From an uncultured Chromatium sp. (GTDB lineage Bacteria > Pseudomonadota > Gammaproteobacteria > Chromatiales > Chromatiaceae), in the NCBI GenBank assembly GCA_903897335.1, contig CAIUAY010000189.1, positions 1 through 32,568 of the forward strand: a stretch of DNA of 32,568 nt. Direction: 5' to 3'. The notes beneath the pieces are model-generated. The model worked only from the letters and a program-made list of their open reading frames with translations, searched no databases and was not told the DNA's origin. This document shows positions 1 through 32,568 of this stretch, in pieces (the stretch's first letter is position 1; each line of letters starts with the position of its first letter). The position numbers were made by a program, and so were the translations under genes.

Positions 1-75
1 CATTGCGACATCCTCGAAACCGGCAACGACTCTTACCGGTTCAAGCAACGCAAAAAGGCCAATCAGACCCTCTGA
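1..75 (+). CDS. istB: IstB-like ATPase of IS21 element, C-terminal fragment
   Basis: This is a 24-residue fragment in frame 1 ending at TGA 73-75. It contains the peptide ILETGNDSYRFK, which is characteristic of the extreme C-terminus of IstB-type transposition helper ATPases. IstB proteins bind DNA and ATP and guide the IstA transposase to its target in IS21-family elements. The AAA+ core with its Walker motifs is off the left edge. The tail after SYRFK (QRKKANQTL) is short and basic, as is usual in the family. The fragment is too short to say whether the complete gene is intact. Confidence 0.75.
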   Translation, partial: HCDILETGNDSYRFKQRKKANQTL

Positions 76-139
76 GTCGCTCGTTCAACTGGAAAAAATT
101 CGATGTTGATGCCTGGTAACTTTTGGATGGTGATTGACA
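1..139 (+). mobile_element. IS21-family insertion sequence, right end only
   Basis: The stretch holds the last codons of an IstB-like helper gene, about 60 bases of non-coding DNA, and a terminus reading TTTTGGATGGTGATTGACA at 121-139. Read from outside inward it starts TGTCAATCACC, which fits the TG...CA ends known for IS21-family elements. Immediately after base 139 the sequence becomes a histidine-kinase reading frame with no start of its own, so the junction is an insertion boundary. The other end, the target duplication and istA lie outside the window. The family call rests on the IstB peptide and the terminal bases; the exact boundary could shift by one or two bases. Confidence 0.75.
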
Positions 140-2204
140 GGCGGCTCGCTCACTGCTCGACATCCTCAACGACATCCTTGATTTTTCCAAGGTCGAGGCT
201 GGGCGGCTGGAGCTTGATTGCGCCCCGTTCCAGCTCGAACAGGTGATCGGCGAAGCGCTGCTACTCGTGCAGCAACGCGCTCAGGAAAAGGAGATCGAGC
301 TGCTGTTCGATGCCAGTGGGCTGTGGGCAATCCGTCAGGGCGGTGAATTACAGGGCGATGCGCTACGTTTGCGTCAGGTGCTGGTCAACCTGCTGTCAAA
401 CGCGGTGAAGTTCACGCACGTTGGTCATGTGCGGCTGCTCCTGGAACAGGTTGACGACAGCAATGAGGAGGTGGCAGTGCATTTTGCCATCGAAGACAGC
501 GGCATCGGCATGACAGCGGCGCAGATGCATGGGCTATTTGAGGAATTTACCCAGGCGGATAACTCCACCACCCGCAGATATGGCGGCACTGGGCTGGGTC
601 TGGCCATTTCCAAGCGCCTGGTGGAGATCATGGGTGGTCAGCTTCAGGTCAGAAGTCAGCCAGAACAGGGCGCGACGTTTGACTTCACGCTGCACTTTGC
701 ACGAACCCGCGCTCACTCCAAACCGGCATTGCCGGAAGCAGACGCCACGTTTGCGACTCTGCGCATCCTGATCGTGGATGACTATCCAGAAGCTCGCGCC
801 GCACTCTTGAATCTGCTGCGGCATCTGGCCATCACCCGCGTGGATGACTGCGCCAACGGTCATGCGGCCATTGACCGCCTACAGTCCGCCTGGTCAGCCG
901 GTGATCCCTACGATCTGCTGATTTTGGACTGGATCATGCCTGAAATGGATGGCGCGGCTGTTTTGCGAACGCTGCGCGAGCGCGGGATTCCCGCTCCGCG
1001 TCACATCCTCGTCGTCTCGGCCTATGCGCCCGGCGAGATCCGTGACCAGGCGCAATCACTCGGTGTGCAGGATTGCATCACCAAGCCGGTGATGCTCCAG
1101 GTGTTGCGCGACTATCTACGCCATGTCGCCAGCGGCGAGTCACCGCACATGACCACGCAACCCGGAACGTTGCGAGCCTCACTGCATGGATTGCGGGTGC
1201 TGCTGGTCGAGGACAACCCGGTCAACCAGCAGATCGCCACTGAATTGATGCGTGGCCACGCCGTCGAGGTCGACGTGGCAAACCATGGCGCCGAGGCATT
1301 GGAGCGACTGGCGGCAGTCCCGCCGGAGCACTATGCGTTGGTGCTGATGGATTTGCAGATGCCAGTGCTGGATGGCTATCAGGCGACGATCCGGTTACGC
1401 GCCAATCCACGCTATGCCAAACTGCCGGTTATCGCCATGACCGCTCATGTTCTGACCGATGAACGCCAGCGTGGACTCGCGCTAGGAATGCAGGGCTATC
1501 TGGCCAAGCCGTTCGAACCGTCCGAGCTGTTCGCCATCCTGTCACGCTATCATCAGGTTGGGGCGACCGCAGTGCCACAGCCAGCGGTGACTGGCGTCGC
1601 ACTGCCCGACATTCCGGAACTACCCGACATACCGGGACTGGACACTCGCAATGGTCTGGCGCACCTCGGCGGCAATCTGCATTTCTATTGCAAGATGCTC
1701 GCTGCCTTCGGCGACCAGTACCGCGTCGAGCGAACCGACGCCTACGCGCATCTGGAACAGGGTGACTGGGAGGCGCTCACCTACTATGCACACGCATTGA
1801 AAGGATTGGCTGGCACATTGGGCATGGCGGCCATTCAGACGGCGGCAACCGCACTGGAGCAAGCCGTCAAGACGCAGGATTCAGGCACTGCCGAGCGACT
1901 GCGCGAGCTTGATGCACGGCTGGAACCCATGCTCAGACATCTGGACGCGGCGCTCAGCTCGAGTGCGTTGGTGTCGTCTATGCCAAAAACCAATTCCGAG
2001 ACACAAACTGACCTTTTACAAAACCTGCGCCAGCTCCTGACCGAAGGCGATGCCGAAGCAATCGAACTGTGGCAGCAGTGTGCAGATGACTTCGCCAGAC
2101 TGTTGCCAGGCGTCGTCCTGCTGCGGCTGCGCCGCGCTCTCGACAGCTTCGATTTTGACACCGCGCTGGCGCTACTTGACGCGCATCCTGAAAACGATCA
2201 GTAA
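140..2204 (+). pseudogene. Hybrid histidine kinase, 5' end removed by IS21 insertion
   Basis: The reading frame is open from the IS junction and begins inside the second dimerisation helix (ARSLLDILNDILDFSKVEAG, about 144-203). The phosphorylated histidine box and all sensor domains are missing. What remains, numbered from a GTG at 243, is a HATPase_c domain (N box about 42-58, DSGIGM 85-90, GGTGLGL 114-120), a first receiver domain about 174-295 (acceptor D229, K281), a second receiver about 317-435 (D370, K422) and an HPt domain with H517. The family passes phosphate from a kinase histidine through receivers to HPt and then to a response regulator. The gene stops 18 bases before the HD-GYP regulator, its likely partner. 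A product started at GTG 243 could not autophosphorylate, although the receiver/HPt part might still relay phosphate. Domain calls are firm; loss of kinase function is inferred from the missing H box. Confidence 0.85.
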
Positions 2205-2222
2205 CGCGCGATAGGCATCCGA

Positions 2223-3404
2223 ATGGACGGCAGTTCTGTTGACGTTAAAACGCACCTGAACCATGATCAGCCATCGACATGTTTCACGGATGCGAATGCA
2301 CTCATGGCGCTGCAACAACTGGAACGCCCCACGATCCTGGTGGTCGATGACACGCCGGCCAATCTGAGCCTGCTGGGTCAGATGCTCAAGGATGACTACC
2401 GGGTCAAGCTGGCTAACCATGGTCAACGGGCACTCGATCTGGCTGCGGCCACGCCGCCGGATCTCATCCTCTGCGATGTGATGATGCCGGGAATGAATGG
2501 CTTTGAGGTCTGCCAGCGTCTCAAGCGCAATCCGGCGACGACCCGGATACCGGTGATCTTTGTCACGGCGGCGCTGGATGTCGAGGAAGAAAAGCACGGT
2601 TTCGAGGTCGGTGCAGTCGATTACATTCATAAACCCGTCACGCCGCTGATCGTGCTGGCGCGGGTTCGGGCGCATCTCCAGATCAAACGCTGGCAGGATT
2701 TCATGGAAGATCAGAGCGCCTGGCTCCAGCAGGAAGTGGCGCGTCAGGTTCAGCAGGTCGTCCAGCTTCAGTCCGCGACGATTCATGTGATGGTGTCGCT
2801 GGCCGAATTCCGCGACGAGGAGACCGGCAACCACATCCGCCGTACCCAGGAATATGTCCGGCTGCTGGGCGACTGGATGTTGCGCCATGGGTTTTATCCG
2901 CTGGTGCTGACCTCCGCGACCGTCGATCAGATCGCTCAAGCGGCTCCGCTGCACGACATCGGCAAGATTGCCATTCCCGATCACATCCTGCTCAAGCCGG
3001 CGCAGTTGAACTCGGAAGAATTCGAGGTCATGAAGACGCACGCCATGCAGGGCTTCGAGATTCTGGAGCAGGCACGTCATTCGATGGGCGAGGACAATCC
3101 ACTGCTGTTTTACGCCTCGCAGATCACCCGTCACCACCATGAACGCTGGGATGGCAGTGGCTACCCGGACGGACTCAGCGGCGCGGCGATCCCGCTGGCC
3201 GCGCGCCTGATGGCTGTCGCCGATGTCTATGACGCGATCCGTTCGTCACGTCCCTACAAACGTCCCTTCACGCATGCTGCAACCATCGCGCTGATCGAAG
3301 AGGGGCGGGGACGTCATTTTGATCCAGACGTGCTCGATGCCTTTTTCGACTTGCATGAGACATTTGCCAGCATTGCCGAGCAACTGGCGGACACTGAAAG
3401 ATGA
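2223..3404 (+). CDS. Response regulator with HD-GYP c-di-GMP phosphodiesterase domain
   Basis: This 393-residue protein has an N-terminal receiver domain (about 36-152; acidic VDD 41-43, acceptor D85 in LCDVMMPGMNG, K137) and a C-terminal HD-GYP domain (about 185-385; H204, HDIGK 244-248, HHHERWDGSGYP 304-315). The metal-binding HD pair and the GYP motif are intact. HD-GYP proteins of the RpfG type hydrolyse cyclic di-GMP when switched by phosphorylation of the receiver. The likely phosphodonor is the upstream hybrid kinase, which is broken here. The start at 2223 has only a weak ribosome site; an ATG at 2304, just before the receiver, is the alternative. The stop overlaps the next gene by 4 bases (ATGA at 3401-3404), coupling the regulator to an outer-membrane protein gene. 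Confidence 0.92.
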   Translation: MDGSSVDVKTHLNHDQPSTCFTDANALMALQQLERPTILVVDDTPANLSLLGQMLKDDYRVKLANHGQRALDLAAATPPDLILCDVMMPGMNGFEVCQRLKRNPATTRIPVIFVTAALDVEEEKHGFEVGAVDYIHKPVTPLIVLARVRAHLQIKRWQDFMEDQSAWLQQEVARQVQQVVQLQSATIHVMVSLAEFRDEETGNHIRRTQEYVRLLGDWMLRHGFYPLVLTSATVDQIAQAAPLHDIGKIAIPDHILLKPAQLNSEEFEVMKTHAMQGFEILEQARHSMGEDNPLLFYASQITRHHHERWDGSGYPDGLSGAAIPLAARLMAVADVYDAIRSSRPYKRPFTHAATIALIEEGRGRHFDPDVLDAFFDLHETFASIAEQLADTER

Positions 3405-4705
3405 CACGTTTGCCAGCAGCTCCGGTCTGGCTTTCCGGTGTCATGGCGCTGCTCATGACGCTTCCGCAACTAACCCGCGCCGAGATTCAGTTCTCAGGAT
3501 TCGGAACGCTGGGTGGCGCGATCTCCGATCAGGATGTCATCTATCAGCGGTATCTCGATGACGGCGGCACCCTGAACCGCGACTCGCTGATTGGTCTCCA
3601 GATGGACGCACGGCTGACGGATGCCTGGAGTCTGACGCTTCAGGCCAAGGCGGCACCCTCGATCCGTGATGAGAATGCCTGGGAACCGACCCTGAGCTGG
3701 GCGTTTCTTTCCTGGCGACCGGATAACGACCTGCTGCTACGCGCCGGAAAACTGCGCCTGCCGCTGATGCTCTATTCGGCCAACAGCGATGTGGGAACCA
3801 CCTTTGAGTTTGCCAGACTGCCGACCGAGCTGTATTCGCTGCTGCCGACCACGGATCTCACGGGGCTGTCATGTGCCAAGACCTGGCTCGACGGCGAGCG
3901 TGAATGGACGCTGGAAGGCTATCTGGGTCGAACACAGACTGAATGGCGTTATTATCTGCGCGACAACATGGAACCGCTGTTCCCAGCAGGCGCGTCCTTC
4001 CTCGGATACGAGCTGGACATGGCTGGACTGGTGCTATCACTGCGCGAGCACGAGAACACCTGGCGCATCGGCCTGCACCGAACCGATGCTGAATCAGATA
4101 TCGGCCCGGTGCCAAGCGGTTTTCCATTTGTCACGCTCGTGCCCGGAACCGGCATTGGTTACTACCAGGTGTCGAACGACATGCCAGGTCCTGGCGTTCC
4201 AACCGTCGATCAATACGTTATTTATGTGTTGACGCTGGGTGCCGAGATCGCGCTACCCAATGATTTCCGTCTGGTCGGCGAATTTGGTCAACGTCGGTTC
4301 AATAATGCCGCGATTGCAGGCCCCAATACCAATGCAGGCTATCTGGCGCTGCTCAAATCCATCGGACGCTGGACGCCTTACATCTACTGGGCGGGTATCC
4401 GTTCGCGTGAGCAGGCGCTGGATCTGACCGATGCACTCAACCGCAACCGCGTACCCGAATTCATCCCCGGTGCCGACGCGATCAATGCCACCCAACGTGC
4501 GGGAGCAGATATGCTCGGTCCATACGACCAGCAATCCTTGGCGATTGGCACCGCCTACAGTCTCTCGCCCACCAGTAAATTCAAGGCCGAATGGCTGCAC
4601 ACCCGCACCGGCATTCTGTCCAGCTTTGTGAATGCGCCCGCCAACGAAGATAGCGGGGGACGTCAGTTCAATGTGTTTTCGCTCTCCTACAGCGTGGCGT
4701 TTTAA
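3401..4705 (+). CDS. Porin-like outer-membrane beta-barrel protein, copy 1
   Basis: The protein has 434 residues. A signal peptide (about 1-27, ending TRA before EIQFSG) precedes a sequence rich in alternating aromatic and polar strands, and the chain ends in phenylalanine (SLSYSVAF), the usual BAM recognition signature of outer-membrane barrels. No catalytic motif is visible. It is roughly two-thirds identical by eye to the protein at 5116-6399, so the two arose by duplication. It overlaps the HD-GYP regulator by 4 bases and abuts the PstS-like gene (stop 4703-4705, next ATG 4706), so it is probably co-transcribed with both. A likely role is uptake or sensing of a small solute across the outer membrane, but the substrate cannot be read from the sequence. 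One difference from copy 2 is a cysteine in TGLSCAKTW, where copy 2 has NGLSVGKTW. Confidence 0.8.
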   Translation: MTRLPAAPVWLSGVMALLMTLPQLTRAEIQFSGFGTLGGAISDQDVIYQRYLDDGGTLNRDSLIGLQMDARLTDAWSLTLQAKAAPSIRDENAWEPTLSWAFLSWRPDNDLLLRAGKLRLPLMLYSANSDVGTTFEFARLPTELYSLLPTTDLTGLSCAKTWLDGEREWTLEGYLGRTQTEWRYYLRDNMEPLFPAGASFLGYELDMAGLVLSLREHENTWRIGLHRTDAESDIGPVPSGFPFVTLVPGTGIGYYQVSNDMPGPGVPTVDQYVIYVLTLGAEIALPNDFRLVGEFGQRRFNNAAIAGPNTNAGYLALLKSIGRWTPYIYWAGIRSREQALDLTDALNRNRVPEFIPGADAINATQRAGADMLGPYDQQSLAIGTAYSLSPTSKFKAEWLHTRTGILSSFVNAPANEDSGGRQFNVFSLSYSVAF

Positions 4706-5119
4706 ATGAATGACATGCGCATCTTCTTAATGTTCCTCGTCTTCTGCGCCCTCCCCGTGCTGGCTGACCCGATGGTCATCGGACACTCCGGATTGCCGCC
4801 GCTCGACCTGACAACCCTGCAACGGATCTATACCGGCAAGGTCGTCGAGCTGAACGGCGTGCGGGTGACGCCGGTCAACCTGCCCCTCGGCAGCACCTTG
4901 CGCACACGCTTCCTGAACGACTATCTGGGACAGAACGAGGATAAATACACTGGCTACTGGACGGTGCGTCGCTACGTCGGCAAGGGGACGCCTCCACGCG
5001 AACTAAATAGTCCAGAAGAAGTTGCACGTTTCATTGCGAACACGGTCGGAGCTATCGGCTATGTCGATACTGCCGAGCTGACGCCAGATGTCCAGGTGTT
5101 AATTCAGCAAGCGCCATGA
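4706..5119 (+). CDS. Short PstS-like periplasmic solute-binding protein
   Basis: The 137-residue product has a signal peptide (about 1-20, ending VLA before DPMVIG). The mature part resembles one lobe of phosphate-type substrate-binding proteins: LTTLQRIYTGK near the N-terminus, then RTRFLNDYLG, YWTVRRYVGKGTPP and a final VGAIGYVDT. Full PstS proteins are more than twice as long, so this is a single-lobe member of the PBP-like family. No ABC permease or ATPase gene is near, which argues against ordinary transport and for a sensing or accessory role. It abuts the first porin-like gene without a gap and overlaps the second by 4 bases (ATGA at 5116-5119). The ligand may be phosphate or another oxyanion, but this is inference from the family only. 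Confidence 0.75.
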   Translation: MNDMRIFLMFLVFCALPVLADPMVIGHSGLPPLDLTTLQRIYTGKVVELNGVRVTPVNLPLGSTLRTRFLNDYLGQNEDKYTGYWTVRRYVGKGTPPRELNSPEEVARFIANTVGAIGYVDTAELTPDVQVLIQQAP

Positions 5120-6399
5120 ACAGATACAGACGTTATCATTGGCCGATCACACTGTTCCTGGCGCTCCCACTTGTCGTTCACGCCGAGATGCAGTTCTCTG
5201 GTTTCGGGACGCTGGGTGGAGCCATCTCTGATCAAGATGTCATCTATCAGCGTGACATCGACGATAGCGGCACACTCAACCGTGATTCGCTAATCGGTGT
5301 CCAGTTAGATGCCTCGCTCACCAATACTTGGAGCCTGACGCTCCAGGCCAAGGCGGCACCCGCGATGGATAGCGATACCGCCTGGGTTCCGACCCTCACT
5401 TGGGCCTTCCTCGCCTGGCGTCCAACGAACGATCTGCTGGTGCGCGCCGGAAAGCTGCGCTTGCCACTGATGCTCTACTCGGCTAACAGCGATGTTGGAA
5501 CCACGTTTGATTTTGCCCGCCTGCCCACCGAGGTCTATTCGGCGATACCTATCGCGGATGTCAACGGGTTGTCCGTTGGTAAGACCTGGTTCGACGGCGA
5601 GCGGGAGTGGGTACTGGAAGGCTACCTGGGCAGCGCGCATAACGACTGGCGCTTCTATCTGCGCGACGATCTGCTGCCAGATCTGCCCGCTGGGTCTCTC
5701 TATAAGGGGGCGGATCTGAACCTGGCCGGATTAGTCCTGTCACTGCGCGATGGCGAGAATACCTGGCGCGTCGGTTTGCATCGGGTCGATGCCGAAGCGG
5801 ATGATGGCCCCGTCACGTCCACTTATCCTTTCGTGACCCTCGCGCCCGGGATCGGCTACTACCAGGTGTCGTCCAAGATGCCAGGGCCAGGCGTCCCGAC
5901 CGTAGACACGCTCGTCAATGATGTGCTGACACTGGGTGCCGACATCGCACTCCCCAACGACTTCCGCCTCATCGGCGAGTATGTCCGGCGCCGGATCACC
6001 AATGCCACCATGGGGCCGGATACCAGCGCCGGCTACCTGGCGCTGCTCAAGCGTATCGGGCGCTGGACGCCCTATGTCTACTGGGCTGGCATCCGCACCC
6101 AAAAGGATGCGCTGAGTCTTTACGCGGCAATCAATAGCAACCAGATACCCGATGTCATTCCAGAAGCGGCAGCGATCAATGCCTCCCAGCGTCTGGGAGC
6201 TGATCTCCTCAGTGCCTATGACCAGTATTCAGTGGCGATTGGTACGTCTTACAGTCTCTCGCCGACCAGCAAGCTCAAAGCTGAATGGCTGCACACGCAA
6301 ACCGAAGTCGTCTCCAGCTTCGTCGATCCACCAGCGGATGAAGACAGCGGCGGACGCCAGATCAATGTTTTTTCGCTCTCATACAGCGTCACGTTCTGA
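5116..6399 (+). CDS. Porin-like outer-membrane beta-barrel protein, copy 2
   Basis: The protein has 427 residues with a signal peptide (about 1-23, ending VHA before EMQFSG) and a terminal phenylalanine (SLSYSVTF). It aligns along its whole length with the protein at 3401-4705. Near-identical blocks include GFGTLGGAISDQDVIYQR, LRLPLMLYSANSDVGTTF and the C-terminal SFV...EDSGGRQ..VFSLSYSV. The most variable stretches, around residues 165-185 and 320-345, are probably extracellular loops. It starts inside the stop region of the PstS-like gene (4-base overlap). Duplication of only the porin around the small binding protein suggests two barrels with different loop specificity serving one periplasmic partner. 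I cannot assign a substrate. Confidence 0.8.
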   Translation: MNRYRRYHWPITLFLALPLVVHAEMQFSGFGTLGGAISDQDVIYQRDIDDSGTLNRDSLIGVQLDASLTNTWSLTLQAKAAPAMDSDTAWVPTLTWAFLAWRPTNDLLVRAGKLRLPLMLYSANSDVGTTFDFARLPTEVYSAIPIADVNGLSVGKTWFDGEREWVLEGYLGSAHNDWRFYLRDDLLPDLPAGSLYKGADLNLAGLVLSLRDGENTWRVGLHRVDAEADDGPVTSTYPFVTLAPGIGYYQVSSKMPGPGVPTVDTLVNDVLTLGADIALPNDFRLIGEYVRRRITNATMGPDTSAGYLALLKRIGRWTPYVYWAGIRTQKDALSLYAAINSNQIPDVIPEAAAINASQRLGADLLSAYDQYSVAIGTSYSLSPTSKLKAEWLHTQTEVVSSFVDPPADEDSGGRQINVFSLSYSVTF

Positions 6400-6563
6400 A
6401 TGCTGTCGCCGGATACATCTGCAATCGCACTCTGATGTTTGATACAAACCAACCAGTTATCACCGAAGCAGCCAGGGTTCCACGTCGACGCCTCTCACGA
6501 CAGCGTTCAGTCTGTCTCGCAGGATTAACTCCAGGTGTTTTCGTATATTCAAGGAGCTGATGC
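6400..6563 (+). other. Intergenic region before the FHA gene
   Basis: These 164 bases separate the porin-like gene from the FHA gene. A clear ribosome-binding site, AAGGAG at 6551-6556, lies 7 bases before the ATG at 6564. TATATT just upstream of it is too close to the start codon to be a credible -10 box. I see no strong promoter or hairpin terminator, so read-through from the upstream operon is possible. Confidence 0.4.
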
Positions 6564-7595
6564 ATGGAGTTCACTCTTCACGTCGTCAACCGTAAAGCGC
6601 AGACCCCTGAACGGGATGTTTGCCTGAGCCTGCCTAAGAACAGCATTGCCATTGGGCGCAACCCGGCCTGTGATCTTTGTCTCGATGATTCTGAACGCAT
6701 GGTCTCTGGTCAGCATGCTCGTCTCGATGTCCGCGACGGCGGTCTGTGGGTGACAGATATCAGCCGCAACGGCACCTATCTGAACTATGCCCAGGAGCCA
6801 TTGCCCTCGCATCAGGCCGTTGCCATCCGGGATGGCGACTGTTTGATAATCGGTTTTTTTGAAGTGACAGTGAACATTGATGCCCAGGCCACGCCAGCGA
6901 CCTCACGCGAGCGTCCAAGACTGACTGAATCGCTTTCCAATCCATCGGACACGGCTGCCGTGACGGTTTCACCAACATCGCGTCAGGACACGCTAACCGC
7001 TGGCAGCGAATTAAGCGCTTTTCTGAGCGGTCTGGGGATCGGCAATCCGGCAGCCATCGAACAGCCTGATGCATTGCTGCGACATGCCGGCGAACTGCTA
7101 CGCGCACTCGCGGCAGGTCTGACGCAAACGATGATGGGTCGCGCCCAGCTTAAGAATGAACTGCGCCTTGGCGTGACTACCATTCGTGCCTCAGACAACA
7201 ACCCGTTCAAGTTTGCAGTAGATACCGACAATCTGCTGGAGTATCTCCTGCTGCGTCCAACTCCTGGATTCCTGTCAGCCGTCACCGCCGCACGGGAGGC
7301 ATACGATGACATCCAGGCACATGAAATGGCGATGATGGCTGGGTTGCAAGCCGCACTGCGGGCGCTCTTTGCCCGTTTCGAGCCATCTGAACTTGAACGT
7401 CGGCTCAGTCGCGGCGGTCTTGACCAGGTCTTGCCGACAGTACGCAAGGCCAGATACTGGGATCTCTTCACCGAAACCTATGAACAGGTTGCCGCCGAGT
7501 CATCTGAAGACGTCATGCAGGTGTTCAGTGACGCCTTCGCACACGCCTATCAGGATCACATCCAGCGTCTTGCCGAGGCGCGTCGTCGCGCCTAA
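6564..7595 (+). CDS. tagH: T6SS-associated FHA domain protein (TagH/Fha type)
   Basis: The protein has 343 residues. An N-terminal FHA phosphothreonine-binding domain spans about 25-100, with GR at 31-32, SGQH at 48-51 and NGT at 69-71, the residues that contact the phosphopeptide. A linker of about 60 residues follows, then a C-terminal domain from about 165 with LLRALAAGLTQTMMGRAQLKNE and NNPFKF, typical of the C-terminal domain of type VI secretion FHA proteins. TagH/Fha proteins tie T6SS assembly to Ser/Thr phosphorylation by PpkA. No other T6SS gene is in the window, so it is an orphan here. The start is supported by AAGGAG 7 bases upstream. The family call is good; participation in a T6SS is unproven. 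Confidence 0.8.
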   Translation: MEFTLHVVNRKAQTPERDVCLSLPKNSIAIGRNPACDLCLDDSERMVSGQHARLDVRDGGLWVTDISRNGTYLNYAQEPLPSHQAVAIRDGDCLIIGFFEVTVNIDAQATPATSRERPRLTESLSNPSDTAAVTVSPTSRQDTLTAGSELSAFLSGLGIGNPAAIEQPDALLRHAGELLRALAAGLTQTMMGRAQLKNELRLGVTTIRASDNNPFKFAVDTDNLLEYLLLRPTPGFLSAVTAAREAYDDIQAHEMAMMAGLQAALRALFARFEPSELERRLSRGGLDQVLPTVRKARYWDLFTETYEQVAAESSEDVMQVFSDAFAHAYQDHIQRLAEARRRA

Positions 7596-7635
7596 CGCCT
7601 GTTCCAACAGGTACCGGATCGTGGTTATCAGGCGC
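7588..7635. repeat. Nested inverted repeats between convergent genes
   Basis: GCGCCT (7588-7593) pairs with AGGCGC (7630-7635). Inside them CCTGTT-CC-AACAGG (7598-7611) forms a second stem. They span the stop codons of the FHA gene and the convergent Nudix/ThiE gene, the place where a bidirectional terminator would be expected. There is no T-tract on either side, so this is at best a weak terminator. Confidence 0.3.
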
Positions 7636-8617
7636 TTAACCCAAACTCGCAACCCCGAATCGCGGCGATTCCCTGCGCACCATGCGCAATCGCCTCGTCA
7701 AGGTCGGATGGTGCCAGTCCACCCAGTGCATAAACCGGCAGTGGAACCGGTTCAACCAGTTCGGAAAAACCCGACCAGCCCAACGGTCGTGCATCGGGAT
7801 GACTGGTGGTCGGCTTGACTGGAGACAGCAGCGCGTAATCGAGTCCGAGCAGTGCGGCCTGCGCCAGTTGCGCGGCATCGTGACAGGATGCGCCGACCAG
7901 ATCCTGCGTCAGGCCGGGACGTGCAGTCAGTGCCATGAGCCGCCAGGCAGTGAGATGCAGGCCATGACGCGGCACATCGATCACCTGTTGCGGCTCTCGA
8001 TTGAGCAGCAGACGCGCCTGATAGGCTTGACAGCGTGAATAAACCGCTTCGGCAAGCCGGCGATAAGCCGTCTCGTCCAGCGCATGTGCGCGAAGCTGGA
8101 TCAAGCGGATGCCGCGTTCCAGTGCGACAGCAAGACGTTCCAGCAGTGTATCGACCTGGGAAGCCGCGCCGCTGGTAATCAGCAACAGCGGCGGCAGACG
8201 CAGTGCAGTGATGATGGGTCGGTCGGCTGCCGGAAAGACATCGTGGTTCATCGCCTCCGGTTCCAGCCAGTCGAGCGGCTGACCTTCGCGTCCCGTGGGA
8301 CTGCCTGAGTAGTGATCGACCCGGCGCACATCAAGCAGGATCTGGCGGTCGCCATAATCATGATGAACCCGGATCAGTGAACGGCTGGATCGCACCTGAA
8401 TACCCAGCTCTTCCTCCAGCTCGCGGGTTAGACCCTGTTCCGGTGATTCACCCGGCTCCAGCTTGCCACCCGGAAACTCCCAGAGTCCGCCCTGATGAAC
8501 ATGATCGGGACGTTTGGTAATCAAAACACGGCCAGCACTGTCCGTGACCGCCCCAACCATCACATGGATGCGTGTTGAACTAACTGCGGTATTCAGCGTT
8601 GATGCGAACGTAGTCAT
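7628..8617 (-). CDS. Nudix (MutT-like) hydrolase fused to a ThiE/TenI-like domain
   Basis: The protein has 329 residues. The first half (about 15-140) is a Nudix domain with a complete Nudix box at 51-73 (G51, E57, R65-E66, E69-E70, G72), as in MutT enzymes that hydrolyse 8-oxo-dGTP. The second half (about 143-325) resembles thiamine phosphate synthase/TenI (LLLITSG..., [33 protein letters not shown]). The same fusion next to secA and argJ is known in Pseudomonas and many other gammaproteobacteria, so it is a family trait and not a sequencing artefact. Sanitising the nucleotide pool is the likely main role; what the second domain does is not established. The ATG at 8617 overlaps the end of argJ by 38 bases and has a weak ribosome site; a later start near 8560 would clip the first strand of the fold. 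Confidence 0.88.
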
Positions 8618-9791
8618 ACGAAAAATCGCAGGTCAGTACCCGTGCGCTGGCATCGCCACGCCCCAGCGTGACCCGGATCAGGATGTCGGGTTCGGCCATC
8701 ACGGCAGCTCCCGCCCGTTCGGTATAGTCCGACGCACGTCCACCATCGGCGACAATCAGCACCTCGCCCAGATGGATCTGTATCCGTTCGATATCCAGAT
8801 CCAGAAGACCAGCGCGACCGACCGCCGCCAGGATGCGACCCCAGTTCGGGTCGGAGGCAAAGAGCGCGGTCTTGACCAGTGGCGAATGGGCAATGGTGTA
8901 GGCCACTTGCCGAGCTTCGCTGAAATCGCTTGCCTCTTCGACCAGTACCGTGACCAGTTTGGTCGCGCCCTCGCCATCACGCACGATGGCTGTTGCCAGA
9001 TCCAGACAGACGGCATCCACGGCAGCCTGTAGCGCTATGCCATCCGCCGTGTCGGCATCCTCAACAGGCGGATTGCCGAGTGCCCCGGTCGCCGCCAGCA
9101 CGCAGGCATCGTTGGTCGAGGTATCGCCGTCGATGGTGATGGCGTTGAAAGATGACGCGACTGCTTTCTGAAGGCAATATTGCAGGATCGCTGGCGCAAC
9201 AGCGGCATCGGTGACGATGAAGGCAAGCATGGTCGCCATGTCCGGGCAGATCATCCCGGCACCCTTGGCGATGCCCGTCAAAGTCGCCGTCTGGCCGTTC
9301 AGCGTAAACTGACGCGACACCAGCTTGGGCACCGTGTCAGTGGTCATGATCGCCCGTGCCGCTGATGGCCAGACGGACGGATCGAGTCGCTCTAGCAGCG
9401 CAGGCAGCGCCGCCGCGAGACGCTCGACAGGCAGATGCTCGCCGATCACGCCGGTCGAAAAGGGCAAGATCTCATCGGGTCGGCAGCCAACCTGTCCGGC
9501 CAGCGCCACGCAGGAAAGACGGGCATCCTCAAGCCCGCGCCGTCCCGTCCCAGCATTGGCGTTTCCTGAGTTGATCAGCAGATAGCGTGGCTGAACCGTG
9601 CCCAGATGCTGACGCGCCAGCGTGACCGGCGCGGCGCAGAAGGCATTGCGGGTGAAAACCGCCGCGCAGGTGCTGCCGGGCTGCAACTCAAAAACCACCA
9701 GATCGTCACGCCCCTGATAGCGAATCCCGGCGGCACCGGTCGCCAAACGCAGACCGGAGACGGCGTGAAAGGGCAGCTCTGTTGCACTCAT
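8580..9791 (-). CDS. argJ: Bifunctional glutamate N-acetyltransferase/ornithine acetyltransferase
   Basis: ArgJ moves the acetyl group from N-acetylornithine to glutamate in the cyclic arginine pathway and, in bifunctional forms, also uses acetyl-CoA. The 403-residue protein carries [10 protein letters not shown] (74-83) and [14 protein letters not shown] (176-189). Family members cleave themselves between the A and T of that second motif, making T187 the N-terminal nucleophile of the beta subunit. The frame stays open upstream to 9980, but the start at 9791 ([13 protein letters not shown]) is chosen because conserved sequence begins there and secA stops only 13 bases upstream. The gene thus follows secA closely and overlaps the Nudix/ThiE gene. 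Whether this copy is bifunctional or only transfers acetyl from ornithine cannot be told by inspection. Confidence 0.93.
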
Positions 9792-9804
9792 CGCCTTAAT
9801 CGCC

Positions 9805-12609
9805 TTAATTTGCCTTGCCGTGGCACTGTTTGTATTTTTTGCCAGAACCGCAGGGACAGGGTTCATTACGACCGACCTTGTGGCCGTCGCGCACAAAGGT
9901 TTGCTGTCCGCGCTGGCCGTCATCATGTTCCGCGCCCGACTCATCAGACTTATCGCTGCCGAATCCTTCAAAGACTTCATGCTTGAACTCGAATGACGCC
10001 GGCGTTGAATGTGGTATCAGCGCTTCGGGTGTCTGTATTTCGAGTTTGGCCAGCGTTGTCACGACATCCTGCTTGATGGCGTCGAGCATCCCCGAAAACA
10101 TCTCGAAGGCTTCGCGCTTGTATTCCTGCTTGGGATTCTTCTGGGCATAACCGCGCAGATGAATGCCCTGACGCAAATAGTCCATCGCCGCCAGATGATC
10201 CTTCCACTGGCTGTCGAGCGTTTGCAGCATCACCGCTTTTTCAAGCTGGCGCATGTTCAGCGACCCGATGGCCGCCTCTTTCTCGGCATAATGCGTGACC
10301 AGCGTGTCATGAATCCGTCGGCGCAGACTGTCCTCGTGCAGCGAGTGGTCGCTGTCGAGCCACTGCTGGAGCGGCCAGTCGCCACCGACATGCTGGGCAA
10401 GCGCCGTGCTTAACCCGGCGACATCCCATTGCTCTTCGAGACTTTCGGGCGGAATGTGCGCATCGATCAGCGCCTTGAGCGTGTCTTCCAGCATCGCCGT
10501 GACGGTGTCGGAGATATCCATGCTGTCCATTAGATCACGCCGCTGGCGATAGATCACCTTGCGCTGGTCATTGGCCACGTCATCGTATTCAAGCAACTGT
10601 TTACGGATATCGAAGTTGCGACCTTCAACTTTACGCTGGGCGTTTTCAATTGCTTTCGTGACCCAAGGATGCTCGATGGCCTCGCCCTTCTGCATCCCAA
10701 GACGCTGCATCATCTTGCCGACCCGATCCGAGGCAAAGATACGCATCAGATTGTCTTCGAGCGATAGATAAAAGCGCGATGAGCCTGGATCGCCCTGACG
10801 CCCGGAACGACCGCGCAACTGGTTGTCGATGCGCCGCGATTCGTGGCGTTCGGTACCGACAACATGCAAACCGCCCGCTGCGATGACCTGCTCGTGACGC
10901 CGTGTCCAGGCGGCACGGATGGCATCCTGATCGGCATCAGAACCCGCCTCGTCAAGTTCGGCCTCCAGATTGCCGCCAAGCACGATGTCAGTGCCGCGAC
11001 CGGCCATGTTGGTGGCGATGGTGATGGCACCCGGTCGCCCGGCCTGGGCAATGATGCCCGCCTCGCGTTCGTGCTGCTTGGCGTTCAGCACCTCGTGCGG
11101 GATCTGTTCCGCGATCAGCAGCCGGTCGATGAGTTCGGAGGTTTCAATGGATGCCGTGCCAACCAGCGCCGGCTGACCGCGTTTCACGCAATCTTGAATG
11201 TCAGCAATGATCGCCTGATATTTTTCATCCTGGGTCAGATAGACCAGATCGCCGCGATCCTCGCGGATCATCGGCTGATTGGTGGGGATGACCGTGACTT
11301 CCAGTCCGTAGATCTGCTGGAATTCGTAGGCTTCAGTATCTGCCGTGCCGGTCATGCCAGACAGTTTGGGGTAGAGCCGGAACAGGTTCTGGAAGGTGAT
11401 CGAAGCCATCGTCTGGTTTTCAGGCTGGATGGCCACGCCTTCTTTCGCCTCCACCGCCTGATGCAAACCTTCCGACCAGCGTCGTCCCGGCATGGTGCGC
11501 CCGGTGAATTCATCGACGATGATGATCTGGCCATCGCGCACGATGTATTCGACGTTCTTCTGAAACAGCGCATGACCGCGCAGCGCGGCATAGACATGGT
11601 GCATGAGGACGATGTTGGCCGGATCGTATAGCCCGTCGCCTTCGTCCAGCAGGCCGATTTCCACCAGCATCTGTTCAATCTTCTCGTGACCTTCCTCGCT
11701 CAGGTAGACCTGGCGCTGTTTCTCGTCAACCGAGTAATCACCTGGGCCAAAGTCAGGCTTGCCCTCGTCATTGGTGATCGGGGACTGGCGGGTCAGACGC
11801 GGGATCAGTCCGTCGATCTGCTGGTAAAGATCGGTATTGCCTTCAGATGGGCCGGAGATAATCAGCGGGGTACGCGCCTCGTCGATTAGGATCGAATCGA
11901 CCTCATCGACAATGGCATAAAAGGGGTCACGCTGGGTGCGCTGTTCAGGCGTAAAAGCCATGTTGTCGCGCAGATAGTCAAAACCAAACTCGTTGTTGGT
12001 GCCGTAAGTGATGTCGGCAGCATAGGTGTCTTTGCGGGTTACGGGTCGCAGATGCCGATAGCCCTCGCTGGCAGGCGGTTCATAATCGGGATCGAAACGA
12101 TAGGACGCCTGATCCGGCCCCATCCCACCCGATGAATTGATGATGCCGACCGACAACCCCAGAAAGTGATAGAGGCGTCCCATCCAGGCGGCATCACGCC
12201 GTGCCAGATAGTCATTAACGGTGACGACATGAACGCCTTTGCCAGGCAGCGCATTGAGATAGGCGGCGAGCGTAGCAACCAGTGTTTTGCCCTCGCCAGT
12301 GCGCATCTCGGCGATTTTGCCACCGTGCAGCACCATGCCGCCGACCATCTGCACGTCGAAATGACGCATCCTGAGGACACGTTTGCCCGCCTCACGCACC
12401 ACCGCGAACGCTTCGGGAAGCAAACTGTTGAGATCGCTACCTGGGGCAAGTCGCGCACGGAATTCAGCCGTCTTCGCGGCAAGCGCCTGATCGGACAGTC
12501 GTGCAATTTGGGGTTCCAGCGCGTTGATCTGCGCCACGGATTTCAGCAGCGTCTTGACGAGCCGGTCGTTACGGCTCCCGAAGATCTTTTTGAACAGACG
12601 AGTAACCAT
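9805..12609 (-). CDS. secA: Preprotein translocase ATPase SecA
   Basis: SecA is the motor that pushes unfolded preproteins through SecYEG at the inner membrane. The 934-residue length is normal for proteobacteria. Visible motifs are Walker A MRTGEGKT (102-109), the [12 protein letters not shown] segment, the DEAD-type [15 protein letters not shown], the helicase-type [11 protein letters not shown], and the C-terminal zinc-binding tail [14 protein letters not shown], with ligands C918, C920, C929 and H930, which also binds SecB. The start [16 protein letters not shown] matches the family N-terminus. No secM-like arrest gene lies upstream; the preceding gene on this strand is an M23 peptidase whose stop is 100 bases away. 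argJ follows after 13 bases. Confidence 0.98.
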
Positions 12610-12709
12610 CAGATGAGTTTAAGACCTGTCGGAGAAATCGGCGGATGATACCGGATTACGCTGGCCGTGGGGATAGGTCAGCGCGCTGAAGCGGGCAAAT
12701 CGCGCTGCA

Positions 12710-13606
12710 TCAACCGGGGTAACGGGCAATTCTGGTGTCTGACGTCAAACGGGCTGGGTCGTTGAGATAGGGCATGGGATCAACTGGATGGTCATCCACG
12801 CGAACTTCAAAATGCACATGCGGTCCGGTTGCAGTTCCGGTTGCACCAACTGTGGCGATCTGCTGACCGCGCCGCACCCGTTGCCCGTTATCAACCAGGT
12901 TAGTGGTATTGTGCGCATAGCGCGTGACCAGACCGTTGCCATGCTGGACATCGATCACATTCCCGTAACCATTGCGTCGCCCACTGTAGATCACGACGCC
13001 ATCTGCCACGGCCTTGATCGGTGCACCACGCGCACTGGCGAAATCCACGCCCTCGTGCATCATTCGCGCTTTTCTGATCGGATGGACGCGAAAGCCAAAG
13101 GGCGACGAGATATAGCCGAAATGCACCGGCCAGCTTGTCGGTGCAGATTGTGTCAGCAATTCAGTCTGTGGAATCACATCGTCAAGCATATCGAGCTTGC
13201 GCTGCCGATCCTGAATCAGATTGACCATGCTACTGAGTTCAGTCGCGAGCTCTTTGATGGTGTAATCGCGCACTGGCCCCTGTTCCGGGCCACCCTGTGG
13301 CGGCGGATTGACGAAATCGAATTCTTCAGGGTTCAGCCCGGACATCCGCACCAGACGCTCTCCCAGCGCATTGAGTCGCAGAAGTTCCGCCTGCATCGCG
13401 CCTAAACGCACGGCAAGCGTATTGACAGACTGGGCATTAGCCAGCGCATCCCCGTTAGGGATTGCCCTGCCCAGGCTATTCAGCACAGTTTCCTGATGCC
13501 CGATCCAGAAGCCCAGTCCGGCGCTGGCAAAGGTCAGTACGGAGGTGGCCAAGAGCACTGTAACGGCCTGTCCGCGAGCGTTTTTTGTTCGATCGTGGTG
13601 GTTCAT
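12710..13606 (-). CDS. M23-family (LytM) peptidoglycan metallopeptidase
   Basis: The 298-residue protein has one membrane segment near the N-terminus (about 13-36), a helical middle region (about 57-152) that may form coiled coil, and a C-terminal LytM domain (about 165-285). The zinc ligands are all present: H184 and D188 in HEGVD, and H263/H265 in GPHVHFE, so the enzyme is probably active. Such enzymes cut peptide cross-bridges in the periplasm. The frame runs open to 13678, but that would overlap the divergent DUF721 gene; ATG 13606 (MNHHDRTKNARGQ), with AGAGAA upstream, is preferred. The position beside secA and opposite DUF721 is conserved in Pseudomonas (PA4404). Confidence 0.88.
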   Translation of the reverse strand: MNHHDRTKNARGQAVTVLLATSVLTFASAGLGFWIGHQETVLNSLGRAIPNGDALANAQSVNTLAVRLGAMQAELLRLNALGERLVRMSGLNPEEFDFVNPPPQGGPEQGPVRDYTIKELATELSSMVNLIQDRQRKLDMLDDVIPQTELLTQSAPTSWPVHFGYISSPFGFRVHPIRKARMMHEGVDFASARGAPIKAVADGVVIYSGRRNGYGNVIDVQHGNGLVTRYAHNTTNLVDNGQRVRRGQQIATVGATGTATGPHVHFEVRVDDHPVDPMPYLNDPARLTSDTRIARYPG

Positions 13607-13656
13607 CGTTTTTTCTCTGCTTGGTTCGTGTTCACGATTGACTGGAAAGACAACAG

Positions 13657-14106
13657 ATGCGTCATCGTCAATTTTCACACATCGGCGACCTGCTGCAAAA
13701 CAGCCAGGCGACTTGCCGACTGCTCGAACGCCGTCAGCATGAAGAAGAACTGCTTATCTGGATTCGTGCCCGGCTTCCCGAACCGATGCGGGCACATTGT
13801 CTGGATGTGGGCATCAGCGGTGAACGGCTGACGCTTTATTTTGATTCCCCGGCATGGACAACGCGGGCGCGTTTCCTTGCGATGGATCTCTTGGCTGAAT
13901 TGAAAGGACGACAGATTACGGAGGTCTACAGTCAGGTTCGCCTGAGCCATCCGGCGGGAACGGCTCAGGCGACACGGATGACAGTCGTGTTGTCGCTCAA
14001 GGCAGCAAGACACCTGCTTGATGCCGCCGAGCATCTTCGGAACCCGGAGCTGAGTGAGGCGTTCAGGCGTCTTGCCACGCGCCACACACCAAAAGAACAC
14101 ACCTGA
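13657..14106 (+). CDS. dciA: DUF721 (DciA-like) protein
   Basis: The 149-residue protein begins with a basic helix-rich stretch and continues with the compact DUF721 fold: RAHCLDVGISGERLTLYFDS followed by WTTRARFLAMDLLAELKG and a strand VYSQVRLS. DciA, the characterised member, is the helicase operator that replaces DnaC/DnaI in most bacteria and helps load DnaB at origins. It has been studied in Pseudomonas, where the gene also lies between lpxC and secA. This is the only gene on the + strand in the lpxC-secA block. It is divergent from the M23 gene across 50 bases and converges on lpxC with a 10-base gap. GGAAAGA at 13644-13650 is a suitable ribosome site. Helicase loading is inferred from family and location. 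Confidence 0.8.
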   Translation: MRHRQFSHIGDLLQNSQATCRLLERRQHEEELLIWIRARLPEPMRAHCLDVGISGERLTLYFDSPAWTTRARFLAMDLLAELKGRQITEVYSQVRLSHPAGTAQATRMTVVLSLKAARHLLDAAEHLRNPELSEAFRRLATRHTPKEHT

Positions 14107-14116
14107 AATAATCAGA

Positions 14117-15028
14117 TCAGATTGCCGCCACGGGTTGCGCGTAGCAGATCGGCGCTGTCGCCGAATCCTCAAAGACAACTTCTTCCCAAGCGGTCGCGTC
14201 GGCAACCAACGCGCGCAGGAGCATGTTGTTCAGTCCATGCCCGGATTTATGTGCCGTGAAGGCACCGATCAGTGTGTGACCCAGCAGATAAAGATCGCCG
14301 AGCGCATCGAGAATCTTGTGTTTGACAAACTCGTCTTCGAAACGCAGACCTTCCTCATTGAGGACGCGGTATTCATCCACCACGACAGCGTTATCCAGAC
14401 TGCCACCCAATGCCAGGTTGTGCTGACGCAGGGTTTCAATTTCGCGCAGGAACCCAAAGGTGCGTGCCCGGCTTACTTCGCGCACGAATGACGAGGTTGA
14501 AAAATCCATGGTTGCCCGGTTTGCCCGCGCATTGAACGCCGGGTGGTCAAAGTCAATCGAAAAATCGACTTTGAACCCATTGTAAGGCGTCAGACGGGCA
14601 ATCTTGTCACCATCGCGCACCTCAACCGGATGCGTGATGCGAATGAAACGCTTGGGCTGATGCTGTTCCTCGATGCCGGCCTGCTGGATCAGGAAGACAA
14701 AGGGTGCCGCGCTGCCATCCATGATTGGCACTTCGGCGGCACCCACGTCTACGCATGCATTGTCGATCCCCAGTCCCGCAAAAGCAGACAGCAGATGTTC
14801 GACTGTCGAGATGCGCACGTCGCCTGATGCCAGCGTCGTCGACAGACGGGTATCAGAGACATTAAATGGCGTCGCCCGGATCTCGACCGGCTGGTCTAGA
14901 TCCACGCGCCGAAACAGGATGCCCGAATCAGGTGCCGCCGGACGGAGCGTCAGCTCAATCTTTTCACCCGTGTGCAGACCGATTCCGGTGGCGCGGATGA
15001 CATTCTTCAAGGTGCGTTGCCTGAGCAT
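14117..15028 (-). CDS. lpxC: UDP-3-O-acyl-N-acetylglucosamine deacetylase
   Basis: LpxC is the committed, zinc-dependent step of lipid A synthesis and acts in the cytoplasm. The 303-residue protein is normal in length. The zinc ligands are visible: H78 in STVEHLL, H237 and D241 in [11 protein letters not shown]264 in KSGHGLNN is the catalytic histidine. The start at 15028 is set by the family N-terminus [11 protein letters not shown] and by GGGAGAA about 7 bases upstream. The gene has its own likely promoter at 15173-15201 and a leader of about 137 bases with a strong hairpin, so it is probably not only read through from ftsZ. The final residues ([10 protein letters not shown]) extend slightly past the conserved core, as usual. 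Confidence 0.97.
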
Positions 15029-15085
15029 CGGTCGGTTCTCCCATCGCAGTCCACGGCGGCTGACGGCTCAACAAGGTGACGTGAC

Positions 15086-15106
15086 TCAGACAGCGATCCT
15101 GTCTGA
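15086..15106 (-). repeat. Perfect hairpin in the lpxC leader
   Basis: TCAGACAG (15086-15093) and CTGTCTGA (15099-15106) form an 8-bp perfect stem with a 5-base loop. It sits about 58 bases before the lpxC start and downstream of the predicted promoter, so it would be in the 5' untranslated RNA. No U-tract follows, so it is not a simple terminator. It could be an RNA control element or a DNA operator. Confidence 0.5.
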
Positions 15107-15172
15107 TATTATCGACGTTACCTGTGCGTCATGGCGGTCTTGCGCTCCAGCATCTGAAGCGCACTGAACCAT

Positions 15173-15201
15173 ATCCTAGGGTTTTCCCGAACGCTTTTCA
15201 A
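15173..15201 (-). promoter_or_regulatory. Probable sigma-70 promoter for lpxC
   Basis: On the - strand, TTGAAA (15196-15201) is followed after 17 bases by TAGGAT (15173-15178). The -35 box matches consensus at 5 of 6 positions and the -10 box at 4 of 6. It lies in the 240-base gap between ftsZ and lpxC and faces lpxC. It was found by eye only. Confidence 0.5.
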
Positions 15202-15268
15202 GCTCAATATCGAATACGGCAAAATACCTTTGTTTTTTAAGCTAATTTAATAAGAGGGAATCCCCTTA

Positions 15269-16444
15269 TCAATCCGCTTGGTGACGCAGGAAAGCCGGAA
15301 TGTCCAGATAGTCCATATCCTCGCCCATCGCTTCAGTGGACACCGAAGAACCACCGCGCTCTTTCTTGCGAACGATGGCCGGACGACGACCCATCTCACG
15401 GTAGTCCGGCTGGCCATCATTGAGGTCAGCTCCGCCGACCAGACGCATGGTGGATTCGCCAGACAAACGTTTGTTCATGATGACGCGACGTTCACCCAGT
15501 CCGGTTGCGACCACGGTGACGCGCAGCTCGTCTTCAAGCTCCATGTCGACGACGGTGCCGATGACCACGGTGGCTTCATCGTCGGCAAAATCGCGCACCG
15601 TGTTACCGACTTCGTCGAATTCGCCAAGGGTCAGGCTCGGCCCGGCGGTGATGTTGACCAGAATGCCCTTGGCGCCTGCAAGATCGATATCTTCCAGCAG
15701 CGGACTCTTGATGGCGGCTTCGGCGGCCTCGCGAGCGCGATGTTCGCCGCTTGCCGATCCGGTTCCCATCATCGCAATGCCCATGTTAGACATGACGGTT
15801 TTGACATCGGCGAAGTCGACGTTGATCAGACCTCGGCACGTAATGAGTTCGGCAATGCCCTGGGTCGCGTTGAGCAGCACGTCATTGGCCGCCTTGAAAG
15901 CATTGAGCAGGCTCATGTCTTTGCCGAGGACGGCCAGCAGCTTTTCATTGGGGATGGTGATCAGTGAATCGACCGACTTGGCGAGTTCGGCGATACCCTC
16001 CTCGGCGACCCGTCGACGTCTGGCGCCTTCAAACGGAAACGGCTTGGTCACCACGGCGACGGTCAGGATGCCAAGTTCCTTAGCGACCTGAGCCACCACC
16101 GGAGCCGCGCCGGTTCCAGTGCCGCCACCCATGCCAGCGGTGATGAACACCATGTCGGCACCACTGAGCGCCTCCTGGATGCGGTCGCGGTCTTCGATGG
16201 CGGACTGACGTCCGACATCAGGATCGGCGCCTGCGCCCAAGCCCTTTGTAATCCCGGCGCCAAGTTGCAGGATCGTTCTGACATTGGAGCTTTTCAGCGC
16301 TTGGGCATCGGTGTTGGCGCAGATGAAATCCACGCCCTCGATAGTCGATGCCACCATATGATTGACCGCGTTGTTGCCGCCGCCACCGACACCGATGACC
16401 TTGATAACGGCATTCTGACTGTGTGTATCCATCAGTTCAAACAT
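15269..16444 (-). CDS. ftsZ: Cell division GTPase FtsZ
   Basis: FtsZ is the tubulin homologue that polymerises into the Z-ring at mid-cell. The 391-residue protein shows the nucleotide-binding GGGGNN near 20-25, the tubulin signature GMGGGTGTG (104-112), NVDFADVKTVM, and the C-terminal peptide DIPAFLRHQ, which binds FtsA and ZipA. The linker between core and tail is about 50 residues and carries charged sequence. The start MFELMDTHSQNAVIKVIG matches the family; GAGGG upstream is the ribosome site. It is the last gene of the dcw cluster and is separated from ftsA by 122 bases, by far the longest gap in the cluster, with two inverted repeats. Confidence 0.98.
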   Translation of the reverse strand: MFELMDTHSQNAVIKVIGVGGGGNNAVNHMVASTIEGVDFICANTDAQALKSSNVRTILQLGAGITKGLGAGADPDVGRQSAIEDRDRIQEALSGADMVFITAGMGGGTGTGAAPVVAQVAKELGILTVAVVTKPFPFEGARRRRVAEEGIAELAKSVDSLITIPNEKLLAVLGKDMSLLNAFKAANDVLLNATQGIAELITCRGLINVDFADVKTVMSNMGIAMMGTGSASGEHRAREAAEAAIKSPLLEDIDLAGAKGILVNITAGPSLTLGEFDEVGNTVRDFADDEATVVIGTVVDMELEDELRVTVVATGLGERRVIMNKRLSGESTMRLVGGADLNDGQPDYREMGRRPAIVRKKERGGSSVSTEAMGEDMDYLDIPAFLRHQAD

Positions 16445-16479
16445 TGACTAGACCCTCAAAATTAAAGACGTAACCTTGT

Positions 16480-16495
16480 GCAGTCGTGCGACTGC
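16480..16495 (-). repeat. Inverted repeat between ftsA and ftsZ, proximal to ftsZ
   Basis: GCAGTCG (16480-16486) and CGACTGC (16489-16495) are perfect inverted repeats separated by 2 bases, giving a 6-bp stem and 4-base loop in RNA. It lies about 36 bases before the ftsZ start. It may be an operator or an RNA hairpin; no terminator-like U-tract follows. Confidence 0.4.
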
Positions 16496-16535
16496 CCCCG
16501 ACCTAACCGGTATCTCTATCACACACCCAACCCGA

Positions 16536-16552
16536 GATCGCAAGCGGCGATC
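16536..16552 (-). repeat. Inverted repeat between ftsA and ftsZ, proximal to ftsA
   Basis: GATCGC (16536-16541) and GCGATC (16547-16552) form a 6-bp stem with a 5-base loop, 14 bases after the ftsA stop codon. No U-tract follows on the - strand. It may slow or process the transcript between ftsA and ftsZ. Confidence 0.4.
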
Positions 16553-16566
16553 AATCAAGCAAAATG

Positions 16567-17802
16567 CTAAAAATTACCCTGAAACCAGCGACGAATACGC
16601 GACCAGACACCTTTGAATCCGAGATTTTCAGCCAGCTCGGTATGCATCGAAAAGCGATGCTGGCGCGCATACATCAATAATCCAACGCCCGTGGCATGAA
16701 TGGGATTGTTGACAACCTCGTCCATGCCGATGACATGCTGCGGCAAACCCAGGCGTACCGGCATATGAAAGACCTCTTCAGCCAGTTCGATCAGCCCCTG
16801 CATCTTTGCGCTACCACCGGTTAGCACCACGCCACCCGCGACCAGATCCTCGAAACCGCTGCGGCGCAGTTCGTTATGCAGCAGCGTCAACAGCTCCTCA
16901 TAACGCGGTTCGACCACCTCGGCCAGCGTCTGGCGCGAGAGACAGCGTGGCGGACGGTCGCCGATGCTGGGCACCTCGATGGTTTCGCCATTGCCAGCGA
17001 GCTGCGTCAGGGCACAGGCATGCTGCACCTTGATGAGTTCGGCGTGCTGGGTCGGCGTGCGCAGCGCCACGGCGATGTCATTGGTGACCTGATCTCCGGC
17101 GATAGGAATGACTGCCGTGTGGCGGATCGCGCCATCGGTGAACACCGCCAGATCCGTGGTTCCACCACCAATATCAATGACGCAGACGCCAAGTTCCTTT
17201 TCATCTTCGCTGAGCACAGCATAGCTGGAACTCAACTGAGCCAGCACCAGATCATCCACTTCCAGCCCGCAGCGCCGGATGCACTTGATGATATTCTGAG
17301 CGGCACTGACCGCGCCGGTAACCATGTGTACCCGTGCTTCCAGACGCACCCCGCACATTCCGATGGGTTCGCGGATGCCTTCCTGGTTATCGATGATGAA
17401 TTCCTGCGGCAAGATGTGCAGGATCTTCTGATCCGCAGGAATCGCTACCGCCCGCGCCGCGTCGATGACACGATCCACGTCAGACTGCGAGACCTCGACC
17501 TCTTTGATCGCGGTGATCCCGTGCGAATTAAGACTGCGTACATGGCTGCCGGCGATCCCGGCATGAACCGAATGGATCTCGCAGCCGGCCATCAGCTCGG
17601 CTTCCTCGACCGCCCGCTGGATCGACTGCACGGTCGACTCGATATCCACCACCACGCCTTTTTTCAAGCCGCGTGACGGATGGGTTCCAATGCCGATGAT
17701 CTCAATCTGGTCGTCGTCCTTGAGTTCACCCACCAGACAGGCGATCTTCGAGGTGCCGATATCCAGCCCCACCAGAAGGTTTTTGTCGTTACGTCGCGAC
17801 AT
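16567..17802 (-). CDS. ftsA: Cell division protein FtsA
   Basis: FtsA is an actin-like ATPase that tethers FtsZ filaments to the inner membrane and recruits later division proteins. The 411-residue protein has the phosphate-1 motif LVGLDIGTSK (10-19), the phosphate-2 segment VIDIGGGTTDLAVF, the adenosine motif VVLTGGSAKM, and the C-terminal amphipathic membrane helix GVWSRIRRWFQGNF. The open frame extends upstream to 17859, but ATG 17802 (MSRRNDKNLL) is the family start and lies only 7 bases after the ftsQ stop. The spacing suggests coupling to ftsQ. Confidence 0.97.
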   Translation of the reverse strand: MSRRNDKNLLVGLDIGTSKIACLVGELKDDDQIEIIGIGTHPSRGLKKGVVVDIESTVQSIQRAVEEAELMAGCEIHSVHAGIAGSHVRSLNSHGITAIKEVEVSQSDVDRVIDAARAVAIPADQKILHILPQEFIIDNQEGIREPIGMCGVRLEARVHMVTGAVSAAQNIIKCIRRCGLEVDDLVLAQLSSSYAVLSEDEKELGVCVIDIGGGTTDLAVFTDGAIRHTAVIPIAGDQVTNDIAVALRTPTQHAELIKVQHACALTQLAGNGETIEVPSIGDRPPRCLSRQTLAEVVEPRYEELLTLLHNELRRSGFEDLVAGGVVLTGGSAKMQGLIELAEEVFHMPVRLGLPQHVIGMDEVVNNPIHATGVGLLMYARQHRFSMHTELAENLGFKGVWSRIRRWFQGNF

Positions 17803-17809
17803 TTCCGTT

Positions 17810-18679
17810 TTATCCTCGATTGCCGGATCGCGCACTGCGATCCGTGTGAGCACGGTCAACAGAGTCCGTGCCTGGAGCCCATTTCACGGCAAAACCGTTA
17901 CTGTAACGCAGGTCGACCGCCAACGGCTGACCGGCGGCCTCAAGCTGCGGCGCACTGGCGATGAAACGCGCCAGGCGCTCCTCGACCGCAGTGGTTCCAA
18001 GTCGCAGATCAGTTCCCATGACCAATTTGATGCGCCAATCTCCGCGTGCATCAACCGACAGCGCCTGAATCAGATGCCCCGCCCGCATCAGTTCATCACG
18101 CCACTGCTGGTAGCGTCTGACCACCTCTTTGGCATGTTGGTCATCGCCTTCCAGCACTGGCAGGCCAGCCGGAATTAATCCGGCTCCCGGATGAAAGACC
18201 ACGCCCTCGGCAGTAATGAGCTGATCGGTGTTCCAGCGCGCAATTGGACGACGCTCCTCAATCTGCACCTGCAAACGATCCGGCCACACCCGCCGCAGAC
18301 TGGCGCGACCCACCCAGGGAAGACTCTCGGCTGCTGACTTGAGATCGCCCAGATCCGCCGTCAGGATGCCACCGCGCAAACGCTGGCCGATAATATCTTC
18401 GAGCAGACGCGATGAATGGTGATGAAGCTCTCCAGTTACCTCGATGACGCGGATCGGTAGCAGACGCGGCTCCCAGTATCCGAATGCCCAGACTACCGAT
18501 GCCATCGCCAGCAACAACAGCACGCCCATCACGGCGCGCAGCCGCGCCCACCAGGAACCGGCTGCTCCCTGCAATGACTGAAGTGGAACCGGCACATCTT
18601 TGCGAGCATTACCGGCGCTAGTCGCAACCGGCGCGGCGTCACCGGGCTGATCCTGATCGGAGTCAGCGCACTCAGCCAC
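17810..18679 (-). CDS. ftsQ: Cell division protein FtsQ
   Basis: FtsQ is a bitopic inner-membrane protein that links early and late division proteins through FtsB and FtsL. The 289-residue protein has a cytoplasmic N-terminus of about 45 residues, one membrane helix (about 49-66), a POTRA domain (about 74-145; IRVIEVTGELHHHS and SLPWVGRASLRRVWPDRLQV) and the beta domain, ending in a basic tail. It starts at GTG 18679, which overlaps the ddl stop by 8 bases; no ATG gives a full-length product, so this start is likely real. Confidence 0.95.
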   Translation of the reverse strand: MAECADSDQDQPGDAAPVATSAGNARKDVPVPLQSLQGAAGSWWARLRAVMGVLLLLAMASVVWAFGYWEPRLLPIRVIEVTGELHHHSSRLLEDIIGQRLRGGILTADLGDLKSAAESLPWVGRASLRRVWPDRLQVQIEERRPIARWNTDQLITAEGVVFHPGAGLIPAGLPVLEGDDQHAKEVVRRYQQWRDELMRAGHLIQALSVDARGDWRIKLVMGTDLRLGTTAVEERLARFIASAPQLEAAGQPLAVDLRYSNGFAVKWAPGTDSVDRAHTDRSARSGNRG

Positions 18680-19604
18680 GAACTAGGCTCGTTTCCAGAA
18701 TCTGCCACGCCAGGGTTTCAAAATCGAGTCCGGCAACCCGCGCTGCCATCGGCACCAGACTATGGTCGGTCATCCCCGGCACAGTATTGATTTCCAGCAG
18801 ATACGCACGCCCGTCTGCATCCAGCATCAGATCAACCCGACCCCAGCCACTCGCGCCCACCGCCTCGAAGGCATCCAGCGACAACTGACGCAGGCGTAAT
18901 TCAGTCGCCGCATCCAGTCCGCAAGGACAGTGATAACGGGTGCTGTTGGCCTGGTATTTTGCATCGAAATCATAGAAAGCGTGGGGTGTCTCCAGCCGGA
19001 TCAAGGGCAATGCCGCCTGACCCAGGATGGCACAAGTATATTCGGCTCCCTGAATCCAATGTTCGGCAAGCACCAGGTCATCGAACTTGGCAGCCACTCG
19101 CCAGGCGCGCTCCAGCGCATCGACAGTTTCCACCCGCGCCATGCCAATGCTCGATCCTTCGTGAACCGGCTTGATCATCAGCGGAAAACCGAGCGCCGCC
19201 GCAGCGGGTAGATCCGTCGCCCCGCGCAGCAGAACCGATTCAGCGGTCGGCAGATCACAGCCCGCCCAGGCGAGCTTGCAACGATATTTATCCATTCCGA
19301 GTGCCGAGCCCAGCACCCCGGAACCGGTATAGGGAAGACCAATGGTTTCCAGTGCGCCCTGGATCTGGCCATCCTCGCCACCGCGTCCGTGCAGGATGAT
19401 GAATGCACGGTCATAACCACCGTCATGCAGTTGCGCCAGCACGGTTTCATCCGGGTCGAGCGGATGAGCATCGACCCCTTTCGACAGTAGCGCCGCAAGC
19501 ACCGCACGGCCACTCTTGAGCGAAATCTCACGCTCTGCCGCACGCCCACCCAGCAGCACGGCAACCTTGCCGAAGCGCTCTGCTGTTGCTGCCGTTGTCG
19601 TCAT
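18672..19604 (-). CDS. ddl: D-alanine--D-alanine ligase
   Basis: Ddl joins two D-alanines with ATP to supply the terminal dipeptide added by MurF. The 310-residue length fits DdlB. Motifs include LLGGRAAEREISLKSG near the N-terminus, HGRGGEDG (72-79), IKPVHEGSSIGM (144-155) of the ATP-grasp core, and LEINTVPGMTDHSL near the C-terminus, which carries metal and substrate ligands. It overlaps murB by 4 bases (ATGA at 19601-19604) and ftsQ by 8. Its place in the cluster, between murB and ftsQ, is the standard one. Confidence 0.97.
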   Translation of the reverse strand: MTTTAATAERFGKVAVLLGGRAAEREISLKSGRAVLAALLSKGVDAHPLDPDETVLAQLHDGGYDRAFIILHGRGGEDGQIQGALETIGLPYTGSGVLGSALGMDKYRCKLAWAGCDLPTAESVLLRGATDLPAAAALGFPLMIKPVHEGSSIGMARVETVDALERAWRVAAKFDDLVLAEHWIQGAEYTCAILGQAALPLIRLETPHAFYDFDAKYQANSTRYHCPCGLDAATELRLRQLSLDAFEAVGASGWGRVDLMLDADGRAYLLEINTVPGMTDHSLVPMAARVAGLDFETLAWQILETSLVRG

Positions 19605-20485
19605 GGGAAACCTCCGCCAACACGTCTGACCTCGGGAACCAGACGGATTCCTGTGTGCTGCTCGACGGTGTTTTGCACATGCCTGATCAGCGCGGCAATG
19701 TCCGTCGCCGTCGCTATCCCGGTATTGATGATGAAATTCGCGTGTTTTTCAGACACCTGAGCGCCGCCTATCTGATAACCCTTGAGTCCCAGCGCATCGA
19801 TCAGACGCGCTGCGTGATCGCCGGGCGGATTGCGAAACACCGAACCGCAGCTCGGTAGACCGATCGGCTGTGTTTGTGCACGTCGCTCCAACAGTTCGCG
19901 CATCCGTTCCAGCGCTGCCTTGCCATCGCCCAGCAGCAGTTCCAGTTCGACATCCAGAAACCACTCGCCTGGAGGCCCTGTCACTTCACGGTAGCTCCAA
20001 ACGAAATCCGCAGCCGCCCGTTCACGCACCGTCCCGCGCCGGTCGATGGTCTGCACCCGCCGCACATATGGCCAGGTTTCCCCATCCCAGGCACCCGCAT
20101 TCATCGTCAGGGCACCGCCCAGGGTACCGGGAATGCCCGCTAAAAATTCGACGCCAACCAGATTTAGACGTGCGGCAAACCGTGCAAATTTGGCACAGGG
20201 AACACCAGATTCCGCATAGATCCGGTTGTCGGCGCACTGCTCTAGGCGCGTCAGACAGCCTAGCGTGTGGATGACCGTCCCTGCAAATCCCTGATCATCG
20301 ACCAGCAGGTTGCTCCCCAGTCCCAGCCACAGCAGTGGCTCATCCGGCTCCAGTTGTCCTAGAAAAGCTGCCAGATCAGCGGCATCCGCCGGTCGATAAA
20401 AGCGTCGCGCCAAGCCGCCAACCCGCCAGCTCGTATGCCGGGACAGCGGTTCGTTCAGTCGCAGTTCGCCTCTCAGTGTTGTCAT
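19601..20485 (-). CDS. murB: UDP-N-acetylenolpyruvoylglucosamine reductase
   Basis: MurB reduces UDP-GlcNAc-enolpyruvate to UDP-MurNAc with FAD and NADPH. The 294-residue protein has the FAD-binding GLGSNLLV (55-62) and GIPGTLGGALTMNAGA (117-132), SYRE (Y165, R166), SCGSVFRNP with catalytic S215, and E285 near the C-terminus. The frame is open to 20632, but ATG 20485 (MTTLRGELRLNEP) is chosen because it follows the murC stop by a single base and begins at the conserved N-terminus. It overlaps ddl by 4 bases. Confidence 0.96.
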   Translation of the reverse strand: MTTLRGELRLNEPLSRHTSWRVGGLARRFYRPADAADLAAFLGQLEPDEPLLWLGLGSNLLVDDQGFAGTVIHTLGCLTRLEQCADNRIYAESGVPCAKFARFAARLNLVGVEFLAGIPGTLGGALTMNAGAWDGETWPYVRRVQTIDRRGTVRERAAADFVWSYREVTGPPGEWFLDVELELLLGDGKAALERMRELLERRAQTQPIGLPSCGSVFRNPPGDHAARLIDALGLKGYQIGGAQVSEKHANFIINTGIATATDIAALIRHVQNTVEQHTGIRLVPEVRRVGGGFP

Positions 20486-20486
20486 T

Positions 20487-21938
20487 TCAGTTGTCAGAGA
20501 TTGTTGTCGGGAACGTTTTAGACGCAAGCCGCTCCGGCAGCCGCGCCGCAAGTGCGCCGATGTCGCCCGCACCCGAGACCAGCAGGATGTCGTCATCCAG
20601 CAGCAGGTTGGCCAGCAGTCCAGGCACCTCATCGACGCCCTGCGCGAAAATTGGGTCGATCACGCCGCGCACACGGATCGCACGACTTAGGGCACGTCCA
20701 TCGGCACCGGCGATGGGAGCCTCGCCTGCTGGATAGACATCGCAGAGAATCAGTGCATCGACACTCGATAGCACCGCCACGAAATCCTCGAATTGTTCCT
20801 GAGTGCGACTATAACGATGGGGCTGGAACACCAGCACCAGTCGCCGACCCGGCCAGCCGTCGCGGATTGCAGCCAGGGTTGCGGCGACTTCGCGTGGATG
20901 ATGGCCGTAATCGTCCACCAGCAGCAGTCGGCGACCCTGGGCGTCAGTCAGCGCCGTGGTGACAAAGCGCCGTCCAACCCCTTCAAACCGGGTCAGCGCC
21001 CGTGCGATGGCATCCTCATCGACACCCAGTTCCAGCGCCACCGTGATCGCCGCCAGCGCATTCAGCACATTGTGGCGACCAGGCAGATTGAGCGTGACTG
21101 GCATGGGCTGCTCCAATTCCGCGCCATGCACCAGGAAGGAAGTCCGCATCCCCTCCTGCCGTAGATCGCTTGCCCGCACATCCGCTTCAGGACGGGTGCC
21201 ATAGGTGCGCACCGCACGTGCCATCATGGGCACCAGCGAGCGCAATTCATCGTCATCAATGCAGAGTACCGCCAGACCATAGAAAGGCAGATGGTGCAGG
21301 AATTCCATGAAAGTGCTGCGCAAGCGGTTAAAGTCGTTGCCGTAAGTGCGCATGTGATCGGCATCAATGTTGGTGACGATCGAGATCATGGGTTGAAGAT
21401 AGAGAAAGGAGGCGTCGCTCTCGTCGGCTTCGGCCACCAGATATTTGGTCGTGCCTAGCTTGGCATTGGCACCGGCGCTGTTGAGCCGCCCGCCAATGAC
21501 GAAGGTCGGATCGAGACCGCCCTCGGCGAGGATGCTTGCCACCAGACTGGTCGTGGTGGTCTTGCCATGCGTTCCTGCCACCGCCACGCCGTAATAGAAA
21601 CGCATGAGTTCGGCGAGCATCTCGGCGCGGCGCACAATGGGAATCCGGGCGGCACGGGCACCCTGAATCTCGGGATTAGCCTCGTCGATGGCGGTGGACA
21701 CCACCACGGCATCGGCATCCGCAACCTGTTCGGCGCGGTGTCCAATGAAGATTTCGACGCCCAGTCCACGCAGTCGGCGGGTCGTTTCGCTCTCGCGCTG
21801 ATCTGAACCGGCGACTTCGTAGCCCAGATTCGCCATGAGTTCAGCGATGCCGCTCATGCCCGCGCCACCGATCCCGATGAAGTGCAGACGCCGTACCCGC
21901 CCCATCCGCGCCGCCGAGTGTTGACGATGTGCATTCAT
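20487..21938 (-). CDS. murC: UDP-N-acetylmuramate--L-alanine ligase
   Basis: MurC adds L-alanine to UDP-MurNAc using ATP, the first amino acid of the stem peptide. The 483-residue protein shows the N-terminal Rossmann motif GIGGAGMSG (22-30), the ATP P-loop GTHGKTTTT (122-130), [10 protein letters not shown] and [11 protein letters not shown] in the central domain, and GVGRRF with [10 protein letters not shown] in the C-terminal domain, all typical of MurC. It overlaps murG by 4 bases (ATGA at 21935-21938) and is followed by murB after one base. Confidence 0.98.
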
Positions 21939-23029
21939 CGGGCGGTGATTCCAGCGTGTGCGAGCGTCAGGCAGGTTGCCGCGATCCGTGCCGCCGCATC
22001 GGGTTTCGCCAATGCGCGGGCGCGTTCGGCCATCGCCAGCAGCATGACATGATCGCCAAGCAGTTCAGTCAGAAGCGCCGTCAGACCCGCAGCAGTGAGG
22101 TCGTGCTGGATGACCAGGCGCGCAGCCCCGGCATCCGCCAGATAGCGGGCATTGCCCGTCTGATGATCATCGACCGCGAAAGGATAGGGCACGAGCACTG
22201 ACGCGACTCCGGCGGCAGCCAGTTCGGAGACCGTCAACGCGCCAGCGCGACAGACCACCAGATCGGCCCAGGCGTAAGCCTCAGCCATGTCGCGGATAAA
22301 GGGTGTGACCTCCGCCGCGACGCCTGCCTCGCGATAGGCATCACGGGCGGCAGCCAGGGTGCGTTCGCCTGCCTGATGCCGCACCTCAGGACGCGCCGCG
22401 ACCGGCATCGCGGACAGCGCGGCAGGCAGCATTCCGTTCAGCGCCTGAGCACCCAGCGAGCCGCCCAGCACCAGCAGGCGCCGTGCGCCGACACGCCCGC
22501 TGAGGCGTTCAGCGGGCGGCGGCAGATCGAGGATGGTCTGACGTACCGGATTACCGGTGGCCAGCGCACGACATCTGTTCGGAAAACTGCCCGGAAAAGC
22601 TTCAAAGACCTGGGTGGCAATGCGCGACAGCCATTGATTGGTCAGGCCGGGGATAACGTTCTGTTCGTGGATCACGAGCGGCAATCCCAGCAGACGCGCC
22701 GCCAGCCCACCCGGCCCCGAAACGAATCCGCCCATGCCGAGCACCAGCGCAGGACGCCGACGACGCAGAATCTGGTGCGCCTGCCAGAGCGATCCTAACA
22801 CCCTAAAGGGTGTCCACAGCCGCTGCACCAGTCGCTTGCCGCGCAGACCCTCAACGCATAACCATTCGATCTCGAAACCGTGCTCAGGAACCAGGTGCGC
22901 TTCCATTCCCTGACGGGTGCCGATCCAGACGATCTGCGCACCATGATTCCGCAGATGCTCGGCCACCGCCAGCGCCGGAAACACATGGCCACCGGTACCA
23001 CCAGCCATGATCGCTATGTACGCACCCAT
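21935..23029 (-). CDS. murG: Lipid II synthase (GlcNAc transferase) MurG
   Basis: MurG transfers GlcNAc from UDP-GlcNAc to lipid I on the inner face of the membrane, giving lipid II. The 364-residue protein has the glycine-rich [17 protein letters not shown] (10-26), [33 protein letters not shown] and the nucleotide-sugar site [15 protein letters not shown] followed by [10 protein letters not shown]. The start at 23029 has a good ribosome site (AAGGGAGA, 5 bases upstream) and overlaps the end of ftsW by 16 bases; a second ATG at 23008 is less likely. Confidence 0.98.
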
Positions 23030-24417
23030 GGAATCTCCCTTGCCGCTCTGTTTTTCGCGCTGGACGATTTACCCTGAGCTGTACCGAAAGCCGGCACTGT
23101 TGGAGATTGCCCCGGAATATCAACCTGTGCACTCAATGCTTTTCGATGGCGTTCAGGACGCGGCACCGCGTTAAAAGGCAGTGGCGCAAATGACCGCCCG
23201 TCAGCATCACCCAGAATGCGCCGCTTGGGTCGATTGTCAGATGCTAGTTGGCGCATGTGGAGATCAATCCGCAACAGGATGGCAATCGCCATGCAGCCCA
23301 CCATGAGACTGTTGCTGCCATAGCTCATGAACGGCAAAGTCAGCCCTTTGGTGGGCAGCATTCCCACATTGACGCCAAGATTGACAAACGCCTGCAAGCC
23401 GAGCCAGAGACCGATTCCTTGCGCGACATACCCCGCAAAGGGCTGTTCTAGCGCATGCGCCCGTACGCCGATGGTAAAGGCGCGCCAGGAGAGAAAGACA
23501 AAAGCAGCGATCAGCGACAGGATGCCAACGAGACCAAATTCCTCACCGATGACAGAAGCCAGAAAGTCGGTATGCGCCTCCGGCAGAAAAAACTGTTTCT
23601 GGATTCCGTTGCCCAGACCCACTCCCAACCACTCGCCGCGTCCGAAAGCAATCAGTGCCTGACTGAGCTGATAGCCTGAATTGAATGGATCTTGCCAGGG
23701 ATCGAGAAAGGAGATGACGCGCGCCATCCGGTAAGGCGACAGGAAGACCAGCGCCACCAGCCCCACGCCCACCACGCCAAATAGCACGGCAAATGGCAGC
23801 AGGCTGACGCCGCCCAGAAACAGCAGACCCATCACGGTTACCAGCATCACCGCCGTGGTTCCAAAATCAGGCTGCATGAGCGTCAGCGCGGCCGCAACCC
23901 CGATCAGAATCATGGGACGGATGAACCCGGAGATCCGATTGGCGACCGCATCAGCATGACGCACCAGATAACCGGCGACATAGATGACGGCGAACAGCTT
24001 GAGGAATTCGGAGGGCTGAAGATTCATTGGTCCCAGCGGAATCCAGCGGGTCGCGCCATTCACCGTGCGTCCGATGCCTGGTACCAACACCAGCACCAGC
24101 ACCAAGATGCTCAGCAGAAACAGCCATGTCCCCGAACGCTCCCAGCGCTCCAGCGGAACACGATAGGCCAGCAGCCCCAGTGCCAGCCCCAGCGCCAGCG
24201 CGATGGCGTGGCGAATCACGTAATAGAAGGGATCGTTGCAGCATTTTTCGGCAATCGACATGGACGCCGAGGACACCATGACAAAACCAAACGCTAAAAG
24301 CCCGATGGCACAGATCAGCAGCGGATAGTCCAGCGCCGGAGCACGCTCGCGCCGACGCTGACCAGGACGGCTGGAGCGCACGGCGGCGGCAGCGCGATTG
24401 CGCTCTGCGCCGATCAT
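23014..24417 (-). CDS. ftsW: Septal peptidoglycan glycosyltransferase FtsW (SEDS family)
   Basis: FtsW polymerises lipid II at the septum together with FtsI. The 467-residue protein has about ten predicted membrane segments and the SEDS signatures TRWIPLGPMNLQPSEFLKL, MQPDFGTT and LGLQAFVNLGVNVGMLPTKG. After the last membrane segment (near residue 390) there is a cytoplasmic tail of some 75 residues rich in R, P and S, longer than in E. coli. It overlaps murD by 4 bases (ATGA at 24414-24417). The extended N-terminus (about 30 residues, arginine-rich) is also cytoplasmic. Confidence 0.97.
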   Translation of the reverse strand: MIGAERNRAAAAVRSSRPGQRRRERAPALDYPLLICAIGLLAFGFVMVSSASMSIAEKCCNDPFYYVIRHAIALALGLALGLLAYRVPLERWERSGTWLFLLSILVLVLVLVPGIGRTVNGATRWIPLGPMNLQPSEFLKLFAVIYVAGYLVRHADAVANRISGFIRPMILIGVAAALTLMQPDFGTTAVMLVTVMGLLFLGGVSLLPFAVLFGVVGVGLVALVFLSPYRMARVISFLDPWQDPFNSGYQLSQALIAFGRGEWLGVGLGNGIQKQFFLPEAHTDFLASVIGEEFGLVGILSLIAAFVFLSWRAFTIGVRAHALEQPFAGYVAQGIGLWLGLQAFVNLGVNVGMLPTKGLTLPFMSYGSNSLMVGCMAIAILLRIDLHMRQLASDNRPKRRILGDADGRSFAPLPFNAVPRPERHRKALSAQVDIPGQSPTVPAFGTAQGKSSSAKNRAAREIPWVRT

Positions 24418-25808
24418 GACAGCCGTCTCCGCACCGCCTCGGCAAAAACCCGACCGCGATGCGCATAGTTGTCGAACATGTCAAAGCTGGCGCATGCCGG
24501 AGACAGCAGCACGCAATCACCCGGACGAGTCAGATCTGCGGCCTGGCGCACCGCATCCGCCATGTCGGCGGCATGACATAGCGGCACGCTCCCGGACAGT
24601 TCGCGTTCGATCAGAGAAGCATCACGTCCGATCAGCACCACCGCCCGCGCCGCCCGTGTCACGGCGGGTCGCAGTGAAGCAAAATCGGCACCCTTGCCCT
24701 CCCCTCCGGCAATCAGCACCGCCCGCCCTGTCGCGCCATCCGGCACTAGACCCTCCAGCGCCGCGACAGTCGCGCCCGGATTGGTTCCCTTGGAATCATC
24801 GTACCAGCGCACCCCATCACGCTCGCCCACCAGTTCACTGCGATGCGCCAAACCTGGAAAGGTTCGCAGCACGGACAGCGCATTGATCAATCCATCATCA
24901 GGCGCGATAGCCGTCCACAACGCCAACGCGGCCAGCGCATTCGCCAGATTATGCCGTCCGGAAAGCGCCACCTCAGATGTCGGCATCAAGGGTGTCGCGC
25001 CACGGCAGAGCCAGCTTTCGCCATCCACGACGCGCAAGCCAAAATCGTCTGCATTCGGCTCGCCCATGGTAAAACCAATCTCGGACGTTCCGGCGTCACG
25101 CGGCATGGCGACAACCCGTGGATCATCACGGTTGACCACGGCAACCCGCGCCCGGCGATAGATGTTGGCCTTGGTCTGTGCATAAGCGGCCAGATTCGGA
25201 TAACGATCCAGATGATCAGCGGCGATGTTCAGCACCACCGCCACGTCCGCTCGCAAGCCTGGCGTGGTCTCCAGTTGAAAGCTCGACAGTTCGATCACGT
25301 AGAGCGCGACATCATCAGCCAGCAGATCAAGCACCGGCTCGCCAAGATTGCCGCCAACCGCCACTGTCTGTCCAGACTGACGAGCCATCAGACCGACCAG
25401 CGTCGTCACCGTGCTCTTGCCATTGGAACCGGTAATGGCGCAGATCGGAGCTTGCGCCGACTGCACAAACAGTTCGACATCACCGATGACTGGTACGCCC
25501 CGTTCCAGTGCCGCCTGGATCAGCGGTTCAGAAACCGGCACCCCTGGACTGACGACCAGTTGCGTAGCCGCTGCGAAGACTTCCGGCTCGAAGCCACCGA
25601 CATAGACCGGCACTTCTGGCAGTTCCTGGCGCAGTGCATCCAGTCCGGGCGGCGTGACACGCGAATCGGTCACGACCACCGACACGCCCTGGGCATGGAG
25701 ATAACGCACACAGGAGAGACCGGTCTTGCCGAGACCAACGATCAGGGTGCTGTTGGGAGCAAGGGGTGATTCCGTGCGGTTCTCCTGTTTTTTTTCGTGG
25801 TTGATCAT
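24414..25808 (-). CDS. murD: UDP-N-acetylmuramoyl-L-alanine--D-glutamate ligase
   Basis: MurD adds D-glutamate to UDP-MurNAc-L-Ala. Numbered from an upstream GTG at 25817, the motifs are LIVGLGKTGLS (25-35), the P-loop GSNGKSTVTTL (130-140), ELSSFQLE and NIAADHLDRY in the central domain, and WYDDSKGTNPGATVAAL in the C-terminal part. Two starts are possible: GTG 25817, overlapping mraY by 4 bases, or ATG 25808 with a good site GGTGAG 6 bases upstream; I prefer the ATG, giving 464 residues. With murC and murF it is one of three Mur ligases here; the third amino-acid ligase, murE, is absent from the cluster. Confidence 0.96.
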   Translation of the reverse strand: MINHEKKQENRTESPLAPNSTLIVGLGKTGLSCVRYLHAQGVSVVVTDSRVTPPGLDALRQELPEVPVYVGGFEPEVFAAATQLVVSPGVPVSEPLIQAALERGVPVIGDVELFVQSAQAPICAITGSNGKSTVTTLVGLMARQSGQTVAVGGNLGEPVLDLLADDVALYVIELSSFQLETTPGLRADVAVVLNIAADHLDRYPNLAAYAQTKANIYRRARVAVVNRDDPRVVAMPRDAGTSEIGFTMGEPNADDFGLRVVDGESWLCRGATPLMPTSEVALSGRHNLANALAALALWTAIAPDDGLINALSVLRTFPGLAHRSELVGERDGVRWYDDSKGTNPGATVAALEGLVPDGATGRAVLIAGGEGKGADFASLRPAVTRAARAVVLIGRDASLIERELSGSVPLCHAADMADAVRQAADLTRPGDCVLLSPACASFDMFDNYAHRGRVFAEAVRRRLS

Positions 25809-25813
25809 GGCGC

Positions 25814-26896
25814 TCACCGAATCTTTAGACTCGCCAGACCGATCAGCACCAGCACCACGGTTATGATCCAGAAACGCACGATGACCCGTGGTTCAGGCCA
25901 GCCTTTGAGTTCAAAGTGATGATGCAGCGGAGCCATCCTAAAGATGCGCTTGCCGGTCAGCTTAAATGAGATGACCTGCATCATCACCGATACCGTTTCC
26001 ATCACGAACACGCCACCCATGATGAACAGCACCAGCTCCTGACGCGCCGCCACGGCGACGACGCCCAGCGCCGCGCCTAACGCCAGGGCACCGACATCGC
26101 CCATAAAAACCTGTGCCGGATAGGCATTGAACCAGAGAAATCCCAGCCCAGCTCCAACCAGCGCCGCGCAGAAGATCACCAGTTCACCGACTTCAGGGAG
26201 ATGCGGGATCAACAGATAATTAGCGATCTGCGCATGACCCGCCGCATAGACAAAGATTGCCAACGCACCCGCGACCAGTACTGTCGGCATGATCGCCAGA
26301 CCATCGAGTCCGTCGGTCAGATTGACCGCGTTGCTGGCACCGACAATCACGAAATAGGTCAGCAGAATGAACCATGGGCCGAGCTGGATTGCCACATTTT
26401 TGGTATAGGGAATCAGCAGCGCGGTTTCAGCCGGTGAGACCGCCGTGGCATAGAGCAGGAAAGCGGCGGCAAATCCGGCGAGTGTCTGCCAGAAATACTT
26501 CCAGCGAGCCGCCAGGCCACGCGGATCACGCATCACCAGCTTTTTATAGTCATCGATCAGTCCGATCACGCCGAAAGCCAGGGTTGTCAGCAGTACGATC
26601 CAGACATAACGGTTCTCCAGATCAGACCACAGGAGCGTACTGATCCCAACAGCCACCAGAATGAGTGCGCCACCCATCGTGGGTGTTCCAGATTTGGAGA
26701 GATGACTTTGTGGGCCATCGTCACGGACGGTCTGTCCGATCTTGAACGCACGCAGACGCCGGATCATGGGACGCCCGATCAGGAGGGCGATCAGCAGGGC
26801 GGTCATGACGCCCAGAATGGCACGCAGCGTCAGGTAGCGGAACACATGGAATCCGCCATACACATCAGACAGCCATTCAGTGAGATAAAGCAACAT
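25814..26896 (-). CDS. mraY: Phospho-MurNAc-pentapeptide transferase (lipid I synthase)
   Basis: MraY moves phospho-MurNAc-pentapeptide from UDP to undecaprenyl phosphate in the inner membrane. The 360-residue protein has about ten membrane segments and the polyprenyl-phosphate transferase motifs KSGTPTMGG (68-76), IDDYKK with D115 and D116, [10 protein letters not shown] with further conserved aspartates, and [14 protein letters not shown] close to the C-terminus. The open frame begins at 26920, but ATG 26896 ([11 protein letters not shown]) matches the family start and lies 2 bases after the murF stop. Confidence 0.97.
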
Positions 26897-26898
26897 TT

Positions 26899-28272
26899 CT
26901 AAAGTCCCATCCCAGCGCACAGCGCATCGACAACCCGTTCCATCCGCGCCAGACGCGACCCCTTCACCAGCAACCGGTCATCCGCATCCAATTCGGCTGG
27001 CAACCAGTCAAGCAGCGCCGACTGATCGGTGAAATGGCGACCACCCGCACCGAATGACTGGCTAGCAGCGGCGCTCAGAGTGCCGACCGTGACCAGTCGG
27101 TTAATCCCGACAGTTCGTGCCATCACGCCAATCTCTTCATGCAGTTGAACGACGTCCGACCCCAGTTCGGCGAGGTCGCCGAGTATCAGCCAGCGCCGAC
27201 CGGGCAACGCGACCAAAACGTCAATAGCTGCCGCGATGGAATCCGGGTTGGCGTTATAGGTGTCGTCAATGATGCCAAGGCTGCCGCAGCGACGCGGACA
27301 CAGACGCCCTTTGACTGGCGACAATCCAGCCAGACCATCGCGGATCGCCGTGTCACCAAGACCGAACGCCAGTGCCGCCGCTGTCGCTGACAAGGCATTG
27401 ATAACGTTGTGATAACCGGCCAGACGCAGCGTCAATGGGATCTCGCGCCCGCTGACACGCGCCACAAAGTCCGTGCGAAAACCTGCTTCATCCCAGACGA
27501 GACAAATGCTCGACGCCTGAGCCATCACATCGGCCTGTGTTGCGGCCGCATCATTGAGTGCAAAGGTCAAGAACCGCCGCCCTGCGGCCAGCTCCTGCCA
27601 CATTCCGAGATAAGGCGAATCGCCAGCAACCAACAACTGACCAGCGGCAGGAAGTCCAAGTGCAATCTCGCCCTTGGCGGCAGCCACGCCAGCAAGACTG
27701 CCGAACCCTTCCAGATGTGCGCGTCCGACATTGGTTATGATCGCCAGATCAGGCCGAGCGATGTCGGTCAGATAGGCGATCTCGCCCGGATGATTCGCAC
27801 CCATTTCCAGCACCAGAAACGCTTCGTCACGCGCTCGCAGCAGTGTTAGCGGCATCCCGATGTCGTTGTTGAGGTTGCCCTGGGTGGCCAGCACCCGACC
27901 CGCCTGTGCCAGAATCGCGGCGATCATTTCCTTGACTGTGGTCTTGCCGTTACTCCCCGTGATGGCAACGACCCGACCCGCAAAACGCTGACGCCAGACT
28001 GCTGCCAGGCGTCCCAGTCCCAGCCGGGTATCCTCGACGATCCACTGTGGCAGGTCGAGCGGCAACGGATGATCGACCAACGCCGCCACCGCACCCGCAG
28101 ACTGTGCGGCAGCGACATAGTCATGACCATCAAAATGCTCGCCACGCAGTGCAACGAAAAGCTGCCCCGCACAGTCGGCGCGTGAATCGGTGCCCACCGA
28201 ACTGAACGCACGATCCTTGCCATGCAGCCGTCCGCCAGTCTTCGCCATGGCCTGCGCCAACGTCCACATCAT
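26899..28272 (-). CDS. murF: UDP-MurNAc-tripeptide--D-Ala-D-Ala ligase
   Basis: MurF adds the D-Ala-D-Ala dipeptide made by Ddl to the UDP-MurNAc tripeptide. The 457-residue protein has the N-terminal [22 protein letters not shown], the P-loop [11 protein letters not shown] (106-116), the MurF-type [14 protein letters not shown] and [13 protein letters not shown], and [10 protein letters not shown] in the C-terminal domain. These motifs separate it from MurE: there is no DNPR diaminopimelate-selectivity motif. It begins inside the ftsI stop (ATGA at 28269-28272), where most related clusters carry murE. Confidence 0.96.
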
Positions 28273-30029
28273 GGCGCAAGTTCCTGGTGCGCCAGCAGCA
28301 TGGCAGGTTCAAGATCATCTGGCGGCACGTTGAAGAGTCGTAGTGCGCCTTCCATGACTTTCTGGAACACCGGTGCCGCCACGACGCCGCCGTAATAGTC
28401 TTTTCCGCCGGGCTCGTCGATCATGACCACCATCACGAGACGCGGCTTGCCAGCAGGAACGAAGCCCGCGAAGACGGATTGATAACGGTTCACCGCATAG
28501 CCGTGTGCACCGGCTTTTTTTGCGGTACCGGTCTTGCCGCCCACCCGATAGCCGGCTATCTGCGCCCGTTTGGCAGTGCCCTGATCAGAGACCACTGTCT
28601 CCATCATGGCTCGCACCTTCCGTGCCGTATTCGCGCTTAGCAGCCGAACCGTTTTGGATGCAGCAAGTGCTGGGTCACGCTTGATAAGCGTCACTGGACG
28701 CTTGACCCCATCTGCTGCCAATACGCTGTAAGCCTGCGCCAGTTGCAGAGCCGTCACCGAGAAACTGTACCCAAAGGCCATCGTGGCATGTTCAAAGGGG
28801 CGCCAGCGCGAATAATGACGCAGGTTTCCCGGACTCTCGCCAGGGAAGACGACACCCGTCACATGACCAAAGCCAAGCTGGTCGTACAGACCCCAGAGGC
28901 TGGCATAATCCATCATCTGTGCGATCTTGACCGAGCCCACGTTACTGGATTTTGTGATCACGCCGGTCACGTCGAGCGTACCGTAACTGTGGACATCGCG
29001 CACCACATTCGGGCCGACCTTCATCATGCCCCCGCTGGTATTGATGCGCGTGTTCGGCGTGATCAGACCGCGTTCCAGCGCCGCCGCCACCACGAATGGC
29101 TTGACCGTCGAGCCGGGTTCCATCACATCGGTGAGTGCCCGGTTGCGCCGCCGCTCAGTGTCGCCACCGCGTTCGACATTCGGGTTATAGCCGGGCTGGT
29201 TGACCATCGCCAGCACCTCGCCCGTATTGACGTCCAGCACCACTACCGAGCCGCCCTTAGCCTTTTGTTCCTTGACGGCAGACATCAGCTCGCGATAAGC
29301 CAGAAACTGTAGCCGACGATCCAGGCTCAGCACTAAATCACGCCCCTGATGCGGTGGACGGATCTGCTCAACCTCTTGCACGATGCGGTGACGGCCATCA
29401 CGGATCAGCCGCCGCAGACCGGGTTCCGATTTCAGTTGTGGATCATAGGCTAGCTCGATGCCTTCCTGGCCGCGATCCTCAATGTCGGTAAATCCAACGA
29501 CATGGCTGAAAACCTCTGCGCCTGGATAAAAACGCCGGTATTCAGTTTCAAAATCGACCCCATCGAGCTTGTAGCTGGCGATGACCTCCCGCACCTCACG
29601 CGCTTCCTCAAAGCTCACGCGACGTTTTAGATAGAGGAAGCCACGTTCACGGTTGGACTCGATTTTCTCTGTCAATTCAGCGGTATTCAGTCCAAGCGCG
29701 GCAGCCAGTGCTGGCAGTGCATCTGGATACTGAACCAGCTTGCGCGGCTCCGCCCAGACCGTTTCAACCGGCGTGCTCACGGCCAGCGGTTCACCATTAC
29801 GATCTGCGATCATGCCGCGTCTAGCGGCAATCTCGCCAACCCGCAGATAGCGCCGCTCACCCTCGTTGCGCAGAAAATCAGTTTCGATCACCTGACGGTA
29901 AAACACTGCGCCGGAAAGCAGCACAAAAGCACCCGAAAGCAGTCCCATCAGCCAGCGGCGGCGCAGATGAAAATCAGGCTTGGCGCGACGCGGCATCTCT
30001 TTCCGCGCACGACGCTTAAGGGTGGCCAT
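28269..30029 (-). CDS. ftsI: Septal transpeptidase FtsI (PBP3)
   Basis: FtsI is the class B penicillin-binding protein that cross-links septal peptidoglycan. The 586-residue protein has one membrane helix (about 27-46), the PBP dimer domain starting with RRGMIADRNGEPLA (70-83), and the transpeptidase domain with S307-T-V-K (SxxK), S361-S-N and K499-T-G-T. All active-site residues are present. The start at ATG 30029 has GAGGAA 6 bases upstream and overlaps ftsL by 14 bases; a TTG at 30044 would only add five residues. It ends directly in murF without an intervening murE. Confidence 0.97.
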   Translation of the reverse strand: MATLKRRARKEMPRRAKPDFHLRRRWLMGLLSGAFVLLSGAVFYRQVIETDFLRNEGERRYLRVGEIAARRGMIADRNGEPLAVSTPVETVWAEPRKLVQYPDALPALAAALGLNTAELTEKIESNRERGFLYLKRRVSFEEAREVREVIASYKLDGVDFETEYRRFYPGAEVFSHVVGFTDIEDRGQEGIELAYDPQLKSEPGLRRLIRDGRHRIVQEVEQIRPPHQGRDLVLSLDRRLQFLAYRELMSAVKEQKAKGGSVVVLDVNTGEVLAMVNQPGYNPNVERGGDTERRRNRALTDVMEPGSTVKPFVVAAALERGLITPNTRINTSGGMMKVGPNVVRDVHSYGTLDVTGVITKSSNVGSVKIAQMMDYASLWGLYDQLGFGHVTGVVFPGESPGNLRHYSRWRPFEHATMAFGYSFSVTALQLAQAYSVLAADGVKRPVTLIKRDPALAASKTVRLLSANTARKVRAMMETVVSDQGTAKRAQIAGYRVGGKTGTAKKAGAHGYAVNRYQSVFAGFVPAGKPRLVMVVMIDEPGGKDYYGGVVAAPVFQKVMEGALRLFNVPPDDLEPAMLLAHQELAP

Positions 30030-30306
30030 GACCAGTTTCCTCAATCAGGAGCACGTCGCCAACCCGAGGGGCGAACATGCCAAGTTCATAACGTGCCTTA
30101 TGCTCGACGCGGACGTGCGTGGACAGCGCCGCTTCCTCGAGTCGCAGACGGTTCCATTCCACATCGATGGTGTCGCGCTGTTCGCGCAGCTTCTGCAAAT
30201 CACTAAAAGCGATGCGCGTCAGATATTTGGCATGAACCACCGCCACCGCCGAGGCGATCACGGCAAGGGTGAGCGCCACTGTGATCCACAGCGTGGTGCG
30301 TGTCAT
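30016..30306 (-). CDS. ftsL: Cell division protein FtsL
   Basis: FtsL is a small bitopic protein that forms a complex with FtsB and FtsQ and activates FtsWI. The 96-residue protein has a very short cytoplasmic end, one membrane helix (about 5-26) and a periplasmic helix (about 35-75) with the heptad-like pattern LQKLREQRDTIDVEWNRLRLEE. Sequence conservation in the family is weak, so the call depends on size, topology and location between rsmH and ftsI. It overlaps rsmH by 4 bases (ATGA at 30303-30306) and ftsI by 14. Confidence 0.92.
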   Translation of the reverse strand: MTRTTLWITVALTLAVIASAVAVVHAKYLTRIAFSDLQKLREQRDTIDVEWNRLRLEEAALSTHVRVEHKARYELGMFAPRVGDVLLIEETGHGHP

Positions 30307-31238
30307 GACGCCACGACCACCGACAGCCGTTCGGCGACCCGCATGATCGCGCTGCGTGAGCGTGGATTGGCCGCAAGCTCCATGGCACCTGGACGTATCG
30401 GTTTGCCGATTGCCCGCAAATTGCCGCAGGTCTCGGTCGTGCGCACTGGCACACCCTTTGGATAGACCAGACCACGCGCCTCCTGACGGATAAAGCGTTT
30501 GACAATCCGGTCTTCCAGAGAATGGAAACTGATCACCACCAGCCGTCCAGCCGTCGCCAGCCGTTCTGAAACCTGATCGAGACAGCGCTGGATCTGTTGC
30601 AGTTCGTCGTTGATCTGGATTCGCAGCGCCTGAAAGGTTCGAGTCGCTGGATGTTTGCCCGGCTCGCGGGTCGGAACCGCCCGCGCCACCAGTTCAGCAA
30701 GTTGTGACGTAGAGACCAGCTCAGTCCCGGAACGCGCATCAACGATGGCGCGGGCGATGCGTCGGGCAAACCGCTCTTCACCCAGGTCACGCAACACCGC
30801 CGTGATCTCGGACAGGTCTGCCCGCGCCAGCCACTGGGCCGCTGAGTGGCCTGACCCCTGGTCTATCCGCATGTCGAGTGGCCCATCCGCGCTGAAACTG
30901 AAGCCACGCCGTACCGTATCGAGTTGCGGAGAGGACACGCCAAGATCAAGCAGAATTCCGCTCAAGCGTTCACTGATGCCGGCACGGTCAAGCAGCTTGC
31001 CCAGATCGCCAAAGCATCCCTGGAGCAGGGTGAAGCGCGGATCTGATGCAACGAGCGGCTGTGCCGCCGCCACGGCTTCAGGATCGCGATCCAGCGCAAT
31101 CAGCCGCCCGCCTGTGCCCAGTCGTGACAGAATGGCGCGACTATGACCGCCTCGACCGAACGTGCCATCGAGATAGAGGCCATCCGGATTCAGCACCAAA
31201 GCTGTCACGCTCTCCTCCAACAAGACAGGTTTATGCAT
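30303..31238 (-). CDS. rsmH: 16S rRNA (cytosine-1402-N4)-methyltransferase RsmH (MraW)
   Basis: RsmH methylates N4 of C1402 in the decoding centre of 16S rRNA using S-adenosylmethionine. The 311-residue protein has MHKPVLLEESV at the start, the SAM-binding DGTFGRGGHS (24-33), LIALDRDPEA, GILLDLGVSSPQLD, MRID and the C-terminal ISFHSLEDRIVKRF, all standard for the family. It is the first intact gene of the dcw cluster because mraZ upstream is broken. The ATG at 31238 lies 27 bases after the end of the mraZ remnant and has no strong ribosome site, so translation may once have depended on coupling to mraZ. Confidence 0.97.
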   Translation of the reverse strand: MHKPVLLEESVTALVLNPDGLYLDGTFGRGGHSRAILSRLGTGGRLIALDRDPEAVAAAQPLVASDPRFTLLQGCFGDLGKLLDRAGISERLSGILLDLGVSSPQLDTVRRGFSFSADGPLDMRIDQGSGHSAAQWLARADLSEITAVLRDLGEERFARRIARAIVDARSGTELVSTSQLAELVARAVPTREPGKHPATRTFQALRIQINDELQQIQRCLDQVSERLATAGRLVVISFHSLEDRIVKRFIRQEARGLVYPKGVPVRTTETCGNLRAIGKPIRPGAMELAANPRSRSAIMRVAERLSVVVAS

Positions 31239-31265
31239 TCAGCGTCTGTTTTAATGAAATCTGGT

Positions 31266-31751
31266 TTAGGGATTCTGGTTTTGAAAAGGGTTATAGAGAG
31301 TCAACGCACCGAGACCAGCGGTTGGCGTAAGCTCACCGAGTGTTGCGTCGTTCAGTGCGGCATCAACCTGCGCGTTCCACGCCGCCTCATCCCAAAGCTT
31401 AAATTTCACGCCTTGCCCCACGAACGCGCTTGTCTAGTCTAGCGAAGCAAAGTCACGCAAGTATTGCGGCAGCGAGATTCGACCCTGAGCATCGATATCT
31501 ACTTCCTGTGCATTACCAACATAAAGGCGCTGAAGAGAACGTGCAGTGGAATCAAGTGCGGGGAGTGCGGCGAACTGCCGCTCGATGAGTGTCCCATTCA
31601 GGCTCTGGATACAGCAGCAGACAGCGATTCCGATTCCAGCATGATGACCAAACGGGATTCGCATGACGACTGAAGCCGTTCGCGATGTCTCGGTGGAATC
31701 GCAAGACGCACTTCAGCGTCCAGATTAACGACGGAGACCCTCACGAAACAC
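31266..31751 (-). pseudogene. mraZ: mraZ pseudogene (three frameshifts and an internal stop)
   Basis: MraZ is the DNA-binding repressor of the dcw cluster, with two DxKGRxxxP motifs. All parts are recognisable but no single frame joins them. The likely start is GTG 31749-31751 (AGGGA upstream), reading V/M-F-R. An extra base near 31738-31742 then shifts the frame to VSVVNLDAEVRLAIPPRHRERL, another near 31634 shifts it to CLLLYPEPEW, and a third near 31589-31592 shifts it to LIERQFAALPALD...DAQGRISLPQYLRDFASLD. A TAG stop follows at 31434-31436, after which the same frame resumes with VGQGVKFKLWDEAAW and ends at TAA 31266. The first motif is also degraded (DAEVR for DxKGR), while the second (DAQGR) is kept. 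Several independent lesions argue for real decay over sequencing error. Confidence 0.85.
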
Positions 31752-31784
31752 CAACGTCCCTGAACGATTGGTCGGCTGCGGCCT

Positions 31785-31799
31785 TTCCCCTCAATTCCA
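31785..31799 (-). promoter_or_regulatory. Possible degenerate MraZ boxes
   Basis: On the - strand TGGAA (31795-31799) and GGGAA (31785-31789) are spaced 10 bases apart, the repeat spacing known for MraZ-binding TGGGN boxes. Only two units are present and neither is a full match. They lie between the predicted promoter and the mraZ start, the usual location. This is a weak by-eye match. Confidence 0.25.
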
Positions 31800-31811
31800 C
31801 ACCTAGCCGTC

Positions 31812-31841
31812 ATCTTATGTGATCGTCAGAGATCCCGTCAA
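31812..31841 (-). promoter_or_regulatory. Probable sigma-70 promoter of the dcw cluster
   Basis: TTGACG (31836-31841) and TAAGAT (31812-31817) on the - strand are separated by 18 bases. The -35 box matches consensus at 5 of 6 positions and the -10 at 4 of 6. It lies about 60 bases before the mraZ remnant and is the only convincing promoter I see ahead of the overlapping dcw genes. Confidence 0.55.
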
Positions 31842-32037
31842 GAAATCACTGACCCGAATAAGTACAGTCATCTTGTTTGCAGTCAGGAACTTAGGCGGCA
31901 TAGTTAAACCAGATGTAAATTAACCGAAAGATTCGCTATGTCACCGATATGAAAAGGAAAGACGAGAAACGCTGAGAGTGTCTAAACACAGGACGTCATC
32001 CTCGTCATGCGAGGAAACCGGCGACTGGAATGGAAGG
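31842..32037. other. Intergenic region between dcw promoter and rnpB 3' end
   Basis: These roughly 195 bases are AT-richer than the flanks. The only structure seen is a small hairpin, CCTCG/CGAGG around 32000-32015, just past the rnpB 3' end, without a U-tract. No open frame with coding character was found. Upstream activator sites for the dcw promoter could lie here but none is recognised. Confidence 0.4.
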
Positions 32038-32408
<371 letters not shown>

Positions 32409-32415
32409 GCCCAGC

Positions 32416-32446
32416 AGTATAGCGTTAACCTAGTAGATCATTCCAG
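32416..32446 (-). promoter_or_regulatory. Probable rnpB promoter next to the transposase stop
   Basis: TATACT at 32416-32421 (- strand) is a strong -10 box about 7-10 bases before the rnpB 5' end. At 18 bases upstream only TGGAAT (near 32440-32445) is found, a poor -35. That hexamer overlaps the last codons and stop (TGA, 32438-32440) of the transposase, so the original -35 region may have been replaced. Confidence 0.45.
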
Positions 32447-32568
32447 CTTAACTTGTGGGTAGAGGCGTTTGAGTTTGATGCGGGCGTCTTCGGTGGTGAA
32501 CTGCCAGTCCACGCCGGTTTGGGAGGCATTGCGGCGTTCGGCCCACGCTTTGGCCTCGCGGCGCAGGG
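32438..32568 (-). CDS. IS630-family transposase, C-terminal fragment
   Basis: The frame runs from the window edge to TGA at 32438-32440 and encodes about 42 residues. The peptide contains WAERRNAS, then VDWQFTTEDARIKLKRLYP, the signature of the C-terminus of IS630-family DDE transposases. The rest of the gene, with the other catalytic residues, is beyond the right edge, so intactness cannot be judged. The terminal inverted repeat should lie between the stop codon and rnpB (32409-32437), but I could not define it without the other end. Confidence 0.75.
   Translation of the reverse strand, partial: LRREAKAWAERRNASQTGVDWQFTTEDARIKLKRLYPQVKLE

What the first reader, a model, noticed from the sequence alone, without database searches (positions are those of the whole stretch)
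2223..6399. Porin / PstS-like / porin cassette fused in one operon with an HD-GYP regulator
Four genes overlap or abut (ATGA, zero gap, ATGA): an HD-GYP c-di-GMP phosphodiesterase, a barrel protein, a single-lobe PstS-like periplasmic protein and a second barrel. No ABC permease or ATPase is present, so the solute-binding protein is unlikely to serve transport by itself. The arrangement suggests an envelope sensing pathway in which a barrel admits or presents a ligand, the small binding protein captures it, and the hybrid kinase and HD-GYP protein turn it into a c-di-GMP change. I do not know a described system with this exact layout.
Basis: partly seen in the sequence, partly recalled or inferred. 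Interest (0 to 1): 0.65.

Follow-up and report, generated by a model that had tools for sequence, protein, structure and literature searches.

The report
Porin plus half-PstS sensory input module
A small secreted protein shaped like one half of a phosphate-binding protein is almost always encoded next to one particular outer-membrane barrel, and the pair sits beside many kinds of bacterial signalling proteins, so it looks like an undescribed, exchangeable sensor for the cell surface.

Summary
Window 2223-6399 holds a REC-HD-GYP regulator, a barrel, a 137-aa PstS-like protein and a second barrel (70% identical to the first), overlapping or abutting. The short protein models (pLDDT 94.5) as the second lobe of PstS alone; the SG[S/T] phosphate loop is absent in 0-of-43 terms (none of 43 relatives keeps it). 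The barrel models (pLDDT 93) as a porin of about 16 strands.

Of 398 phylum genomes, 63 have both genes, 1 only the lobe, 2 only the barrel, 332 neither; 114 of 123 lobe genes have the barrel within 1.5 kb, all same-strand. Of 60 regions (one per genome), 53 have a signalling gene within two genes (background 7 of 137 distant genes); Pfam adds two. Partners are hybrid kinases, HD-GYP, GGDEF/EAL, chemoreceptors and SpoIIE phosphatases; on a barrel tree partner class changes at least 18 times. The pair is therefore best read as a swappable sensory input, not a c-di-GMP-specific cassette.

In this genome the kinase gene is split by an insertion element. Ligand, contacts and direction of signalling are untested. 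Nine searches of an open-access library (listings capped) showed no description.

The parts
1..139 (.). end of a multi-copy insertion element that interrupts the kinase gene
   Evidence: found at 100% identity (113-140 bases) at 23 places in the own genome, the window included; inverted end and a short repeat of the target on the other contig, read by eye. IstB-like tail is recalled, not tested.
140..2204 (+). C-terminal part of a hybrid histidine kinase (HATPase, REC, REC, Hpt); N-terminal 372 residues lie on contig C116
   Evidence: Pfam; split homology 1-372 / 370-1046 to an intact same-genus kinase. The ORF start at 243 is only the first start codon.
2223..3404 (+). REC-HD-GYP response regulator (predicted c-di-GMP phosphodiesterase)
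   Evidence: Pfam Response_reg 1.4e-27, HD_5 4.9e-32; motifs
3401..4705 (+). porin-like barrel 1, signal-like N-terminus, ends in F
   Evidence: family member by iterated profile
4706..5119 (+). secreted single PstS lobe (lobe 2), 137 aa with signal-like N-terminus
   Evidence: profile hit to PstS, model pLDDT 94.5, Foldseek E 5.6e-7, VIA Z 14.5
5116..6399 (+). porin-like barrel 2, paralogue of barrel 1 (70%)
   Evidence: model pLDDT 93.0; Foldseek porins, best E 2.2e-13

Best explanation
The barrel and the single PstS lobe form a two-protein sensory input module of the envelope. The barrel (a porin-fold protein of about 16 strands) admits or presents a specific solute at the outer membrane. 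The secreted lobe acts in the periplasm as the adaptor that reports this to the periplasmic domain of whatever inner-membrane transducer is encoded beside it. In the window the transducer is a hybrid kinase feeding a REC-HD-GYP phosphodiesterase, so the output would be a change in c-di-GMP; elsewhere it is a diguanylate cyclase/phosphodiesterase, a chemoreceptor or a SpoIIE phosphatase. SHOWN: gene layout, near-obligate pairing, signalling neighbourhood, folds by model, loss of the SG[S/T] loop, repeated change of partner class. INFERRED: export and location, physical contact, direction of signalling, ligand.
For: Pairing: 63 genomes with both, 1 lobe only, 2 barrel only, 332 neither; 114 of 123 lobe places with the barrel within 1.5 kb, 114 of 114 same strand. 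Neighbours: signalling gene within two genes in 53 of 60 regions, adjacent in 51, background 7 of 137 genes, P about 4e-31, or 6e-18 with the background doubled to 10%, taking regions as independent; two more by Pfam (L135 kinase, L145 SpoIIE). Order sets: 37 of 40 (chosen mostly by barrel) and 17 of 20 (chosen by lobe). Named genomes: chemoreceptor near 70 of 78 loci. 45 of 48 adjacent transducers show an N-terminal TM, periplasmic-size stretch, TM pattern (no control set). Folds. Partner swapping: at least 18 changes over 118 labelled rows, shuffles 57.
Against: No ligand, no contact and no phenotype is known. Five of 60 regions have no signalling gene within two genes even after the Pfam check (L123, L144, L154, L170, L174; for L123 and L144 only the lobe frame of L123 was scanned). 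Nine of 123 lobe places had no barrel hit: of five of these that I fetched, L144 has a barrel (missed through the search's candidate limit), L123, L125, L148 and L180 do not. Sensor regions of the transducers differ (dCache_1, dCache_3, HAMP with unnamed regions), so no single docking surface is evident. L097's neighbour is REC-DUF3369-GGDEF-EAL with no periplasmic sensor domain in Pfam. Neighbour labels rest on home-made profiles, checked by Pfam on 29 proteins. In this genome the kinase gene is broken.
Confidence: 0.75

Rival explanations
1. Nutrient uptake: the porin admits a solute and the lobe is a degenerate scavenging protein; the signalling genes regulate the uptake genes and do not receive a signal from them.
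For: Porin fold incl. OprP/OprO matches; PstS ancestry.
Against: ABC-ATPase motif in only 1 of 347 near genes (as rare far away, 1 of 231); a single lobe without the SG[S/T] loop; chemoreceptors and diguanylate cyclases are not usual local gene regulators (established knowledge).
Confidence: 0.12
2. Envelope-state sensing: the lobe is bound to the barrel and released or moved when the outer membrane or barrel is perturbed (assembly, contact, phage), like YfiB-YfiR-YfiN in logic (recalled). No small-molecule ligand is involved.
For: The SG[S/T] loop is kept in 0 of 43 while other lobe residues are invariant (W70, P82, Y104); the barrel is near-obligate.
Against: The barrel is porin-like, not an OmpA-like lipoprotein; barrels diverge widely (16-69% identity to barrel 2), which would fit diverse ligands.
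Confidence: 0.3
3. The lobe is a plug, chaperone or assembly factor of its barrel and has no signalling role; signalling genes are neighbours because the whole block is exchanged as a unit.
For: Lobe and barrel pair more tightly than either pairs with any one transducer class.
Against: Signalling genes adjacent in 51 of 60 random regions; 7 of 137 distant genes are signalling genes.
Confidence: 0.1

Closest known systems
Solute-binding protein-activated receptors: NspS-MbaA (polyamines, V. cholerae; passages seen in PMC8079147), general mechanism (passages seen in PMC9602780)
   Same: A secreted periplasmic binding protein encoded beside a transmembrane receptor of the GGDEF-EAL, kinase or chemoreceptor type
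   Different: No dedicated porin appeared in the passages that I saw (in the main text of PMC9602780 'porin' occurs 0 times); the binding proteins there are two-lobed (general statement in PMC8846402 section 10); here it is one lobe with a near-obligate barrel
Chitoporin - chitin-binding protein (CBP) - ChiS (one passage of the introduction seen in PMC7564644)
   Same: Outer-membrane porin, periplasmic binding protein and sensor kinase in one sensing route
   Different: A catabolic programme for one sugar; full-size binding protein and hybrid kinase type are recalled; not an exchangeable two-gene pair
PahS-PahP-PahK of Cycloclasticus (only table lines seen in PMC8547461)
   Same: Outer-membrane receptor, periplasmic substrate-binding protein and histidine kinase with consecutive locus numbers
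   Different: 687-aa receptor and 318-aa binding protein by that table; homology to this pair not tested
PstS phosphate-binding proteins (PF12849, TIGR02136)
   Same: Fold of the second lobe (Z 14.5 to 4lat)
   Different: One lobe only, SG[S/T] loop lost, no ABC partners seen
16-stranded porins incl. OmpT, chitoporin, OprP/OprO
   Same: Barrel fold
   Different: 8-13% identity in the 50 rows shown, the window barrels are below Pfam cut-offs, tied to a periplasmic lobe and a transducer

Membership tests
PstS / phosphate solute-binding protein | homology and fold of PstS | tested here: met
   profile E 7e-9; Foldseek E 5.6e-7; Z 14.5, 107 of 122 residues, second lobe only. The own genome's divergent PstS is not recognised by sequence (hhalign E 0.11)
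PstS / phosphate solute-binding protein | two lobes closing on the ligand | tested here: not met
   122-residue domain aligns to chain 104-230 of 4lat only
PstS / phosphate solute-binding protein | SG[S/T] phosphate loop of lobe 2 | tested here: not met
   0 of 43 (columns mapped by eye from the alignment). Control: the own genome's PstS keeps SGT. The neighbouring Arg is kept in 3 of 43, but the own PstS has no Arg there either, so Arg is not telling
PstS / phosphate solute-binding protein | ABC permease and ATPase partners | tested here: not met
   ATPase motif in 1 of 347 near genes (crude motif); permeases not scanned
Porins of 16 strands | 16-stranded barrel with C-terminal Phe | tested here: met
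   model of barrel 2 (strands counted by eye), Foldseek porins, window barrels end ...YSVAF/YSVTF
Porins of 16 strands | over a curated family cut-off | tested here: not met
   window barrels: OMP_b-brl 22.2 and 15.5 bits, cut-off 28.7. Relatives: weak E-values only, OMP_b-brl 10, Porin_4 8, Porin_O_P 4 of 39, cut-offs not shown; none in NCBIfam
HD-GYP phosphodiesterase | HD and HHxxxDGxGYP motifs with REC domain | tested here: met
   activity not testable
SBP-activated receptor system | binding-protein gene beside a transmembrane receptor gene | tested here: met
SBP-activated receptor system | direct binding of the binding protein to the receptor domain | not testable with these tools
   needs pull-down or complex structure
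YfiBNR | OmpA-like outer-membrane lipoprotein partner (definition recalled) | tested here: not met
   the N-termini of both window barrels hold no Cys and the fold is porin-like; relatives not checked

The most novel reading that the evidence does not exclude
A 'half-flytrap' relay: the single PstS lobe lost its own second lobe and ligand loop because closure now happens against a partner (the barrel's periplasmic face or the receptor's periplasmic domain). This would give Pseudomonadota a general outer-membrane-to-inner-membrane sensing module that can be plugged into kinases, c-di-GMP enzymes, chemoreceptors and phosphatases.
Probability: 0.35. Interest if true: 0.85.

Novelty: new variant of a known kind. 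Interest (0 to 1): 0.68.

Why it matters
How events at the outer membrane reach inner-membrane receptors is known for few systems (established knowledge, not searched). If right, many genes that automatic annotation would file as porins or PstS-type binding proteins are sensory parts (lobe gene in 64 of 398 phylum genomes; 486 confirmed matches of one subfamily in the species collection), and the adjacent kinases, cyclases and chemoreceptors gain a testable input. The chemoreceptor-linked form occurs in named genera such as Marinobacter, Shewanella and Alteromonas.

Tried and rejected
A c-di-GMP-only reading was rejected: chemoreceptors, kinases without HD-GYP and SpoIIE phosphatases are also partners. 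Phosphate as the ligand is not supported by the residues but is not excluded. A recent local duplication of the barrel was rejected: upstream and downstream copies mostly form separate lineages across the genus (4 changes of position label, shuffles 7.8-7.9; quick tree of 30 rows, a long-branch warning was given). Comparison of the lobe with the own genome's PstS: one search took a wrong ORF, made no alignment, one search gave only a weak one (hhalign E 0.11, HMMER below inclusion); that PstS keeps SGT but not the Arg, so I no longer use the Arg. PHROGs gave nothing for the lobe or barrel 2. Single-sequence PDB searches gave nothing usable. No structure of a complex, and none of the kinase sensor domain, could be predicted (2 of 2 jobs used). 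Paper searches, open-access PMC only: nine for the pair and one for the chitin system. Three of the nine listed 0 or few papers; others (24 papers; 1,096; 271; 31) listed only 20 each, of which I saw titles and abstract starts. Passages were seen in PMC8846402 (also section 10), PMC13031359, PMC8547461, PMC9602780, PMC8079147 and PMC7564644; no paper was read whole. In the main text of PMC8846402 'PstS' and 'porin' occur 0 times.
Full report
WHAT IS THERE. The window (G000:C189, genome 3.29 Mb in 277 contigs) carries, on the + strand, a hybrid-kinase fragment to 2204, a REC-HD-GYP regulator 2223-3404, barrel 1 3401-4705, a 137-aa PstS-like protein 4706-5119 and barrel 2 5116-6399. The junctions are ATGA, zero gap and ATGA. 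Both barrels and the small protein start with hydrophobic signal-like stretches (by eye) and both barrels end in Phe. The next gene, 6564-7595, is a T6SS-associated FHA protein (TagH), separated by 164 bases; I do not count it as part.

THE KINASE IS SPLIT HERE. A same-genus kinase of 1051 aa (HAMP, HisKA, HATPase, two REC, Hpt) matches the window from residue 370 on (68%), and its residues 1-372 match contig C116 (74%), each match beginning about 140 bases from the start of its contig. Window 1-139 occurs at 100% identity (113-140 bases) at 23 places in the genome, the window included; 15 of the 23 begin at base 1 of a contig (40 of 57 candidates were scored). The two ends show an inverted repeat and a short repeated target (read by eye). 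So a multi-copy insertion element interrupts the kinase gene in this assembly. Long uninterrupted kinases exist in same-genus genomes (L063, L064, L066).

WHAT THE TWO UNKNOWN PROTEINS ARE. The small protein has no Pfam or NCBIfam hit by itself. An alignment of 43 relatives (A1) finds PstS in the PDB (4exl, E 7e-9); 9 of 43 members reach PBP_like_2 (best E 1.6e-5) and 12 of 43 TIGR02136 (best 3.8e-8). The model (pLDDT 94.5) matches PstS by Foldseek (E 5.6e-7) and VIA-align (4lat, Z 14.5, 107 residues, rmsd 1.8; chain 104-230): it is the second lobe alone. The SG[S/T] loop of that lobe is kept in 0 of 43 (columns mapped by eye), while the own genome's PstS keeps SGT. The Arg beside it is kept in 3 of 43, but the own PstS lacks it too. 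W70, P82 and Y104 are invariant. The window barrels stay below the Pfam cut-off; the barrel family (39 rows, A2) has weak porin hits only and none in NCBIfam. The model of barrel 2 (pLDDT 93.0, pTM 0.89) has about 16 long strands by my count and matches porins (OmpT E 2.2e-13, chitoporin, Omp32, OprP E 6.4e-11).

SURVEY 1, THE ORDER. A single-sequence search found the lobe in 90 of 210 genomes and the barrel in 37 of 210 (E up to 0.001; all 210 are of one family). I fetched 60 regions: 40 chosen from barrel or close lobe hits, 20 from lobe hits. A signalling gene lay within two genes in 37 of 40 and 17 of 20. Thirteen of the 20 close regions (L063-L082) carry a REC-HD-GYP gene beside the pair as in the window, counted by eye.

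SURVEY 2, THE PHYLUM. Profile searches of 398 genomes, the own one included, gave 72 with the lobe and 65 with the barrel. I dropped 14 weak lobe rows (E 1.9e-7 to 9.7e-6), none of which lies near a barrel. Of 123 remaining lobe places in 64 genomes, 114 have a barrel within 1.5 kb, all same-strand: 73 with the barrel first, 38 with the lobe first, 3 both. Genomes: both 63, lobe only 1, barrel only 2, neither 332. The tool scored at most 11 (lobe) and 4 (barrel) candidates per genome, so some absences are artefacts. Five of the nine lobe places without a barrel were among the regions fetched: L144 has a barrel after all, L123, L125, L148 and L180 do not.

NEIGHBOURS. From the 64 genomes I drew one lobe place each at random (63 without the own genome) and fetched 60. 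With profiles seeded on Pfam-checked proteins and a chemoreceptor profile seeded by a recalled motif, 53 of 60 have a signalling gene within two genes and 51 next to the pair, against 7 of 137 genes five or more away (P about 4e-31, or 6e-18 with a 10% background, if regions were independent, which related genomes are not fully). Types: GGDEF+EAL 18, kinase 14, chemoreceptor 11, GGDEF 3, HD-GYP+kinase 4, HD-GYP+kinase+chemoreceptor 1, GGDEF+kinase 1, HD-GYP 1, none 7. Pfam of neighbours in the 'none' group found a kinase (L135) and a SpoIIE phosphatase (L145), but only MatE (L154), gamma-glutamyltranspeptidase and peptidase (L170), and AMP-binding and isocitrate dehydrogenase (L174) genes; the 327-aa lobe frame of L123 had no hit; L144's neighbours were not scanned. 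ABC-ATPase-like genes: 1 of 347 near, 1 of 231 far, so they are absent, not depleted. Of 48 adjacent transducers 45 have an N-terminal TM, periplasmic-size stretch, TM pattern by hydropathy (no control set), and 42 of 48 are on the pair's strand. Pfam sensor regions differ: dCache_1, dCache_3, HAMP with unnamed regions, PAS inside.

NAMED GENOMES. One scan with a narrower lobe alignment (A3, 12 rows) confirmed 486 of 508 pattern matches; the best gave 78 loci: Gilvimarinus, Marinobacter, Alteromonas, Shewanella, Rheinheimera, Janthinobacterium, Paraburkholderia and others. A barrel is somewhere in 77 of 78, a chemoreceptor within two genes of 70, GGDEF/EAL alone of 2, nothing of 6. This subfamily was chosen by me and is biased to chemoreceptors.

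PARTNER SWAPPING. On a quick tree of 133 barrels (118 labelled, two labels set by hand) the partner class changes at least 18 times (shuffled mean 57.1). So the partner is inherited within clades but has changed repeatedly. Some labels are unsure (L071, L119), and several rows are long-branched.

MECHANISM. I conclude that lobe and barrel together are an input module for membrane transducers. Shown: layout, pairing, neighbourhood, folds by model. Inferred: contact, ligand, direction. The single lobe without its ligand loop suggests that either a partner completes the site or the lobe reports the state of the barrel; the data do not decide.

KNOWN OR NOT. Binding proteins that activate receptors are a known kind (passages of PMC9602780; NspS-MbaA, passages of PMC8079147), and porin + binding protein + ChiS is a known route (one passage of PMC7564644). 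A review of c-di-GMP sensing says that of the PBP clan only SBP_bac_3 had been studied in such networks (PMC8846402 section 10). A table in PMC8547461 lists an outer-membrane receptor, a substrate-binding protein and a kinase with consecutive numbers, which is similar in layout. None of the nine searches for the pair showed it in what they listed; four of those lists were cut at 20, and subscription papers are not covered.

Noticed in passing
window 1-139: End of a multi-copy insertion element (23 places at 100% in the genome, the window included) that splits the hybrid-kinase gene; the rest of the gene is on contig C116.
   Followed up: yes
window 6564-7595: A T6SS-type FHA protein (TagH-like) directly downstream; the genes beyond 7595 were not scanned for T6SS parts.
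   Followed up: no
G000:C73:4587-5206: Remnants of a kinase (HATPase part) and of a barrel N-terminus lie side by side: perhaps a decayed second copy of the locus.
   Followed up: no
L066 (three barrels), L073, L077, L124 and L156 (two lobes and two barrels): Tandem amplification of barrels or of whole lobe-barrel pairs in several genomes.
   Followed up: partly
L123:6380-7363: A 327-aa frame that holds a lobe domain, with no barrel called and no signalling gene within two genes; no Pfam hit.
   Followed up: no
L100, L145: The pair beside SpoIIE-type phosphatases, one with HAMP and HATPase_c_2.
   Followed up: no
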